Shown one piece after another: positions 1 through 64,000 of a stretch of DNA of 64,000 nt (positions within the stretch are counted from its first letter, which is position 1; each line of letters opens with the position of its first letter). Source of the stretch: Rhodococcus sp. 06-235-1A (GTDB lineage Bacteria > Actinomycetota > Actinomycetes > Mycobacteriales > Mycobacteriaceae); the NCBI RefSeq assembly GCF_002258785.1, contig NZ_NOYI01000033.1, positions 62,001 through 126,000 of the forward strand, given 5' to 3'. A model generated the notes under the pieces. That model was not told where the DNA came from and made no database searches. It worked only from the letters and a program-made list of their open reading frames with translations. A program made the position numbers and the translations under genes.

Positions 1-255
1 TCGCTGGACCCCGAGAATGCAGGGGTGGTGATGGATCTGTTGCAGCGGGTGTGCAGCGAGGAGAAACTGACGGTGGTGTGCACCCTGCATCAGGTCGATC
101 TCGCGCTCGGTTGGGCGCACCGACTCGTGGGTCTCCGGGACGGTCGGGTGGTGCTCGATCGCCCGGCCACCGGTCTCCAGCGCGATGACATCATGCCGAT
201 CTATCAGCGAATAGTTCCCGACGCCGGGAACATCTCTGCGGTGGCACCGACGTGA
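1..255 (+). CDS. phnC: Phosphonate ABC transporter ATP-binding protein (3' part only)
   Basis: Only the C-terminal 84 residues lie in the window; the gene starts upstream. The visible part opens with SLDPEN, the D-loop that follows Walker B in ABC ATPases, and contains CTLHQ, whose His fits the H-switch, then a typical regulatory tail. The next gene is a PhnE-type permease whose GTG start overlaps this stop codon by four bases. PhnC powers import of phosphonate or phosphate esters at the inner face of the membrane. The identification as PhnC, not another ABC ATPase, rests mainly on that neighbour. The substrate is inferred. Confidence 0.85.
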   Translation, partial: SLDPENAGVVMDLLQRVCSEEKLTVVCTLHQVDLALGWAHRLVGLRDGRVVLDRPATGLQRDDIMPIYQRIVPDAGNISAVAPT

Positions 256-1844
256 CCGTCACCGTCGAACCGAAGCCCACGAACGCTGCAGTACAGAATG
301 ATCCGCGGCGACGTCGATGGTTGTTCCCGGCGCTGGGCGTTGTCGCGCTCGTTGTCACGGTGCTCTCGGCGGGGTACATCGACTTCGCGCCGACCACGTT
401 GCTCGACGGTCTCGACGACGTCGGCCGTCTCCTCGAACGGATGCTGCCGCCCCGGGTCGACGACACCGGCCGGATCGTCTCACTTGCGGTCGAGACGTTG
501 CTCATGGCGGTGCTGGGTACCGTGCTCGCAGCGATCGTCTCGGTGCCGTTGGCCTTTCTCGCCGCGCGGAACACATCTCCGCATGCTCTGCTGCACAACG
601 CGGCTCGTGCGATCATCACCTTCTGCCGGGCGATGCCGGACCTGCTGTTCGCGGTGCTGTTCGTCAGGGCGCTGGGAATCGGGGTGCTGCCCGGCATCCT
701 CGCGCTCGCGCTGCACTCGATCGGCATGCTCGGCAAGCTGTTCGCCGATGCCATCGAGGAGACCGACGTGGGACCGCGTGAGGCACTGAGGGCAGCGGGA
801 GCCGGCTACCTTCGCGAGATGATCAATGCCGTTGTACCGCAGGTCGTTCCAGCATGGATCGGAGCGTTCGTCTACCGGATCGACATCAACCTACGCATGT
901 CGGTGGTCCTCGGCTTCGTCGGGGCAGGCGGTATCGGCTTCGCCCTGCAGGACGCCCTGCGTGGATTGATCTACCCGCGTGCTCTCGGAATCGTGCTGGT
1001 GATACTGGTGATCATCGCGGCAATGGAGTTGGTGGCCATGGCTCTTCGCCGCATGCTGCTGGTTCCGTCCGCGGCCGGTCCGCAGCGCGATCGACTGATG
1101 CGGATCGGGGCGTCGATCGTGCTCGTCGTCGCGGTGGTGTCGTCCTTCGTGGTCCTCGAGCTGGATCCGCGGTCGCTGCTGACGTGGATCGGGCCGTCGG
1201 TCGAGGTGTTCGGAAGAATGGTCCCACCGGACTTCTCGTCCCTGGGATCGGACTTGCTCGACGCCGCCGTCCAGACCATCGCCATCGGTGTCGTGGCCAC
1301 CGCAATCGGGATCGTACTGTCGATACCCATCGGAGTCCTGGCCGCGCGCAACGCAACTCCGCATCCCGTGGTGTATTGGTGTGCCAGGTCCTGGATTCTG
1401 TTGGTGCGGGCTGTTCCCGAGCTGATTCTCGCCGTGGTGTTCGTGGCGGCGCTCGGATTGGGTCCGGTGGCGGGAACCTGCGCACTGGCCATCGGATCCG
1501 TCGGGTTTCTCGGCAAGCTCGTCGCCGACGCGATCGAGGAGATCGACCCCGGTCCCCTCGAGGCCGTCGCGTCGGTCGGCGGTGGTTGGTGGAACAGAAC
1601 ACTCAGTGCCGTCGTTCCTCAGGCAGTTCCGTCGATGGTCGGGTCGAGTCTGTATCTGCTCGACGTGAACATCCGTACCTCCACCATCCTCGGGATAGTC
1701 GGCGCCGGCGGTATCGGCTTCCTGCTCTTCGAGTCGATTCGTACCCTGAACTTCGACTTCGCCGGTGCGATCGTTCTCGTCATCTTCGTCGTCGTGTACA
1801 TCGTGGAAAGGATCTCCGGATGGATCAGATCACTGTTGGTCTGA
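252..1844 (+). CDS. phnE: Phosphonate ABC transporter permease, two fused PhnE domains
   Basis: A 530-residue membrane protein made of two tandem copies of the PhnE/BPD-type permease domain. Each half carries an EAA-loop-like element (EALRAAGAG near residue 177, EAVASVGGG near 437), the site that contacts the ATPase, followed by a closely similar segment (GFVGAGGIGF and GIVGAGGIGF). Most PhnE proteins have one domain of about 270 residues and work as dimers, so this is a pseudo-dimer made in one chain. The GTG start lies inside the phnC stop (GTGA), so translation is coupled. The periplasmic binding protein PhnD is not in the window and would be expected upstream. Confidence 0.93.
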   Translation: MTVTVEPKPTNAAVQNDPRRRRWLFPALGVVALVVTVLSAGYIDFAPTTLLDGLDDVGRLLERMLPPRVDDTGRIVSLAVETLLMAVLGTVLAAIVSVPLAFLAARNTSPHALLHNAARAIITFCRAMPDLLFAVLFVRALGIGVLPGILALALHSIGMLGKLFADAIEETDVGPREALRAAGAGYLREMINAVVPQVVPAWIGAFVYRIDINLRMSVVLGFVGAGGIGFALQDALRGLIYPRALGIVLVILVIIAAMELVAMALRRMLLVPSAAGPQRDRLMRIGASIVLVVAVVSSFVVLELDPRSLLTWIGPSVEVFGRMVPPDFSSLGSDLLDAAVQTIAIGVVATAIGIVLSIPIGVLAARNATPHPVVYWCARSWILLVRAVPELILAVVFVAALGLGPVAGTCALAIGSVGFLGKLVADAIEEIDPGPLEAVASVGGGWWNRTLSAVVPQAVPSMVGSSLYLLDVNIRTSTILGIVGAGGIGFLLFESIRTLNFDFAGAIVLVIFVVVYIVERISGWIRSLLV

Positions 1845-2836
1845 CGCAGGCCGCCGTCTGGACGGGGGGCGGGATCGACATGTGGGACATCGAGATTCCC
1901 GCACTCGAATCGGGTGACCTGCTGGTCCGCGTCGATCTGGCGACGGTGTGCGGGAGCGATCTGCACACGGTGTCGGGTCGGCGGGGCGGAGCGTGTCCGT
2001 CGGTACTCGGGCACGAGGCAGTCGGTCGCGTCGTCGCCGTCGGCGACGCCACATCCCATGCGGTGGTGGGGGATCGGATCGTGTGGTCGGTGACCGTGCC
2101 ATGTGGCCGGTGCGCTCGGTGCACGTCCGGCTTCACAGCCAAATGTCCGGCCGTGCGCAAGGTGGGCCACGAGTCTGCCGAAGGGGCATGGGTTCTCAGC
2201 GGCTCGTACGCCCGACATATCGTGCTTCCTCGCGGTACCGCGGTGGCGCGTATTCCTGAGAACATGCCCGACGCCGTCGCCGCACCCGCCGCCTGTGCGA
2301 CGGCGACGGTGATGGCCGCTCTCGACGCGGCGGGTGCTCTCGACGGACGACGGGTACTTGTCGTCGGGGCAGGAATGCTGGGGGTCACCGCCGCAGCGGC
2401 TGCCTCGGAGCGAGGCGCATCGGTATCGGTGGTCGATCGAGACTCGGAGCGGCAGAGACAATCTCGTGCATTCGGAGCCGGAGAGGACGACGGCGAACGG
2501 ACGGACGTGGCAATCGACTTCTCCGGGTCCTCGTCGGCGGTGCAGGCGACGTTGGGAAGACTGGATATCGGCGGCCGCCTGGTGCTCGCCGGATCCGTCG
2601 CGCCGGGTCCGCCGATCACCGTCGACCCCGAAGCCGTCGTGCGGAACTGGCTGACCATTACCGGTATCCACAACTACGAGCCGCGGCATCTCGATCAGGC
2701 CGTTGCCTTCCTGCACGACACCGGCGCGAAGTATCCGTGGGAATCCCTCGTCGAGGCACCGGTACCGTTGGCCGAGCTCGCATCGGTGTTGCGGCCGACG
2801 CCGTCGGGCATCCTGCGATCCTCGGTTGCGCCGTAG
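1820..2836 (+). CDS. Zinc-binding alcohol dehydrogenase, phosphonate-catabolism associated type
   Basis: A medium-chain dehydrogenase of 338 residues. It has the catalytic zinc segment CGSDLHT, the GHEAVGRV motif, the structural zinc site with cysteines in the pattern C-x2-C-x2-C-x7-C (CGRCARC...AKC), and a Rossmann GAGMLG loop. It begins at an ATG inside the end of phnE (25 bp overlap), so it belongs to the phn operon. This matches the family proposed from genome context as a phosphonate catabolism alcohol dehydrogenase (TIGR03366). The natural substrate is unknown. A much longer open frame extends upstream, but it only shadows phnE. Confidence 0.85.
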   Translation: MDQITVGLTQAAVWTGGGIDMWDIEIPALESGDLLVRVDLATVCGSDLHTVSGRRGGACPSVLGHEAVGRVVAVGDATSHAVVGDRIVWSVTVPCGRCARCTSGFTAKCPAVRKVGHESAEGAWVLSGSYARHIVLPRGTAVARIPENMPDAVAAPAACATATVMAALDAAGALDGRRVLVVGAGMLGVTAAAAASERGASVSVVDRDSERQRQSRAFGAGEDDGERTDVAIDFSGSSSAVQATLGRLDIGGRLVLAGSVAPGPPITVDPEAVVRNWLTITGIHNYEPRHLDQAVAFLHDTGAKYPWESLVEAPVPLAELASVLRPTPSGILRSSVAP

Positions 2837-2881
2837 GGGAGCGCAGGATTGCGTATGCGGAAGTAGGGATACACCACAGGC

Positions 2882-3679
2882 ATGCCCGAAGGCGACACGG
2901 TATTCGCGCTGGCCGCAAGGCTGCGGCGAGCCCTGGACGGTGCCGTCCTTCGGGCCGGCAGATTGAACGTCCCGGCACACGCCGTGGAAAATCTGGTCGG
3001 GCGAACCGTCGTCGCGCATCGAACCCACGGCAAGCATCTGCTCACCGATTTCGATGACGACACAACGCTGCACACGCATCTGCGAATGAGCGGTTCGTGG
3101 ACGGTGGTACGTGCCGGTCGGTCGATTCCGCAGCGTGTGCGCCCAGATGTTCGTGTGCAGTTGGCCGTGGTCGACGGGCCCACCGCGTACGGAATTGCGC
3201 TGCCGGTCGTCGATTACGGATACACGCGGGACATGAACGCACTCATCGCGCATCTCGGGCCGGACCCGCTGCACCCGACGTTCGATGCCGACAGAGCGGC
3301 GGCCAACGTGGTCGCCCAGACGGATCGCCCGATCATCGCGACCCTGCTGGATCAGAGAGTGATTGCTGGGCCCGGCAATCTGTGGGCGAACGAACTGTGT
3401 TTCTTACGCGGACTGTGGCCGTGGACTCCATCGCGCGACGTGGACGCACAGAAGTTGGTCGCGCTGCTCGAGCGAGCGATGCGCCACTCCGCCACCGTGC
3501 CGGGAGCGATGCAGGTCACCACCGGAGACACTCGAAAAGGCCGCTCGCACTGGGTCGCCGGACGAGCGGGCAAACCGTGCCTGCGGTGTGGGACGCTCGT
3601 CCGTGTGGTCGCGGAGGTTCCCGGTGACCCCGATCGGCGTCGAACATGGTGGTGCCCCAGGTGCCAACCCGAGCATTAG
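2882..3679 (+). CDS. nei: Fpg/Nei family DNA glycosylase (endonuclease VIII-like)
   Basis: Base-excision repair enzyme of 265 residues that removes oxidised bases and nicks the abasic site. The start MPEGDT is diagnostic: after Met removal, Pro is the Schiff-base nucleophile and Glu the general acid. HGKHLL (beta-clamp lysine region) and the C-terminal zinc finger (CLRCG ... WWCPRC) are present. The PEGDT start and THGKH block fit the actinobacterial Nei2-like branch, not Fpg/MutM. It lies 45 bp after the dehydrogenase but is functionally unrelated to phosphonate use. Confidence 0.9.
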   Translation: MPEGDTVFALAARLRRALDGAVLRAGRLNVPAHAVENLVGRTVVAHRTHGKHLLTDFDDDTTLHTHLRMSGSWTVVRAGRSIPQRVRPDVRVQLAVVDGPTAYGIALPVVDYGYTRDMNALIAHLGPDPLHPTFDADRAAANVVAQTDRPIIATLLDQRVIAGPGNLWANELCFLRGLWPWTPSRDVDAQKLVALLERAMRHSATVPGAMQVTTGDTRKGRSHWVAGRAGKPCLRCGTLVRVVAEVPGDPDRRRTWWCPRCQPEH

Positions 3680-3682
3680 CGA

Positions 3683-3723
3683 CGGGCGGTCGAGCGCTGT
3701 TGGCTCAACGACATAACCGCCCG
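3683..3723 (+). terminator. Possible terminator after nei
   Basis: An 8-bp perfect inverted repeat (3683-3690 with 3716-3723) encloses a smaller GAGC/GCTC stem. It begins four bases after the nei stop. There is no U-tract, as is common in actinobacteria. Confidence 0.45.
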
Positions 3724-3797
3724 CGGATACCGCGTGTTGCCTGCCGGTACCACCGACAGCCTTCCTCCTCAGCGGAAATCGAAACCTGGGGGCGTCG

Positions 3798-4517
3798 TCA
3801 GAAGGTCGATTTTGTCGGGTGATCCGTGTCGATCAGGTCCTGAGCCACCGTGCGCAAAGGCTGGTTCTGTTGCTGCGACAGCTTCGCGAGCAGCTCGAAC
3901 GCTTGGACTGCATCGAGGTCGTAGCGCTCCATGATCATCCCCTTGGCCTGACCGATCAGGTCGCGGCTGGCCAAGCCCGCGCGAAACTGCTCGTTGTCGC
4001 GGGCGCTGAGCATGGCGATGGCGGCATGCGCCGCGAGAGCTTCACCGATCTCGACGGCGTCGGCGTCGAATGCCCCCGGCTCGTCGCTGTAGAAAATCAA
4101 TGCACCGAGGTCATCGACGTTGCTGAAGAGCTGAAACGCCGCCAAGGACTTGAATCCTTCTTTCACGGCCAGAACCGCGAACTCCGGCCATCTGGGTTCT
4201 GCCGTGAGGTCGTGCGAGACGACGACGTCGAAGTGGCGAACCTCGGTGGGAATAGGGCCCTCGTCGAGTTCGTACTGCAATCGACACAGCTTTTCCGCCA
4301 GGGGGTCGGTGGTCGCAACGACGGTACGCACGCCCTTGCTCACCGTGGTGACACAGCCGACGGTTGCACCAGGGATGAGCTGGATCGCTGTGCGCAGAAT
4401 CTCGCTCATCGTCTCGGGCATCGATCGGCGGGTATCGCGCAGGGTTCGAGCGAACTCGGCGAGCGATGATGCGGGGGACGATCCGGGAAGGTGTACACCG
4501 GTCGATGGTTGCGACAT
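3798..4517 (-). CDS. GAF and ANTAR domain regulator
   Basis: A soluble protein of 239 residues. A GAF-like sensory domain covers roughly residues 30-165, and an ANTAR RNA-binding domain fills the end, starting near RDLIGQAKGMIMERYDL. ANTAR proteins bind paired hairpins in nascent RNA and prevent termination. GAF-ANTAR proteins are numerous in mycobacteria and rhodococci. The ligand of the GAF domain is unknown. The gene stands alone, divergent from nothing obvious. Confidence 0.9.
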   Translation of the reverse strand: MSQPSTGVHLPGSSPASSLAEFARTLRDTRRSMPETMSEILRTAIQLIPGATVGCVTTVSKGVRTVVATTDPLAEKLCRLQYELDEGPIPTEVRHFDVVVSHDLTAEPRWPEFAVLAVKEGFKSLAAFQLFSNVDDLGALIFYSDEPGAFDADAVEIGEALAAHAAIAMLSARDNEQFRAGLASRDLIGQAKGMIMERYDLDAVQAFELLAKLSQQQNQPLRTVAQDLIDTDHPTKSTF

Positions 4518-4664
4518 TCAGAGAGTCCTCTCGCACAAGACCTCTGCCGCCTTCCGCCGGAGAGATCCACGATCATGCGCCTTTTGCTGGACGCCCTTAC
4601 CGGCCGAACAGCCAGCGCTGTGCATTTTATACGCTTCCACCGAATCAGTTGTTCGTCGAACAGC

Positions 4665-4700
4665 GTGAGGGCCGCCGATCACCCGACCGGCGGCCCTCAC
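4665..4700 (-). terminator. Terminator of the csbD-like gene
   Basis: A perfect 13-bp stem (4665-4677 with 4688-4700) with a 10-base loop, ending 11 bp after the stop of the minus-strand csbD-like gene. Confidence 0.75.
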
Positions 4701-4711
4701 TGAAGTACGAC

Positions 4712-4882
4712 TTACTTGAAGGTGTCCTTGATGTTCTCGCCGACCTTCTTCACGCCTGCCGAACCCTGATCCTTCTTGCCCTCGGCCTCGAGGTCCTTGT
4801 TGTTCGTGGCGTCGCCCACAACTTCCTTGGCCTTGCCGATGGCGTCTTCTGCTGCGTTCTTGGCCTTGTCGATGAAGCTCAT
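4712..4882 (-). CDS. CsbD family small stress protein
   Basis: A 56-residue hydrophilic, Lys/Glu/Ala-rich protein with the CsbD pattern KAKNAAEDAIGKAKEVVGD and DLEAEGKKDQ. CsbD-type proteins are general-stress proteins of unknown biochemical role. The ATG is chosen because a strong GAGGAAAGGA ribosome site precedes it. Longer upstream frames lack this. Confidence 0.9.
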   Translation of the reverse strand: MSFIDKAKNAAEDAIGKAKEVVGDATNNKDLEAEGKKDQGSAGVKKVGENIKDTFK

Positions 4883-5022
4883 GTGAGTTCCTTTCCTCGT
4901 GCCTGGTTGGTACTGAGGACTTAGTCGGAGCCCGTCGGCGAAAGCACACGTTCGCATGTCGAGATCTGGGTCACACATGCCGTCGACGTTTCCGGGGCGC
5001 CCGGGGTGGATACATTCGACCG

Positions 5023-6009
5023 ATGATGGTCGCCAAGGTGGACAGTTATCAGCGCAGTCATCCGTCGGCGGGTTTCCCGCTGGCGGTGCTGTACAAATTT
5101 CTCGACGACCGAGGCGGCTACCTCGCCGCTCTGATCGCGTACTACTCGTTCCTCTCGCTGTTTCCGCTGCTGCTGTTGTTCACCACCGTGCTGGGGATCG
5201 TGCTGGCAGGCGACCCCGAATTGCAGACCCGAATCATCGATTCGGCGATGAGCCAGATTCCTGTCATCGGTGATCAACTCGGTCAACCGGATCGCCTCAG
5301 CGGCGGAACCACCGCCATCGTCATCGGCGTCGTGGGGTCGCTGTACGGCGGACTCGGAGTCTCCTTGGCTGCCCAGTACGCAATGAACACCGCGTGGTCG
5401 GTGCCCCGAAACGAGCAACCCGATCCGATCAAGGGACGCCTGCGTGGGTTGTTGCTCCTGAGCACCGTCGGCACGGCGATCATCGGGTTGACCGTCCTCA
5501 ACGGCGTCGCGTCCTCGGGTGTGTTCGGGTTCGCGGGAGGTGCGTTGGCACTGATCGGTGCGGTGATCGTCAACGTCGTGGTCTTCACAGCGGCATTTCG
5601 TATCGGAACCGCACGTGCACTGAGTGTTCGCGAGGTGCTGCCCGGTGCGGCGATCGCCGCCGTGATCTGGCAGGCGCTGCAGTCCTTCGGAGGAATCTAC
5701 ATTCGCTACGTCGTCGGCAATGCCAGCGCCGCGAACGGAATCTTCGCGATCGTCCTCGGTCTGCTCGGCTTCCTGTACGTCGCATCGGTGCTCATCGTGT
5801 TGTGCATCGAAATCAATGCCGTACGAGTCGATCACCTGCATCCCCGGGCGCTGTTGACGCCGTTCACCGACAACGTCGAACTCACCGAAGGGGACAAGAA
5901 CTCCTACACCGGACAGGCAGAAGCGCAGCGCAACAAGGGATTCCAGGACATCACGGTCACCTACGACGAGCCGGATTCGGTAACGGGGGAGGGCTCGCCG
6001 AGTAGGTGA
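5023..6009 (+). CDS. YihY/BrkB family inner membrane protein
   Basis: A polytopic membrane protein of 328 residues with the family pattern of about six membrane spans (for example AALIAYYSFLSLFPLLLLF near residues 35-55) and a hydrophilic C-terminal tail of about 55 residues. The family was once called ribonuclease BN, which is a known misannotation; its role is undefined. The start MMVAKV could also be read from the second ATG. Confidence 0.88.
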   Translation: MMVAKVDSYQRSHPSAGFPLAVLYKFLDDRGGYLAALIAYYSFLSLFPLLLLFTTVLGIVLAGDPELQTRIIDSAMSQIPVIGDQLGQPDRLSGGTTAIVIGVVGSLYGGLGVSLAAQYAMNTAWSVPRNEQPDPIKGRLRGLLLLSTVGTAIIGLTVLNGVASSGVFGFAGGALALIGAVIVNVVVFTAAFRIGTARALSVREVLPGAAIAAVIWQALQSFGGIYIRYVVGNASAANGIFAIVLGLLGFLYVASVLIVLCIEINAVRVDHLHPRALLTPFTDNVELTEGDKNSYTGQAEAQRNKGFQDITVTYDEPDSVTGEGSPSR

Positions 6010-6088
6010 CCTGCGTGTCCACTATTCGTGCTCTCGAGCGGTATCCCGTGTTCGGATGCGAATTGTGGACACTGGCGACGCCTCTGAA

Positions 6089-6108
6089 TTTCTGACATGT
6101 CTGGGAAA
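6089..6108. promoter_or_regulatory. Candidate TetR operator
   Basis: A GACATGTC palindrome (6094-6101) sits inside an imperfect wider dyad just upstream of the tetR start at 6138. It may be an autoregulatory site. This is inferred from position and symmetry only. Confidence 0.35.
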
Positions 6109-6137
6109 AATTGTGCAGTGGTGCTAAAGTTGGGTCC

Positions 6138-6740
6138 ATGCCATCGCCCAAGGCAGACCGCCGAGAACTCACGTTCATTCAGAACGCCCGTCGCGAACAG
6201 CTGATCGAATGCGCTGTCGATGTCATCGCGGAAGCGGGGGTGGAGAAGGCGTCGTTCGTGCGCATCGCCGAGCGCGCCGGAATCAGCCGCGGCGTCATTT
6301 CGTACCATTTCGGCACCCGCGAGGAACTCCTCGATGGTGTTGTCCAGCTCGTCTACGCGCTCGGTGAACGGGAAGTCGGTCCTCTCGTTCGTGCGGCACG
6401 TTCGAGTCGAGAGGCGTTGCTGGAGTTCATCAGCGCCAGCGTCATGTTCTACGCTGCCTACCCACGGCACATGAAGGCACTGTCGGCCATCTTCGCTACT
6501 GCCCCCACGCGCACCGAACGTTCGGAGCACGGAGCCGAGATGCTCGAAGTGCACACGCTGCTCGAGGCGGGGCAGCGGAGCGGTCAGTTCCGATCCTTCG
6601 ATGCGCGCATCATGGCCATGACAATTCGCGCCGCTCTCGACGCGGCAGTGTGGCGAGTAGGTGCCGGCGACGATGCGGCGACGCTCGCGAACGAACTGCG
6701 TCGAACATTCGACGCTGCAACACGATCGGACGAAGTATGA
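6138..6740 (+). CDS. TetR family transcriptional regulator
   Basis: A 200-residue regulator with an N-terminal helix-turn-helix (FVRIAERAGISRGVISYHFGTREEL, residues about 42-66) and a divergent ligand-binding C-terminal domain. The start MPSPKA is preferred over an upstream in-frame ATG because it fits the usual TetR N-terminus. Its stop overlaps the ATG of the following carboxylesterase (ATGA), so the two are co-translated and the esterase is a likely target. Confidence 0.9.
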   Translation: MPSPKADRRELTFIQNARREQLIECAVDVIAEAGVEKASFVRIAERAGISRGVISYHFGTREELLDGVVQLVYALGEREVGPLVRAARSSREALLEFISASVMFYAAYPRHMKALSAIFATAPTRTERSEHGAEMLEVHTLLEAGQRSGQFRSFDARIMAMTIRAALDAAVWRVGAGDDAATLANELRRTFDAATRSDEV

Positions 6741-8320
6741 GGACGATGCCGGTCGCCCTCGCTGCAGTGCTCCTGGTACTTGCCGGGTGCGCATCGACCT
6801 CGGATCGATCCGACAGTGCGCCCCTCGAGGTCGCCACGGCCACAGCTACCGTGCATGGGGTTGCCGTGGAGAACACCCGGCAGTTTCTCGGCATCAGGTA
6901 TGCCGAGCCTCCCATCGGTAATCTGAGATGGTCACCTCCACAACCGCTTCCGACGTCCGACGGTGATGTCGACGCCACTGCGCCGGGTTCGCAGTGTCCG
7001 CAGAGCGCGACCGAGTCCGGTGGCGCACAGACGACGGACGAGGATTGTCTCTTCCTGAATGTGACAACGCCGCTGGTGACGTCGAACGATCCACTGCCGG
7101 TGATGGTGTGGTGGCACGGTGGCGGATTCACGTCGGGATCGGGCTCGGCCTACGAAGCTCAGCGGATCGCTTCGGAGGGCAATGTCATCGTGGTGACGGT
7201 GAACTACCGACTGGGCATGCTCGGTTATCTCGGTCTGCCCGGTTTACGCGGCTCCGGAAACTTCGGGTTCGCCGATCAGATCCAGTCCCTGCGGTGGGTG
7301 AACGACAATGCCGCAGCATTCGGGGGAGACCCCGACAACGTCACCGTGTTCGGAGAGTCCGCAGGTGGTATGGCGGCGTGTGCTGCGTTGACATCGCCTG
7401 CGGCGCAGGGGTTGGTGGACAAGGCGGCCATCATGTCGGGCTCGTGTGCATTGGACTTTCCTACCGACTCGATCTACCCGGGTGTGCCCGAACAGCGGCC
7501 GTACGTGTCGCTGGCCGACAGTGAGGCGACCGGAATCGAGGTCGCGCAGCAGCTGGGCTGCTCGGGCTCGAATACCCTCGAGTGTCTGCGGGCTCTGCCC
7601 ACCGACGCTCTGGTGGCACAGGGACAGAGCTTCTCCAACAACCTCGCCTACGGTACCGAGATGCTCCCCGCCGATCCGGTTCGTGCCGTCGAAGACGGTG
7701 CAGCACTCAATGTTCCGGTGTTCTCCGGCGGGAACCGGGCCGAACAGAACTCGTTCGTCGGGGGCGCGCTGTTGGCGGATCCGAGCACGGTGACAGCCGA
7801 TTCGTACCCCACCCTCCTTACCGATGCATTCGGCTCCGATGCCGCCCGCGTCGCCGATGTGTATCCGCTGCAGCACTTTCCGTCTGCGGCGTTGGCATGG
7901 GCCTCGGTGACCACCGATGCCGCTTGGTCCTGCCCCACCTATCGAAACAATCGGGAGTTGGCAGCGACTGCCCCGGTGTATTCGTACGAGTTCGCCGATA
8001 CCGGGACCGCCGATGTCAGTGGCGTCGGCGCATCCGGCGTACCACAGGACGCTGCACACGCAACCGACATGCCGTACTTCTTCGACATTGCGGGTCACGA
8101 TCTGCTGAAGACTCCGGCGCAGCACGATCTCGCCCGAACGATGATCGCGTACCTCACCTCGTTCGCCCACACCGGAATACCCAGTGCAGCCGATGCACCG
8201 CAATGGCCCCGTACCACCGCAGACGTCAGCCCCGTTCTGCAGTTCGCCTCCGGCGACATCTCGGTGATCGACGCCGATGCCGAGCATCACTGCGACTTCT
8301 GGAATTCACTCGCGCGCTGA
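6737..8320 (+). CDS. Type B carboxylesterase, predicted lipoprotein
   Basis: A 527-residue alpha/beta hydrolase of the carboxylesterase/para-nitrobenzyl esterase family. The N-terminus carries a lipoprotein signal ending in LAGC. Catalytic features are FGESAGG with Ser about 208, the oxyanion HGGGF segment, and the AHATDMPYFF block with His about 441. It would hydrolyse carboxylic esters at the outer face of the membrane; the substrate is unknown. It is co-translated with the preceding TetR gene. Confidence 0.9.
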   Translation: MRTMPVALAAVLLVLAGCASTSDRSDSAPLEVATATATVHGVAVENTRQFLGIRYAEPPIGNLRWSPPQPLPTSDGDVDATAPGSQCPQSATESGGAQTTDEDCLFLNVTTPLVTSNDPLPVMVWWHGGGFTSGSGSAYEAQRIASEGNVIVVTVNYRLGMLGYLGLPGLRGSGNFGFADQIQSLRWVNDNAAAFGGDPDNVTVFGESAGGMAACAALTSPAAQGLVDKAAIMSGSCALDFPTDSIYPGVPEQRPYVSLADSEATGIEVAQQLGCSGSNTLECLRALPTDALVAQGQSFSNNLAYGTEMLPADPVRAVEDGAALNVPVFSGGNRAEQNSFVGGALLADPSTVTADSYPTLLTDAFGSDAARVADVYPLQHFPSAALAWASVTTDAAWSCPTYRNNRELAATAPVYSYEFADTGTADVSGVGASGVPQDAAHATDMPYFFDIAGHDLLKTPAQHDLARTMIAYLTSFAHTGIPSAADAPQWPRTTADVSPVLQFASGDISVIDADAEHHCDFWNSLAR

Positions 8321-8341
8321 GTGGCGTGGTCCGGTCGACTC

Positions 8342-8434
8342 CGCAAACGCGCGCGCATTCGTCAGGTGCGCGCGGATTAGCGAGCCGATCGGGCACTATT
8401 TCGCGCGCGGATGGCAAACGCGCGTGCGTTTGCG
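8342..8434. repeat. 93-bp palindromic intergenic repeat, copy A
   Basis: Starts CGCAAACGCGCGCGC and ends with almost the reverse complement of that. The right end also contains a near-perfect palindrome at 8415-8432. It differs from copy B at two positions (a G/C change near 8392 and a T/C change in the right arm). It lies 21 bp after the carboxylesterase stop. Confidence 0.85.
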
Positions 8435-8515
8435 AGAACTGGGGAGGCGGGGAGTCGGGCGGCGGCGGCGAGAACTGCGGAGGCGAGGGCTGCGGCGGCG
8501 GAGGCTGATCGATTC

Positions 8516-8608
8516 CGCAAACGCGCGCGCATTCGTCAGGTGCGCGCGGATTAGCGAGCCGATCGCGCACTATTTCGCGCGCGGATGGCAAACGCGCGCG
8601 CGTTTGCG
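8516..8608. repeat. 93-bp palindromic intergenic repeat, copy B
   Basis: Second copy, 174 bp downstream of copy A and in the same orientation. The outer arms CGCAAACGCGCGCGC and GCGCGCGCGTTTGCG are perfect reverse complements. A GC-rich, GAGAACTG-containing spacer separates the copies. No convincing gene lies in 8321-8896. Confidence 0.88.
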
Positions 8609-8720
8609 AGAACTGCGGAGGCGACCGGCGAGGGAGGACCGGGGAGCGAGAACTGCGGAGGCGACCGGCGAGGGAGGACCGGCGAGCGAGAACTGGGGCG
8701 GCGACCGGCGAGGGAGGACC
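8601..8720. repeat. 40-bp tandem repeat, three units
   Basis: Three consecutive 40-bp units (8601-8640, 8641-8680, 8681-8720) share the core GAACTGCGGAGGCGACCGGC followed by GAGGGAGGACC. The first unit is fused to the end of palindromic copy B. A related GAGAACTG...GGAGGCG segment occurs at 8435-8490. Confidence 0.85.
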
Positions 8721-8803
8721 GGGGCGTCGAGGACCAAGTGCCGAGCCGCGTGACCCCCGTCACGAACCGGTCAGCCGGTCGGCTAGAAAATACTCCGAGT
8801 TTG

Positions 8804-8832
8804 TTTCGCGAAAGCGCATGCGCAAGCGCTTG
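8804..8832. promoter_or_regulatory. Candidate LacI-family operator pair for the sugar operon
   Basis: Two perfect palindromes with the central CG typical of LacI-family sites, TTTCGCGAAA (8804-8813) and CAAGCGCTTG (8823-8832), have centres 19 bp apart. They lie 65-95 bp before the binding-protein start at 8897. The operon encodes its own LacI-type regulator, so this is the natural target. This is inference from symmetry and position. Confidence 0.55.
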
Positions 8833-8896
8833 TATGCGCCTTAGGCTCCTGCAATCGAGCGACGCGACCGCGTGGCTAGGGGACAAGGGAGTCCAC

Positions 8897-9895
8897 ATGT
8901 TCAATCACCGTCGGAAGTCTGCGCTGACGATCGGGACCGTGCTCATGGCCGGTTCGCTCGTCTTCGGCCTGACCGCATGCAGCAGCTCGGACTCGGACAG
9001 CGTCAAGGTCGGGCTCATCACCAAGACGGATTCCAATCCGTACTTCGTGAAGTTGCGCGAGGCCGCACAGGCGCAGGCAGATTCGAGTGGTGCCGAGTTG
9101 GTGGCTCTGGCCGGTGCGTTCGACGGTGACAACGAAGGACAGGTCGCAGCCATCGAGAACCTGGTGGGACAGGGCGTGAAGGGAATTCTGATCACCCCGA
9201 ACTCCTCGACCGGAGTGTTGGACGCGATCAAGAAGGCGCGTGACGCCGGCGTCGTCGTCATCGCCCTCGACACTGCCACCGACCCCGAGGATGCGGTGGA
9301 CGCCACGTTCGCGACGGACAACAAGGCGGCAGGAGTCAGCCAGGGCGAATGGGTCAAGGGCACCCTCGGAACCACTGCGCCCCAGGTCATCATGCTCGAC
9401 GGCACCGCGGGCGGCACCGTGGACACATTCCGTCATGACGGCTTCCTCGAAGGAATGGGTCTGACCGACAGCTCGTCGGAGATCGTCGGCCAGGAAAACA
9501 CCAACGGCGACCAGACCAAGGCACAGACGGCCATGGAGAACCTGCTGCAGCGCGCACCGGGCGTCAACGCGCTCTACACGATCAACGAGCCCGCCGCGGC
9601 GGGTGCGTACCAGGCAATCCAGTCCGCAGGCCGCGCCGATCAGATCACCATCGGCTCCATCGACGGTAGCTGCACCGGCATCGCGAACGTCAAGTCCGGC
9701 ATCATCGGCGCAACGGTGCTGCAGTTCCCGGCGAAGATGGCCGAGCAGGGCGTCGACGCGGTCGTGAAGTTCGCTCAGGACGGCACCAAGCCCAGCGGAT
9801 TCAACGACACCGGCTCGCAGCTCGTCACCGACAAGCCGGTGGCCGGCATCGAATCCCAGGACACCGCGTGGGGCGAAGCGAATTGCTGGGGCTGA
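8897..9895 (+). CDS. frcB: Sugar ABC transporter substrate-binding lipoprotein (FrcB-like)
   Basis: A 332-residue periplasmic-binding protein of the ribose/fructose (Peripla_BP_4) class. The signal peptide ends GLTACSSS, a lipobox. The mature part starts with KVGLITKTDSNPYFVKL, the standard sugar-binding-protein opening, and contains GVVVIALDT and the hinge-type GQENTNGDQ segment. It captures sugar outside the membrane for the FrcC/FrcA pair that follows. The start MFNHRR leaves a normal positively charged n-region. The fructose assignment is inferred from the whole operon, not from this protein alone. Confidence 0.82.
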   Translation: MFNHRRKSALTIGTVLMAGSLVFGLTACSSSDSDSVKVGLITKTDSNPYFVKLREAAQAQADSSGAELVALAGAFDGDNEGQVAAIENLVGQGVKGILITPNSSTGVLDAIKKARDAGVVVIALDTATDPEDAVDATFATDNKAAGVSQGEWVKGTLGTTAPQVIMLDGTAGGTVDTFRHDGFLEGMGLTDSSSEIVGQENTNGDQTKAQTAMENLLQRAPGVNALYTINEPAAAGAYQAIQSAGRADQITIGSIDGSCTGIANVKSGIIGATVLQFPAKMAEQGVDAVVKFAQDGTKPSGFNDTGSQLVTDKPVAGIESQDTAWGEANCWG

Positions 9896-9929
9896 TCGCG
9901 ACCTACCGGCGAACACAGGGATCTGATTC

Positions 9930-10919
9930 GTGACTACCGATACCGCTGCGCCTCCCAAGGCACCGAGCCGGTTCAACGTGGGGACCATCCTGCGTGAACC
10001 GCTGCTCGGGCCACTGGCCGCACTCGTCATTGCCATCATCGTGTTCAGCTCGATTTCGAGCTCGTTCCTCAACCCGCAGAACGTCTCTCTGATTCTGCAG
10101 CAGTCTGTGGTCGTCGGCATTCTCGCCGTCGGCCAGACCCTGATCATCCTCACGTCCGGTATCGATCTGTCGATCGGCGCGGTCGCGGTGATGGGAACCA
10201 TCGTGATGGCGCAGTCGGCCGGGGCGAACGGACCGGTCGTAGCGTTGGGTTCGACGCTCGCCGTGTGCGTTGCGTTCGGCGCGATCAACGGCGGATTGGT
10301 GACGGTACTGAGACTGCCGCCGTTCATCGTCACGCTCGGCACGTTCACGGCGATCCAAGCGGCCACCAGACTGCTGGCCGGATCCGAGACCTATCAGGTG
10401 CCCAGCGGACCGCTGACGTTTCTCGGCACCTCGTTCAAGATCGGTAGCTTCTCCACCACCTACGGCGTGGTGGTGATGCTGCTGGTGTATGCCGTGATGT
10501 GGTACGCCCTGTCCCAAACATCCTGGGGTAGACACATTTACGCGGTCGGTGGCAGCCCGCAGGCCTCGGATCGCTCCGGCATCAAGTCCGGTCGTGTGCT
10601 GTTCTCGGTGTACATCGTCACCGGTGTCATTGCGGCGATTGCGGCATGGGCAGCGCTCGGGCGGATCCCCAACGCCGACCCGAATGCGTATCAGAACGCC
10701 AACCTCGAAACGATCACCGCGGTCGTCATCGGTGGAACCAGCCTGTTCGGTGGCCGCGGCACCGTCATCGGGACTCTCGTCGGAACCCTGATCGTCGGTG
10801 TGCTGCGCAACGGGCTCACTCAGGCCGGCGTCGACAGCCTCTACCAGAACATCGCGACCGGCATTCTCGTCATCGTCGCGGTGGCCGTCGATCAATTCGC
10901 ACGTAGGAGGTCACAGTGA
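9930..10919 (+). CDS. frcC: Sugar ABC transporter permease (FrcC/RbsC-like)
   Basis: A 329-residue integral membrane permease of the BPD_transp_2 family. Typical motifs are ILTSGIDLSIGAV near residue 75 and VIGGTSLFGGRGTVIGT near residue 268. The GTG start is 34 bp after the binding-protein stop. The gene ends within GTGA shared with the ATPase gene, preceded by TAGGAGG. Confidence 0.87.
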   Translation: MTTDTAAPPKAPSRFNVGTILREPLLGPLAALVIAIIVFSSISSSFLNPQNVSLILQQSVVVGILAVGQTLIILTSGIDLSIGAVAVMGTIVMAQSAGANGPVVALGSTLAVCVAFGAINGGLVTVLRLPPFIVTLGTFTAIQAATRLLAGSETYQVPSGPLTFLGTSFKIGSFSTTYGVVVMLLVYAVMWYALSQTSWGRHIYAVGGSPQASDRSGIKSGRVLFSVYIVTGVIAAIAAWAALGRIPNADPNAYQNANLETITAVVIGGTSLFGGRGTVIGTLVGTLIVGVLRNGLTQAGVDSLYQNIATGILVIVAVAVDQFARRRSQ

Positions 10920-11698
10920 ACGCACCCCTCGCTCTGGAAGCGCGTGGTCTGGTCAAGACCTACGGCAGCGTGACGGCCATCAACGGTGCAGATTTCGAGT
11001 TGCGGGCCGGTGAGGTGTTGGCGGTGATCGGCGACAACGGAGCCGGAAAGTCCAGTCTCATCAAAGCTTTGGCCGGAGCTGTCATTCCGGATTCGGGTGA
11101 GATCCTGATGAACGGATCGCCGGTGTCGTTCAAGAACACGCGCGACGCACGGGCGGCCGGCATCGAGACGGTCTATCAGGACCTGGCCGTCATTCCGGCG
11201 CTCGACATCGCGTCGAACGTCTACCTCGGACGCGAGATCAAGCGTAAAGGCATCAGCGGCAGTATCTTTCGCAGGCTCGACATGCCGCGGATGCGGGAGG
11301 AGTCATCGAAGCATCTGCAGGATCTGAAGATCGGAATCAAGTCGGTCAATCAGGCGGTGGAGACGCTTTCCGGTGGTCAACGTCAGGGCGTGGCAGTTGC
11401 CCGCGCAGCAGCGTTCGGCCGCGGAGTGATCATCATGGACGAGCCGACGGCCGCACTCGGCGTGCGGGAGTCGGGGATGGTGATCGATCTGATCCGAACC
11501 ATCCGCGACCGCGGCATTCCGGTAGTGCTCATCAGTCACGACATGCCACACGTGTTCGAGGTCGCCGATCGTATTCACATCCACCGGCTCGGGAAGCGTG
11601 CGGGCGTGGTCGATCCGAAGAACCGCACCATGTCCGAGGTCGTTGCGCTCATGACCGGCGCGGAGGAGCCGACCGACGATGAACGCGCCGGGCTCTGA
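10916..11698 (+). CDS. frcA: Sugar ABC transporter ATP-binding protein (FrcA-like)
   Basis: A 260-residue single-domain ABC ATPase with Walker A GDNGAGKSS, signature LSGGQRQ, Walker B VIIMDEP and the H-loop VLISHDMPH. Single-domain ATPases of this length in the RbsA/XylG class are the FrcA type; ribose and xylose systems normally use a double domain. The GTG start overlaps the frcC stop and has a strong AGGAGG site. Confidence 0.88.
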   Translation: MNAPLALEARGLVKTYGSVTAINGADFELRAGEVLAVIGDNGAGKSSLIKALAGAVIPDSGEILMNGSPVSFKNTRDARAAGIETVYQDLAVIPALDIASNVYLGREIKRKGISGSIFRRLDMPRMREESSKHLQDLKIGIKSVNQAVETLSGGQRQGVAVARAAAFGRGVIIMDEPTAALGVRESGMVIDLIRTIRDRGIPVVLISHDMPHVFEVADRIHIHRLGKRAGVVDPKNRTMSEVVALMTGAEEPTDDERAGL

Positions 11699-12587
11699 AT
11701 CAGCCGCTCCGGTCGGGGTTTTCGTCGGGCTGGCGACACTCGATGTGATCCATCGAGTGTCGGCAGCGCCGGCACCGAACCAGAAGATCACCTCGAGCGC
11801 GCAGTTCGTCGCGTCGGGTGGGCCTGCCGCCAACGCTGCCGTCACCTTTGCCGCGCTCGGCGGGACGGCCGTGCTCGTCACCGCACTCGGTGACGACCCG
11901 GTGGCCGCGCTGGTGAAGGCGGACCTCGCTGCGTTCGGCGTCCGCGTGATCGACGCGGCCGAGGGCTCCACCAGGTCGGTGCCCCTCTCGGCTGTGACGG
12001 TGATCGAATCGACCGGCGACCGATCGGTCGTCTCGGCGGACGCCGTGAACTCGGACGCCACACCGCCGGCCGATCTCGCAACCGTCGTCGCCGGTGCCGA
12101 CGTCGTTCTGGTCGACGGGCACCACCCCCTGATCGCCTGCGCCGCCGCGGAACATGCGGCGGCGCGGGTCACCACGTTGATCGTGGACGCCGGCCGCTGG
12201 AAACCGGTGATGCGAGAGCTGATCCCACATGTCACGGACATGGTGTGCTCGGCCGACTTTCGCGTTCCCGATACTCAGGACACCGCCGGTAGCGCCGCTG
12301 CACTCGTCGGCTCGGGTGTGCGTACCGTCGTCACCACCCACGGCGGCGAGCCGGTCGAATGGTGGTCCGAGGGATCCTCGGGATCGGTGGACGTCGAGCC
12401 GGTGACGGTGGTCGATACAGTGGGGGCCGGGGATGCCTTCCACGGCGCGTACGCGTACTACTCGACGCAGGCCGGCTCCCTCTCCGAGCGCATCGGCAGG
12501 TCGGCTCACGTTGCGGCACTGCGCTGCTCGATGATCGGCCCCAGAGCGTGGCTACGCCAACTATCCACTGCCCCAACTGTGTACTGA
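11679..12587 (+). CDS. PfkB-family carbohydrate kinase
   Basis: A 302-residue ribokinase-fold sugar kinase. The N-terminal glycine-rich SGGPAANAA motif (PfkB signature 1) and DTVGAGDAFHGAY (signature 2, catalytic Asp in GAGD) are intact. It overlaps the ATPase gene by 20 bp. In this operon it could phosphorylate the imported ketose or its monophosphate. Family members include fructokinase, ketohexokinase and 1-phosphofructokinase, and sequence reading alone cannot separate them. Confidence 0.87.
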   Translation: MNAPGSESAAPVGVFVGLATLDVIHRVSAAPAPNQKITSSAQFVASGGPAANAAVTFAALGGTAVLVTALGDDPVAALVKADLAAFGVRVIDAAEGSTRSVPLSAVTVIESTGDRSVVSADAVNSDATPPADLATVVAGADVVLVDGHHPLIACAAAEHAAARVTTLIVDAGRWKPVMRELIPHVTDMVCSADFRVPDTQDTAGSAAALVGSGVRTVVTTHGGEPVEWWSEGSSGSVDVEPVTVVDTVGAGDAFHGAYAYYSTQAGSLSERIGRSAHVAALRCSMIGPRAWLRQLSTAPTVY

Positions 12588-12607
12588 CGGACTCGAAAGC
12601 GACAACG

Positions 12608-13258
12608 GTGAGCATTGACCAGGATGTACAGGAAGCGACCCTCGACGAGCTCGTGGAGCTGGCCGGGCGCCTTGCCGTGGCAGGCGAGCGACACATACTG
12701 GGTCTGACCGGCGCGCCGGGTGCCGGAAAGTCCACGGTGGCGCAGCAACTCGTCGATGCTCTGGGACCGGAACGTGCGGTGTTGGTTCCGATGGACGGAT
12801 TTCATCTCGCGAACGAGGTGTTGATCGAGTTGGGTCGACTCGAGCGCAAAGGTGCACACGACACCTTCGACGACGACGGGTTCGCGCGTCTGGTCGCGGC
12901 AATCCACGACCAGCGACCCGGGGACCCCCTGGTGTACGCGCCGAAGTTCAGGCGCGAGATCGAGGAATCGATCGGCTCGGCCGTTCCGGTCCCGTCGAAC
13001 GTTCCGCTCGTGATAACCGAAGGCAACTACCTGCTCATGGAGTCGGACGCATGGCCTGCCGCGCGGGCGATGATCGACGAGGTCTGGTTCCTGGCCCCGC
13101 ACACGAGGGTTCGGCAAGAACGATTGGTCGCCAGGCACGAGGCGTACGGAAAGTCGCACGAGGACGCGGAGTTCTGGGCACTCGGTTCGGATCAACGCAA
13201 CGCAGAACTCATCGGGTCGACCGCGCTCCGCGCCGACCGAATCCTGCGTCTGACATGA
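12608..13258 (+). CDS. frcK: P-loop nucleoside/nucleotide kinase-like protein (FrcK-like)
   Basis: A 216-residue P-loop kinase related to uridine kinase and pantothenate kinase. Walker A is GAPGAGKST near residue 40, followed by the PMDGFHL acceptor-site motif and the YAPKFRREIE segment. Such proteins occur next to FrcBCA transporters and are named FrcK, with sugar kinase activity proposed. The GTG start is used because no ATG gives a better N-terminus. Two different kinases in one operon is notable. The annotation is by family and context. Confidence 0.75.
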   Translation: MSIDQDVQEATLDELVELAGRLAVAGERHILGLTGAPGAGKSTVAQQLVDALGPERAVLVPMDGFHLANEVLIELGRLERKGAHDTFDDDGFARLVAAIHDQRPGDPLVYAPKFRREIEESIGSAVPVPSNVPLVITEGNYLLMESDAWPAARAMIDEVWFLAPHTRVRQERLVARHEAYGKSHEDAEFWALGSDQRNAELIGSTALRADRILRLT

Positions 13259-13309
13259 CGGTGCCGCAGACCCGCCGGCACCGGCCACGACAGTGCCGGA
13301 CCGACTGAC

Positions 13310-14344
13310 ATGCCCACGATGGACGATGTCGCCCGCATCGCACGAGTGTCGGTATCGACTGTCTCGCACGTACTCAACGGGACCCGCAAGGTCAACCCGG
13401 CCACCCGAGAACGCGTCGACGCGGCGATACTCGAGATCGGCTACCGACGCAACGTCGTCGCGCGATCCCTCGCCGCGGGCCGGACCCACACCGTGGGGCT
13501 CTCGATCGCCGCGTTGACGAACCCGTATTTCGGCAGTCTGGTGTACGCCGTCGAGCAACGGCTGTCCGAGGCCGGATACGTGTTGATTCTGGGCGACTCA
13601 CACGATGAGCCGCGATCCGAGCGCAGGGTCACGGATTCGCTGCTGGACCGTCAGGTCGACGGGATGATTCTCGCGCCCGCGGCGGGCTCGGAATTCTCGA
13701 CGATTCCCGAGATCGTCCGCAGCGGAACGCCTCTGGTGTTGATCGACCGAATGCTCGACGTGCCGTGCGATCAGGTCGGACCGGAGAACGACGCGTCGGC
13801 GTACGAGCTCACCGCCCATCTCCTCGATGCCGGTCATCGACGCATCGCCATCGTGCGCGGCATCGAGGGAATCTCCTCGACGACAGAGCGATTCGACGGT
13901 TATGCCCGTGCACTGGCCGATCGAGGGATCGAGTTGGACCCTCGGTTGATCCTCGACGGTCAGTCCAACGTCGAGGTGGCCGAGTCCCGGGTGCGCGAAC
14001 TGATGTCGAACCCGGACCGGCCGTCGGCTCTGGTGTCGATGAACAACTCGATGACCATCGGATCACTGAAAGCCGTTCGCGGCCTCGGCTTGTCGATCCC
14101 CTCGGACCTCGCCTTCGTGTGCTATGACGACTTCGAGTGGTCGGATCTGTTCGAGCCCCGGCTCACAGCGGCGGCTCAGGACGTGCAGACGATCGGCCGA
14201 ACCGCAGCCGACCTGGTTCTCGGACGCATCGAGGGACGCGAGGACGCGCCTCGATCGATCCGCGTACCGACCACTTTCACCCACCGCAATTCTTGCGGCT
14301 GCGCCGCAACCTCGGCCGGAATGCCGGCCGTACCCGAAAGATAG
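13310..14344 (+). CDS. LacI family transcriptional regulator
   Basis: A 344-residue regulator with the N-terminal LacI helix-turn-helix (MDDVARIARVSVSTVSHVLNG, within residues 4-24), hinge helix region ARSLAAGRT and a sugar-binding core beginning VGLSIAALTNPYFG. The C-terminal end contains HRNSCGC. It sits inside the sugar operon between the kinases and the aldolase, so it is probably autoregulated. The CG-centred palindromes at 8804-8832 are candidate binding sites. Confidence 0.92.
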   Translation: MPTMDDVARIARVSVSTVSHVLNGTRKVNPATRERVDAAILEIGYRRNVVARSLAAGRTHTVGLSIAALTNPYFGSLVYAVEQRLSEAGYVLILGDSHDEPRSERRVTDSLLDRQVDGMILAPAAGSEFSTIPEIVRSGTPLVLIDRMLDVPCDQVGPENDASAYELTAHLLDAGHRRIAIVRGIEGISSTTERFDGYARALADRGIELDPRLILDGQSNVEVAESRVRELMSNPDRPSALVSMNNSMTIGSLKAVRGLGLSIPSDLAFVCYDDFEWSDLFEPRLTAAAQDVQTIGRTAADLVLGRIEGREDAPRSIRVPTTFTHRNSCGCAATSAGMPAVPER

Positions 14345-14352
14345 GACAGCTC

Positions 14353-15375
14353 ATGCCCATTGCCAGTCCGGATCAGTACGCGGCCATGCTGGACCGTGCG
14401 AAGGAGGGCGGGTTCGCCTACCCGTCGATCAATGTCACCGGCTCGCAGACGCTCAACGCTGCGTTACAGGGCTTCGCCGAGGCAGAGAGCGACGGCATCA
14501 TCCAGGTGTCGGTCGGCACCGCGCTCTACCTCTCCGGAAACGCCGTGCAGAACCGCTTTGCCGGCTCGAAGGCGCTCGCCCAGTACGCCCACGAAGTGGC
14601 GCAACACTATTCGATCTCGGTTGCGCTGCACACCGATCACTGCCCTGCCGAGAATCTGGACGACTGGGTGCGGCCACTGCTGGCCGACGCCATCGACCGA
14701 CGTGGACGCGGACTCGATCCGCTGTACCAATCGCACATGTGGGACGGTTCGGCGGTGCCACTCGACGAGAATTTGCGTGTCGCTCGAGAGTTGCTCGATC
14801 TGTCGGTGCAGGCGAACACGATCCTCGAAATCGAAGTAGGCGTGATCGGCGGTGAGGAGGACGGAGTCTCGCACGAGATCAACGAGCAGCTGTACTCGAC
14901 GGTCGACGACGCGCGCGCAACGATCGCTGCGCTCGGCGCAGGGGAGCGCGGCCGATACATGACTGCCCTGACCTTCGGCAACGTGCACGGCGTGTACAAC
15001 CCCGACTCGGTGCACCTACGCCCGGAAATTCTCGCCGAGATCCAGGCCGTGGTCGGAGCGGAGACCGGTAAGGACAACCCGTTCGATCTGGTGTTCCACG
15101 GTGGATCGGGATCCAGCGCAGAAGATATCGCCTCCGCGGTGGCCAGCGGAGTGATCAAGATGAACATCGACACCGACACTCAATACGCCTTCACCAGATC
15201 CATCGCAGGGCACATGATCAGCAAATACGACCAGGTGCTCAAGGTCGACGGCGAGTACGGCAACAAGAAGGCCTACGACCCCCGGTCCTGGGGCAAGCCT
15301 GCCGAGACGGCGATGGCGGCGAGAGTGGTCGAGGCGACGCAGATGCTCGGCTCGGCAGGCCGAACGATGCGCTGA
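14353..15375 (+). CDS. fba: Class II fructose-bisphosphate aldolase
   Basis: A 340-residue zinc aldolase. The class II ligands are visible: HTDHCP (Asp plus zinc His), EIEVGVIGGEEDGV, GNVHGVY and VFHGGSGS, the last two carrying zinc histidines and the phosphate loop. It cleaves a ketose bisphosphate, normally fructose 1,6-bisphosphate, to triose phosphates. It is last in the sugar operon, 8 bp after lacI with AGGACAG before the ATG, so it completes an uptake-phosphorylation-cleavage route. A second housekeeping aldolase would be expected elsewhere in the genome. Confidence 0.93.
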   Translation: MPIASPDQYAAMLDRAKEGGFAYPSINVTGSQTLNAALQGFAEAESDGIIQVSVGTALYLSGNAVQNRFAGSKALAQYAHEVAQHYSISVALHTDHCPAENLDDWVRPLLADAIDRRGRGLDPLYQSHMWDGSAVPLDENLRVARELLDLSVQANTILEIEVGVIGGEEDGVSHEINEQLYSTVDDARATIAALGAGERGRYMTALTFGNVHGVYNPDSVHLRPEILAEIQAVVGAETGKDNPFDLVFHGGSGSSAEDIASAVASGVIKMNIDTDTQYAFTRSIAGHMISKYDQVLKVDGEYGNKKAYDPRSWGKPAETAMAARVVEATQMLGSAGRTMR

Positions 15376-15471
15376 GAAAATAGTTTTCTCGACGATGTCG
15401 AATTCTGTGGACCGGCTACGTCCCAGGGTCGAATGCAGAAAGAATGGCTGCATCCGACGCTAGGAGACATC

Positions 15472-15879
15472 ATGGCCAAGTACCTCATGCTCAAGCACTA
15501 CCGCGGCGCTCCCGAGCCTGCCGACTGGATCCCGATGGATCAGTGGACGCCGGCCGAAGTGCACGACCACATCAAGTTCATGCAGGACTTTGCCGCCGAG
15601 CTCGAAAAGACCGGAGAATTCGTCGATGCGCAGGCGGTGGCCCCCGAGGGCACCTGGGTGCGCTCGGACGGCGAAGGGAAACCCCCGGTCACCGACGGTC
15701 CGTTCGCGGAGACCAAGGACCTCATCGCAGGCTGGATGGTGATCGATGTCGACTCCTACGATCGCGCGCTCGAGCTGGCCGGGCAGCTGTCAGCAGCACC
15801 CGGCGCCGGTGGGAAGCCGATCGACGAGTGGCTCGAGCTCCGTCCGTTCATGGAAGCTCCTCCCACGATCGCCGACTGA
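15472..15879 (+). CDS. YciI/DGPF domain protein
   Basis: A 135-residue protein of the YCII-related family with the diagnostic TDGPFAETKDLIAGW motif near residue 78. The ATG at 15472 follows TAGGAGAC; an upstream ATG in frame lacks a ribosome site. The gene lies 22 bp before an ECF sigma factor, the standard neighbour of DGPF proteins in ECF group 42. Its molecular role is unknown. Confidence 0.9.
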   Translation: MAKYLMLKHYRGAPEPADWIPMDQWTPAEVHDHIKFMQDFAAELEKTGEFVDAQAVAPEGTWVRSDGEGKPPVTDGPFAETKDLIAGWMVIDVDSYDRALELAGQLSAAPGAGGKPIDEWLELRPFMEAPPTIAD

Positions 15880-15901
15880 CGGTAGTCGGCCGACGACCAT
15901 C

Positions 15902-17044
15902 ATGGATCCCGGAGTGCTGCGGGCACTGACGCCTGCCGTGATCGGCGTCCTCGTCCACCGCGGAGCAGATTTCGCGGCGGCCGAGGACGCCGTGCAGGAG
16001 GCGATGCTCGAGGCGACGTCGACCTGGGTCGCCGAAGCACCGGCCGATCCCAAGGGCTGGCTGGTGACCGTAGCGTGGCGAAAATTTCTCGACGCGCAAC
16101 GCTCGGACAAGGCGCGTCGAGCCCGCGAGGATCGCCTTGCTGCCCAACCGGATCCCGGCAGCGTGGGTGACGTCGACGACACGTTGCAGTTGTTCTTCCT
16201 GTGTGCGCATCCGGCGCTGACTCCGGCGGCAGCGGTGGCTCTGACGCTGCGTGCCGTCGGGGGACTGACGACACGGCAGATCGCGCAGGCGTATCTGGTG
16301 CCGGAGAAGACCATGGCGCAGCGCATCAGTCGCGCAAAACGTGCGGTGCGTGATGTGCGTTTCGACGCGCCGGGCGACCTGAACACGGTGCGGCGGGTGC
16401 TGTATCTCGTGTTCAACGAGGGGTACACCGGAGATGTCGACCTCGCGGCGGAGGCCATCCGGTTGACTCGGCAGTTGTCGACGCTGTCCGACGACGAGGA
16501 AACGGCGGGCCTGTTGGCGCTGATGGTGGTGCACCACGCGCGCCGTTCGGCGAGGACCGGATCCGACGGTCGACTCATCCCCCTGGCCGAACAGGACCGA
16601 TCCCGTTGGGACACAGCGTTGATCGCCGAGGGCGTACGGATTTTGCAGGCGGCACTGGCCCGAGATCGGTTGGGGGAGTTTCAGGCCCAGGCGGCGATCG
16701 CCGCCCTGCATGCCGACGCGATGCGGGTGGAGGAGACCGACTGGGTGCAGATCGTCGAGTGGTACGACGAGTTGCTCGCCCTCACCGACAGTCCCGTCGT
16801 GCGGCTCAATCGCGCGGTGGCCATCGGGGAAGCCGACGGCCCCGCCGCGGGGCTCGCGGCGCTGTCCGAGGTCGATTCCACGGTACCGAGGCACACGGCG
16901 GCAGCCGCGCATCTGCACGAGAAGGCCGGTGACCTCGCACAGGCCGCAGAGTTGTACGCCCGAGCGGCGCAGTCGGCTCCTTCGCTACCCGAGCGGCATC
17001 ATCTGACGCTGCAGGCCGCTCGGATACGGGCGGTGAATCGGTGA
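15902..17044 (+). CDS. ECF sigma factor of the ECF42 type with long C-terminal extension
   Basis: A 380-residue sigma-70 family protein. Region 2 (DFAAAEDAVQEAMLEA) and region 4 (LTTRQIAQAYLVPEKTMAQRISRAK) occupy the first half. The rest is a helical extension resembling tetratricopeptide repeats, ending in AAELYARAAQS. Length and DGPF neighbour match ECF42, whose members lack a classical anti-sigma factor and are thought to be controlled through the extension. The ATG of MDPGVLR is chosen because longer frames overlap the YciI gene. Confidence 0.88.
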   Translation: MDPGVLRALTPAVIGVLVHRGADFAAAEDAVQEAMLEATSTWVAEAPADPKGWLVTVAWRKFLDAQRSDKARRAREDRLAAQPDPGSVGDVDDTLQLFFLCAHPALTPAAAVALTLRAVGGLTTRQIAQAYLVPEKTMAQRISRAKRAVRDVRFDAPGDLNTVRRVLYLVFNEGYTGDVDLAAEAIRLTRQLSTLSDDEETAGLLALMVVHHARRSARTGSDGRLIPLAEQDRSRWDTALIAEGVRILQAALARDRLGEFQAQAAIAALHADAMRVEETDWVQIVEWYDELLALTDSPVVRLNRAVAIGEADGPAAGLAALSEVDSTVPRHTAAAAHLHEKAGDLAQAAELYARAAQSAPSLPERHHLTLQAARIRAVNR

Positions 17045-17125
17045 CCACGTCGAGCGAGCGTACGAACCGATCGGTTTCGTAATCTGATCGTTAGCGGGAG
17101 AAAGCGGAATTCGTGCAACCCTCGT

Positions 17126-18148
17126 ATGGTGCTGATGTTGCCAGTGGGACTCAAGGGGAAGAAGCGAACTCGATCCGCTGCGGTGGTGACGGTCGCCGTG
17201 CTGGGATCGATGCTGCTGACCGGTACGTCGGCCCAGGCACTGCCGGGCAGCTCGGGATCGGCCGACGCCGCGGCGGGCGCCGTTGGGATCCATCAGGTGT
17301 CGGCCACTCGTGCCGTGCTGAATGTGTTCTCCCCGTCCATGAATCGCGTCATCTCCAACGAGATTCTGCATTCGCCGGAGGGTGGACCTGCCCCGAGCCT
17401 GATCTTGCTCAACGGTGCACTCGGCAACGAAGACGGTGTGGGGTGGCTCAACAACTCCGGCGTCGAGCAGTTCTTTCTGGACAAGAACGTCACGGTCGTC
17501 GCGCCCATCGGCGGACGCTTCAGTTTCTACACCGATTGGCAGACTCCGGACCCGGTCCTGGGCAGCAACATGTGGCAGACATACCTCACTCGCGAACTGC
17601 CTGCAGCCGTCGACGCCGCCTATGGTTCCAACGGTCGACGCGGTGTGGCAGGACTGTCGATGAGCGGCGGGCCCGCACTCGACCTGGCGATCCAGGCCCC
17701 GGATGTGTTCGACGCGGCCGCGTCCTTCAGCGGATGCCCGGCACCATCGAATCCGCTTGCCACCGCTGGTATCTCGGCGATGATCGCCGGTGGACTCAAC
17801 AATCCGTTCAACATGTGGGGGCTGCCGGGAAGCCAGGGCTGGCGCGATCACGACCCGTCCCTGAACGTCGAACGCTTGCGCGGAACAGCGGTGTACGTCA
17901 GCTCGTCTCGCGGGCTTCCTGGACCGGTGGACCGAATTCCCGAGGGCGCGGTTCCACCGTTCGGCGGGATGGCGGTCGAAGCGATGGTCAACTACTGCAC
18001 GTCGATCTTCGTCGACGCTCTGCGCCGAGCCGATGTGCCGGCGACGGTCTCGATGCGCGACGAAGGCGCACACACGTGGCCGCTGTTCGAGGATCAGCTA
18101 CGCGAAGCTTGGTTCACCACACTGGCACCGGCTCTCGGAACCAGCTGA
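17126..18148 (+). CDS. Secreted mycolyltransferase-like esterase (antigen 85 fold)
   Basis: A 340-residue exported alpha/beta hydrolase. A signal peptide ends near SAQA (residues 34-37). GLSMSG supplies the Ser nucleophile (about 178) and DEGAHTW the His (about 316); the family acid would lie between. The NEILHSPEGG opening and the WQTYLTRELPAAVDA segment are typical of corynebacterial and rhodococcal mycolyltransferases that attach mycolic acids to trehalose or arabinogalactan. Acyl transfer, as opposed to hydrolysis, is inferred from the family. The first ATG (MVLMLP) is used; the second at MLPVGL is possible. Confidence 0.82.
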   Translation: MVLMLPVGLKGKKRTRSAAVVTVAVLGSMLLTGTSAQALPGSSGSADAAAGAVGIHQVSATRAVLNVFSPSMNRVISNEILHSPEGGPAPSLILLNGALGNEDGVGWLNNSGVEQFFLDKNVTVVAPIGGRFSFYTDWQTPDPVLGSNMWQTYLTRELPAAVDAAYGSNGRRGVAGLSMSGGPALDLAIQAPDVFDAAASFSGCPAPSNPLATAGISAMIAGGLNNPFNMWGLPGSQGWRDHDPSLNVERLRGTAVYVSSSRGLPGPVDRIPEGAVPPFGGMAVEAMVNYCTSIFVDALRRADVPATVSMRDEGAHTWPLFEDQLREAWFTTLAPALGTS

Positions 18149-18209
18149 TTGCGCCGAGACTCCCGTGGGTACTCGTCGATGCACATCGCCGACGAAAGGA
18201 CAGCCGACC

Positions 18210-18425
18210 ATGGCCGAAGACGAATTCCACAAGGGCGACAAGGTCGAATGGCAGACCCACGGAACCACGACCGAGGGTGAGGTGAAGGAGAAGATCACCT
18301 CCGAGACCGAAGCGGCAGGCCGAACGGTGAAGGCATCGAAGGACGACCCGCAATACCGGGTCGAGAGCGACAAGTCGGGCAAGGACGCAGTGCACAAGCC
18401 CGACGCGTTGAAAAAGAAGGGCTGA
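18210..18425 (+). CDS. DUF2945 (Tudor-like) small protein
   Basis: A 71-residue basic/acidic protein with the DUF2945 pattern KGDKVEWQTHGTTTEGEV and PQYRVESDKSGKDAVHKP, predicted to form a small beta-barrel. Function is not established. It is a single gene with the ribosome site GAAAGGA. A weak AGCCC/GGGCT stem overlaps its stop. Confidence 0.88.
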   Translation: MAEDEFHKGDKVEWQTHGTTTEGEVKEKITSETEAAGRTVKASKDDPQYRVESDKSGKDAVHKPDALKKKG

Positions 18426-18509
18426 GCCCCGTTCGTGGGCTGAGAAACGGGTCGACTGCCGACTATCTGTACTCTCGGAAAGTACTGATCGTCACTTATG
18501 GAGGCAGCA

Positions 18510-19841
18510 ATGGGGACGACCCCGATGCGAATTCGGCATGGAAGTTCGCGTCCCGGTCGGTGGGGTGGAGGCGTACAGAGCGCAGGACGTGCGATTCTCG
18601 CGTCCGTGTCGCTACTGGTGGTGACGTCGCTGATCGCCGGTTGCGCTGTGTTCGGGTCCGAGGCTCCGGCCACGACTCCGTCGGCCAGCTTCACCGGCCA
18701 GATCGAGACGACCGAGGGTCTGTGTGTACAGGCCGACAGCTCCGATGCCCGTGAGGACAGCCCGGTGCGGCTCGGTTCGTGCAACGGGACGAAGACGCAA
18801 CTCTGGGTTGCCGAGACCGACGGCGCAGTCCGCATGCAGTCGCGTTGTCTCTCGCCGCAGAGCGGCACACTGGATGCCGGTGCTGCTGTGGTTCTGAGCC
18901 GGTGCACCGACGAGACGAGCCAGAATTGGACTGCAGGCGACTCGGGCTCGATCGAGGTCGCGGGCACGACGTGGTGTCTGGCAGTCGGAGAGAGCAGTGA
19001 CGCAGACGGGCCCGGTCTGCAGTTGTCGGCCTGTGACGGGTCCGATGCGCAGACGTGGGTTCCGGTCGTCCCCGCGCCGTCCACCGCGGACAATCCGGGC
19101 GGTATTGCCGCGCCCCAAGGTGACCTGCCGGGGTGGAAGCAGATCTTCGTCGACGAATTCACCGAACCGTCTGCTACCGGCAGTTGGGCAAACGACTGCG
19201 ATCCATCCAAGATCGTGTACACCGGAAACGAGGGGCAGCAATGGCGGACGTATCCGACGTGCTTCCCCGACACCTACGACAAGCGTCCGTACCGCCCCGA
19301 CGCGGTTCTGTCCACCGAGAACGGCGCACTCGAATATCACCTCCGCCAGGTCGACGGAATGCCGGCCGGTGCCAGCATCTCACCGGTCATCGATGTCGAC
19401 AGCCAGTACCAGACCTACGGCCGATACACCGCACGATTCAAGGTCGATTCGCCCGACCTGAACGAGTACTACGTGGCCTGGCTACTGTGGCCACAATCCG
19501 AGAACTGGCCCTACGACGGCGAATTCGACTTCCCCGAGGGCTCGTTGGCAGGCAACGTCGGTGGGTTCCACCACTTCGCAGGCGAAGGATCGTGCGCCGA
19601 TGGGTGCAAGTTGGCCGCTACCGATATCGGTGCCCGGTTCACCGACTGGCACACCTACACCATGGAGTGGTCACCGGGCAGAATTCGGTACATCCTCGAT
19701 GACAAGGTCGTGCTGGACACCACGGACTTCGTGCCGTCCACGCCGATGCGCTGGGAACTGCAGACCGAGACGAAGGGCTTCGGGAACAGCGAGGGCAATC
19801 TGATTCTGGACTGGGCCTCGGTCTACTCCTGGAACGGCTGA
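18510..19841 (+). CDS. GH16 endo-glucanase-like lipoprotein with ricin-type lectin domain
   Basis: A 443-residue exported protein. The signal ends LIAGCAV, a lipobox, so it is probably membrane-anchored. Residues about 60-185 form a ricin B lectin domain with repeated Q-x-W blocks (TQLWV, SQNWT, AQTWV). The GH16 domain follows, with catalytic glutamates about 338 and 343 in GEFDFPEG. GH16 enzymes cut beta-1,3/1,4-glucans, agars or similar polymers. The start at 18510 is chosen because GGAGG precedes it by five bases; an upstream ATG at 18498 overlaps that site. A paralogue lies at 23464. Its 3' end overlaps the opposite-strand gene by 19 bp. Confidence 0.9.
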   Translation: MGTTPMRIRHGSSRPGRWGGGVQSAGRAILASVSLLVVTSLIAGCAVFGSEAPATTPSASFTGQIETTEGLCVQADSSDAREDSPVRLGSCNGTKTQLWVAETDGAVRMQSRCLSPQSGTLDAGAAVVLSRCTDETSQNWTAGDSGSIEVAGTTWCLAVGESSDADGPGLQLSACDGSDAQTWVPVVPAPSTADNPGGIAAPQGDLPGWKQIFVDEFTEPSATGSWANDCDPSKIVYTGNEGQQWRTYPTCFPDTYDKRPYRPDAVLSTENGALEYHLRQVDGMPAGASISPVIDVDSQYQTYGRYTARFKVDSPDLNEYYVAWLLWPQSENWPYDGEFDFPEGSLAGNVGGFHHFAGEGSCADGCKLAATDIGARFTDWHTYTMEWSPGRIRYILDDKVVLDTTDFVPSTPMRWELQTETKGFGNSEGNLILDWASVYSWNG

Positions 19842-21874
19842 CACGCAGCACGGACCGATCTGCCTGCACCCCAACTGCGTTCGACGAATCCCACGATCGT
19901 CTCGATGTCTTCCACCGGGATCTTCTCCGGTTCGCCGTTCTCGAGTGGATCGGTGTGGAAGATGTAGAGCCGCGAGGCGAATTGGTCGAACGGGAGCGAA
20001 CCTTCGCCTGCGCGTTCGCCGTTGCCCGCAGTTCCCACCACCACTCCGTCGCCCCAGTCCTGCCCGCTGTCGTTGTTCGGGTTGAAGAAGTACACCCGCA
20101 TGACGCCGTCGGGGTCGGCCGCCACCCGCAGGATCGTGATGGCATGCCACCCCACATACCGTGCAGCGCTGTCGGTTACGGCGACACCCGCCGGTTGCGG
20201 ATGGATCAACGGCTGGTGCCCGTTGTACTCCGGGTGATAAGCCGCGTAGAACTGCCGCAGGAAGGCGTCCAGATCGACGATGTTTCCGGTGGCGACATCG
20301 ACGTCGATATGGAACTCACGCGCCGACCACCACCCATGGAACTCCGGGTTGACCCAGCGGTGTGGATCTCCCGGGCGTTCGGCGCAGCGTCTGACCATCT
20401 CGGCATAGATGCGGTCGAGGTGCGGAACCAGCAGCAGTGACACCGGATCGAGATCGACCGGATCGGACGTGGCGACGCCACTGACACTCTCGGTGGACGA
20501 GATCGACTGCCCCTCGAAGTGCATGACGATCTCCTCGTCGCGGGCCGCCCACACCACCATCTGCAGCAGATAGTCGGGATCGTTGTAGGCCCACATCGAC
20601 AATGCCCTCGCCGATTGGCACGTCGGATTGTCGCCCTGGCCCACGCCGAGCGGCTGCCCGAGCATCGACAACAATCCGCCGAGCAGACGCGACTCCGGTG
20701 CCGGGACGGGCCCGAACGTGGTGTTCAGCTTCTCCTGCACTGCGGGTGCGAGTTTCAGTGACATCTGTCGCCACAGGGACGGCACGATCGGTGGTTGATG
20801 CAGAATTCCTCGATCGAGCAGCAGTGCCAATCCGTAGAGGCACTGTGCGGTTTCGGGGAACACCGTCTCCTCGATGAGGCGATGGACCAGCTCGGGATAG
20901 CGCGTCAGACAGGTGCGACCGGTATCGGACAGACCCAGTGCCTCGGGGAGAACATAGGAGTAATGATCGACGAGGTACTGCGTCAGCGTCGCGTGGTACG
21001 GCGAGACCAGCCCGGTGTCGTGCATCGCTCGTGCGAATCCGCGGGCCTCGAACTGGAGTGCCTCGACGTCCATCGCCTCGAGCCGCGACCGATACACCTC
21101 GACACCCGGATCCTCTCGGCACGCATCGGTGGTGCCGAACAGGGCCGTGATCAATCGATCCAGACCCTGCCCGGACGTGCCGAGATCGACGGTCGGATCG
21201 TCGCGATATATCGCGATGCGGGTGACCATCTCCTTGATGGTGTCGACCTGGATCGGGCGCTGGCGCAGAATTCGCCAGATTTCGTCGAGCAGCTCGTCCA
21301 GCACGCTGTCGTAGCCGATCTGCTGGGCGACGTAGCCGAACAGATCACGGATCAGGTGTGCTGTGCGGCCCAGGCGAACTCGCTCGGACTCGGACGGCGG
21401 GGTGAACAGGACGTCGAGATTGAGCGCGAGCACCTGCGAGAGGAATCGCCGCGCATCCTCTGCAGAGACGGCCGGGTGTTCGTACTCGCCCGCGACGATC
21501 GCGATCATGCGCAGTTCGCTGGTCGCCTCCAGCGCCACGGTGTCGTCGTTACCGCAGCGCAGACTGGGCCCCACGAAAGCGGGAACCAGAATGTCCGGCT
21601 GCGCCCAATCCGAACCGGCGAACAACCCCGCATTCTCGAGCTTCGCGGCGCGTTCACGAATCGCGCCGCAACCACCGGGCTGCAACAACACTCGATGCAG
21701 ACCGTCGAGAACCCGGCGCACCTTGGTGCTCTTGCTGAACTCGGGTGCACCGGCCAACGCGTCGGTAGCGTGGTCGAGTTGGGCCAGCCTCGACGCCAGA
21801 GCTTTGTCGACCGGTTCCGGTTCGGTCATCGTCTGCGTCGTGGGTTCGTGGTCGTTCCCGAGTTGCTGCTTCAC
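19823..21874 (-). CDS. Large protein with papain-like Cys-His-Asn signature, coupled to ATP-grasp
   Basis: A 683-residue soluble protein I do not recognise as a named family. The first 400 residues are helical and Leu/Arg/Glu-rich. The C-terminal third contains GQGDNPTCQSARAL with Cys 419 at a helix start, then VGWHAITIL with His 577 and YFFNPNNDSGQDWG with Asn 598. Order, spacing and surrounding residues resemble the Cys-His-Asn triad of papain-type or related C39-like folds. Its GTG start overlaps the ATP-grasp stop (GTGA), so both are made together. Peptide cleavage or transpeptidation is only a hypothesis. There is no signal peptide. Confidence 0.6.
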   Translation of the reverse strand: MKQQLGNDHEPTTQTMTEPEPVDKALASRLAQLDHATDALAGAPEFSKSTKVRRVLDGLHRVLLQPGGCGAIRERAAKLENAGLFAGSDWAQPDILVPAFVGPSLRCGNDDTVALEATSELRMIAIVAGEYEHPAVSAEDARRFLSQVLALNLDVLFTPPSESERVRLGRTAHLIRDLFGYVAQQIGYDSVLDELLDEIWRILRQRPIQVDTIKEMVTRIAIYRDDPTVDLGTSGQGLDRLITALFGTTDACREDPGVEVYRSRLEAMDVEALQFEARGFARAMHDTGLVSPYHATLTQYLVDHYSYVLPEALGLSDTGRTCLTRYPELVHRLIEETVFPETAQCLYGLALLLDRGILHQPPIVPSLWRQMSLKLAPAVQEKLNTTFGPVPAPESRLLGGLLSMLGQPLGVGQGDNPTCQSARALSMWAYNDPDYLLQMVVWAARDEEIVMHFEGQSISSTESVSGVATSDPVDLDPVSLLLVPHLDRIYAEMVRRCAERPGDPHRWVNPEFHGWWSAREFHIDVDVATGNIVDLDAFLRQFYAAYHPEYNGHQPLIHPQPAGVAVTDSAARYVGWHAITILRVAADPDGVMRVYFFNPNNDSGQDWGDGVVVGTAGNGERAGEGSLPFDQFASRLYIFHTDPLENGEPEKIPVEDIETIVGFVERSWGAGRSVRAACQPFQE

Positions 21875-23112
21875 ACGTAGAAGTCCAGTTCTTCCTGTTG
21901 CTTGAGCAGGTCACGCATACGGTAAGGGTCGTCGCCGAAGAAATACAGCAGACCCCAATGGGTGCCGAATGCCGTTCTCTTGGTGACGGTTTCCTCGACC
22001 GGTGCCGACAGGTCGTTGGTCTCGTAGTAGTCGTCGTCCGCGGTGACCTCGGGGATGACGAGATCGCTGACCACGCGCCTGCGCGGGTAAACGCCGAAGC
22101 ATCCGGCATGACCGGTGGCGTCGACCACTTCCGTCGGGAAGAACGCGTCGATCTCCTCCTCGGTGGTCTTCGGGTCGAACGCCAATGCCAGACCCTGGTA
22201 GGCGTTGAAACCGTAGGCTCGCTCGAGCAATTCGAACACCTTGAAACCCGGTGGGCGGTAGGCAACCTCACCGAAGTACATCTCACCGTCGCTGGTGACG
22301 AAGTACTCGGGGTGGATGAAGCCGAACTCGATGTCGAAGGCCTTGATCAGCTTCTCGATCTGCACCGTGATCTGCTCGCGGTATCTCTCCAACTCCGGTG
22401 TCGCAGGCACGAATACCGAGTAGCCGAGCGTGACGTACTCGGAGATGTTGAGAAACTTGATCTTTCCGTTGTGAATCCACGCCTCGACTGCGAATTCCCA
22501 TCCGTCGAGATGCGATTCCATCAGCACCGGGAATTCCTCGTCGGGGATGGAGTCGACCTCGTCGGGCGTACGAATAACCCGGTGGCCCAGGCACCCTGCT
22601 TTGTCGAAGGCCTTGAGGTGAATGGGGTCGTTCGGATCACCGTCGAGCTTGAGCAGTGTCTGATTGACCCGGCGGAGGAAGCGGATGACGTCTTCGCGGT
22701 CATGAGCTTCCTCGAAGATTCCGACGCGAATTCCGCCCAGCTGGGCTCGGCGCTTCATCAGTGCCTTGTCCCGCAGCAACATGGCCTGACCGAACAAGCG
22801 AGGGTTGCCGAGCAGTACCGAGTTGATGGCACCGGCCCACTCGACCGTCTCCTCGTAGAGCGGAATCGCGACGTCCACGCCCTCGCTCTGCAGCGTTTCG
22901 GCGATTTCGAGCGAGCGATCGTTGAGTCGCTCGAAGTTCCACGGGAGGTACGGAATGTCGTGCTCGGTGCAGTACGCCTCGGCCCATTCGGGGGCGACGA
23001 CGACGTAGCGCCGATCGAACTTGTCCAGTGCTTCCACCGCGGCCAAACTCCAGCCCAGCAGGGCTACGAAGCCTTTGTTCGGGTCTTTCTCCAGCCTGTC
23101 TGGCTGAGCCAT
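21871..23112 (-). CDS. ATP-grasp domain ligase
   Basis: A 413-residue cytosolic protein with an ATP-grasp fold: a pre-ATP domain to about residue 120 (VVVAPEWAEAY, VDVAIPLYEETVEW), a central lysine region (LLRDKALMKRRAQ), and a C-terminal metal-binding stretch (FGFIHPEYFVTSDGEMYFGEVAYRPPG). Members join a carboxylate to an amine or thiol through an acyl phosphate. The start MAQPDR is chosen for a strong GGGGAAGGAA site; longer frames lack one. It is the first gene of a two-gene operon with the papain-like protein. The substrate is unknown. Confidence 0.82.
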   Translation of the reverse strand: MAQPDRLEKDPNKGFVALLGWSLAAVEALDKFDRRYVVVAPEWAEAYCTEHDIPYLPWNFERLNDRSLEIAETLQSEGVDVAIPLYEETVEWAGAINSVLLGNPRLFGQAMLLRDKALMKRRAQLGGIRVGIFEEAHDREDVIRFLRRVNQTLLKLDGDPNDPIHLKAFDKAGCLGHRVIRTPDEVDSIPDEEFPVLMESHLDGWEFAVEAWIHNGKIKFLNISEYVTLGYSVFVPATPELERYREQITVQIEKLIKAFDIEFGFIHPEYFVTSDGEMYFGEVAYRPPGFKVFELLERAYGFNAYQGLALAFDPKTTEEEIDAFFPTEVVDATGHAGCFGVYPRRRVVSDLVIPEVTADDDYYETNDLSAPVEETVTKRTAFGTHWGLLYFFGDDPYRMRDLLKQQEELDFYV

Positions 23113-23463
23113 GAAGTTCCTTCCCCTTGATGCTGCACGGTCGAGGTCCTTCGCTCCACCGTACAGAGGCAACAGAATGCGATACCGGCGGGTGGTGTCC
23201 ACCTGGGCCCCGTAGCGAGTTCTCGACCGGTAATGGGCCGCCGTAGCGGGTGCGGCGCTCGCATCGGGGTGCTTACAAGGATTCACTGGCTGATTGGAGC
23301 CTGTACGAATTGCTTGCGAAAGAATTGAAGCCTTTCAAAAATCTAAAACTCCGGAATTATTCCACTACTGAATTCCGGTATTACCTGGATAGAGTCGAGT
23401 GGACGAGAATGGTGGGTCTCCACCGCCGCGATCGCCGTTGTTCACCCATGTGAAAGGTGTGCC
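23113..23463. other. Gene-free divergent region with a lower-GC segment
   Basis: This 351-bp stretch separates the ATP-grasp operon from the second GH16 gene and must hold both promoters. About 23270-23400 is clearly AT-richer than its surroundings. It contains an 8-bp inverted repeat CCGGAATT/AATTCCGG (23351-23358 with 23371-23378), possibly an operator for the GH16 gene. Short open frames here show no coding signature. Confidence 0.6.
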
Positions 23464-24798
23464 GTGCGCATTTCGATCCTCAAAAGGTACCGGTCAGTTC
23501 CCTTCGGTGCTCGTGCCATTTCGTTGATTGCTTTGGCGTCGGCTCTCGTGGCCATCTCCATCGTGTCGCCGCCACCGGCCGACGCTGTGACGGTCGGTCA
23601 ACTCAAGACGCCCGCCGGGCTGTGTCTGGACAACAAGGGTGGTGTGACGTCGCAGAACAACCCCGTCTTGATCTGGACATGCAACGGAGGTCCACAGCAG
23701 ACGTGGACAGGTGCCGACAACGGCACCATTCAAGTGCAGGGCCAGTGCCTGACCCCCTACGGAGGCATCATCAGAGCCAACGTTCCGGTCGTCATAGCCC
23801 GGTGCAACGGCGGTAAGGCTCAGGCTTGGACGCTGCGCAGCAACGGAACGTTCTCGATTCGCGATTCGACTGTGTGCCTGGATAATCCGAACAACTCGAC
23901 CACTCCTGGCAATGCGGTTCAACTGTATGCCTGCAATGCGTCCGACGCGCAACGGTGGTTGGTGGTCGTCAACGGCTTCCCCGCGCCGACAACTCCGGGC
24001 ACGGTCCCTCCTGTCACCACGACGCCACCCACCCCACCGGCGTCGGGCAATCCGAGTGGCGTCTCGGCACCGAGAGGCGACCTGCCCGGGTGGAAACAGA
24101 TATTCGTCGACGAATTCGGCAAACCATCCGCAACGGGTAGCTGGGCGAATGATTGCGACCCGACGAAAATTGTCTATACGGGGGCCGAAGGGCAGAAATG
24201 GCGTACATATCCCAAGTGCTACAAAGATACGTACCAGAAGCGCCCTTACCGGTCCGACGCGGTGATGTCCACGCACGACGGTGTCGCAGATTATTGGTTA
24301 CGTCAGGTGGACGGCATCCCCGCAGGGGCGAGCATTTCTCCGGTTATCAATTCCGCCGGGCAGAATCAGACTTACGGCCGATACACCGCGAGGTTCAAAG
24401 TCGATAGTCCGAATTTGCGAGAGTATTACGTTGCATGGCTGCTCTGGCCGCAATCCGAGAGGTGGCCGGCCGACGGGGAAATGGATTTTCCGGAAGGCAG
24501 TTTGGCCGGTAGCCCAGGTGGCTTCCACCATTACTCGGGGGCCGGCTCGTGTGTGGGCGGGTGTCAGGACCAGGCCGCGAGGACGTCCGCGACGTTCACC
24601 GGCTGGCACACCTACACGATCGAATGGTCACCGGGTCGGGTGCGATACATCCTCGACGACGCGGTACTCCTGGACAGCACCAAGTGGGTTCCGTCGAGCC
24701 CGATGAGGTGGGAGTTGCAAACCGAGACCAACGGGAACGGCTACAGCAATGGACATCTACTGCTCGACTGGGTATCGGTATACAGCTGGGTAGGCTGA
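23464..24798 (+). CDS. Secreted GH16 endo-glucanase-like enzyme with ricin-type lectin domain
   Basis: A 444-residue paralogue of the GH16 gene at 18510, with the same order: signal peptide, ricin B lectin (repeated QTW/QAW blocks), a Pro/Thr linker (TPPTPPASG) and GH16. Catalytic glutamates are about 339 and 344 in GEMDFPEG. Here the signal ends ADAV without a lipobox cysteine, so the enzyme is probably released, not anchored. The GTG start gives a normal n-region. The catalytic domains of the two are very close in sequence while the signal peptides and lectin parts diverge. Confidence 0.9.
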   Translation: MRISILKRYRSVPFGARAISLIALASALVAISIVSPPPADAVTVGQLKTPAGLCLDNKGGVTSQNNPVLIWTCNGGPQQTWTGADNGTIQVQGQCLTPYGGIIRANVPVVIARCNGGKAQAWTLRSNGTFSIRDSTVCLDNPNNSTTPGNAVQLYACNASDAQRWLVVVNGFPAPTTPGTVPPVTTTPPTPPASGNPSGVSAPRGDLPGWKQIFVDEFGKPSATGSWANDCDPTKIVYTGAEGQKWRTYPKCYKDTYQKRPYRSDAVMSTHDGVADYWLRQVDGIPAGASISPVINSAGQNQTYGRYTARFKVDSPNLREYYVAWLLWPQSERWPADGEMDFPEGSLAGSPGGFHHYSGAGSCVGGCQDQAARTSATFTGWHTYTIEWSPGRVRYILDDAVLLDSTKWVPSSPMRWELQTETNGNGYSNGHLLLDWVSVYSWVG

Positions 24799-24854
24799 CC
24801 CAGCCGCGCACCGCCGCCGAGGAATGCGCGTTCACGAGGAGCGAGGAGCGCGCA

Positions 24855-25196
24855 ATGACGGTCGACAAAACGGGTGCCGAGGTGGAGATCGCGCAGCAGG
24901 CAGATCGTTTCACGGTCTCGGTCGACGGCACACAGGTCGGCTTCACCGAGTTCGTCGACGACGAGGATGCGCGACGCATCTTCTTCCACACCGAGGTGGA
25001 CGCGGCATACGGCGGACGTGGCCTGGCAACGATTCTCGTACAGCAGGCACTCGACACCACCCGGGCCGACGCCAAGCACATCGTTCCGATCTGTCCGTTG
25101 GTCGAGGCGTTCGTGGGCAAGCACTCGGAATTCGACGACATCGTCGAGCAGCCCACCGACGAGATCCGGCAGTGGCTGGCCGACCAGCAGGGCTGA
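24855..25196 (+). CDS. GNAT-type N-acetyltransferase, short YidJ-like form
   Basis: A 113-residue protein of the small acetyltransferase family (Acetyltransf_CG type). It shows FFHTEVDAAYGGRGLATILVQQAL, equivalent to the acetyl-CoA binding motif, and HIVPICPLVEAFVGKHSEF. The acceptor is unknown; related human and bacterial proteins are uncharacterised or act on small amines. The ATG at 24855 follows GAGGAGCG. Confidence 0.85.
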   Translation: MTVDKTGAEVEIAQQADRFTVSVDGTQVGFTEFVDDEDARRIFFHTEVDAAYGGRGLATILVQQALDTTRADAKHIVPICPLVEAFVGKHSEFDDIVEQPTDEIRQWLADQQG

Positions 25197-25237
25197 GGGC
25201 GGGAATACCGTCGGACGCCGGTAGGTTGACCCGACTA

Positions 25238-25257
25238 GTAGTTGCAGAGTCAACTAC
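25238..25257. promoter_or_regulatory. Candidate MarR-type operator before the pirin gene
   Basis: A perfect inverted repeat GTAGTTG/CAACTAC with a 6-base spacer ends 18 bp before the pirin start. AGTTG-type dyads are common targets of MarR/HxlR regulators. No such regulator is adjacent, so the partner is unknown. Confidence 0.5.
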
Positions 25258-25275
25258 CATGCCGAAAGGGAAGCC

Positions 25276-26211
25276 ATGCCAGCAGTGACGGTCGACAACA
25301 TCCTTGCGTTGCCCCGCATACCCATGCCCGACGCCACCGCCGTACCGCGGCCGGTCCGGTCCGTCACGACGGCACCGACGGGATACGAGGGTGAAGGCTT
25401 TCCGGTCCGCCGGGCGTTCGCCGGGCTGGACATGTCGTCTCTCGACCCGTTCATCCACATGGATCAGATGGGCGAGGTGAACTACGCGCCCGGTGAGCCC
25501 AAGGGGACGCCGTGGCATCCGCACCGCGGATTCGAGACGGTGACCTACATGATCGATGGGATCATGGAGCACAAGGACTCTCACGGCGGCGGCGGAATCA
25601 TCAGCGGTGGCGACACCCAGTGGATGACGGCGGGCGGGGGCATTCTGCACATCGAGGCCCCACCGGAGCATCTGGTGCTCTCGGGCGGGTTGTTCCACGG
25701 CGTTCAGCTCTGGGTCAATCTGCCGCGCGAGAACAAGATGGCGCACCCGCGCTATCAGGACATCACCGGGAGCAAGGTGGCATTGGCGTCGAGTCCCGAT
25801 GGCGGCGCGTTGGTGCGCGTCATTGCCGGCGAGATCGCAGGCATGCAGGGACCGGGGTCGACGTACACTCCGATTGCCCTCTCGCACAGCACGATCGCGC
25901 CAGGAGCAGAGCTGACGCTACCGTGGAACAGGGAGTTCAACGCGCTGGTCTACGTTCTCGCGGGCGAGGGCACCGTGGGCGCGGAGAAGCGCCCGATCCG
26001 GATGGGGCAGACGGCTCTGTTCGGCCGCGGTGACACCATCGAGATGGCCGCGTCTGCAGTGGGGGAGTCGCTGGAGGTGTTCGTTCTCGGCGGCAAGCCG
26101 ATACGAGAACCCGTTGCGATGGCGGGCCCGTTCGTCATGAACACCAAATCCGAAGTGCTGCAGGCTTTCGAGGACTACCAGGCCGGGCGGCTCGGCGTTC
26201 CCGTCGAATGA
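25276..26211 (+). CDS. Pirin family protein
   Basis: A 311-residue bicupin. The N-terminal cupin carries the pirin metal site HPHRGFETVTYM near residue 80 and the following MEHKDSHGGGG plus LHIEAPPEH. Pirins bind Fe; some degrade quercetin, others act in regulation. Preceded by a dyad (25238-25257) that probably controls it. Single gene. Confidence 0.92.
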   Translation: MPAVTVDNILALPRIPMPDATAVPRPVRSVTTAPTGYEGEGFPVRRAFAGLDMSSLDPFIHMDQMGEVNYAPGEPKGTPWHPHRGFETVTYMIDGIMEHKDSHGGGGIISGGDTQWMTAGGGILHIEAPPEHLVLSGGLFHGVQLWVNLPRENKMAHPRYQDITGSKVALASSPDGGALVRVIAGEIAGMQGPGSTYTPIALSHSTIAPGAELTLPWNREFNALVYVLAGEGTVGAEKRPIRMGQTALFGRGDTIEMAASAVGESLEVFVLGGKPIREPVAMAGPFVMNTKSEVLQAFEDYQAGRLGVPVE

Positions 26212-26239
26212 TCTCGCCCACCGTGCGACGATCTCCTGC

Positions 26240-26815
26240 ATGACCGACGCCGAGCCCCGTATACGCAGAACCCGGTTGTACCGCCGGTTGGTGACCCGTG
26301 CGGACGGTCCCCTCGAGCCCGCACGGGCAGCCAGGAGGCTCTCTGCCTACGTCTACGGGAACATCCTGATCCTTGCGGCGGTTGCGGCGTCGACGCCGGG
26401 TTCGATCGAGCACGGAACAGCTGCCGTTCTCGTCCTGGCCACAGCGCTGACGACGTTCCTGGCGCACGTCTTCGCGGATTTCGTCGCCGGCAGTCAGATC
26501 CCCGAGGCGCACGGTGTCGTCACCGACGAGCAGCGCAAGTTCAAGGCCGTCGAAGAACTTCGCGATGCGGTCCCCATCCTGAGTTCCGGCACCGTGCCCG
26601 CGCTGATGCTCGCGCTCGGCTGGCTGTCGGTGCTTCCGACGCAGTGGGCGGAACTACTGGGCGGAGGTGTCATCGTGGTGCGTATCGCGACGATTCAGAT
26701 GGTCACAGAGCGAATTCGCGGCAACGCGTTGACCTTCCGTGCAGTTCTCGGTGGGCTGGCGACGGCGGTGGTCGCTGCGCTCATCGTGTTGGCGAAGGTG
26801 CTTCTGGGGCACTAG
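26240..26815 (+). CDS. Uncharacterised membrane protein
   Basis: A 191-residue protein with a basic N-terminus (RIRRTRLYRRL) and about four or five hydrophobic segments, including YGNILILAAVAA and ATALTTFLAHVFADFVA. I do not recognise the family. The AHVFADFV stretch resembles the first helix of VIT1-like or related small membrane proteins, but too weakly for a call. It starts 28 bp after pirin on the same strand. Confidence 0.75.
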   Translation: MTDAEPRIRRTRLYRRLVTRADGPLEPARAARRLSAYVYGNILILAAVAASTPGSIEHGTAAVLVLATALTTFLAHVFADFVAGSQIPEAHGVVTDEQRKFKAVEELRDAVPILSSGTVPALMLALGWLSVLPTQWAELLGGGVIVVRIATIQMVTERIRGNALTFRAVLGGLATAVVAALIVLAKVLLGH

Positions 26816-26822
26816 TTTCGAA

Positions 26823-27758
26823 CTACTGACCGCCGAACTCTGCGTACAGCTCCGGCAGAAAACCGGCGAGATGGTTCATCTCCTGCCCACAATGCAGCAT
26901 GAGATCTCGCGCGAGATCGAGCCCGAGTACGAGGTCGGTCGGGTCAACCGATGCTCCCCGGCGGACGGCGCACGTAGCCTGTTTCACGTCCGGTACGTGC
27001 AACCCGCGCAGGTTCAGGTGGAAGCGGCTACGCATCTCGGCACCGCCGTCGACGGGTCGCACCTGGTGGGCCAGCCAGCCCAGGTCCACCGGTGCGATGG
27101 AGCTGCCTACTCGGCCGAAGACGATCGTCTGGTCCGCGGGAACGTCGAACCCGTGCGCGATCGGATCGCGGAACCCGATGCCCAGTTGCTGCAGCTTCGG
27201 CCCGACGTATTCGTCCACGAACGTCGTGTTGCCGATGTACTTCGCCTTGTCGGGGATGTTCAGAGCCGTCCTGTACTCGGCGAGGGCGGCGTAGAGGTGA
27301 GCGTCGGGGTGCCACAGCTTGTAGCGGGCGGCCTCGGTGGAATGCCAGCCGAACCACCAGTCCCACATCGCCGCCGTCACTCGCGGCATCACGGTGCGTA
27401 CGGCCACGAACGCCACCCCATCGGCGCGCCGACCGTATCCGGTCTCGACCGTGGAGTATCCGGTGGGCGCGAGATCGGTTGTGATCGAGTCGAATCCGGG
27501 AACCGAATCGGGTGCGAGAGCAGGGCCGGCGTAGGCCTCTGCGACGACCGCCGGTGCGGGAGTGGTTCGCTGCGCCATGAACCGGGCATAGGGCAAGCCT
27601 CGGTCGGCATCCCGGTAGCCCTGGTAGCGCTCGCCGCAGTCGTCGACGGAACCCAACGTGGGTGCGGCCAGTGCCCTCGTGGCCGGGCCGAGGACGGCTG
27701 CCGTCACCGCCGCAGCTGCTCCCACGACCACCTGTCGCCGCGTCGGCACCCAGCTCAT
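26823..27758 (-). CDS. DAPG-hydrolase (PhlG) family protein with Tat signal
   Basis: A 311-residue protein of the diacetylphloroglucinol hydrolase fold. The WWFGWHSTEAARYKLWHPDA segment near residue 135 and NHLAGFLPELYAEF at the end are hallmarks; PhlG is a zinc enzyme cutting a C-C bond of an acyl phloroglucinol. The N-terminus has twin arginines (TRRQVV) and an AxA site (ALAAP), so export by Tat is predicted, unlike cytosolic PhlG. It is transcribed away from a TetR gene with a palindrome between them. The substrate is unknown; an aromatic acyl compound is inferred. Confidence 0.82.
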   Translation of the reverse strand: MSWVPTRRQVVVGAAAAVTAAVLGPATRALAAPTLGSVDDCGERYQGYRDADRGLPYARFMAQRTTPAPAVVAEAYAGPALAPDSVPGFDSITTDLAPTGYSTVETGYGRRADGVAFVAVRTVMPRVTAAMWDWWFGWHSTEAARYKLWHPDAHLYAALAEYRTALNIPDKAKYIGNTTFVDEYVGPKLQQLGIGFRDPIAHGFDVPADQTIVFGRVGSSIAPVDLGWLAHQVRPVDGGAEMRSRFHLNLRGLHVPDVKQATCAVRRGASVDPTDLVLGLDLARDLMLHCGQEMNHLAGFLPELYAEFGGQ

Positions 27759-27770
27759 AGCCCCACCATG

Positions 27771-27786
27771 CTCAACATGCGTTGAG
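27771..27786. promoter_or_regulatory. Candidate TetR operator between the DAPG-hydrolase-like and tetR genes
   Basis: The 16-bp dyad CTCAACATGCGTTGAG has 6-bp perfect arms. It lies 13 bp from the hydrolase start and 53 bp from the tetR start, well placed to control both directions. Confidence 0.6.
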
Positions 27787-27838
27787 GCTAGGGCGCGAAA
27801 ACGCGGGATGTCAAGACCCTGCCAGTACACTGCGCGGT

Positions 27839-28453
27839 ATGAGTCCTGCCAACCCCAAGGACGACGAGTCCCGAGTGCGTCGGCGTGACGAGATCGCTAC
27901 GGCAGCGATCGAAGTGCTGGCCACCAAAGGTTTTCGCGGTCTGACTCACCGGGCCGTCGACGCTGCGGCGGGACTCGGTCCCGGATCGGTCAACTACCAC
28001 GCCCCCACTCGAAGCCGCTTGCTGCACTTGGCGCTCGGGCAGCTCTTCGCGCGCGACTTCGAGATTGCCGGAGCGACATTCGGCAGCCTGGTGGATGTCA
28101 AACCCCTGTCCGTCGATATCGTGGTGGCCCGAATCGTGGATTTCATCGAGGCGATGACGACCGGCGACGCGGCCAAGCGGGTGATCGCCCGGGCCATCAT
28201 GCTCGGCGAGGCTCAGCACGATCGTGAGGTGCGCGAGTTGTTCGATACGCAGCGCGGCGCATTCGTCACCTACACGCAGTGGATCGTCGCCTCGCTGGAC
28301 TCCGAGGACCCGCAGGCGGAGGCCGAGACACTGGTCGTGATGATCGAAGGTTTGATCCAACGCCAAGTGCTCATCGGGTCACGTCTGCCCCGGTCGATAG
28401 TGGAGCAGATGCTGCGCACGATCATAGAATCTTCACCGCTGATGACGGAGTGA
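27839..28453 (+). CDS. TetR family transcriptional regulator
   Basis: A 204-residue regulator with an N-terminal helix-turn-helix (GLTHRAVDAAAGLGPGSVNYHAPTR, residues about 36-60) and a TetR_C-type ligand domain. It is divergent from the DAPG-hydrolase-like gene, the same arrangement as PhlH/PhlG in pseudomonads, so it probably senses the hydrolase substrate or product. Control through the 27771-27786 dyad is inferred. Confidence 0.9.
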   Translation: MSPANPKDDESRVRRRDEIATAAIEVLATKGFRGLTHRAVDAAAGLGPGSVNYHAPTRSRLLHLALGQLFARDFEIAGATFGSLVDVKPLSVDIVVARIVDFIEAMTTGDAAKRVIARAIMLGEAQHDREVRELFDTQRGAFVTYTQWIVASLDSEDPQAEAETLVVMIEGLIQRQVLIGSRLPRSIVEQMLRTIIESSPLMTE

Positions 28454-28467
28454 CGGCCGGCGTCGCG

Positions 28468-29193
28468 TCAGCCCAACAGCGACTTACGCTCGGTATGAGT
28501 GAACGTGAAGATCGTTGCGCCGAAGCTGATCAATGCCGTGAGTAGCAGGACTTGCGGTCCGGTGATGACGACGCCGATGAATGCGCCGACCATCCCACCC
28601 AGTGCGAAAGACCCGAGAAGGGCTGTGTAGCAGAGCCAGTCGTAGTACGTTCCGCCGCCGAACAGATGTCTCTCGATGCCCTGGCCGAGTTTGACCATCG
28701 TGCCCGTGACGTAGCTGAGAGGGATGTAGGTCTCTTCCTTCTTCGTGAAGGCGGTGTTCAGCGCACCGAGTGCAAATGCCACCAACAGAATCGGATAGAA
28801 GTTGACGTTGGCGGACGACCATCCGGAGATGGCGATGTCGATCATTCCCGCTGCGGCGAGCGCGATGGTGGTCAGCACCGTCGCACCGTGCGGATGATTG
28901 GACCAGTAGCGACGACGGCAGATCGAGGAGACCACCACGCCGGCCAGGAACGACGCCATGAGCGCAAGAGCGGCCCACGGGGAGGCACCTGGGGCAACCT
29001 CCTTGCCCTCGGGGTGCCCGAAGTGTCCGACGACCGCCCGCTCGGTATTTCCGGTCATGAAGGTCACGAAGTAGCCGGCAGAGTGCAGGAACGCGACCGC
29101 ACCCACCATTCCGGCGAGCCCGGAAAGGATCCAGGACAAACGAGCTTCGGCACCGACGGCTGTTTCGCGGGTGATCGACAGAGGTGATGTCAT
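28468..29193 (-). CDS. DUF1275 (YoaK-like) membrane protein
   Basis: A 241-residue polytopic protein with about six spans and the family signature SAGYFVTFMTGNTERAVV near residue 40 and PLSYVTGTMVKLGQ near residue 150. DUF1275 proteins are uncharacterised and suspected to be transporters. It is on the same strand and 50 bp after the dioxygenase that ends the mys operon, so it could be the seventh gene of that operon and an export candidate; this is inference. The ATG at 29193 is used because the upstream frame runs into the preceding gene. Confidence 0.88.
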   Translation of the reverse strand: MTSPLSITRETAVGAEARLSWILSGLAGMVGAVAFLHSAGYFVTFMTGNTERAVVGHFGHPEGKEVAPGASPWAALALMASFLAGVVVSSICRRRYWSNHPHGATVLTTIALAAAGMIDIAISGWSSANVNFYPILLVAFALGALNTAFTKKEETYIPLSYVTGTMVKLGQGIERHLFGGGTYYDWLCYTALLGSFALGGMVGAFIGVVITGPQVLLLTALISFGATIFTFTHTERKSLLG

Positions 29194-29243
29194 GACTCGA
29201 TTCTCCGGGCGTGAGGCCGACCGGCAAATTTTTGAGTCGTCGG

Positions 29244-29996
29244 TCACAAAACCGACACGATCTCCATATTCGCGATCATTCCGCGGTGCATCACCCTGTT
29301 CCCCACCACGCCGCTGTGGTCGGCGCGATGCATCACACATCGGTTGTCCCACATCACCAGATCGTCGGGAGCCCACGTGTGCCGTAGAACGTTGTCCGAA
29401 CGGGTGGAGTGCTCGAACAGGTACCGGATCGTCTGCCGTGCGTCGTCGGGACTCATTCCGCTGATCGCGACGCAGCGCGCGGGTGCCGTCAGTGCGAGGG
29501 CAGTGCGGCCCGACACGGGATGTACTGCGAACAAGGGGTGTTCGGCGGAGGAATCGGTGTCCGACGCCACCCCGGTCACTCGGTGGGTCATCGTGCGTCC
29601 GGCCAGGTCCGCCTTCCGGTCCGCAGGCAAGGTCTCGTACGCCGCGTACTGATCGCTGAACAGCGTGCTGCCGCCGGCCTCGGGTACGCATACCGCGCGT
29701 AATGCGGTGTAGGTGGGCGGGTTCGGCACGTACGTCGTGTCCACGTGGAACGTCGACTTCGGCGGCGTCGTGCGGCCGACGTTGCTGACGACGTTCAGGT
29801 CGGGGTAACCCGGCACGGGGGTCTCGCCTTCGGTGAACATCATCTCACCGAACCGGCGGAGAAACGCCAGAAAGCGCATGTCGTCCACCGGTTGTTCCCG
29901 CAGGATCAATACGCCGTGTTCGGCCAGCAGCGTGCGTAGTTCGTCGATCGAGACCGAGTCCAGGTCCAGACCTCGAATCACCTTTCCCAGCGTCAC
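29244..29996 (-). CDS. TauD/TfdA family Fe(II)/2-oxoglutarate dioxygenase in the mys operon
   Basis: A 250-residue oxygenase. The iron triad is His 84 and Asp 86 (FHVDTTY) plus His 223 (WDNRCVMHRA), with Arg 234 or 238 for 2-oxoglutarate. PPTYTALRAVCVPEAGGSTLF is the usual TauD core. The GTG start overlaps the mysD stop (GTGA), so it is translated with the mycosporine genes. Cyanobacterial MysH, which trims mycosporine-like amino acids to palythines, is a phytanoyl-CoA-type dioxygenase from another branch, so this may be an independent tailoring enzyme. The reaction is unproven. Confidence 0.88.
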   Translation of the reverse strand: MTLGKVIRGLDLDSVSIDELRTLLAEHGVLILREQPVDDMRFLAFLRRFGEMMFTEGETPVPGYPDLNVVSNVGRTTPPKSTFHVDTTYVPNPPTYTALRAVCVPEAGGSTLFSDQYAAYETLPADRKADLAGRTMTHRVTGVASDTDSSAEHPLFAVHPVSGRTALALTAPARCVAISGMSPDDARQTIRYLFEHSTRSDNVLRHTWAPDDLVMWDNRCVMHRADHSGVVGNRVMHRGMIANMEIVSVL

Positions 29997-31015
29997 GAGG
30001 ACAACTCCTTCACCGATAGCTCTCGAAGCGATAGTGCGAACAGTCGATCGACGGAGATCCCGGCCGCCGCAGCCATCACCGCGACGACGCTCGAGGGGGA
30101 GTACGAGCAGTACAGGCCGGCCTCGAGAAACCATGGTCTGCCGTCGGGATCGATGCGAAAATCGAACAGACCGTAGTGCCGACAGCCGAGAGACCGGTAG
30201 CACAACCGCGCAGCCGCCCAGACCTCGTCGGTGATCGGATCGGAGACGTCCACCATCCACGCCTTGGTCTGTTCCTTCGCCACCAGGTACAGATCCCCGT
30301 CCGTGGTGCGGCTCAACTTGTCTGCACTCGACCGCACGGACTCGACGGCGTACTCCTCGAGCGGAAGGCAGATCAGCTCACCGCCCGACTCGATGATGCC
30401 GCAGCGGACCTCTCGTCCCAGGGGGATATACGACTCCACCAGTGCCGCAGCAGAATACGTCAGAGCCTCGCGGACCGCGGGTGCCAGCGCGCTGTCCTCA
30501 CGCACGAGGGTGACCCCCATCGAGTTGTCCGAGTCGACGGGCTTGACGACGACCGGTAGGCCGAGTCCGATCCGGTCGGCGCTTCGTACCACCTCACCGG
30601 CGGGGACGGCGACCCCGGCAGCGGCCACGACGGCACGCGCGCGAGCTTTGTCCGCCGTCATCGCCATCACGTCGGGACCGTTGCCCACGTACGGCACACC
30701 CAGGAGGTCGAACAGACTGCGATACGTCGTCATGCCGGGCAGGCAGAACATCTGCGGCACCATGACGTCGAAGTGCCACGAGGACATGACTTCGACCGCC
30801 TGCGCCAGTGACATCTGCTGTGCAGCAGCCACACTGGCGGAGTCGATACCGCCCGGAAAGCTCCACAGCCCGCCGGGAGAGACGAACGCCACCTCGAACC
30901 GGTACGCAGGATCGTCTCCGAACGCATCGAGAAAGCCGCCCGCGTACACCCGGGACAGATCGCAGTGGAACTCGTCCACCGAGGATCCGACGAGTACCAG
31001 GACCGACAGTGTCAT
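29993..31015 (-). CDS. mysD: D-Ala-D-Ala ligase-like mycosporine-like amino acid ligase
   Basis: A 340-residue ATP-grasp enzyme very close in pattern to cyanobacterial MysD: FHCDLSRVYAGG, PQMFCLPGMTTYR, VVKPVDSDNSMGV, LGREVRCGI and GCRHYGLFDFRIDPDG. MysD condenses a second amino acid (often Ser or Thr) onto mycosporine-glycine to give shinorine- or porphyra-334-type imines. The ATG overlaps the mysC stop. The amino acid used here cannot be read from sequence. Confidence 0.92.
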   Translation of the reverse strand: MTLSVLVLVGSSVDEFHCDLSRVYAGGFLDAFGDDPAYRFEVAFVSPGGLWSFPGGIDSASVAAAQQMSLAQAVEVMSSWHFDVMVPQMFCLPGMTTYRSLFDLLGVPYVGNGPDVMAMTADKARARAVVAAAGVAVPAGEVVRSADRIGLGLPVVVKPVDSDNSMGVTLVREDSALAPAVREALTYSAAALVESYIPLGREVRCGIIESGGELICLPLEEYAVESVRSSADKLSRTTDGDLYLVAKEQTKAWMVDVSDPITDEVWAAARLCYRSLGCRHYGLFDFRIDPDGRPWFLEAGLYCSYSPSSVVAVMAAAAGISVDRLFALSLRELSVKELSS

Positions 31016-32301
31016 CAGTCGCCTCCGCTCTCCACGAGTTTGCCGATGTTGAAGTCGATGCGAGACCACTCGCCGCGAGCCAGAAGGTTCCGGATCAGCA
31101 GGGACGGGATCTGGAGGTGGTGCACCAGAATGTACGGCAGCGGGTCCCACCCCGTCAGGATGGCGTCCTTGCCGCGGAAGATGCTGCGAAGGCGTGCCTT
31201 TCGGTTGCCCTCGGTGAGCAGACGCCACAGCTCGTGGTAGATCCAGTACGTCGGCCGAGCCGTCGGGCGCGGCACGATCATCGGATGGTCGTCGTCGAGG
31301 TACGCGGCAGCCAGATCGGGGTGGTCGTAGAACATCGTGATGGCCGAATGGGTGCGGGGGTTGCACTCGATGGCATAGATGTGGCCGTCGGCAGCGGACT
31401 CGATGAAGTCGAAGGACAGCTGGCCGGTGACGTCCAGCGAGGAGACGAAAGTCTGTACCCAGAGCAGGATTTCGGGCTTGTCCACCATCTCGTAGTTGAC
31501 CTGGAAGGCCGAGGACACGCAGCAGCCGTACACCTGTAGGCGGCCCTCACGCACCGTGCCGTGTGTGCAGTACTCCTGACCGGCGATGAATTCCTGCAGA
31601 ATCCACGGATCGTCCTCCGTGATGTGCAGACTCCGAGCGAACGAGGCGTTGCGCTGTGGCGTCTGCGCAGACAGTCGCGTCAGATCCATGCGGCCGACGG
31701 GGTTGTACGAGATTCGCTTGAGGATGTACTCGCGACCCGGTGGAAAGTCGAACTCGTCGATCTGAGCAGGATCGGTGATGCGCCGAAAGTCCGGAACGCG
31801 AAGCCCCAACGATGCTGCGTGTTCGGAGAATCGGGACTTGTCGTCGACCATCCGCACGCTACCTGCGTCGCCATGGATCACCTCGCAGTGCGGGTCGAGC
31901 ACGGTCCTGGCGTCCGCGTCGTGAATGCTTGCTGCCGGGCTGGCCACGGGGACGAACACATCGACGTTCTCGCGTCGAACGATGTCCAGCAGAGCCTGCG
32001 CGTATTCCGGGGCACCCGGATCGGGCACACAATGGAACCGATCGACAGCGCGGGAGAATCTGTGTCCCGAAAAGCGATACTTGGCCGACTCCACCAGGAT
32101 CACTCGATGCCCGGCGAGGTGGAAGGACCGAGCGAGCTGCAGTGCCTTGGTCATCTTGCCGCCGCTGATCAGAACCGTTCTGGGTGAATCGGATCGGCGT
32201 GTGGGCGGTCGGGTGCCGCGCATCGCGGCCACCCCTGCCGCCGCGAGGTCGACGGGCAGGGTGACCGCGAGGCCGAGCAGTGCGGCTACCGTGCGAATCA
32301 T
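31015..32301 (-). CDS. mysC: ATP-grasp mycosporine-glycine synthase
   Basis: A 428-residue protein matching MysC in several long blocks: a hydrophobic N-terminus, ISGGKMTKALQLARSFH, HRFSRAVDRFHCVP, WILQEFIAGQEYCTHGTV, ECNPRTHSAITMFY near residue 310, and the C-terminus RIDFNIGKLVESGGD. It activates 4-deoxygadusol by phosphorylation and adds glycine to give mycosporine-glycine. Its stop overlaps the mysD start (ATGA) and its start overlaps the mysB stop. The N-terminal hydrophobic helix suggests membrane association, as in other MysC proteins. Confidence 0.95.
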   Translation of the reverse strand: MIRTVAALLGLAVTLPVDLAAAGVAAMRGTRPPTRRSDSPRTVLISGGKMTKALQLARSFHLAGHRVILVESAKYRFSGHRFSRAVDRFHCVPDPGAPEYAQALLDIVRRENVDVFVPVASPAASIHDADARTVLDPHCEVIHGDAGSVRMVDDKSRFSEHAASLGLRVPDFRRITDPAQIDEFDFPPGREYILKRISYNPVGRMDLTRLSAQTPQRNASFARSLHITEDDPWILQEFIAGQEYCTHGTVREGRLQVYGCCVSSAFQVNYEMVDKPEILLWVQTFVSSLDVTGQLSFDFIESAADGHIYAIECNPRTHSAITMFYDHPDLAAAYLDDDHPMIVPRPTARPTYWIYHELWRLLTEGNRKARLRSIFRGKDAILTGWDPLPYILVHHLQIPSLLIRNLLARGEWSRIDFNIGKLVESGGD

Positions 32302-33098
32302 GTTCGACGGATCAGCGTCACGCCGTCGCGCAGAGGAAGCAGTACCTGCTCCACGCGGGGGTCGTTCGCCACGTAGTCGTTGAATTCGGCGACGGCCTTG
32401 CCGTTCTCGGTGGGCTGTTCGGAGTACGGCTGACCCTGCAGAAGGGTGTTGTCGACGGCGATCACGGCGCCGTCGGAGAGCAGATCGCTCTCGAGCAGAT
32501 ACTCCACGTACGCGCGGTATCCGGTCTTGTCGGCGTCGATGAACACCAGGTCGAACGTCCCGTCGAGCCGACCGAGGGTGTCGAGCGCGGGACCCACCTG
32601 CACCGTGATGGCAGATCCTGCAGTCGATTCTGCGAAGCAGGACTGCGCGAACTCGGCAACGTACGGATCGACCTCGCAGGCGACGACCTCGCCGCCTGCG
32701 GGCAGCGCCTCGGCCATCGCCAGCGCCGAGTAGCCGGTGAACATGCCGATCTCGAGCACCCGCGTCGCCCGGGTCATGTGCACGAGAAACGCCAGGAAAC
32801 GTCCCTCCACATGGCCGGAGAGCATTTCCATCTCCAGGGGCCCCGAGCCGGAGATCACGTCGCGTGACCTCCAGTCCTCGGAGCGGGTCCGCGACGCAAG
32901 TGTGGCCAGCGCGGCGGATTCGGAGGTGGTGCAGGTGTCCAGATACGGGTCGAGGCCCGCGGCGAGATCGCGGGCACGACGTATCCGAGTGGTCAGCTCG
33001 TCGGGCACCCCGGCATGGGCGTCGAGCAACTCGGCTATCTCGCCCAGCTCGCGCGCAAGGATTGTCGTCGGGGTCACCGGTCGCGGGGCCTCCGTCAC
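32298..33098 (-). CDS. mysB: O-methyltransferase forming 4-deoxygadusol
   Basis: A 266-residue class I SAM methyltransferase of the CCoAOMT-like fold: [20 protein letters not shown] (SAM motif I), [25 protein letters not shown] and [12 protein letters not shown]. In mycosporine clusters this enzyme methylates desmethyl-4-deoxygadusol. It overlaps mysA and mysC by four bases each. Function is assigned by family plus cluster position. Confidence 0.92.
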
Positions 33099-34306
33099 GA
33101 TGTCGGCGCGGTGAACATGTCGAGGCCCTCGCCTGCTCGTGGGAAGTCGAGGCAGATCTTCTTGTGCAGGGTCAGCACGTCACCCAGCTCGTCCGCATCG
33201 AGATCGTTGAGGAATCTGCAGGTACCGATCGGATCTGGTACCGCGGCGCGCAAGATCCCGTCGCGGGTCTTGAGGATCGATGCCGTTGCGTCGGAAAGCA
33301 ACTCGGGTGTCAGATAGGGGCTGTCGAGTGCCAACCCGATGCTGCTCATGACACCCAGTACGCGATCGCGGTCTGCAGTGGACAGGTGCCCGCGCTGCTC
33401 GGCGACCGTCGTGGACAGCGCCATGTCGATATTGATCGCGTGGCCGTGGAAGAACGGAGCGGGCGGAGTCAGCTCCAGGGTCGGGCTCCAGGTGTGTCCG
33501 AAGGCAATGACGCGATCGAGATCGATCTCGTGCAGGTTGGGGGCTTCGAGCTCGAGCATCGTGGCGATGGCCGAGTACGTCAATCGGTCTGCAACCGAAC
33601 GCAATTCCGCCGTGCCGTCGAGGTGACCGAAGCGGGTGCGCAGCAGTTCCGGCCCGTACTGCTCCAGCAACTCGAAGATCTCCAGATTTCCGACGACGGA
33701 GATCTTGATCAGCTCCGCCATACCGTTGCGCACCTGGTCTTCCGGCAGCGTGCCGAGGAACGAGAAGTCCAGCAATACCTTCTGCGAGGCGTGGTACGCA
33801 CCGAGACGGTTCTTGTGCTTGCCGTAGTTGACGGCCACCTTGATAGACACACTCGCGTCGATCAAGCCGATCAACGTGGTGGGAATGCGAATGTACGGGG
33901 TGTTGCGGCGGTAGCTGGCACACGCGAATCCCGCTACGTCCGTGGTCAATCCACCGCCCACCACCAACACCGGCTCGGTCCGCACGAGGCCGAATGCGTC
34001 GAACTCTCCCACGATGCGCTCGAATGTCTCCAGCGACTTCGCGGTCTCCGCTATCTGCACCGGAATCACCGTCAGGGCGATGTCGTGATGATCGAAGTAC
34101 GCGCGGATCCGGTCCCCGTAGATCTCGTGAACCGACTCGTCGACGACCATCAGCGCGCGTCCGTACTGACGGTAGCTGTCGGCCAGTTCGGTGTTCTCGA
34201 TCGCGAAGACACCGTCGACGTAGATCAGGTCGTATTCGATGCGCTCGTAACCCTCGACGCGAAATGACCTGTCCCCGGCAACGACCTGGGCCTGAAGATT
34301 GCTCAC
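33095..34306 (-). CDS. mysA: Desmethyl-4-deoxygadusol synthase (sedoheptulose 7-phosphate cyclase)
   Basis: A 403-residue sugar-phosphate cyclase of the dehydroquinate-synthase fold. NAD-binding [37 protein letters not shown], and metal-site segments [20 protein letters not shown] (His about 271) and [12 protein letters not shown] match the DDGS branch, not shikimate-pathway AroB. It converts sedoheptulose 7-phosphate to desmethyl-4-deoxygadusol. EEVS enzymes are close relatives; the mysB/mysC/mysD neighbours decide for DDGS. It starts 24 bp after the HAD-like gene and overlaps mysB. Confidence 0.93.
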
Positions 34307-34330
34307 TATTACTCCTGGGTGGATGAAGGG

Positions 34331-34996
34331 TCAGGCTGAAATCAGAGCGCGTACACGCTCGGGATCGAGTGCATCGACGGTGTCGGTGGCCGAGCCGAAG
34401 TCGGCGTCGGCGGTGTTCTCGTTGGGGAATGCGACGCAGGTGATGCCTGCGGCGACGGCCGCCTCGACTCCGCCGGCATTGTCCTCGATGGCGACACTGT
34501 CGGATGCGTTCTCGCCCAACGTCTTCAACGCGAAATTGTAGGATGCGGGATCGGGCTTGCCTGCGTCCACCGAGGACGCGTCGACGATGACGTCGAACGA
34601 ATCGGCGGTCAGCTCCGGGCTCAGGGCCGCCAGCAGTGCGTCGATGTTGTCGCGCGACGTGGTGGTCACGAAGCCGACCTTGACGCCGTTCGCCTTGGCG
34701 GAATCGATCGTATCGGCAACGCCGGGACGCGTTTTCACGTCCGATTCGCCGACCAGACGCTGGAATATCTCGGACTTCGTTGCATGCACCGCGGCAGCAT
34801 CGACCTCGGTACCCGTGTCGGCCGCGTACTCGCTGATGCGGTCGGCACCACCGTTCGACCCGAGCATCGCCCGGTAGTCGTCCCGAGACCAGTTCCAGTT
34901 CAGATCGTGGGCTGCGAAGGCCTCGTTGAACGAGCGGCGTTGCAGTTCGGACGTGTCGACGAGCGTGCTGATCGAGCCGAACAGAATTGCGGACAT
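34331..34996 (-). CDS. HAD-superfamily protein lacking the catalytic aspartates
   Basis: A 221-residue protein of the beta-phosphoglucomutase-like HAD subgroup. The cap region and later motifs survive (VTTTSRDN, motif II; DAGKPDPASY with Lys, motif III; AIEDNAGG, motif IV), but motif I reads FGSISTLVDT at residues 6-15 where F-D-x-D-G-T is expected: the nucleophile and acid Asp are Gly 7 and Ile 9. It is therefore unlikely to be a normal phosphatase. It is first in the mys operon, 24 bp before mysA. A regulatory, binding or chaperone role in sedoheptulose 7-phosphate supply is conceivable but unproven. Confidence 0.85.
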   Translation of the reverse strand: MSAILFGSISTLVDTSELQRRSFNEAFAAHDLNWNWSRDDYRAMLGSNGGADRISEYAADTGTEVDAAAVHATKSEIFQRLVGESDVKTRPGVADTIDSAKANGVKVGFVTTTSRDNIDALLAALSPELTADSFDVIVDASSVDAGKPDPASYNFALKTLGENASDSVAIEDNAGGVEAAVAAGITCVAFPNENTADADFGSATDTVDALDPERVRALISA

Positions 34997-35037
34997 GGGT
35001 GCCTTTCGGAGCGAGAGACGTTGTATCAGTCAATGTC

Positions 35038-35051
35038 TCGCGCATGCGCGA
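35038..35051. promoter_or_regulatory. Perfect 14-bp palindrome upstream of the mys operon
   Basis: TCGCGCATGCGCGA lies 42 bp before the first gene of the mys operon. It is a good operator candidate for controlling mycosporine synthesis. No dedicated regulator is adjacent. Confidence 0.45.
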
Positions 35052-35063
35052 TGGGGTGAGTTG

Positions 35064-35094
35064 GTTCGGGGTATATGCCCCATCGGCACCGAAC
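35064..35094 (-). terminator. Possible terminator of the adenylate cyclase gene
   Basis: Nested inverted repeats, GTTCGG/CCGAAC (35064-35069 with 35089-35094) around GGGG/CCCC, start 19 bp after the cyclase stop. Confidence 0.4.
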
Positions 35095-35112
35095 GGGAAA
35101 CCTTCGAATTTT

Positions 35113-36636
35113 CTAGGGTGTGGCGGACTGTCGGCCGGGGTGGACGGGCGCGGCCAGAGTTGTCGGTGCGGATCGTCCGCGCAGCGTCACGGACTCACCT
35201 GTTTGCCAGTGCTTTCTCTCGTCCGCTGTTGCGTGATCGAGCACGACCGACGACGTGAGCACATCGGTGTTCGGGTCGTCCTTGGCGAGATCGGTGAGCC
35301 GGGCCGCTTGATTCACGGTGTCGCCGATGACGGTGTACTCGAAGCGGGACTCGGCTCCGATGTTGCCTGCGATGACCGGCCCGTACGTCACGCCGATGCC
35401 GATCTCGAAGCCGCCGTCGGACGCGAGGGCAACGGCCAGGGTGCGTGCGGTGCGCAGTGCCGCCGTGGCGGGATCGGGGTGATCGACCGGAGCGCCGAAG
35501 ATCAGCAATGCGGCATCACCCTCGAACTTGTTGACGAAGCCGCCGTGTCGTTCGCCGTGCTCGACCACCACTGCGAAGAACCGATTGAGAAGTTCGACCA
35601 CCGCCTCCGCGGATTCTCGCTCGGCCATGGCCGTCGAACCCACCAGGTCGATGAACAGCACGGCGACCGTCCGGCTCTCGCCGCCGAGACGCGGAGCACT
35701 TGCCAATGCCCGCTGCGCCACGTCGTGGCCCACGTGCCTGCCGAACAGAGAACGCAGTCGCTCGCGTTCGTCGAGACCGACCACCATCTTGTTGAACCCG
35801 TTCTGCAACCGGCCGATCTCGGAAGCGTCGTAGACGTCGACCCGGGTGTCCGTCGCCCCGGCTTCGACGCGTTGCATCGCGCTACTGACCTGCTGCAGCG
35901 GGTCCGAGACGGAGCGTCCCACCAGAAACATGCCGCCGAATCCGACGACAAGGGCAACGGCGGAGAGCGACACCATCGCGGGGGACAGATCGACATCGGG
36001 AGGGATGACGGTGTCGATCAACCTGCCGAGTCCGATGAGTCCCAGCCCGAGAACGGGAATCGCTGTGCTCAGGACCCAGATGAGAACGACGCGAAGTCGA
36101 ACACCGAGAGCTGCGGAATCGGTGACCGCACCGACCTCCATCACCGCGGCTGTGATCGGGCGAAGAGTGCGTTCGGCCACCAGGTAACCCAGCGAGCACG
36201 TCGCCAAGCCGCCGAAGCTGACGGCGATCGCGACGATGATCGACAGCGCAGCGCCGGCCGACGCATTGACCGAGACGAACACCGCGACGCCGAGCGCCCA
36301 CAGCAGAACGTGGACGCCGAGTTGGCGCAGAGGCAATCGGACGACGGCGATGGCGGTCTCGTCCGACGGCGTGCCTCCGGTGTGCAGCCACCGAACCAGG
36401 GGTGCTGCGACGCGGAGTCCGAGCCCGATGCCGATGGCGATCGCGACCGGGAGATACACGAAGAACGCCAGGTAATTTCGGTCGGACAAGATCTCTTCGG
36501 AACCGACCGGCAGCGGCAGGACGAAGCGTGCCAATACGAACACGATGACGGCCCCGATGGCGTTGGCCGACACCATTCCCACCGCGTACAGACGCATGGG
36601 TGTGCGGTCGAGGGCAGATCGCAGGGCGGCGATCAC
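35113..36636 (-). CDS. Class III adenylate cyclase with 6TM and HAMP domains
   Basis: A 507-residue membrane cyclase. About six N-terminal spans (residues 10-230) precede a HAMP segment (VGRSVSDPLQQVSSAMQRVEAG) and a C-terminal cyclase domain with both metal Asp regions (VLFIDLVGSTA and KFEGDAALLIFG) and the YTVIGDTVNQAARL loop. The Lys in KFEGD and the later Asp favour ATP as substrate. This layout matches the mycobacterial Rv1318c/Rv1319c/Rv3645 group. The GTG at 36636 follows GGAGAAC; the next ATG is 13 codons in and lacks a ribosome site. A longer open frame upstream runs antisense through the AurF-like gene and is not real. Confidence 0.9.
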   Translation of the reverse strand: MIAALRSALDRTPMRLYAVGMVSANAIGAVIVFVLARFVLPLPVGSEEILSDRNYLAFFVYLPVAIAIGIGLGLRVAAPLVRWLHTGGTPSDETAIAVVRLPLRQLGVHVLLWALGVAVFVSVNASAGAALSIIVAIAVSFGGLATCSLGYLVAERTLRPITAAVMEVGAVTDSAALGVRLRVVLIWVLSTAIPVLGLGLIGLGRLIDTVIPPDVDLSPAMVSLSAVALVVGFGGMFLVGRSVSDPLQQVSSAMQRVEAGATDTRVDVYDASEIGRLQNGFNKMVVGLDERERLRSLFGRHVGHDVAQRALASAPRLGGESRTVAVLFIDLVGSTAMAERESAEAVVELLNRFFAVVVEHGERHGGFVNKFEGDAALLIFGAPVDHPDPATAALRTARTLAVALASDGGFEIGIGVTYGPVIAGNIGAESRFEYTVIGDTVNQAARLTDLAKDDPNTDVLTSSVVLDHATADERKHWQTGESVTLRGRSAPTTLAAPVHPGRQSATP

Positions 36637-36744
36637 CGGTGGTTCTCCGTGTTCGGCACGCTCGAACTCTAGGGGTCCGGCGAAAAGAATCCAGGAACTT
36701 CTGCCCAAGTGGCTACCTGTGTCGCCGAGTACCTGGTAATCTCC

Positions 36745-36755
36745 GTAACAGTTAC
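36745..36755. promoter_or_regulatory. GTAAC-A-GTTAC dyad before the AurF-like gene
   Basis: An 11-bp inverted repeat 35 bp before the diiron oxygenase start, with an additional GGTAA/TTACC symmetry around it. It is a possible TetR-type operator. Confidence 0.35.
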
Positions 36756-36789
36756 CTACAGATTTTCGACGATGGAAGGAACCACGGCG

Positions 36790-37695
36790 ATGACCAGCAC
36801 ACTCTCCAGGAACGACGTTCTCGAGCCCGAGGACGTTTCCGCTCGTTTGCTCGATTCCGCCGCCCAGCTGTCGTACGACCCGTCCGAGGAGGTCGACTGG
36901 GAAGCCGATCTCGATCCCTCCCTCTACGGACTCAACCCGGAGTGGAGCACCCTCTACGGCACGAAGCTGTGGGACGAGATGAGCGAGGAGCAGCGCATCA
37001 CGCTCACCCGCCACGAGGTCTGCTCGATCATGAGCACCGGCATCTGGTTCGAGATGATCCTGCAGCAGATGGTTCTGCGCGATCAGTACTGCAAGGACTC
37101 GTCGAACTCGGACTTCCAGTTCGCGCTCACCGAGATCGCCGACGAGTGCCGTCATTCGATCATGTTCGCCCGCGCCTGCCAGAAGATGGGCATCAAGGCC
37201 TACCTGCCGCGTCGATCGAGCATCGAGCTCGGTCGTGGCTTCAAGGCTCTCGCGTCCGCCGAGGTGGCCTACGGCGGCATTCTCGTCGCCGAAGAGGTTC
37301 TCGACGTCATGCAGCGCGACTGGATGCGCGGCGAGAACGTCCTGCCGCTCGTGCGCACCACCAGCAAGATCCACGTCGTCGAAGAATCGCGGCACATGAC
37401 GTTCGCACGCGCGCAGATGCGCGAAGACATCGCCGGAAAGAGCCCGGCCCGCCGCAAGGCCAGCGCGTTGGTCGTCGCAATTGCCGCGCGCCTGATCGTG
37501 TCCAACATGGTCAACAAGGAGGTCTACGCAGCAGCGGGCCTCGACGTCGACCGCGCGGTGAAGGAAGCGAAGAACAACGCTCATCACCACACGATGATGC
37601 GCACCTCGAGCGAGCATCTGATGGCATTTCTCCTCGACTGCGGTTTGGTCACCAAGCCGGCCGAGATGATCTACCGTCGTCTGCACATGCTCTGA
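36790..37695 (+). CDS. AurF-like diiron oxygenase
   Basis: A 301-residue helical diiron protein. Two AurF-type ligand motifs are clear: DECRH at residues 118-122 and EESRH at 198-202, with further Glu (AEEV) between. AurF oxidises an arylamine, but most actinobacterial relatives have unknown substrates. It lies 39 bp before an FprB-type ferredoxin-NADP reductase that could supply electrons; the same gene pair (Rv0885-Rv0886) occurs in mycobacteria as I recall. The ATG at 36790 is preferred because GAAGGAAC precedes it; an ATG at 36772 overlaps that site. Confidence 0.87.
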   Translation: MTSTLSRNDVLEPEDVSARLLDSAAQLSYDPSEEVDWEADLDPSLYGLNPEWSTLYGTKLWDEMSEEQRITLTRHEVCSIMSTGIWFEMILQQMVLRDQYCKDSSNSDFQFALTEIADECRHSIMFARACQKMGIKAYLPRRSSIELGRGFKALASAEVAYGGILVAEEVLDVMQRDWMRGENVLPLVRTTSKIHVVEESRHMTFARAQMREDIAGKSPARRKASALVVAIAARLIVSNMVNKEVYAAAGLDVDRAVKEAKNNAHHHTMMRTSSEHLMAFLLDCGLVTKPAEMIYRRLHML

Positions 37696-37734
37696 CCACT
37701 CTCTTCGAGGCCGTGAAGGACATCTGAGAAACCC

Positions 37735-39231
37735 ATGCCGTTCGCGATCACGCAGAACTGTTGCAACGACGCATCCTGCCTGTCGGTGTGCCCGGTCAAC
37801 TGCATTCATCCCACGCCCGACGAGCCGGATTTCGGCAAGACGGAGTTGCTCTACATCGATCCGCGCTCGTGCATCGACTGCGGGGCCTGTGCCGACGCGT
37901 GCCCGGTGGACGCGATCACTCGCGTCTCCCGACTGACGCCGGACCAGCAGATCTATGCCGACATCAACGCCGAGTACTACAAGGACAAGCCCGCGGTCGC
38001 GGAGTGGGGCGCGCCCCGATTCCCAGTGGCGACGGTCAACGACCTGCCGCCGATCGACATCGCCATCGTCGGAACCGGGCCTGCTGCCTGCTACACCGCT
38101 CAGGCGTTGCTGCGGGTGCCCGGCACCAATGTCACCTTCTACGACCGGCTGCCCACCGCGGGCGGTCTCGCCCGCTACGGCGTCGCTCCCGATCACCTGG
38201 GTACCCGACGCATCAGTGAGCACTTCCGTGGAATCTTCGTGCATCCACGAGTGACGATGAAGCTCGGTGTCGAGGTCGGTAAGGACGTCGACCACGTGGA
38301 ACTGGCCCGAAAGTTCGACTCCGTCGTGTACGCCGTCGGTGCCGACAAGGACCGAGCCCTCGAGATTCCCGGTATCGACCTCGACGGATCAGTCAGCGCG
38401 CGCACCTTGGTGGGCTGGTACACCGGTCACCCGGACGTTCCCGCCGACGCGATCGATCTCGCCGGCGTCGAGCGCGTCACCATCATCGGAAACGGCAACG
38501 TCGCCCTCGACGCGGCTCGTATCCTCACTGCCGACCCGGACCAGCTCGACGGGACCGAGATCGCGCCTCATGCTTTGGCCGAGCTGCGTCGCCATCGGGT
38601 GAACGAGGTTGTCGTCCTCGCCCGTCGTGGCCCCGAGTTCGCGGCCTTCACGCGTTCCGAGTGCAAGGCTCTGGTCGATCGCGCGGGCGTCGACGTCGTC
38701 GTGGCAGGTCCGGACGGAATCGTCGACGCCATCGATCGGCTGCCGCTCTCGTCCTCGGCCTCTGCGCTGGCAGGAGCTCAGCGCGTCGATCTCGGCTCTC
38801 GCGCGCCAGGGCGTCGCATCGTCTTCGCGTTCGGGCGGGCACCGTCCGCCCTGCACGGCAGCGGCTCGGTGGAGTCCATCGACGTGGGGGTGGGCGAACA
38901 CGCGATCACTCTGTCCACGGAGCTGGTTCTGCTCGCGATCGGTTATCGCGGAACTCCGTCACCGGGCATCCCGTTCGACGACATCACCGGCACCATTCGC
39001 AACGAGAGTGGTCGCATCACAGCTGCCGACGGCACTCCGGTTCCGGGTTGCTACGTGGTCGGATGGGCCAAACGTGGTGCCACGGGCGGCATCGGCGACA
39101 ACAAGATCGACGCCGAGGAAACTGCCGAGGCCTTGCTCGCAGACGTCCCGACGCGAGGCTCGGCGCGTCCACTCGGCTGGTACGGAAAGGTGAGCGCCGC
39201 TCTCGGCGATCGGGTCTCACGAGCGCGCTGA
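37735..39231 (+). CDS. fprB: Ferredoxin fused to ferredoxin-NADP reductase (FprB-like)
   Basis: A 498-residue two-domain protein. The N-terminal part is a 7Fe/4Fe ferredoxin (CCNDASCLSVCPVNC and CIDCGACADACP). The rest is an adrenodoxin-reductase-type FAD/NADP enzyme with IAIVGTGPAACY and VTIIGNGNVALDAAR as the two Rossmann loops, and a closing GATGGIGDNK segment. It would transfer NADPH electrons to its own cluster and on to a partner such as the upstream diiron oxygenase. Confidence 0.93.
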   Translation: MPFAITQNCCNDASCLSVCPVNCIHPTPDEPDFGKTELLYIDPRSCIDCGACADACPVDAITRVSRLTPDQQIYADINAEYYKDKPAVAEWGAPRFPVATVNDLPPIDIAIVGTGPAACYTAQALLRVPGTNVTFYDRLPTAGGLARYGVAPDHLGTRRISEHFRGIFVHPRVTMKLGVEVGKDVDHVELARKFDSVVYAVGADKDRALEIPGIDLDGSVSARTLVGWYTGHPDVPADAIDLAGVERVTIIGNGNVALDAARILTADPDQLDGTEIAPHALAELRRHRVNEVVVLARRGPEFAAFTRSECKALVDRAGVDVVVAGPDGIVDAIDRLPLSSSASALAGAQRVDLGSRAPGRRIVFAFGRAPSALHGSGSVESIDVGVGEHAITLSTELVLLAIGYRGTPSPGIPFDDITGTIRNESGRITAADGTPVPGCYVVGWAKRGATGGIGDNKIDAEETAEALLADVPTRGSARPLGWYGKVSAALGDRVSRAR

Positions 39232-39329
39232 CCGGCGGTAGCGCCCTGTTCTGTTCACATTGTGTAGCAGTCTGATTCGAGTCTGCGCGATTCGTACGCA
39301 CGGCGAGCTTCTCGGAGTTACCGTTGAGT

Positions 39330-40427
39330 ATGGCTGAACGGGGGGCCAAGCCCCAGGTTTCTTTTGTAAGACGGACGATGCTGCGCGCAGTCCGATCGTT
39401 GTTCAATCCGCTCCGGCCTGACGACTACTTGTCGATGATCAATCCGCTGTGGACCACTCGCGAACTTCGGGGGAAGGTCGAGCGGGTGGTTCCCGAGGGG
39501 TCGGAGGCCGTGTCGGTGTACATCCGTCCCGGTTTCGAGTGGCAGGGCCACACACCCGGGCAGTACGTCCGACTCGGAGTACTCATCGACGGTCGGTACC
39601 ACTGGCGGGCGTATTCGTTGACGTCCGACCCCGATCCCGTGGACGGGTTGGTCAGTGTCAGCCCCAAGTTGGTGCCGTCGGGCACGGTCTCGCCGTATCT
39701 GGTGGGAACCATCAGGACCGGCGATATCGTCCGTCTCAGCGAGGTCGAGGGTGAGTTCACTCTGCCTAGCCCGATTCCGGACAAGATGGTGTTCATCAGT
39801 GCAGGCAGTGGGATCACACCGATCATCAGCATGCTTCGCGCCCTAGATCACCAGGATCGGATGACCGACGCGGTCGTCGTGCACTCGGTTCACAACCGGG
39901 AGCAACTGATGTTCGCCGATACTCTCGACGAACTCGAAGCCAAGCACGACGGGCTGACGGTGAAGCTCAGGATCACCAGCGACGAAGGTCGGATGAAGGC
40001 CTCCGAATTGGACGAACTGGTTCCCGATTGGCGTGAACGCGAGGCATTCTGCTCCGGTCCTGGTGAACATCTGGACGATCTGCGCTCGTACTGGAAAGAC
40101 CAGGGCGACTACGACAAGTTCCATCACGAAAGTTTCCAGCCCGTCATCGGCGGCGGAGACGACGCTGGTGAGGGCGGCACCGTCAAGTTCCTCAACAGCA
40201 AGAAGGACGTCGAATGCGACGGTGCCACAACTATTCTCGCCGCAGGTGAGGAAGCGGGACTGGATCTGACGTTCGGCTGCCGTATCGGCATCTGCCACAC
40301 CTGCGTAGGTACCCTGAAAAAGGGGCGTTTACGTGACCTACGTAACGGGGATGTCTCCGAACCTACGGGGCAAGCGGTTCGGATCTGTGTCAACACTGCT
40401 GAGGGCGACATCGAAATCGAACTCTGA
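39330..40427 (+). CDS. Ferredoxin reductase partner of acyl-CoA desaturase (Rv3230c-like)
   Basis: A 365-residue oxidoreductase: FAD domain with RAYSLTSDP, NADP domain with FISAGSGITPIISML, and a C-terminal plant-type 2Fe-2S ferredoxin (GCRIGICHTC plus a distal Cys). It is followed 24 bp later by DesA3, and in mycobacteria this pair forms the stearoyl-CoA delta-9 desaturase system. A TTG six bases upstream of the chosen ATG has better spacing to GGAG (39314-39317) and could be the true start. Confidence 0.9.
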   Translation: MAERGAKPQVSFVRRTMLRAVRSLFNPLRPDDYLSMINPLWTTRELRGKVERVVPEGSEAVSVYIRPGFEWQGHTPGQYVRLGVLIDGRYHWRAYSLTSDPDPVDGLVSVSPKLVPSGTVSPYLVGTIRTGDIVRLSEVEGEFTLPSPIPDKMVFISAGSGITPIISMLRALDHQDRMTDAVVVHSVHNREQLMFADTLDELEAKHDGLTVKLRITSDEGRMKASELDELVPDWREREAFCSGPGEHLDDLRSYWKDQGDYDKFHHESFQPVIGGGDDAGEGGTVKFLNSKKDVECDGATTILAAGEEAGLDLTFGCRIGICHTCVGTLKKGRLRDLRNGDVSEPTGQAVRICVNTAEGDIEIEL

Positions 40428-40451
40428 TCTTCCATTCGAACAGGGGAATGT

Positions 40452-41894
40452 ATGTCTATCGACGAAACCACCAGGCGGGTCACCGACACCGATGGGCCGG
40501 TGAACCCGCTGGCGCACCTGAGCGACGAGACGATCGCCGAACTCGCCAAGGAATTCGACGCCATTCACGACGAGGTGTACGCCAGCCTCGGTGACAAGGA
40601 CCGCAAGTACATCACCTCGGTGATCGCAGCACAGCGTCAGCTGCTGGTCGCCGGCCGCGTGCTGTTGCTCGGTTCCACCAGCAAGCCCGCGTGGCTGGCC
40701 GGTACCGCATGCCTCGGGATCGCGAAGATCCTCGAGAACATGGAGATCGGCCACAACGTCATGCACGGCCAGTGGGACTGGATGAACGATCCGGAAATCC
40801 ATTCGTCGGTGTGGGACTGGGATACCGCGTCCACCGCCAACTCGTGGAAGCACTCGCACAACTACGTGCACCACACGTACACGAACATTCGCGGCAAGGA
40901 CAAGGATCTCGGCTACGAGATCATGCGCATCGATCCGCGTCAGAAGTGGAGCCCCGTCTACCTGGCCCAGCCGTTCTACAACGTGCTGCTGATGGCCTTC
41001 TTCGAGTGGGGCGTCGCTCTGCACGACCTCGACATCGAGGCAATTCGCCGCGGCGAGAAGCCGGTCAAGGAACTCGTCGAGGACCTCAAGGGCATCGGCG
41101 TCAAGGCACGCAAGCAGTTCGTCAAGGACTACGTGGGCTGGCCGCTGATCAGTGCCGGGGCATTCGCTCTGGCGCAGCTCGCCTCGGGTGGTCGGTTGCC
41201 CGAGAGCAAGAGGTCTCGCCTGGCAACCAAACTGCGGGGATCCGCGCGTTTCGGCAAGAACCGCCGGACGGCCGCCCTGTTGGACAGTCGCCTCAGCGGT
41301 ATCGAGAGCACGTTCCTGTCGACGGTGGCGGCGAACTTCACCGCCAACATCATTCGTAACGTCTGGTCGAACGCGATCATCTTCTGCGGCCACTTCCCGG
41401 ATCAGGCCTACACCTTCAGCCAGGAAGAGGTGGAGAACGAGACCCGCGGTGGCTGGTACGTCCGTCAGTTGGTCGGAGCCGCGAACATCGATGGTGGTCC
41501 ACTGTTCCATCTTATGAGCGGAAACCTGAGCTATCAGGTGGAACACCACCTGTACCCGGATATGCCCAGCACTCGGTACTCGGACGTCGCGCCGAAGATC
41601 AAGGACATCTGCGAGCGCTACGAGCTGCCGTACAACACCGGACCGTTCTTTCAGCAGTGGGGCATGGTCCAGCGGACCATCGCGCGATTGGCCTTCCCGG
41701 GTGGCAAGGTTCGGCCGAAGCCGGGCCCCTACCGTCCCGAGGAGAGTTGGCGTCGCAAGTTCGCCGAGGGTGCCACCAAGGACAGTGAGGCCGCCAAGAC
41801 TCGCGGTCGCGTGCCGGCAGAGCATCCTGCGGCGGGACCGGAGCACAACTCCGGCGGCGTCGATGTTCAGCCGCCGCCCCGTGGCGACGACTGA
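40452..41894 (+). CDS. desA3: Membrane acyl-CoA delta-9 desaturase
   Basis: A 480-residue membrane diiron desaturase. Three histidine boxes are present: HNVMH at 101-105, HSHNYVHH at 134-141 and EHHLYP at 365-366. It makes oleoyl-CoA from stearoyl-CoA at the membrane using electrons from the preceding reductase. The C-terminal extension is hydrophilic and Pro/Ala-rich. It ends at a strong bidirectional hairpin. Confidence 0.92.
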   Translation: MSIDETTRRVTDTDGPVNPLAHLSDETIAELAKEFDAIHDEVYASLGDKDRKYITSVIAAQRQLLVAGRVLLLGSTSKPAWLAGTACLGIAKILENMEIGHNVMHGQWDWMNDPEIHSSVWDWDTASTANSWKHSHNYVHHTYTNIRGKDKDLGYEIMRIDPRQKWSPVYLAQPFYNVLLMAFFEWGVALHDLDIEAIRRGEKPVKELVEDLKGIGVKARKQFVKDYVGWPLISAGAFALAQLASGGRLPESKRSRLATKLRGSARFGKNRRTAALLDSRLSGIESTFLSTVAANFTANIIRNVWSNAIIFCGHFPDQAYTFSQEEVENETRGGWYVRQLVGAANIDGGPLFHLMSGNLSYQVEHHLYPDMPSTRYSDVAPKIKDICERYELPYNTGPFFQQWGMVQRTIARLAFPGGKVRPKPGPYRPEESWRRKFAEGATKDSEAAKTRGRVPAEHPAAGPEHNSGGVDVQPPPRGDD

Positions 41895-41917
41895 GTTTCG
41901 TCCCCGCTCAGCTGACA

Positions 41918-41956
41918 AGAACCGCGGCCACCCGACTTCCGGGTGGCCGCGGTTCT
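41918..41956. terminator. Bidirectional terminator between desA3 and the MFS gene
   Basis: A perfect 17-bp stem (41918-41934 with 41940-41956) with a 5-base loop in the gap between two convergent genes. Confidence 0.85.
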
Positions 41957-41969
41957 GCGTTGTGGTGGG

Positions 41970-43322
41970 TCAGGCCATGTCGACGTCCTTGGTCTCGATC
42001 AGTCGCTTGGTGCAGACCAGACTCAGCACCGACAGCAGAGCCAGCATGACGCCGATCGAGATGCTGCCGAATGCGGCCGTGAGCGGTGCGGCCAGCATCG
42101 GCGGAATCGCGCCACCGAGAACTCCGGCGAGGTTGTAGCCCAAACCCGCTCCGGTGTAACGGAATCGGGTCTGGAACAGCTCCGGCAGCAATGCTCCGGT
42201 CGGCCCGTAGGCAACTCCGAAGATGGCCAGCGTCACGCACATGCCGATCACGAAGGCTGCGGATGAGCCGGTGTCGAGTATCGGGAACAGTGCGATCGAC
42301 CACGGTACTGCGATCATGCACGCCGCCATGATCACTCGCCGCCGCCCGACGCGATCGGAGTAGGTTGCCGAGAGCGCGATCGCGACTCCGAAGATCACCG
42401 CAGCGCCTATCCCGGTGACCAACACGAAGGGACGGTCGAACCCGAGGGTCTTGGTGCCGTAGCTCGTCAGGTACGCGGTGCCCATGTAGAAGAAGGCGAA
42501 GAGGGACGCCAATGCGCCTGCGGCGGTGATGATTTCGCGCTTCTGGATGCGCCACGCGTCGAAGATGGGCAGTTTGGTGGGCGCGGCGCTCGCGGGGGCC
42601 TGCTCCTCGGCGAGCTTGTTGGCCCGAAAGACCGGGGTCTCCTCGATGGCCAATCGCATGTACAGGCCGATGAGCACCAGAACGGCGCTGAGCAGGAACG
42701 GGATTCGCCAGCCGTAGTTCAGGAACGTCTCGTTCGTGTCGCCGAGCAGCAGGCCGGTCGCGAGGAAGGTAGCGCTCGAGAAGATGAAGGCGGCCGATGG
42801 TCCCAGCTGGGGGAACATCGCATAGAAGCCGCGCTTGCCCGGAGGGGCGTACTCGGCCGTGAGCAGTGTCGCGCCGGCCCATTCTCCGCCTACTGCGAAC
42901 CCTTGTCCGAACCTGAGCAGCACCAGGATGATCGGAGCGGCCACGCCGATCGTCTCCGCCCCGGGCAGCAGACCGATGGCGAACGTGGACACGCCCATCA
43001 GCAGCAGCGTCGAGATCAACGTCTTCTTGCGGCCGATGCGGTCCCCGAAGTGTCCGAACAGCACAGCGCCGACGGGCCGGGCGATGAACGCTACCGCGAA
43101 CGTCGCGAACGAGGCCACGGTGCCGGCCGTGCTTCCGAGGGCTGGAAAGAAGATGGTGGGAAAGACCAACGCGGCAGCGGTTCCGTAGATGAAGAAGTCG
43201 TAGAACTCGATCGTCGTACCGATGCCACTGGCGACAGCAACCCGCCGAACACTGGTCTTGGTCTGCACAGAGGGTGTCGTCGATGCGGACACACCCGGTT
43301 CGTCGGGTGAGACAGTGGTCAT
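41970..43322 (-). CDS. MFS transporter, metabolite:H+ symporter (MHS) family
   Basis: A 450-residue protein with 12 predicted spans. The MHS hallmarks GTTIEFYDFFIYG near residue 35, GHFGDRIGRKKTL (loop 2-3) and GEWAGATLL are present. The family takes up dicarboxylates, aromatic acids, osmolytes or citrate with protons; the substrate here is unclear. Single gene between two convergent terminator regions. Confidence 0.9.
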   Translation of the reverse strand: MTTVSPDEPGVSASTTPSVQTKTSVRRVAVASGIGTTIEFYDFFIYGTAAALVFPTIFFPALGSTAGTVASFATFAVAFIARPVGAVLFGHFGDRIGRKKTLISTLLLMGVSTFAIGLLPGAETIGVAAPIILVLLRFGQGFAVGGEWAGATLLTAEYAPPGKRGFYAMFPQLGPSAAFIFSSATFLATGLLLGDTNETFLNYGWRIPFLLSAVLVLIGLYMRLAIEETPVFRANKLAEEQAPASAAPTKLPIFDAWRIQKREIITAAGALASLFAFFYMGTAYLTSYGTKTLGFDRPFVLVTGIGAAVIFGVAIALSATYSDRVGRRRVIMAACMIAVPWSIALFPILDTGSSAAFVIGMCVTLAIFGVAYGPTGALLPELFQTRFRYTGAGLGYNLAGVLGGAIPPMLAAPLTAAFGSISIGVMLALLSVLSLVCTKRLIETKDVDMA

Positions 43323-43443
43323 GGTTCCTCCGTTTTGTCGGGTATCGGGCGAATGTGCGATACCGAATGCGACGAACGGTAGTGATCCGGGTCACCCGTC
43401 GAATACCCCCGGATGGGGGGAACGACAACACCCTCCCTCCGAG

Positions 43444-44331
43444 CTACTGCCAATGAGCAGTCTCGACAGCAGCACGGTAGGTGTTGTCGAGGAAGGCGAG
43501 CAGAAGCGCATCGGGGTCCTCGGCAGTGCGTACGGCCTCGTAGGGGAGGATGTACTCGCCGAGATCGCGATCGAAGTACGCAGGGGCGGTGACGGCCGGA
43601 TGGCTGTCGTAGCCGTCCGGATTCGGGTAGGCGTAAGCGTAGAACGCGCCCTCAGCTGCCCCGCCCGGCCAGAAGCCGGCACTGGAGACCTCGTCGCTGT
43701 ACGCCTCGTGCATCACCCAGTCCGGGCAGTTGGGAACGCCGCCGGGATGCTGCGGGGCAGACCTACCCGAGAAGCGCGTGACAGCGAGATCGAAAGCGCC
43801 CCAGAAGAAATGGACGGGACTGGATTTGCCGCGAAAGTCGGCGCGAAACTCGGAGAACACGCGATGTGCGCTGACGAGGGCACGCCAGAACCTCTCCATC
43901 GCGTCCGCGTCGTAGGAGGCGTGCTCGACGTCCTCCGCGAACGGGGTGGCGTGCGGTAGTTCGACAGGCTTACCCACGATCGTCGCGTCGACCCCGAGTT
44001 GCGTGAGCAGGTCGGTGTATTCGGCGAAGAAGTCTGCGACGGTGCGTGGTTCGAGCTTCATGGTCCTGGTCTGGCCATCGGTGGTGGCCAGTATCAGTCG
44101 GTGGCCCAGGAAATCGAAACGAATCTCGAGCCCGCGGTTGCCGAGTGGGATCAGCGACGTCGTCAGTCCGGACGCATCGACGTACAGCGCGACTCCCCAC
44201 CAATGGTTGAGTGCCGGCGACAGTGCCATTCGGGTCTTGCCGACGATCTGGGTCCACAGATGCACCGTGTCGCGAGTGTCGGACCAGCTCTCGATCGGAA
44301 GTTCCGGCCACGCGTCGTACGAAGTTGTCAT
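43444..44331 (-). CDS. DUF5996 family protein
   Basis: A 295-residue protein with the DUF5996 signature: WPELPIESWSDTRDTVH at the start, NHWWGVALYVDASGL, HFFWGAFDLAVTRFSGR, and HEAYSDEVSSAGFWPGG. Function is unknown. The ATG of MTTSYDA is used; an upstream GTG/ATG would add only five residues without a better ribosome site. Confidence 0.87.
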   Translation of the reverse strand: MTTSYDAWPELPIESWSDTRDTVHLWTQIVGKTRMALSPALNHWWGVALYVDASGLTTSLIPLGNRGLEIRFDFLGHRLILATTDGQTRTMKLEPRTVADFFAEYTDLLTQLGVDATIVGKPVELPHATPFAEDVEHASYDADAMERFWRALVSAHRVFSEFRADFRGKSSPVHFFWGAFDLAVTRFSGRSAPQHPGGVPNCPDWVMHEAYSDEVSSAGFWPGGAAEGAFYAYAYPNPDGYDSHPAVTAPAYFDRDLGEYILPYEAVRTAEDPDALLLAFLDNTYRAAVETAHWQ

Positions 44332-44466
44332 GTGTCGATGATGCACACAGACCCCGGTCGAAGGCCATAGCTGTGCTACCTCAGGCGCACCTCAGGGTTC
44401 GCCGGTACCGTCTGACCGCAGGGGCGAGACGCTTGTGTCGGCGGTCTTGGAAGCGGAGGTGATCGC

Positions 44467-45288
44467 GTGTCCACAGACCACAATCGGAACGTGTTCGACA
44501 GTGCGCGGGTGGCTGCGGCGTATGTGGAGTACGCCGGTCCGACCGACGGCTTTCTCGACCGTGGGGAGGCAGCCGCTCTGGTTGCTGCGGCCTCGGGTGC
44601 TCGCGGAACGCCGGTTCTGGACGTGGGAGTCGGCAGTGGCCGAACCACGGCCCTGCTTCGGCTGATCAGCGACCAGTACGTTGCGATCGATTACGCACCG
44701 AATATGGTCGACGCCTTTCGCCGGAATTTTCCCGACCTGCAGGCGAATGTGGCCGACGCGCGCAATCTGGCAGATTTCGGGGACGGCGAGTTCGGCCTGA
44801 TTGTGTTCAGCAACAACGGAATCGACACCGTGACCCACGACGAACGGAGCCTCGTTCTCGGAGAGTTTCGCAGACTACTCACGGAGTCGGGAGTGTTGGT
44901 GTTCTCCACTCTGAATCGCAACGGACCGTCGTTCGGCGAGACCCCGTTTCAGCTGAGCCGGCCGACCCAGCGTTTCAGATTTTCACCGAGGCGGGCCGTG
45001 ACAGCCGTCGGAAGACGGCTGCTCGACCCTGCCGGTGTCGTTCGCAGCGTGAGGAATTGGTGGTCGGCCAGATCCCGCATCGACGATCGTGGATCCTGGG
45101 CGCTCGCCCCTCTCGCTGCACACGACTTCGCGCCGTTCATGCACTTCACCACCATCTCGGACGTGCGGACTCTGGTTACGGACGCCGGGTTCACGATCGA
45201 CGAGATATTCGCCGACGACGGGTCGATGGTGCCGCCCGACGCTCCGGACAGTACGGCGGACAATTTCACGATTGTCGCGCGCAAGTAA
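44467..45288 (+). CDS. Class I SAM-dependent methyltransferase
   Basis: A 273-residue methyltransferase with VLDVGVGSGRTTALL (SAM motif I, about residue 58), the acidic YAPNMV motif and FGLIVFSNNGID. The substrate is unknown. The GTG start follows GGAGGTG. It converges with the SRPBCC genes. Confidence 0.88.
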   Translation: MSTDHNRNVFDSARVAAAYVEYAGPTDGFLDRGEAAALVAAASGARGTPVLDVGVGSGRTTALLRLISDQYVAIDYAPNMVDAFRRNFPDLQANVADARNLADFGDGEFGLIVFSNNGIDTVTHDERSLVLGEFRRLLTESGVLVFSTLNRNGPSFGETPFQLSRPTQRFRFSPRRAVTAVGRRLLDPAGVVRSVRNWWSARSRIDDRGSWALAPLAAHDFAPFMHFTTISDVRTLVTDAGFTIDEIFADDGSMVPPDAPDSTADNFTIVARK

Positions 45289-45292
45289 GCCG

Positions 45293-45733
45293 TCAGTTCA
45301 GCCGCTCGAGCGCCTCGGTCATCTTCTCCACGGTGTCCGGCGCGACCTTCGCCTCGAAACCCGCTTTCAGGAACGGACCGGCAACCTTTGCGGCACCGTT
45401 GAATTCGACGTGAGCGTGATAGTCGATACGGGTCGAGAGCGGACCCTCAGCCGTCAGCGTGATGTCGTCGACGCTGGTGGCCGTCTTGTTCTCACCTTCG
45501 AGCACGAGGTGATTCTGCTCGTCGGTGACCAGTGTGTAGGTCAGCTCCGTGGTGATCCCGAACAACTTCGAGACGTTGTGCCACTGTGTCCCGACGGCGA
45601 CCGGGCCGTCGGAAAGCTGAGTGCAGCTCTGGGTTCCGGGATCCCACGACGGTGCATTGGAAAAATCGCGAAGAAATGCGGCCGCCTTCTCCAGCGGAAC
45701 AGCGGCGGTGAAGGTGCGAGTGACGTCGACCAT
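45293..45733 (-). CDS. SRPBCC family (polyketide cyclase/dehydrase-like) protein
   Basis: A 146-residue START/Bet v1-like fold protein opening DVTRTFTAAVPLEKAAAFLRDF. Such proteins bind hydrophobic ligands. A GGAAAG ribosome site precedes the ATG. It follows a second SRPBCC gene by 25 bp. Confidence 0.85.
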   Translation of the reverse strand: MVDVTRTFTAAVPLEKAAAFLRDFSNAPSWDPGTQSCTQLSDGPVAVGTQWHNVSKLFGITTELTYTLVTDEQNHLVLEGENKTATSVDDITLTAEGPLSTRIDYHAHVEFNGAAKVAGPFLKAGFEAKVAPDTVEKMTEALERLN

Positions 45734-45758
45734 GAGAGTTCTTTCCTGTCGTTGGGGT

Positions 45759-46226
45759 TCAGTCTTCGAGCGGGACGCCGAGGTGTTCGGCGAGCCGGCG
45801 CATAGTGCCGACGATCTGGTCCTCGGTCACCCGCGGAAACCCGGCCATCTTCCGAAACTCCGGATCGGTGACGCGCGACCAGTCGTACACCTGAGTCAAC
45901 GCTGTCCGGTCGTCGGCGATCTCCTCGAGCTCCCAGGACCATCGCGTCCCGCGGGGGTCGATGCCTTGGCGATTGGGGATCCAGCCGATGCGCCGGTCCT
46001 GCTCGAACACGAAGACGGTGTTCTCCATGACGTACTCGCCGAGTTCCGGCTGGTACATGTCCATCGTGAAGGTGTCGCCGACCGCGCCCAGCGGCATCGG
46101 GTCGATCGCGCCTCGCAGCATTTCCGAGCCGTCGACCGCGGCCTGAACCTCGGGATTGGCCAGTGCGGTGAACACCGAGGCGGCGGGAGCATCGATCACG
46201 CGGCGAACGGTCAACTGGTCGGTCAT
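45759..46226 (-). CDS. SRPBCC family protein
   Basis: A 155-residue Bet v1-like protein starting [19 protein letters not shown]. The fold is clear from the N-terminal strand/helix pattern and the [14 protein letters not shown] segment. The start is ATG 46226 with AAAGTGAG upstream; a GTG nine bases further is possible. It forms a two-gene unit with the SRPBCC gene at 45293. Confidence 0.85.
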
Positions 46227-46432
46227 GGGGCTCACTTTCGGTTGTTTACGCTGGCTACGGAGTTACCCCGTCGGGGTGGAAAGAAACTTCGATCGCCGTT
46301 TTTGCCTCCTCGTCCGTTTTGCATCGCAGTGGACACAGCGACGAAACACGACCGCCACGTCGCGTTCGTACAGTCGCCGGGTCGGACTCCGCAAAATCCA
46401 GCTGCGGAGCAGCACCTTGTCAAGGGGTAGCC

Positions 46433-48613
46433 ATGAGTGGAAATACCGTCCGCCTGCAGGCGATCAAGGACGTCGAGGCGTATGTACCGCCTGCGGTCAG
46501 CTTCGTCGGCGACGAGAAGCCGGGCGAGATCTTCGGTGAGAACGTCTTCAGCAAGGTCGTCATGCAGAAGCGTCTTCCCAAATCGGTCTACAAGTCGGTG
46601 ATGGCGACGATCGACAAAGGAAAGAAGCTCGACCCGATGGTCGCCGACGCGGTGGCGTCGGCGATGAAGGATTGGGCCCTCGAGAAGGGTGCGACGCACT
46701 ACGCGCACGTTTTCTACCCGCTCACCGGGTTGACGGCCGAGAAGCACGACAGCTTCTTCGATCCCGTCGGTGACGGCAGTGCACTCGCCGAATTCGCAGG
46801 CAAGACGCTGATCCAGGGCGAGCCCGACGCGTCGAGCTTCCCCAACGGCGGTCTGCGCAACACGTTCGAGGCTCGTGGGTATACCGGCTGGGACGTCACC
46901 AGCCCGGCGTACGTGCTCGAGAACCCGAACGGCAACACCCTCTGCATCCCGACGGTCTTCGTCTCGATGACCGGTGAAGCACTCGACCACAAGACGCCGC
47001 TGCTGCGTTCTCAGCAGGCCATGGGCGGGCACGCCGAACGCATTCTGAAGCTGTTCGGGCACGAGAACATCGAGAACATCGTCTCGTTCTGTGGTCCTGA
47101 GCAGGAGTACTTCCTCGTCGACCGACACTTCTTCCTGGCCCGGCCCGACCTGCTCAACGCGGGCCGCACCCTGTTCGGCTCGAAGCCGCCCAAGGGCCAG
47201 GAATTCGACGACCACTACTTCGGAGCCATTCCCGAGCGCGTGCTCGGCTTCATGATGGACACCGAGCGTGAGCTGTTCAAGCTCGGCATCCCGGCCAAGA
47301 CGCGGCACAACGAGGTCGCTCCAGGACAGTTCGAGATCGCGCCGATGTTCGAGCGCGGCAACATCGCGGCCGATCACCAGCAGCTGCTGATGACGACGTT
47401 CAAGACCATCGCCAAGAAGCACGGCATGGAGTGTCTGTTCCACGAGAAGCCGTTCGAGGGCGTCAACGGCTCGGGCAAGCACGTCAACTTCTCGCTCGGC
47501 AACTCCGAACTCGGATCGCTGCTGGTGCCCGGCGACAACCCGCACGACAACGCGCAGTTCCTGGTCTTCTGCGCAGCCGTCATCCGCGCGGTACACAAGT
47601 ACGGCGGTCTGCTGCGCGCCTCGGTGGCCTCGGCGACCAACGATCACCGTCTCGGCGCGAACGAGGCCCCGCCCGCGATCATCTCGATCTTCCTCGGCGA
47701 TCAGCTGGCCGACGTGTTCGACCAGATCGCCAAGGGTGCGGCCACCTCCTCGAAGGGCAAGGGCACCATGATGATCGGTGCCGACACCCTGCCCGTGCTA
47801 CCGACCGACCCCGGCGACCGCAACCGCACCAGCCCGTTCGCGTTCACCGGCAACAGGTTCGAGTTCCGCGCCCCCGGCTCGATGCAGACCGTCAACGGCC
47901 CGATGGTCACGATCAACACGATCATGGCCGAGGCACTCGATTACATGGCGACCAATCTCGAGGCCGCCGTCGCTGACGGCACCGAATTCGACACCGCCGT
48001 GCAGAACCTGCTGACGGAGATCATCACCGAACACGGTGCAGTGGTGTTCAACGGTGACGGCTACTCCGACAACTGGCAGATCGAGGCCGAGGCACGTGGT
48101 CTACCGAACCTGCGTACGACGCTCGACGCGTTGCCGGAGCTGATCTCGGACTCGGCCATGGAGCTGTTCGAGAAGTACAAGGTGTTCAATCACCGAGAGA
48201 TGCACTCGCGCTACGAGATCGGACTCGAGCAGTATGCGCTGACGGTGTTCGTCGAAGCGCGGTTGACGCTGGAGATGGGGCAGACGTCCGTCCTGCCCGC
48301 AGCGGTGCGTTACCAGACCGAGCTGGCACAGAACGTCAGCGCACTCAAGGGCGCAGGCGTCGACGATGTGGACATGACTGCGCTGCAGGCCGTCTCGGCT
48401 CCACTGTCGGAGCTGCGCGCAGCGCTGGCGATGTTGAAGGCCGCTCTCGAAGCCGACCCCGGCGGCGAGGCCCTCGCCGAGGCCACCCACGCCAAGGACG
48501 AACTGCTGCCCGCGATGGCCGCCGTTCGAGCCGCGGCGGACACCCTGGAAGCAATGGTGGCCGACGATCTCTGGCCGCTGCCGACCTATCAGGAGATGCT
48601 CTACATCCTGTGA
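46433..48613 (+). CDS. glnN: Glutamine synthetase type III
   Basis: A 726-residue enzyme of the GSIII class, which differs from GSI and GSII in length and motifs. Typical blocks are the N-terminal [38 protein letters not shown]-type segment, [14 protein letters not shown] (metal Glu), [28 protein letters not shown], and [20 protein letters not shown] (ATP/glutamate). It makes glutamine from glutamate and ammonia. GSIII is best known from Bacteroides and cyanobacteria and is less common in actinobacteria, which usually rely on GSI. The 206-bp upstream region has an ACCCCG/CGGGGT stem but no clear GlnR box. Confidence 0.93.
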
Positions 48614-48670
48614 GTGCGCTCCACGCAGTGGTGTGGCTGTGTCCCCTCTGGGGGACTCGGCCACACCACT
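48611..48670 (+). terminator. Hairpin repeat / terminator of glnN, copy 1
   Basis: Begins with the glnN stop codon TGAGTGCGCTCC. The main stem is AGTGGTGTGGC (48627-48637) with GCCACACCACT (48660-48670), with an inner GTCCCC/GGGGAC stem. A related element on the other strand ends the tctA-like gene. Confidence 0.8.
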
Positions 48671-48769
48671 ACGTGAGCAATGTCTCGGATCGGAATAGCT
48701 TCGTGGAACTCTGGCGTTTCGAGTGACCAGTGGCAAAGACTGTGCACGCACTCGTGAGGAGAGAGATCC

Positions 48770-49843
48770 ATGAAGTTGTTTTCCCCGTTGGCGCTCGGTG
48801 ACCTGAAGCTCGACAACCGGTTGGTGATGGCACCGCTCACGCGGGTGCGTTCCGGGAAGGACGGCGTGCCGGGTCCGCTGGTGGTCGAGCACTACAAGCA
48901 GCGCGCATCGCTGGGTCTGATCGTCAGTGAAGGCACCTACCCGAGCCACGCGGGCCAGGGCTTTCCAGGTCAGCCGGGCCTGGTGACGGACGAGCAGATC
49001 GAGGGTTGGCGCAACGTTGCCGACGCGGTGCACGCCGATGGCGGACTGATCGTCGCGCAGGTCATGCACGCCGGTCGGGTGACCCACGAGGCGACGACGG
49101 GTGGCCGCGAGGTCGTCGGGCCCAGCGCCATCGCCATCGAGGGGGAGACTCACACGTACGAGGGCAAGAAGGCGTATCCCACCCCGCGCGCGCTGCGAGA
49201 GGACGAACTGCCCTCGGTGATTGCCGATTTCGTACAGGCATCGAAGAACGCGATTGCCGCCGGGATGGACGGCGTCGAGATTCACGGTGCCAACGGTTAC
49301 CTGCTGCACGAGTTCCTCTCGCCCGCATCGAACCAGCGGGACGACGCATACGGCGGCTCGCCGGAGAACCGTGCCCGCTTCGTGGCCGAGGTGGTCGAGG
49401 CAGTGGTCGCGGCCCTCGGAGCAGGCAAGGTGGGAATTCGTATCTCACCCGAGCACAACATTCAGGATGCCCTCGAGACGAACGCCGACGATGTGCGTGC
49501 CACCTACCGCGCGTTGGTCGACCGAATTGCTCCGCTGGGCCTGGCGTATCTCAGCGTGCTGCACAAGGATCCGGCCGGTGAGCTGGTTCAGGATCTGCGG
49601 CAGGCGTTCGACGGCTCGGTGCTGGTCAACAGCGGCTTCGGTGAGATCACCAGCCGCGACGAGGCACTCTCGCTCCTGGACAACGGAATCGGCGACGCCG
49701 TCGTCGTCGGACGTCCGGCGATCGCCAACCCCGACCTCGCCTACCGCTGGCGCGAGGATCTGCCGTTGAACGAGCCCGATCAGAGCACGTTCTACTCCGA
49801 GGGTGCGAAGGGCTACACGGACTACCCGGCGTTGCAGCACTGA
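48770..49843 (+). CDS. Old yellow enzyme family ene-reductase (NemA-like)
   Basis: A 357-residue FMN enzyme. Diagnostic OYE features are NRLVMAPLTRVRS near the N-terminus, HGANGYLLHEFLSPASNQR (the His-x-x-Asn that holds the substrate), and the phosphate-binding VLVNSGFGEIT/AVVVGRPAIANP blocks. It would reduce activated alkenes or nitro compounds with NAD(P)H. It lies between two hairpin repeats, on its own. Confidence 0.92.
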   Translation: MKLFSPLALGDLKLDNRLVMAPLTRVRSGKDGVPGPLVVEHYKQRASLGLIVSEGTYPSHAGQGFPGQPGLVTDEQIEGWRNVADAVHADGGLIVAQVMHAGRVTHEATTGGREVVGPSAIAIEGETHTYEGKKAYPTPRALREDELPSVIADFVQASKNAIAAGMDGVEIHGANGYLLHEFLSPASNQRDDAYGGSPENRARFVAEVVEAVVAALGAGKVGIRISPEHNIQDALETNADDVRATYRALVDRIAPLGLAYLSVLHKDPAGELVQDLRQAFDGSVLVNSGFGEITSRDEALSLLDNGIGDAVVVGRPAIANPDLAYRWREDLPLNEPDQSTFYSEGAKGYTDYPALQH

Positions 49844-49917
49844 GAGTGCCTGCGGCAGTGGTGTGATTGGGTACCCCAGAGGGTTTTCAACCACACCACT
49901 GCGCGGAGCGCACTCAG
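49841..49917. terminator. Bidirectional hairpin repeat, copy 2, between the OYE and tctA genes
   Basis: The stem GCAGTGGTGTG (49855-49865) pairs with CACACCACTGC (49892-49902). The ends carry the stop codons of both convergent genes. Read on the minus strand it starts TGAGTGCGCTCC, as copy 1 does after glnN. Confidence 0.8.
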
Positions 49918-51419
49918 AAGTCGGCGGTCTTGCGGGCCCTGATCTTGCTGACGATCGAGAACAGGACGGCGATGATCATCAGTGCGTAGAGCACGATGGT
50001 GATCCCGCTGCTGACCAGGATCGACGGGTCGCCCTCGCTGACGGCCAGCGCGCGTCTGAGCGATTCCTCGGCAAGTGGGCCGAGGATCACCGCGATCAAC
50101 ACCGGTGCGAGCGGAATCTCGTAGCGCCGCATCATGAATCCGACGATGCCGAGCCCGAGCATGAACATCAGGTCCACGATCGACGCACTGGACGCGTAGA
50201 CGCCGAGGGCAGCGAACACCGAGATTCCGGCGTAGAGGTAGTTCTTGGGGATCTTCAGCAGTTGGGCCCACAACGGTGCGAACGGCAGGTTGAGGATCAG
50301 CAGCACGATCATCGCCAGAAAGAGGCTGGCCAGCAGGGCCCAGACGATGTCGCCGCTGCGCTCGAACAGGAGCGGTCCGGGTTGCATACCGTACTGCTGG
50401 AAGGCCGCCAGCATGATCGCCGCCGTGGCGGACGTCGGTAGGCCCAGGGCCAGCAATGCGCCCATGGCCGTTCCGGCTGTGGAGTTTCCGGCTGCCTCGG
50501 GTCCTGCCACGCCACGAATGGCACCCTTGCCGAACATCGGCTTGTCCCGCTTACGATCGAGCCGACGCTCGGTGCCGTAGGCCAGGAAGCTCGGCACCTC
50601 GGCACCGCCCGCTGGGATGACGCCGAACGGAACACCGAATGCCGTCCCGCGCAGCCAGGCCGGGAGTGCTTCGCGGAACTCGGCTTTGCTCAGCCACGGC
50701 CGCCCCTGCGACTTGATCAACGACCGATCCTCGGGCCGTCCGATCTTCGACGCGATATGGATGACCTCACCGAGGGCGAGCATCGCCACGGTGATGACGA
50801 CGATGTGGATGCCGTCGAACAGGGCCGGCACTTCGAAGGTGAATCGTGAAGCGCCCGAGGGTCCGTCGATACCGATGACCGCCAGGGTGAGGCCGATGAG
50901 CAAGGCGGTCAGACCCTTGAGGGCGGAGTCCGAGACCACCGCCGACGTCGCGATGAACGCGAACACCGCCAGGGCGAGATATTCGGCGGGTCCGAAGTTG
51001 GTCGCCAATGCCGCAAGTGTCGGGGCGAAGAACACGACCAGGGTCGTGGCGATCATGCCACCGATGAACGACGCGATGGCCGAGGTCGCCAAAGCCTGTG
51101 GGGCGCGGCCGTTCTTGGCCATTCGATGTCCCTCGAACGTACCGGCGATGGCGGTGCTGTTGCCGGGGGTGTTCATCAGGATGCCCGAGATGGAATCGCC
51201 GAACAGGCCACCGAAATACACTCCGGCGAACATGATCAGGGCAGCGGTGGGGTCGAGGGTGAAGGTGACCGGCAACAGCAGGGCCACCGCCATGGCCGAG
51301 CCGAGACCGGGCAGGACGCCCACGGCGGTGCCGAGCAACGCGCCGACGAACACCCACACCAGGTTCATCGGAGTCAGCGCGGTGCCGAACCCGTCGAGAA
51401 GATTGCTCAATGAATCCAT
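49914..51419 (-). CDS. tctA: Tripartite tricarboxylate transporter large permease (TctA)
   Basis: A 501-residue membrane protein with about 11-12 spans and the TctA motif GVLPGLGSAMAVALLLP near residue 35, plus VFGVPPGG-like segments (AFGVPFGVIPAGGAEVPSF) and the central GLPTSATAAI. It is the large channel subunit. It is 16 bp after TctB. Confidence 0.92.
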   Translation of the reverse strand: MDSLSNLLDGFGTALTPMNLVWVFVGALLGTAVGVLPGLGSAMAVALLLPVTFTLDPTAALIMFAGVYFGGLFGDSISGILMNTPGNSTAIAGTFEGHRMAKNGRAPQALATSAIASFIGGMIATTLVVFFAPTLAALATNFGPAEYLALAVFAFIATSAVVSDSALKGLTALLIGLTLAVIGIDGPSGASRFTFEVPALFDGIHIVVITVAMLALGEVIHIASKIGRPEDRSLIKSQGRPWLSKAEFREALPAWLRGTAFGVPFGVIPAGGAEVPSFLAYGTERRLDRKRDKPMFGKGAIRGVAGPEAAGNSTAGTAMGALLALGLPTSATAAIMLAAFQQYGMQPGPLLFERSGDIVWALLASLFLAMIVLLILNLPFAPLWAQLLKIPKNYLYAGISVFAALGVYASSASIVDLMFMLGLGIVGFMMRRYEIPLAPVLIAVILGPLAEESLRRALAVSEGDPSILVSSGITIVLYALMIIAVLFSIVSKIRARKTADF

Positions 51420-51435
51420 CGGAAATTCAGCTCCG

Positions 51436-51966
51436 TCAGAAGATCTGGGCGAGGACGCCGCCGGGCAGGGTCAGGCCGAGGCCCGCGGAGAATACGATCT
51501 GAACGGCACTCGAGACCAGCAGTGCGACCGCCGCGTCGAACACGTAACGGCGACCACCCAATCCGATCGACACGCCCCAGAACAACAGCGCTCCGGCAAG
51601 TACCCAGCCGAGCGGGTCGAGCATTGCGATGAACAAGGCCACCGATCCGACGGTGATGGACAGGGTGCGCCAGTTGCTGACGGTGCCGGTGTGCGGCTTC
51701 CCGTCGGCGTCTACTCCACGGTCGATCACGTCGGGCTTGACCATCAATTGAATGGTGACCAACAGGGCGACCACGAAACAGCCGCCGGCGACGATGGCCG
51801 GAAAGACCTGCGGCCCAGGGGAGGTGGCGGTGGGTGGAACTTCCATGGTGACGGTTCCGTAGACCAGGAACGCTCCCAGTGCGACGAGCAATGCGGGAAC
51901 GATCAGTCCACTGCGGCCCGTCCAGAACGATCGGGATGTGTCCGTGTCGGTGGTCGTCGTTGTCAT
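51436..51966 (-). CDS. tctB: Tripartite tricarboxylate transporter small subunit (TctB)
   Basis: A 176-residue membrane protein with four spans, the DUF1468 pattern, and PGPQVFPAIVAGG near residue 50. It starts within ATGA shared with the tctC stop. The Thr-rich N-terminus is short and soluble. Confidence 0.88.
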   Translation of the reverse strand: MTTTTTDTDTSRSFWTGRSGLIVPALLVALGAFLVYGTVTMEVPPTATSPGPQVFPAIVAGGCFVVALLVTIQLMVKPDVIDRGVDADGKPHTGTVSNWRTLSITVGSVALFIAMLDPLGWVLAGALLFWGVSIGLGGRRYVFDAAVALLVSSAVQIVFSAGLGLTLPGGVLAQIF

Positions 51967-52952
51967 ACCAGCCCCAACTCTTCGAGAATTCCGGTGATGC
52001 GTGCCTGTTCGACGTCGAGGAACTCTCCGAATTCGTCTCCCGTGACCACCGACTCTTTCCAGCGGTTGCGTTCGACGGCCGTCGCCCACTGCTCGGTCTC
52101 GACCATCTCGGTGACGATGTCGACGAGAGTCTGCCGGTCCTCGTCCGAGATTCCCGGCGGCGCAACGATTCCGCGCCAGTTCACGAGGTCGACGTTGTAG
52201 CCCTGTTCGATGAAGGTGTCCACGTCGAATCCCTCGAGCGGCTCGGGCGCGGCCACGGCGAGTGCACGCACGTTGCCCGCCTCGATCTGGTCGCGGAAGT
52301 CGTTGAACCCACTGACCGCCACACCGACGGTGTTCGACAGTAGTGATGTCAGTACTTCGCCGCCGCCGGAGTAGGCGATGTAATTGATTGCGGCCGGGTC
52401 GATGTCGGCTTCCTGCGCCAATTGGCCAGCCACGATGTGGTCGATTCCGCCGAGCGACCCGCCGCCGATCGGTAGGCCACCGGGGTTCGCTCGCCAGGCC
52501 TCGATCATGTCCTCGAGATTCTGGATCGGCGAGTCCTTGGGGACGACGAACACCTCGAAGTCCTCGGCGAGTTTGGCGATCGGAACGGTGTCGGCGAGGG
52601 TGGTCTCGGAGTTGTTGATCGCGATGCCGCCCAGCATCACGGTGCCGGTGATCATGACTGTGGTGGGCTGACCGCTGAGGTTCTCGAGTTGGCTCAGGCC
52701 GATGGTGCCGCCTGCACCGGGGACGTTGACGACCTGGGCGTTGTTGACGATGCCATCGCTGCGCAGCGCTTGCTGCGACTCGCGGGCGACCAGATCCCAG
52801 CCGCCGCCCGCGGCAGCCGGTGCGATCAGTGTCAGTTTTGCTCGGGCATCGGATCCGCTGGCACTGCGAGCGGCGTCGATACCCGCCACGGTCACCGCTC
52901 CCACCACCGCCAGGGCACCGACTGTTCGAAGCAATGTGGGCGGTATCGCCAT
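51963..52952 (-). CDS. tctC: Tripartite tricarboxylate transporter binding protein (TctC)
   Basis: A 329-residue exported binding protein. An N-terminal hydrophobic signal (residues 8-25) precedes LTLIAPAAAGGGWD, the TctC substrate-loop opening, and VVNVPGAGGTIGLSQL. It delivers a tricarboxylate, dicarboxylate or other carboxylate to TctAB. First in the tctC-tctB-tctA operon. Confidence 0.9.
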   Translation of the reverse strand: MAIPPTLLRTVGALAVVGAVTVAGIDAARSASGSDARAKLTLIAPAAAGGGWDLVARESQQALRSDGIVNNAQVVNVPGAGGTIGLSQLENLSGQPTTVMITGTVMLGGIAINNSETTLADTVPIAKLAEDFEVFVVPKDSPIQNLEDMIEAWRANPGGLPIGGGSLGGIDHIVAGQLAQEADIDPAAINYIAYSGGGEVLTSLLSNTVGVAVSGFNDFRDQIEAGNVRALAVAAPEPLEGFDVDTFIEQGYNVDLVNWRGIVAPPGISDEDRQTLVDIVTEMVETEQWATAVERNRWKESVVTGDEFGEFLDVEQARITGILEELGLV

Positions 52953-53069
52953 CAGAGACCTTTCGTGTGGTGAGTCACAAGCGTCAGGTTAGATACAGTT
53001 TGTCCGATTAGTCCAGTTCACAAATCTCCGAGGCTTGTCCTCGGTCGATTCGAGCAAACGGGAGACACC

Positions 53070-53462
53070 GTGTCCGAAGCGAATGCAGTGGCAGTGGCGA
53101 TGAGCAACACCCCCGAGGGGCAGGAGGCGCTGCGACGTGGTGCCGCCGAGGCCGAGCTGCGTCAGGTCCAGCTGATCGTGTTGTCCGTGGTGGATCGCGA
53201 ATCCGTATCGGCGGAGGACCGCAGCGCGGCCAAGGCCGAGGTGGAGCGAACCCTCCCCGGAGCGGTGACGATCGTGCGCGTCGAACCCGATGGCGGCGAC
53301 CCGGCCGGCGCGCTGGTCGATCTCGTGGCCGACGTCGGTGCGGGCATGGTCGTCATCGGCTCCAAGCGTCGGTCCGCGGTGGGCAAGTTCCTGATGGGCA
53401 GCACCGTGCAGCGGGTGCTCCTGGACTGCCCGGTTCCCGTACTCGTCGTGAAGGCTCCCTGA
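53070..53462 (+). CDS. Universal stress protein family, degenerate nucleotide motif
   Basis: A 130-residue UspA-fold protein: hydrophobic VAVAMSNTPEG start and VVIGSKRRSAVGKFLMGSTVQ near the end. The canonical G-x2-G-x9-G-(S/T) motif lacks its second Gly (it is Arg), so ATP binding may be weak. The GTG start follows GGGAGACACC. Single gene. Confidence 0.88.
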   Translation: MSEANAVAVAMSNTPEGQEALRRGAAEAELRQVQLIVLSVVDRESVSAEDRSAAKAEVERTLPGAVTIVRVEPDGGDPAGALVDLVADVGAGMVVIGSKRRSAVGKFLMGSTVQRVLLDCPVPVLVVKAP

Positions 53463-53582
53463 CCCGGTAGTATCGGACAAAGTTCACACCACACGACCCC
53501 GAGGAATCATGGACAGCGATAAACCCGGGCCGGACACGGCTCCCCGCACCACAGCTACTACGTGCGAGGCGGTGTCCGGCGA

Positions 53583-54986
53583 ATGAGCGTTCTGCTCACT
53601 CTTCTGCTCGGCCTGCTCGTCGTTTTCCTCATCACCGTCGCGACCGGCTACTTCGTAGCCCAGGAATTCGCGTACATGACCGTCGATCGGTCCCGGCTCA
53701 AAGCGCGCGCCGAGGCCGGTGACGCCGTTGCCGCCCGCACGTTGACCGTCACCAAGCGCACGTCGTTCATGCTCTCCGGTGCCCAGCTGGGCATCACGGT
53801 CACCGGCCTGCTGGTCGGCTATGTCGCCGAACCGCTGATCGGTCAGTCGTTCGGCGCGATACTGGGCGGCGTCGGGGTTCCGACTGCAGTCGGTGTCGGC
53901 CTGGGTGCCGTTCTGGCGATCACATTCGCCACGTTCGTGCAGATGCTCTTCGGTGAACTGTTCCCGAAGAACTTCGCCATCGCCCGGCCCGAGCCGGTGG
54001 CACGATGGCTCTCGCTGTCGACGACCATCTACCTCAAGGTCTTCGGCTGGTTGATCACCATTTTCGATCAGTCGTCGAATCTGCTGCTCAAAGCGCTGAA
54101 GATCGAACCCGTGCACGACGTGGAGCACTCGGCGAATCCACGCGACCTCGAGCACATCGTCTCGGATTCGCGCGAGACCGGCGACCTGCCCGAGGAATTG
54201 TCGACCCTGCTCGATCGCATTCTCGACTTCCCGACGCGCAACGTCGAGCATGCGATGATTCCGCGCTCACGGTCGGCCACAGTGCGCGACACCGACACTC
54301 TCGGTGAAGTGAAATCACTGATGGGACAAGAGCATTCACGGTATCCCGTGCTCGACGAGGACGACGGAATCGTGGGGGTGGTCCACCTGCACGACGTGCT
54401 GAGCTCCACCGAACCCGATTCGACTCCGATCTCCGAACTCACCCGCGATGCGCTGATTCTCCCCGAGATGCAGAGTTTGCCCGACGCGATGCGCGAACTG
54501 CGGGCGACACGCAACCAATTGGCCTGTGTCATCGACGAATACGGCGGCCTCACCGGCGTCATCACCATCGAGGATCTGGCCGAGGAACTGGTCGGCGAAA
54601 TCACCGACGAGCACGACGATGGCGTACTCGACCCGAGCCCGGTCAGCGCCGACGACGGCAGCTGGACGATGGCGGGCGAGGTGCACGTCGACGAGGTCGA
54701 ACGCGCGATCGGGGTGGATCTGCCCGACGGTGACTACGAGACGATTGCCGGATTCGCTATTGCACACCACGGTTCGTTGCCGGACGTCGGTACGCGTATC
54801 GAGGTGGACCTGCCGCCGGACAACGCCGACCTCGCCAACGACGAGGAGACTCCCGTGCGCTTCGTGATCCTCGAGATCGAGGAGATCGACAGTCATGTCC
54901 CGTCGCTGCTGACCCTGACGCTCGGCGAGCGTGACCCCGAGCGTGACGACGAGTCGGCAGAGCCGAAGGAAAGTGTGCACCGATGA
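53583..54986 (+). CDS. CNNM/HlyC family protein with CBS pair
   Basis: A 467-residue protein: an N-terminal CNNM (DUF21) membrane domain with three or four spans (MSVLLTLLLGLLVVFLITVATGY start, LSGAQLGITVTGLLVG), a cytosolic CBS pair (MIPRSRSATVRDTDT, RNQLACVIDEYGGLTGVITIEDL) and a CorC_HlyC C-terminal domain (DGSWTMAGEVHVDEVE). Family members are implicated in Mg/Co transport or hemolysin-like functions. The ATG at 53583 is preferred to an upstream GTG. It is coupled to the next gene by ATGA. Confidence 0.88.
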   Translation: MSVLLTLLLGLLVVFLITVATGYFVAQEFAYMTVDRSRLKARAEAGDAVAARTLTVTKRTSFMLSGAQLGITVTGLLVGYVAEPLIGQSFGAILGGVGVPTAVGVGLGAVLAITFATFVQMLFGELFPKNFAIARPEPVARWLSLSTTIYLKVFGWLITIFDQSSNLLLKALKIEPVHDVEHSANPRDLEHIVSDSRETGDLPEELSTLLDRILDFPTRNVEHAMIPRSRSATVRDTDTLGEVKSLMGQEHSRYPVLDEDDGIVGVVHLHDVLSSTEPDSTPISELTRDALILPEMQSLPDAMRELRATRNQLACVIDEYGGLTGVITIEDLAEELVGEITDEHDDGVLDPSPVSADDGSWTMAGEVHVDEVERAIGVDLPDGDYETIAGFAIAHHGSLPDVGTRIEVDLPPDNADLANDEETPVRFVILEIEEIDSHVPSLLTLTLGERDPERDDESAEPKESVHR

Positions 54987-56002
54987 GCAACATCTGGGTC
55001 TTTCTGGCCGTCACCGTCGGTCTCATCGCTGCGAGCGCCTTCTTCGTCGCAGTGGAGTTCGCGTTGCTTGCGGCCAAGCGTCATCGTCTGGAAGACGCCG
55101 CACCGAACTCGCGCGCCGCTCGCGCCGCATTGCGCAGCTCCTCGGAGTTGACCGTCCTGCTCGCCGGATCGCAGCTCGGCATCACCGTCTGCACCCTCGC
55201 GCTCGGTGCAACGACCAAACCGGCCGTGCATTACTGGCTCACGCCACTGTTCGAGAGCATCGGCCTGCCGTACTGGTTCGCCGACGTGCTGGGATTCGTC
55301 CTGGCACTGATCATCGTCACGTTCCTGCACCTGGTCGTCGGCGAGATGGCTCCGAAGTCGTGGGCCATCGCGCATCCGGAGAAGTCGGCCACGATGCTCG
55401 CACTTCCCATGCGTGGCTTCATGTTCGTCACTCGCCCGGTGCTCACGGTCCTGAACGACATGGCCAACTGGTGCCTGCGCAAGGTCGGCGTGGAGCCGGC
55501 CGACCAGGTGGGTTCCGGCCAGAACGCGGACGATCTCCGTCAGCTCGTGGAGCACTCGGTCAACGTCGGCGCACTCGACGCCAGCTACCAGGCCCAGATC
55601 TCGGGGGCGCTGGAACTACAGGATCTCACCGTCGGCGATCTCGTCGAGCAGAACGGTGCGCCCACCTCGGTACTGTCGTCGGCGTCGATCGACGATGTGC
55701 GGGAGGCGTCGCGCACCAGCGGACATCTGCGGATCCTCGTCAGCGACGAGGATGTGGTGAAAGGTGTTGTGCACGTGAGGGACACGCTGACCAATCCGGA
55801 CAGTCTGGCCGAGATCACGCGCCCGGCGTACACACTGGAGTCCACCACTCCGGTGTACGTGGCGCTTGCGTCGATGCGCGAGACCCGGCACCACCTGGCG
55901 CTGGTGGTGGATGCCTCGGTTGGGGTCGGTGAGACGTCGCGAACGATCGGAGTGGTGACGCTGTCCGATGTGCTGACGCGGCTTCTGCCCGAACCCGTCT
56001 GA
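54983..56002 (+). CDS. CNNM family protein with CBS domains, shorter paralogue
   Basis: A 339-residue paralogue of the previous gene with the CNNM membrane domain (FFVAVEFALLAAKRHRLED, LAGSQLGITVCTLALG) and a CBS region, but without the CorC_HlyC tail. The start overlaps the previous stop. Tandem CNNM pairs are common in actinobacteria and may form heteromers. Confidence 0.87.
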   Translation: MSNIWVFLAVTVGLIAASAFFVAVEFALLAAKRHRLEDAAPNSRAARAALRSSSELTVLLAGSQLGITVCTLALGATTKPAVHYWLTPLFESIGLPYWFADVLGFVLALIIVTFLHLVVGEMAPKSWAIAHPEKSATMLALPMRGFMFVTRPVLTVLNDMANWCLRKVGVEPADQVGSGQNADDLRQLVEHSVNVGALDASYQAQISGALELQDLTVGDLVEQNGAPTSVLSSASIDDVREASRTSGHLRILVSDEDVVKGVVHVRDTLTNPDSLAEITRPAYTLESTTPVYVALASMRETRHHLALVVDASVGVGETSRTIGVVTLSDVLTRLLPEPV

Positions 56003-56021
56003 TTCGATCCGGCCCTTCGAC

Positions 56022-56064
56022 GAGATATCCCCGACCGGCCTACACGGCCGATCGGGGATATCTC
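56022..56064. terminator. Bidirectional terminator after the CNNM pair
   Basis: A perfect 13-bp stem (56022-56034 with 56052-56064) with an inner GGCC/GGCC pairing. It lies 19 bp after the CNNM stop and 21 bp after the stop of a small minus-strand open frame. Confidence 0.8.
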
Positions 56065-56085
56065 TGTCGTATCGAGCCCGAGTAC

Positions 56086-56181
56086 TCAGATCGGGGCGAC
56101 GACCAACAGGTGTGCCCAGTACGACGCGACGTCGTGGCCGAGCTGGGGGAGCAGCACGTCGTAGAGCAGGTAGGACATCAT
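56086..56181 (-). CDS. Predicted 31-residue small protein
   Basis: Starts MMSYLLYDVL and ends HLLVVAPI. Nearly all codons end in G or C, as in the real genes here, and AGGAG stands ten bases before the first ATG. It is followed by a terminator (56022-56064). The chain is hydrophobic/amphipathic with no known motif. Not recognised; expression unproven. Upstream (56182-56314) I see no other gene. Confidence 0.45.
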   Translation of the reverse strand: MMSYLLYDVLLPQLGHDVASYWAHLLVVAPI

Positions 56182-56314
56182 TGCCGTCGAACTCCTTGTT
56201 CAGCGTGTCGTTGCCGACTCGCATATACCGAGACTTGTAGGTCATTGAGACTGTAGATGACCCGGCCTCCGGTGGCATCCATATCGCCTACTCGCGTGCG
56301 TTGCTCCGAACATG

Positions 56315-56794
56315 TCAGCCGATGCAGCCCTGAAGCGTGGTGAAGCTGCCCGCGATTCCGGCACCGTTGCACACTGCGCCCTCAGGGGTGAGCGTGATGG
56401 TCGAGCCCGGCGCGGCCACGGCAATGGAGAGTCCGAGACCCGCCGCGGTGTTCTGGGCAACCGCACCGGGGCCGAAGGCGATCGCCGCAGGCGCGCCGCC
56501 GAAACTGCCGTTGCTGACGGCAGTTCCGCCGTTCAGGCCGAGCGCCAGAGCGGCCGCATTGTTCATGGCCTCCGCGGAACCCCAGCCCTCGAGGCCGAAT
56601 CCTGCGGCCGCGCTGGCACCGTCTGCGGAGCTGTCGCACTGTGATCCGCCGACGAGCGCAGCGACCTCGGCACCTCCGGGTGCCGTGGTGCAGGCGACCG
56701 GCGCCGCAGCCGCAGTGCCGGGGACCAGCGCCGCGAAGGTACAGGCGAATCCGAATGCTGCCGCTCCGCCGAGAATTCTCTTGGTGTGGAACAT
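56315..56794 (-). CDS. DUF6764 family secreted protein
   Basis: A 159-residue exported protein with a signal peptide ending TAAAAP, followed by an Ala/Gly-rich low-complexity chain with four cysteines (VACTTAPG, SQCDSS, AVCNGAG, QGCIG). This pattern is typical of rhodococcal DUF6764 proteins of unknown function. The ATG of MFHTKRI follows GGGAGGCATTC-type sequence on the minus strand. Confidence 0.8.
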   Translation of the reverse strand: MFHTKRILGGAAAFGFACTFAALVPGTAAAAPVACTTAPGGAEVAALVGGSQCDSSADGASAAAGFGLEGWGSAEAMNNAAALALGLNGGTAVSNGSFGGAPAAIAFGPGAVAQNTAAGLGLSIAVAAPGSTITLTPEGAVCNGAGIAGSFTTLQGCIG

Positions 56795-57001
56795 GGTGAA
56801 TGCCTCCCGAGATCGATGCGTCGGCACCGGTGCGCCGAGCGTGACGGTCGCTGGGCCGGTGTTGCTGAGGACCCGACTCCCTGACTTCGAGTCTCGACCC
56901 GCGCGGGCGCAGCGCGGGTTCGGCGACATCTCGAAAACGTCTCGGTAACATAACGCTGAGATAACGGTGCGTGGAGCGCGGTCGGTCTCTACGATTGCCT
57001 C

Positions 57002-57352
57002 ATGATCGGACGCATCGACGAGGTCGTTTTCGACTGCGCGGAACCCTCGTTGCTCGCGCAATTCTGGGCCGGCGTGCTCGGCGGGCAACCTGCAATGCGC
57101 GACGACCGATGGCACTACGTCGACGTTCCCGGGTTCACTCGGCTGGCGTTTCAACGAGTCCCGGAGAGCAAGTCGATCAAGAATCGACTCCACCTCGACG
57201 TCGACGTGCCGAGTATCGACGTTGCCGTCGAGCAGGCGATTGCGCTGGGTGCGACGGTGCTCGGCGACCGGCACTCCGATGCGGCGGGGTCGTTTCAGGT
57301 GCTCCTCGACCCCGAGGGCAACGAGTGGTGTCTGGTGACGCCGCCCGGGTGA
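57002..57352 (+). CDS. VOC family (glyoxalase/bleomycin resistance-like) protein
   Basis: A 116-residue single-domain VOC protein: CAEPSLLAQFWAGVLGG, NRLHLDVDVPSID and FQVLLDPEGNEWCLV are the usual blocks. Function unspecified; could be metal-dependent lyase or binding protein. It ends exactly where the convergent HxlR gene ends. Confidence 0.88.
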   Translation: MIGRIDEVVFDCAEPSLLAQFWAGVLGGQPAMRDDRWHYVDVPGFTRLAFQRVPESKSIKNRLHLDVDVPSIDVAVEQAIALGATVLGDRHSDAAGSFQVLLDPEGNEWCLVTPPG

Positions 57353-57727
57353 TCAGCGTGCGTCGTGCTGGGCGCGTGCTTCGAGGACGGTAGGCATGTT
57401 GCCCTCGAGAAGTTCGATCAGGTCGCTCAAGCGGGCACCGACTTCGCGGCCGAGCGGGGTGAGGCTGTACTCCACTTTCGGTGGGATGGTCTCGAGGACG
57501 GTGCGCACCACGAGCCCATCGCGCTCGAGAGTCTGCAGGGTCTGCGAGAGCATGCGTTCACTGACGCCGTCGACGCGTCGGCGCAATGCGTTGAAGCGAT
57601 AGTCGCCTTCGGTGAGTGCAGCCAGGGCCAAGACTCCCCACCTGCTCGTGGCGTTCTGCAGGGTCTGTCGCGACGCGCAGTCCCGCGCGAAGACGGACGC
57701 TTCGAGGGATTCGGCGGCATCGGGCAT
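57353..57727 (-). CDS. HxlR family transcriptional regulator
   Basis: A 124-residue winged-helix regulator: ATSRWGVLALAALTEGDYRFNALRRRVDGVSERMLSQTLQ-type core (residues about 26-66) with GLVVRTVLETIPPKVEY wing. HxlR proteins often sense quinones or aldehydes. It is divergent from an NAD(P)H-binding NmrA/QorB-like gene, a common pairing. Confidence 0.9.
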   Translation of the reverse strand: MPDAAESLEASVFARDCASRQTLQNATSRWGVLALAALTEGDYRFNALRRRVDGVSERMLSQTLQTLERDGLVVRTVLETIPPKVEYSLTPLGREVGARLSDLIELLEGNMPTVLEARAQHDAR

Positions 57728-57779
57728 ATGGCAATGCTAGCGCATGCTGAAACATCAGTGATTACCGTCGCAGTTGCAC

Positions 57780-57798
57780 TGCACTAAAAGTAAGTGCA
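57780..57798. promoter_or_regulatory. Candidate HxlR operator
   Basis: Inverted repeat TGCACT/AGTGCA with a 7-base AT-rich spacer, between the divergent hxlR and NmrA-like genes. Confidence 0.55.
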
Positions 57799-57847
57799 TG
57801 ATGAGGTGGAACTTGAAACCTCAACCCCGAGACACGCAGGAGTCGGC

Positions 57848-58702
57848 ATGACCACAGCAGTAACCGGAGCAACGGGCAACCTCGGCGGACTCGTCGTCGA
57901 TGCACTCATCACACGCGGCGTCGCACCCGGCGACATCGTTGCCGTCGTCCGAAACGCGGACAAGGCTGCCTCGCTGGCCGACCGCGGCGTCGTGGTTCGA
58001 GTTGCCGACTACAGCGACACTGCCGCTCTGACGTCCGCCTTCGCAGGCGTGGACAAGGTGCTGCTGATTTCGGGATCCGAGGTCGGGCAGCGAATCGCGC
58101 AGCACAACAACGTGATCGACGCCGCAGAGGCGGCGGGGGTGAGCCTGATCGCGTACACCAGCCTGCTCGCTGCAGACACGTCCGGGGTGAGCTTGGCCCC
58201 CGAGCACAAGGCGACGGAGGAGCGCCTCACCGCGTCCGCGATTCCCGCGGTCTTCCTCCGCAACGGCTGGTACTGGGAGAATTACCTCGGCTCGCTCGCC
58301 CAGACCGTCGAGGGTGGGGTTCTGCTCGGCGCAGCGGGCAACGGCAAGATCGCGGCAGCATCGCGCGCGGACTATGCGGACGCGGCTGCCGCCGTGCTGA
58401 CCCGCGACGATCAGGGTGGAAAGATCTACGAGCTCGGCGGCGACGAGCATCTGACGTACGCCGATCTGGCCACCGTCATCGGTGATGTTTCCGGCAAGCC
58501 GGTGGTCTACAAGGACGTCTCCGAGTCCGAGTACGCCGCGATTCTCGAAGGTGCCGGCCTGCCCGACTTCGTGGCAACGATGCTCGCCAGTGCCGACGCC
58601 GGCATCTCTCGCGGCGAACTCGACACCGACTCCGGTGATCTCCAAGCCCTGATCGGTCGCGCATCCACTCCCGTGGCCGAAGTGCTCCGCGCCGCAGTGT
58701 GA
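57848..58702 (+). CDS. NmrA/QorB-like NAD(P)-binding oxidoreductase
   Basis: A 284-residue atypical SDR. TTAVTGATGNLGGLVVDAL is the dinucleotide motif; YTSLLAADTSGVSLAPEHKATE and FLRNGWYWENYLGSL are typical of QorB (NAD(P)H:quinone reductase) and NmrA-like proteins. The start ATG at 57848 follows GCAGGAG; an upstream GTG frame passes through the operator and is rejected. Control by the divergent HxlR is likely. Confidence 0.88.
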   Translation: MTTAVTGATGNLGGLVVDALITRGVAPGDIVAVVRNADKAASLADRGVVVRVADYSDTAALTSAFAGVDKVLLISGSEVGQRIAQHNNVIDAAEAAGVSLIAYTSLLAADTSGVSLAPEHKATEERLTASAIPAVFLRNGWYWENYLGSLAQTVEGGVLLGAAGNGKIAAASRADYADAAAAVLTRDDQGGKIYELGGDEHLTYADLATVIGDVSGKPVVYKDVSESEYAAILEGAGLPDFVATMLASADAGISRGELDTDSGDLQALIGRASTPVAEVLRAAV

Positions 58703-58737
58703 CGAGCGGCGGGGGCGGTACTTGTACCGTGGGCGCG

Positions 58738-59349
58738 GTGAATCACTCCTACACCCGCACCATGTTCCTGGCCGCCTCCGTCTCGCTCGTCCTCCTGACG
58801 GGAGCCTGCAGTTCGGATTCGGACTCCTCGTCGTCGGCAACCTCCACTTCCTCGGCTGCGGCCTCCAACGGCGCAACGTCAGCGGCCGCGAGCACCTGCC
58901 CCACCGCCACACCCGACGCCGCTGGCACACCCGATTGGACGCTGGACGGGGACACCGGCAGCATCGCGGTCGTCGGATCGACGGACACGGCCGCACCCGC
59001 GGTCACGGTCGAGGCACCGTTCAGCGTCGCCGAGACACAGGTGAAGACGCTGACGGTCGGTGACGGCCCGGTCATCGCGGACGACGCCTCGGTGTCGGTT
59101 TGCTACACGGGTGTCAACGGACGCGACGGGGAGATCTTCGACAGCAGCTTCGCGAGCGGCCAACCGATCGAGTTCCCACTCGGCGGAGTTGTCGCGGGCT
59201 TCCAGAAGGCCATCGCCGGGCAGACCGTCGGCTCGACCGTCGCCGTTGCGGTCACCTCGGCCGACGGCTACCCGAGCGGTCAGCCGCAGGCAGGAATCGA
59301 GCCGGGAGACAGCCTGATCTTCGCGATCTCGATCCTGTCCGCGAGCTGA
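58738..59349 (+). CDS. FKBP-type peptidyl-prolyl isomerase lipoprotein
   Basis: A 203-residue exported isomerase. The signal ends LLTGACSS, a lipobox, followed by a Ser/Ala-rich tether. The FKBP domain fills the C-terminal 90 residues (VSVCYTGVNGRDGEIFDSSF, IEFPLGGVVAGFQKAIAGQ). It would assist folding of exported proteins at the outer membrane face. The GTG at 58738 is preferred; a GTG 13 codons upstream overlaps the previous gene. Confidence 0.87.
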   Translation: MNHSYTRTMFLAASVSLVLLTGACSSDSDSSSSATSTSSAAASNGATSAAASTCPTATPDAAGTPDWTLDGDTGSIAVVGSTDTAAPAVTVEAPFSVAETQVKTLTVGDGPVIADDASVSVCYTGVNGRDGEIFDSSFASGQPIEFPLGGVVAGFQKAIAGQTVGSTVAVAVTSADGYPSGQPQAGIEPGDSLIFAISILSAS

Positions 59350-59355
59350 GTACGG

Positions 59356-59401
59356 CTCGTGCGCGTTTTGCGTAGCCAGAGCTACGCAAAACGCGCACGA
59401 G
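59356..59401. terminator. Long perfect bidirectional hairpin between FKBP and lipocalin genes
   Basis: A 21-bp perfect stem (59356-59376 with 59381-59401) with a 4-base CAGA loop, in a convergent gap. Its arms contain a TTTTGCG/CGCAAAA core, so one strand ends in a short T-run. Confidence 0.85.
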
Positions 59402-59423
59402 GTGGGGTGCGGCTCCGCGGCAC

Positions 59424-60053
59424 TTACACCGTCGAGAGCTGCTGAATCGTCGTCGCGCCGCCCGGGGTGGGCGTCGTGGTGATGAAGTTCGAGTCGTAAC
59501 CCAGCGATTCGACGACGCTGCGGATCTCACGGAACTGCTCGACGCTGACGTCGGGCGTGCGCTTGAGCACGAATCCGGACGTGCGGGTGGGGCTTCCGAC
59601 GAACGCCCACGAGTAGTCGTCGGCAATGTAGGCCACGATGTAGTTCGTCGGCCCTTCCTGGCTTTCCTGCGTGGGAACTCCCGGGAAGCTCACGTGCAGT
59701 TGGGCTTTGGTGACCGTGTCGTTGACCCGAGCGTTGCCGACGATGCGGTTCTCGCCGCCGGTCCAGGTGGTGCAGGTGTTCTCGACGCGAATGTTCGATG
59801 CGTCGATCATCTGGTAGTTCGCCTGGGTGTCGCGTGCGCAGATCAGGTTGAACGGCTGCGGCACCGCGGCGACCTGGTTCCAGGTGCCCAGGTAGCGCTC
59901 GACATCGAGTGACGGGATCGGAGCCAACGGATCGAGGCCGACCGATCCCAGGGGTCCGACCGGTTGTGCCTGCGCCGGCGCAGCGGCGAGGAGGGTGCCT
60001 GCGGCCAATACTCCGGCAATTGCGGTGCGGCTCAGTGCGGTACGGATGTTCAT
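59424..60053 (-). CDS. Secreted lipocalin family protein
   Basis: A 209-residue exported lipocalin. The signal ends AQAQP. The lipocalin motif YLGTWNQVAAVPQPF is near residue 53 and the C-terminal strand is FVLKRTPDVS. Bacterial lipocalins bind lipids or other hydrophobic ligands. Its ATG shares its A with the stop of the upstream MMPL gene, so it is translated with it and may handle the same cargo. Confidence 0.88.
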   Translation of the reverse strand: MNIRTALSRTAIAGVLAAGTLLAAAPAQAQPVGPLGSVGLDPLAPIPSLDVERYLGTWNQVAAVPQPFNLICARDTQANYQMIDASNIRVENTCTTWTGGENRIVGNARVNDTVTKAQLHVSFPGVPTQESQEGPTNYIVAYIADDYSWAFVGSPTRTSGFVLKRTPDVSVEQFREIRSVVESLGYDSNFITTTPTPGGATTIQQLSTV

Positions 60054-62164
60054 CAATTCGCTCCTTGTGTTGTGGTTGCGGTCTCGCTGGAATCGATTCT
60101 GTTCGGCCACCAGATTTTCGGGCCGATGAGGGTGAACAGGGCGGGAATGACGACGGTACGTACGACGAAGGTATCGAGCAGAATGCCGAGTCCGACGATG
60201 ATTCCGAGCTGGGTCAGGGTGATCAGCGGTAGCACGCCGAGGACGCAGAACACCGCGGCCAGAACGATTCCCGCGCTGGTGATGACGCCGCCGGTAGCCG
60301 ACACCGCTCGCGCGATCGCAGATCTGGTGCCGTGCCGCGGCGTTTCCTCGCGGGTACGCGTGACCAGGAAGATCGTGTAGTCCACTCCCAGGGCAACGAG
60401 GAACAGGAACGCGAACAGCGGGGTGTTGTCGTCGAGCGCGGGGAAACCGAAGATGTGCAGGCTCACCCAGCTACCGATACCGATGGCGGCCACTGCACTC
60501 AATACGGTTGTGGCAACCAGGATCAGGGGTGCCACGAGGGCGCGCAACAGTATCAACAGCACGGCAAGTACGACCGCGAGGATAGCGGGGATGACGACGA
60601 GGCGATCGCGAGCCGCTGCGTCAGTGGTGTCGAGCGCTTTGGCGTCGCTGCCACCTACCTGAGCGCGGTCCACGCCGGTGAGTGCGGCGCGGAGGTCCTC
60701 GACGACGGCGAAGGACTCGTCGGATGCGGGCGCTGCATCGGTGACGACCGAGAGGCGGGCGAGTCCGGTGTCGGAATCTGCGACGCGATCGACCGAGACG
60801 ACTCCGTCGATGCCCTCCACGGTGCCGATGACTCCGTCGATCTCTGCGGTGGGAGCGAGAACCGTCGTCGGATCGGCCGAACCTGCCGGAAAGTGTTGCG
60901 AGAGAGTGTCGAAACCTTCGACGGATTCGGCGGTGACGCGGAACTGTTCGGTTTGAGAGAGTCCGATCTGCGTCCCGAACAAGGCTGCGCAGCAGGCCAG
61001 TAGCGCAACGATGGTCACCGAGGCCGTCGCCACGGGTCGTCGGGCAACGCCAGCGGCAACGGAGTGCCAGACGCCATCCGTGGTGGTGTCCCGATCCGAT
61101 TCCTTGGGGACGAAGGGCCAGAACAGTTTCGGGCCGCACAGCGCCAGCAGCGGCGGCAGTGCGAACAGCACGAACACCGCCGCGACGACGAGGCCGGCCG
61201 CGGCCAGCGCTCCCAGGCTGCGGGTGCTCGGCAGGATTGCGAGGAGCAAAGTCAGCAGTGCCAGCACGACGGTGGCATTGCTGGCGAGAATGGCGGGCCC
61301 GGCCTGCCGGACGGCATGGCGTAGGGCGAGGCGGTGGTCGGACTCGCGGCGCAGTTCCTCGCGGTATCGAGAAATCAACAGCAGGGCGTAGTTGGTTCCG
61401 GCACCGAAGACCAACACGCTGGTGATTCCCGAGGTCGATCCATCGAACGACAGACCGGTGACCTCGGCCAGTGCGGTGCCGACGGTCGTTGCGAACCGGT
61501 CTGCGAAACCGATGACCAGCAGCGGCACCAACCACAGGATGGGTGACCGGTACGTGACGATCAGAAGGACTGCCACCACGAGCGCGGTCACGGCGAGCAA
61601 GGTGAAGTTGGCTCCGGAGAACGAGTTCGCGATGTCGGCACCGAAGGCGGGTCCGCCGGTGACCTGAGCGCGCAGGTCCGGTGCGAGGCCGTCGGTCGCG
61701 GCGGACCGCAGCTCGGTGATCAGTTCGTTCAGTGTGAAGCCCGACAGCGCGGAATCGACCTGGACGAGAGCGATCGCGGCCTTGCCGTCGGGTGCCACGA
61801 TCGGAGGAGGTCCCGGCGCGTCGGGCACCGAACGGTCGACGGCCAGCAGTCGGGTCTGTGCAGCGGCGGCGGCCTCGATATCGGCCGGGGTCAGGTCTGT
61901 GCCGTCGGTCCGGCTCAGAACCAGAATCACAGGGGCGGTGTCGGAGTCCGGAAACTCGGCCAGAAGCTGGTCCACCTGGTAGGACTCGGCAGAGGTCGGC
62001 AGCGAATTGGGTGACTGACCGGCGGAGTCGTTGCTTCCGACGAGCCCCATCACGGAGGCCGAAAGAACAAGGATCGCCAGCGCAATCGCCCACGATCTAC
62101 GGTGCGTCACGGCTGCGGCGACGCGGTCCCAGGCGGCGTTGTTCTCGGTTCGTGTGCTGTCCAC
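60053..62164 (-). CDS. MMPL-family (RND) transporter
   Basis: A 703-residue membrane protein with about 12 spans and two large extracytoplasmic loops. FGAGTNYALLLISRYREEL and LGVDYTIFLVTRTREE are the paired MMPL signatures containing the proton-relay Asp/Tyr. MMPL proteins export lipids or drugs in mycolate-containing bacteria. The GTG at 62164 is used; a TTG two codons upstream has a slightly better spaced GAG. A MarR regulator is divergent and a lipocalin follows. Confidence 0.9.
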   Translation of the reverse strand: MDSTRTENNAAWDRVAAAVTHRRSWAIALAILVLSASVMGLVGSNDSAGQSPNSLPTSAESYQVDQLLAEFPDSDTAPVILVLSRTDGTDLTPADIEAAAAAQTRLLAVDRSVPDAPGPPPIVAPDGKAAIALVQVDSALSGFTLNELITELRSAATDGLAPDLRAQVTGGPAFGADIANSFSGANFTLLAVTALVVAVLLIVTYRSPILWLVPLLVIGFADRFATTVGTALAEVTGLSFDGSTSGITSVLVFGAGTNYALLLISRYREELRRESDHRLALRHAVRQAGPAILASNATVVLALLTLLLAILPSTRSLGALAAAGLVVAAVFVLFALPPLLALCGPKLFWPFVPKESDRDTTTDGVWHSVAAGVARRPVATASVTIVALLACCAALFGTQIGLSQTEQFRVTAESVEGFDTLSQHFPAGSADPTTVLAPTAEIDGVIGTVEGIDGVVSVDRVADSDTGLARLSVVTDAAPASDESFAVVEDLRAALTGVDRAQVGGSDAKALDTTDAAARDRLVVIPAILAVVLAVLLILLRALVAPLILVATTVLSAVAAIGIGSWVSLHIFGFPALDDNTPLFAFLFLVALGVDYTIFLVTRTREETPRHGTRSAIARAVSATGGVITSAGIVLAAVFCVLGVLPLITLTQLGIIVGLGILLDTFVVRTVVIPALFTLIGPKIWWPNRIDSSETATTTQGAN

Positions 62165-62184
62165 GCTCAAAACAATCTCATTTA

Positions 62185-62197
62185 CTTAGATATTAAG
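62185..62197. promoter_or_regulatory. Candidate MarR operator
   Basis: Dyad CTTAGATATTAAG in an AT-rich stretch between the MMPL and marR starts. Its AT-rich palindrome is typical of MarR sites; its position about 20 bp before the MMPL start would let bound MarR block expression. Confidence 0.6.
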
Positions 62198-62258
62198 CAA
62201 CTGAACCTGTTGCGGGCAGTAGTCTGACTGTGGCCGCAGCAAAGGAGTTACCACCGAC

Positions 62259-62738
62259 ATGACCGACCGAAACCACCTCGAATCCGCGATATCGGCGGAT
62301 CTTCGAGCGCTGTCTTCGGTCTCCGAGCAGATCGGGCAGGTGTTCGGGGCGCTGCACAGCTTGCGGCCCAACGATTTTCGGGCCCTACTGCATGTGATGG
62401 TCGCCGACGTCGAGGGTGCGCCCCTGACGGCCGGCGAACTCGGCACGATGTTGGGGCTCTCTTCGGCGGCCATGACCTACCTCGTCGAGCGCATGATCGC
62501 CTCGGGTCACATACGACGTGAATCCGATTCATCCGACAGGCGCAAGGTGATTCTGCGGTACGACGAGCACGGGATGGAGGTCGCTCGCGGGTTCTTCGGT
62601 CCCCTCGGCATGCGCACCAGCGCCGCATTGGCAGACCTTCCCGATGCCGATCTGGCCGCCGCGCATCGAGTGTTCGAATCGCTCATCGGCGCCATGCGAG
62701 AACATCACGCCGACCTGGGTAACAGCAGTCGCACGTAG
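62259..62738 (+). CDS. MarR family transcriptional regulator
   Basis: A 159-residue winged-helix regulator (LTAGELGTMLGLSSAAMTYLVERMIASGHIRRESDSSDRRK-type core, residues about 52-92; the DRR wing is clear). It is divergent from the MMPL-lipocalin pair, which it probably represses. Confidence 0.92.
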   Translation: MTDRNHLESAISADLRALSSVSEQIGQVFGALHSLRPNDFRALLHVMVADVEGAPLTAGELGTMLGLSSAAMTYLVERMIASGHIRRESDSSDRRKVILRYDEHGMEVARGFFGPLGMRTSAALADLPDADLAAAHRVFESLIGAMREHHADLGNSSRT

Positions 62739-62955
62739 CGCGTGCGCCCGGGTGTGGCGTTCGAACGGCTGGTGGGCGGCCTACTCCAACCGATGCTGGA
62801 CTCTGAGCGTAGGAGTGCCGTAAGGTTGGCTGCGGTTGAGCTAACAGCCGGTCACGGGGAAACGCAGCGAAGTCGGCGTCCGGGTCAGGCAACAATTCTG
62901 CTCCCGCTTCGTCAATCGGTTTCCCCCTCAGTTCGACCGATCGATGGGATCTGCC

Positions 62956-63357
62956 ATGAGTGTTGAATCTTCAGGCAACAAAGTTCGAACCACCCCGGTG
63001 ACTGTCGCGGAGAAGTCCGTGTCCGTCGCAGCAACCGGAGCAATCTTCACCGCGCACGACGGCCCCGACGGCTCACTCGTCGTCGCCGTCCATGGCGACA
63101 TCGACATGCGCAGCGCGCCGATGTTCTCCGATTTCGTCTGCAGCCGCATGTCCAGCAAGAGGCATGTCACTCTCGATCTGTCCGATGTCGATTTCTTCGG
63201 CATCGCGGGTCTTACCGTCTTCGATGCAGTTCACGAGTACACGGCCGGCATCGGCGCATCCTGGTCGGTCGTCGCAGGACGGTCGGTCTCCCGTCTACTC
63301 CGGGTCGCCGACCTCGAGTCCACGATCCCGACAGCGCGACCCTCGAACGACAAGTAG
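62956..63357 (+). CDS. STAS domain protein with altered phosphorylation site
   Basis: A 133-residue anti-sigma-antagonist-like protein. The STAS core is clear (LVVAVHGDIDM, HVTLDLSDVDFFGIAGL), but the usual D-S-S-G is replaced by G82-I83-A84-G85, so the Ser that anti-sigma kinases phosphorylate is missing. It could be a constitutively active antagonist or serve another partner. The ATG at 62956 follows GGGA; an in-frame ATG at 62944 is possible. The 217-bp gap upstream holds no gene. Confidence 0.85.
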   Translation: MSVESSGNKVRTTPVTVAEKSVSVAATGAIFTAHDGPDGSLVVAVHGDIDMRSAPMFSDFVCSRMSSKRHVTLDLSDVDFFGIAGLTVFDAVHEYTAGIGASWSVVAGRSVSRLLRVADLESTIPTARPSNDK

Positions 63358-63401
63358 TACTCAGGCGATCAGTACTCCGGCGATCATCGCCGCGACAAGA
63401 G

Positions 63402-63431
63402 GTGGGCAGCTCCTGTACAGGGGCTGCCCAC
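63402..63431 (+). terminator. Terminator after the STAS gene
   Basis: A near-perfect 14-bp stem (outer GTGGGCAGC/GCTGCCCAC, inner CCTG/CAGG) with a 2-base loop, 45 bp after the stop. Confidence 0.75.
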
Positions 63432-63488
63432 TGTTCGTTCGGCCCCCGGTCGCACAACCTCGATTCACAGTACCCCGATTCACAGATC

Positions 63489-63531
63489 GGACGATCCCGA
63501 TCGACGGTGTGACCGAAGTTCGGGATCGTCC
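63489..63531 (-). terminator. Terminator of the DUF2188-like gene
   Basis: A perfect 12-bp stem (63489-63500 with 63520-63531) with a 19-base loop containing a GGT/ACC stem, 23 bp after the minus-strand stop at 63555. Confidence 0.7.
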
Positions 63532-63554
63532 GAAACTGTTGCAGCACAAGCGGA

Positions 63555-63743
63555 CTAGTCTTTGGTTCCTTCGGAGTCACTGAAGAACGCCCACTCGCCG
63601 TCGTGCTCCACTTCGAGCCGCCAGCCCAACTCTTCGTTGTCTGCTTTGCTGTCCTTGAACCAGGCGTGCGCGTCCTCGGAACTCGAAATGTCCTTGGTGT
63701 CGACGACGGATCCGTGCGGATCGATAACTCTGTAATTTGCCAT
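63555..63743 (-). CDS. Small DUF2188-like protein
   Basis: A 62-residue protein starting MANYRVIDPHG, with SSEDAHAWFKD and WRLEVEHDGEWAFF. It resembles short single-domain proteins of the DUF2188 type but is not surely assigned. The ATG at 63743 is chosen because the longer upstream frame runs through the palindromic repeat. Confidence 0.72.
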   Translation of the reverse strand: MANYRVIDPHGSVVDTKDISSSEDAHAWFKDSKADNEELGWRLEVEHDGEWAFFSDSEGTKD

Positions 63744-63811
63744 GCAGCCAGGGTGCCCCGATGTCGCAGAACCTAATCCACGTCGGGACTCCGCAGCCGA
63801 CTCCTGGGATT

Positions 63812-63903
63812 CGCGCACGCGCGCGCATTCGTCGAATGCGCGCAGAATCGCCTCCGAAACGATGAGATTCTGCGCGCGGATGACAAACGCGCGCGCGTTT
63901 GCG
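63812..63903. repeat. Palindromic intergenic repeat, copy C
   Basis: Related to copies at 8342 and 8516. The right end CAAACGCGCGCGCGTTTG (63884-63901) is identical. Middle differs but forms its own stems: GCGCGCATTCG/CGAATGCGCGC (63821-63843) and GCGCGCAGAATC (63838-63849) with GATTCTGCGCGC (63866-63877). Confidence 0.82.
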
Positions 63904-63943
63904 GCGACCGGGTGGTGCGGTGAACGAGTTCTTCGGGGCACTC

Positions 63944-64000
63944 TTACGTGCGCGAGAGCACCGATCGGGCGAAGAACATCAGGTTCGCGGGGCGCTCGGC
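63944..64000 (-). CDS. 3' end of an unidentified minus-strand gene
   Basis: Eighteen codons ending in TAA read AERPANLMFFARSVLSRT, with G/C-rich third positions. The gene continues beyond the window. Too short to name. Confidence 0.4.
   Translation of the reverse strand, partial: AERPANLMFFARSVLSRT

What the first reader, a model, noticed from the sequence alone, without database searches (positions are those of the whole stretch)
28468..34996. Six- or seven-gene mycosporine-like amino acid operon in a Rhodococcus-type genome
Seen: mysA, mysB, mysC, mysD and a dioxygenase overlap each other by four bases, with a HAD-fold gene 24 bp upstream and a DUF1275 membrane gene 50 bp downstream. Known: MysA-D make 4-deoxygadusol, mycosporine-glycine and disubstituted sunscreens, mostly in cyanobacteria, with a few actinobacterial cases. 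Inference: the host makes a UV-absorbing compound whose final structure may be new, because the flanking HAD, dioxygenase and DUF1275 are not standard cyanobacterial parts.
Basis: partly seen in the sequence, partly recalled or inferred. Interest (0 to 1): 0.85.

Follow-up and report, generated by a model that had tools for sequence, protein, structure and literature searches.

The report
Sunscreen operon with catalytically dead HAD
A Rhodococcus carries a six-gene operon for a natural UV sunscreen; operons of this kind are already in print, but one of its genes, a supposed phosphatase, has lost its catalytic residues in every relative examined and seems to be kept as a helper, most likely of the neighbouring oxygenase.

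Summary
Observation confirmed with small corrections. The minus strand carries HAD-mysA-mysB-mysC-mysD-tauD (34996-29244), a mycosporine-like amino acid (MAA) operon. MysA is of the DDGS type; the MysD loop pair is L-A, the published shinorine pattern. The operon is in 31 of 37 same-genus genomes. DUF1275 is only a flanking gene: it is not beside 18 of the 31 clusters and stays in place in a genome without the operon. [quoted passage not shown] fascians operon. What I did not find in print: the HAD is a pseudoenzyme. Both motif-I aspartates are gone in 77 of 77 aligned relatives, while the CbbY (xylulose-bisphosphate phosphatase) fold is kept. In 114 MAA clusters a HAD gene accompanies TauD in 95 of 95 (broken in two); HAD lacks TauD in 6. 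The HAD-tauD pair also occurs in a few cyanobacteria, which the preprint says lack it. Best reading: shinorine to palythine-type MAA, with a non-phosphatase HAD helping the dioxygenase; a role in the core pathway is the main rival.

The parts
34331..34996 (-). pseudo-HAD: CbbY-type HAD-like protein with motif I GSIST in place of DxDGT
   Evidence: Pfam PF00702/PF13419; nearest PDB CbbY 4uat E 3.6e-39; AF2 model pLDDT 95.3, Z 30.2 to 4uau; both motif-I Asp absent in 77 of 77 aligned relatives
33095..34306 (-). mysA, sedoheptulose-7-phosphate cyclase of the DDGS type (GTG start)
   Evidence: 5tpr E 4.5e-168 over residues 1-399
32298..33098 (-). mysB, O-methyltransferase (GTG start)
   Evidence: PF01596 1.1e-46; 4 bp overlap with mysA
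31015..32301 (-). mysC, ATP-grasp-like ligase (mycosporine-glycine synthase by synteny and homology)
   Evidence: NF005315 412.5 bits, cut-off 406; syntenic in relatives
29993..31015 (-). mysD, D-Ala-D-Ala-ligase-type ligase; omega-loop pair L-A, predicted to add serine (shinorine)
   Evidence: PF07478 1.8e-18; loop DLYLVAKEQTKAWM in the window protein; rule from PMC11983340, pattern read on relatives
29244..29996 (-). tauD, Fe(II)/2-oxoglutarate dioxygenase of the TauD/TfdA family (GTG start)
   Evidence: PF02668 8.6e-55; H84-x-D86, H223 and R234 in 250-aa numbering (one less) conserved in every aligned row that has a residue there (72 of 72 or 73 of 73)
28468..29193 (-). DUF1275 membrane gene: flanking, not part of the unit
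   Evidence: adjacent in 13 of 31 genus clusters; stays in place in a genome without the operon; copies elsewhere in the genus

Best explanation
The operon makes a palythine-type mycosporine-like amino acid. MysA turns sedoheptulose 7-phosphate into desmethyl-4-deoxygadusol, MysB methylates it, MysC adds glycine (mycosporine-glycine) and MysD adds serine (shinorine). The TauD-family oxygenase then hydroxylates the glycine arm, which falls off and leaves an amine (palythine-serine, palythine). The HAD protein is no phosphatase: it descends from a CbbY-type sugar-bisphosphate phosphatase, has lost both motif-I aspartates and two further residues that are fixed in the CbbY-type controls, keeps the CbbY fold and several conserved cap residues, and acts as a non-hydrolytic helper (activator, stabiliser or ligand-binding subunit), most likely of the TauD step. 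Shown here: gene content, order, conservation, residue states, co-occurrence. Inferred: all chemistry and the helper role. My estimates: MAA operon 0.97; shinorine as MysD product 0.85; TauD as the palythine-forming step 0.7; HAD without phosphatase activity 0.9; HAD helping TauD in particular 0.42 (lowered from 0.45 after the recount, which showed a second genus cluster with a damaged tauD beside an intact HAD). DUF1275 is a neighbour.
For: MysA to 5tpr. MysD pair L-A under the published rule; the same reading gives M-S, F-S, Y-S and A-S in cyanobacteria, patterns named in that paper. TauD metal and 2-oxoglutarate residues conserved. PMC11888242 cites unpublished expression of the R. fascians D188 operon giving shinorine, palythine and palythine-serine. 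HAD: G7 for the nucleophile Asp and I/L9 for the second Asp in 77 of 77, S16 for Glu and Q19 for His in 77 of 77, against Asp, Asp, Glu, His in 6 of 6 CbbY-type controls. All 16 further HADs (two of them duplicates of named loci) read GS(I/L)S. Best fold match CbbY, Z 30.2 against 24.5 for the next family. dN/dS 0.059-0.081 in 4 comparisons, below MysB, MysC, MysD and TauD in each. Co-occurrence: a HAD gene in 95 of 95 TauD-bearing clusters; in 15 cyanobacterial genomes all 5 with TauD have the pseudo-HAD and the 8 without pseudo-HAD have no TauD (Fisher p 0.007); the pair standing away from the mys genes in L151 and L152; both absent from the 4-gene clusters L177 and L178.
Against: HAD is kept without TauD in 6 of 101 HAD-bearing clusters: L058, L087, L101, L136, L145, L174. 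L101 and L145 may be cut by contig ends; no TauD was found in the genomes of L087, L136 and L145 at E 1e-15; the genomes of L058 and L174 were not searched beyond the locus. In two more (L133 = L024, and L033) tauD is damaged and HAD intact. The reverse also occurs: HAD is frameshifted in L079 and has an in-frame stop in L134 beside a full-length TauD, unless these are sequencing errors. In 63 of the 66 named clusters with both genes HAD sits next to mysA, in 3 next to tauD. The TauD tree does not mirror the HAD tree: cyanobacterial TauDs group together (100/100) but beside Williamsia sterculiae at a midpoint root (93/91), and the TauD of L152 is inside that group while its HAD is outside the main HAD group. 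The flanking DUF1275 has a dN/dS as low as HAD (0.028-0.078). Relatives are not independent samples. MysH, another oxygenase, makes palythines apparently without a HAD (passages, and recall). MysI could not be compared. No biochemistry was done.
Confidence: 0.7

Rival explanations
1. The pseudo-HAD serves the core pathway, for example by binding sedoheptulose 7-phosphate or another sugar phosphate for MysA, and its link with TauD is indirect.
For: HAD lies directly upstream of mysA in 63 of 66 named clusters with both genes; it persists without TauD in L058, L087 and L174 and intact beside a damaged tauD in L024/L133 and L033; of the six operon genes its dN/dS is the lowest after MysA; cap residues R53, H71 (76 of 77) and K74 shared with the CbbY-type controls are kept; CbbY acts on sugar bisphosphates (entry titles).
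Against: MAA clusters without TauD mostly lack HAD: 13 of 19, among them two 4-gene actinobacterial ones (L177, L178), though several of the 11 cyanobacterial ones lie on short contigs and two of those genomes hold the pair elsewhere. The HAD-tauD pair stands apart from mysA in L151 and L152.
Confidence: 0.32
2. The pseudo-HAD is an enzyme with new chemistry, for example a lyase that breaks the hydroxyglycine arm made by TauD into amine and glyoxylate, as the lyase half of peptidylglycine alpha-amidating monooxygenase does (comparison recalled).
For: A HAD gene accompanies every TauD seen; 77 of 77 identity at G7, S16, Q19, R20, R53, K74, T111, K147 and E171 speaks for a defined site and not for decay.
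Against: PMC10510106 proposes spontaneous breakdown of the hydroxylated arm for MysI (passage). HAD persists without TauD in some genomes. I know of no HAD fold with such a lyase activity (recall).
Confidence: 0.12
3. The HAD is an ordinary active phosphatase of the pathway and DUF1275 an exporter in the same operon.
For: HAD family hit; 50 bp spacing and same strand for DUF1275; DUF1275 under purifying selection.
Against: Nucleophile and second Asp absent in 77 of 77. DUF1275 is adjacent in only 13 of 31 genus clusters and stays in place in a genome without the operon.
Confidence: 0.03

Closest known systems
Actinobacterial MAA clusters with HAD and TauD (GATOR-GC preprint PMC11888242; Pseudonocardia alni window and the R. 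fascians D188 operon)
   Same: Same six gene families; R. fascians is a close relative of the window (mysA 96% identical to R. fascians NBRC 12155); products cited there are shinorine, palythine and palythine-serine.
   Different: The text I saw (section 36 and passages) treats the HAD as an enzyme of unvalidated role, does not mention lost catalytic residues, and states that HAD and TauD were not present in Cyanobacteriota. Its figures and supplements were not seen.
Four-gene mysABCD cluster of Actinosynnema mirum (Miyamoto 2014, not held; L177 has exactly the genome length I recall for A. mirum, so the name is recalled)
   Same: mysABCD order and homology.
   Different: No HAD and no TauD within the 15 kb read.
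Cyanobacterial MysI (TauD/TfdA, mysFIE cluster, PMC10510106) and MysH (PhyH)
   Same: Oxygenases proposed to turn a glycine arm into an amine (palythine-type).
   Different: MysI is described with mysF and mysE, and no HAD is named in the passages seen; MysH is of another family.
CbbY xylulose-1,5-bisphosphate phosphatase (4uar/4uat)
   Same: Fold over the whole chain, Z 30; residues W36, Y41, G49, G50, R53, K74, R90, K147 and E171 shared by all 83 aligned rows, H71 by 82.
   Different: D, D, E and H of the CbbY-type controls are G, I/L, S and Q in 77 of 77 pseudo-HADs.

Membership tests
MAA biosynthetic operon (mysABCD) | DDGS-type cyclase, O-methyltransferase, ATP-grasp ligase and D-Ala-D-Ala-ligase-type MysD adjacent in this order | tested here: met
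MAA biosynthetic operon (mysABCD) | UV-absorbing cyclohexenone or cyclohexenimine product | not testable with these tools
   needs LC-MS; a close relative's operon is reported to give products (unpublished work cited in PMC11888242)
DDGS rather than EEVS or AroB | closest to A. variabilis DDGS (5tpr; its identity as DDGS is recalled) and not to the EEVS ValA (4p53, named so in PMC4426668) | tested here: met
   E 4.5e-168 against 6.2e-80. The 14 fingerprint residues mentioned in PMC4426668 were not checked one by one.
Shinorine-type MysD | omega-loop pair L-A or L-S | tested here: met
   L-A in the window protein, pattern as, rule; positions placed by spacing and the conserved Trp, not by alignment to Np.MysD
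TauD/TfdA Fe(II)/2-oxoglutarate dioxygenase | H-x-D, distal H and Arg for 2-oxoglutarate (motif recalled) | tested here: met
   (73 rows, those under 180 aa left out)
MysI | sequence relation to MysI of Nostoc sp. UHCC 0926 | not tested
   sequence not found in the collections (one search listed 40 of 435 records)
Active HAD phosphatase (CbbY type) | motif I DxD nucleophile and acid/base | tested here: not met
   G and I/L in 77 of 77 against D and D in 6 of 6 controls
Active HAD phosphatase (CbbY type) | CbbY fold and cap | tested here: met

The most novel reading that the evidence does not exclude
A HAD phosphatase was turned into a dedicated, catalytically dead partner without which a TauD-type dioxygenase of sunscreen biosynthesis does not work, and the two genes travel together as a module between actinobacteria and cyanobacteria.
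Probability: 0.37. Interest if true: 0.68.

Novelty: new variant of a known kind. Interest (0 to 1): 0.5.

Why it matters
The preprint that found HAD and TauD in these clusters left the HAD's role open and says it warrants study. The lost catalytic residues turn that question round: phosphatase assays would probably find nothing, and one should look for binding or partner effects. The co-occurrence pattern gives a direct test (TauD, and the core pathway, with and without HAD), and bears on how palythine-type sunscreens can be made in engineered hosts: a TauD expressed alone may fail.

Tried and rejected
Rejected: DUF1275 as an operon member. HAD as an active phosphatase. HAD as a decaying pseudogene (dN/dS 0.06-0.08). 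MysA as EEVS or AroB.

Led nowhere: MysI could not be retrieved (plasmid searches; a TauD scan of 386 cyanobacterial genomes at E 1e-40 found only the centre genome). Promoter/terminator scan: no promoter-like site, and one terminator-like site where shuffles give 3.0. Search for CbbY papers: listing only, nothing read. A search for a HAD pseudoenzyme in MAA work gave only the GATOR-GC preprint as relevant (listing). Miyamoto 2014 is not held.

'Not found in print' rests on the listings, and on section 36 plus passages of PMC11888242; supplements and figures were not seen. PMC10510106, PMC11983340, PMC4426668 and PMC9789016 were seen as passages only.

Rows dropped: L079 (HAD frameshift) and L134 (HAD with an in-frame stop) were left out of the HAD alignments, tree and residue counts. 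The same calls left out most of the genus loci L005-L036 as duplicates or near-duplicates. TauD rows under 180 aa were left out (L099, and L033 with the genus loci). 24 close rows were thinned for the MysA tree. L188 and L189 were left out there as duplicates of L114 and L113. L154 was scored from its annotation and from the plasmid searches.
Full report
What is there. The minus strand of the window carries HAD, mysA, mysB, mysC, mysD and tauD with no gap larger than 24 bp, then DUF1275 after 50 bp. mysC and mysD overlap by one base, not four. Pfam and NCBIfam support the families. MysA matches 5tpr with E 4.5e-168 and the EEVS 4p53 with E 6.2e-80.

How common it is. MysA orthologues (E below 1e-150; split over two contigs in G011) are in 31 of 37 genomes of the same genus. 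A HAD gene is in 31 of 31. tauD is intact in 29 of 31; in L024 (201-codon frame without HxD) and L033 (163 codons, without HxD) it is damaged while HAD is full length. In a scan of genome contigs 167 relatives of MysA were found and the best 80 kept: Rhodococcus/Rhodococcoides, Williamsia, Mycobacterium/Mycolicibacterium, Aeromicrobium, Nocardioides, Marmoricola, Kineosporia, Pseudonocardia, others, and cyanobacteria. In 396 genomes drawn over the phylum 5 have a MysA at E 1e-80 or better; 9 have a HAD match at E 1e-30 or better, among them all 5. Two of the other four (G168, G306) have the pseudo-HAD with mysBCD-tauD and a divergent cyclase; the last two (G152, G200) are intact CbbY types without mys genes nearby.

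DUF1275 is a neighbour. It adjoins the cluster in 13 of 31 genus genomes, all of the window's close clade, and in none of the other 18, one of which has a copy about 10 kb away. It occurs in 30 of 37 genus genomes, often elsewhere. In G018, which lacks the operon, the pirin-like, DAPG-hydrolase-like, TetR and DUF1275 genes are followed directly by the AurF-like gene; the missing block lies between about window 29280 and 36631 and holds the operon and the cyclase gene upstream of HAD.

The HAD is a pseudoenzyme. Motif I reads GSIST in the window and an Asp-free variant (GS(I/L)(S/G)(T/S/A), GAIGT) in relatives. In an alignment of 77 pseudo-HADs and 6 intact CbbY-type HADs, position 7 (the nucleophile) is G in 77 and D in 6; position 9 is I (76) or L (1) and D in 6; position 16 is S in 77 and E in 6; position 19 is Q in 77 and H in 6. 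R53, K74, R90, K147 and E171 are the same in all 83; D172 is kept in 76 of 77. The 16 HADs (two are duplicates of named loci) also lack both Asp. The AF2 model (pLDDT 95.3) matches CbbY at Z 30.2, rmsd 2.0 over 220 residues, against 24.5 for the next family. NG86 dN/dS in four comparisons: HAD 0.059-0.081, MysA 0.030-0.038, MysB 0.111-0.162, MysC 0.098-0.146, MysD 0.103-0.174, TauD 0.150-0.217; the flanking DUF1275 is also low, 0.028-0.078. In a tree 76 pseudo-HAD rows form one group (99/97) and the 6 intact types another (100/96); the places of L152 and of the Roseobacter protein are unsure (99/61). Some cyanobacteria hold an intact type beside the pseudo-HAD (G454, G458).

HAD and TauD. Of the 80 named loci 66 have both, 4 HAD only, 10 neither, none TauD only. 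With added loci, 114 clusters: actinobacterial 98 (both 91, HAD only 4, TauD only 1, neither 2), cyanobacterial 16 (both 3, HAD only 2, neither 11). The one TauD-only case, L036, begins inside mysA, and its HAD is on another contig. So TauD comes with a HAD gene in 95 of 95. Damaged genes are counted as present: HAD in L079 and L134, TauD in L133 and L033; TauD of L099 is cut by the contig end. HAD-only: L058, L087, L101 and L145 (contig ends), L136, L174.

Cyanobacteria. HAD and tauD adjoin in the MAA clusters of Chamaesiphon polymorphus CCALA 037 (L124), Phormidesmis priestleyi BC1401 (L132) and an uncultured cyanobacterium (L134). In the genomes of L138 and L139, whose MAA loci lack them, the pair stands elsewhere (L152, L151). 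The MysA proteins of these loci fall with the HAD-less cyanobacteria (93/95), so the contigs are unlikely to be stray actinobacterial DNA, while the HADs (L152 apart) group with some actinobacterial ones (87/91). This would fit transfer of a HAD-tauD module into native cyanobacterial clusters, but the TauD tree does not show the same neighbours: its cyanobacterial group (100/100) joins Williamsia sterculiae at a midpoint root (93/91), and it contains L152, whose HAD lies outside. Joint transfer is therefore possible and not shown. PMC11888242 states that HAD and TauD were not present in Cyanobacteriota. They are rare there: in 386 genomes only the centre genome had a strong HAD match (58% identity; five others 32-39%) and only it a TauD match at E 1e-40.

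Product. The MysD loop pair is L-A in the window and in 50 of the 76 named MysDs; 14 were not read by the pattern, though several of these show L-A by eye; 12, all cyanobacterial, read M-S (5), F-S (4), Y-S, M-A and A-S. PMC11983340 ties L-A and L-S to shinorine and F-S, F-A, Y-S, A-S and M-S to porphyra-334 (passages). TauD keeps its metal and 2-oxoglutarate residues. The preprint cites unpublished expression of the R. fascians D188 operon in S. coelicolor with shinorine, palythine and palythine-serine. PMC10510106 describes a TauD-type MysI in cyanobacterial MAA clusters. So the product is likely known; the role of the HAD is not.

Reading. TauD always with a HAD gene, HAD sometimes without TauD: at gene level TauD seems to depend on HAD more than the reverse. 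I favour a helper of the TauD step (0.42), with a core-pathway role (0.32) as the main rival. Both odds moved slightly, and the novel case from 0.40 to 0.37, when the recount showed a second intact HAD beside a damaged tauD and set the two broken HADs against strict dependence. The pattern is correlational, and relatives are not independent.

Noticed in passing
L088, L092, L115 (Mycobacterium gordonae and relatives), L190: MAA clusters HAD-mysA-mysC-mysD-tauD without mysB: about 85-110 bp between the mysA and mysC matches in the three checked; the best MysB-like hits elsewhere in these 4 genomes are 30-39% identical. The product may lack the O-methyl group, or another methyltransferase serves.
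   Followed up: partly
L060, L061: Clusters with HAD, mysBCD and tauD whose cyclase is only 38% identical to MysA and sits on a very long branch: possibly another sugar phosphate cyclase feeding a MAA-like pathway.
   Followed up: partly
L153 8992-9663: Roseobacter litoralis plasmid pROLI81: a HAD with an Asp-free motif I (GSIGT) directly after trkA-trkH and no annotated MAA genes in the 18.6 kb shown: the pseudo-HAD family is wider than MAA.
   Followed up: partly
L152 6613-7380 and L173: One Chamaesiphon genome (G464) has two pseudo-HADs with GAIGT, one beside tauD and one without a match to the mys or tauD queries nearby.
   Followed up: partly
L037-L042, L064: A second cyclase 41-43% identical to MysA in 6 of 37 same-genus genomes and in G273, away from the MAA operon, perhaps an EEVS.
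   Followed up: no
26823-27758: Protein with a Tat-like N-terminus and a DAPG (diacetylphloroglucinol) hydrolase domain, PF18089 6.9e-60, beside a TetR gene.
   Followed up: no
35113-36600: Adenylate/guanylate-cyclase-like gene (named from its sequence, not scanned) upstream of HAD on the same strand; absent or only weakly matched in 3 of the 11 close-clade loci L005-L015, and missing together with the operon at the same place in G018.
   Followed up: partly
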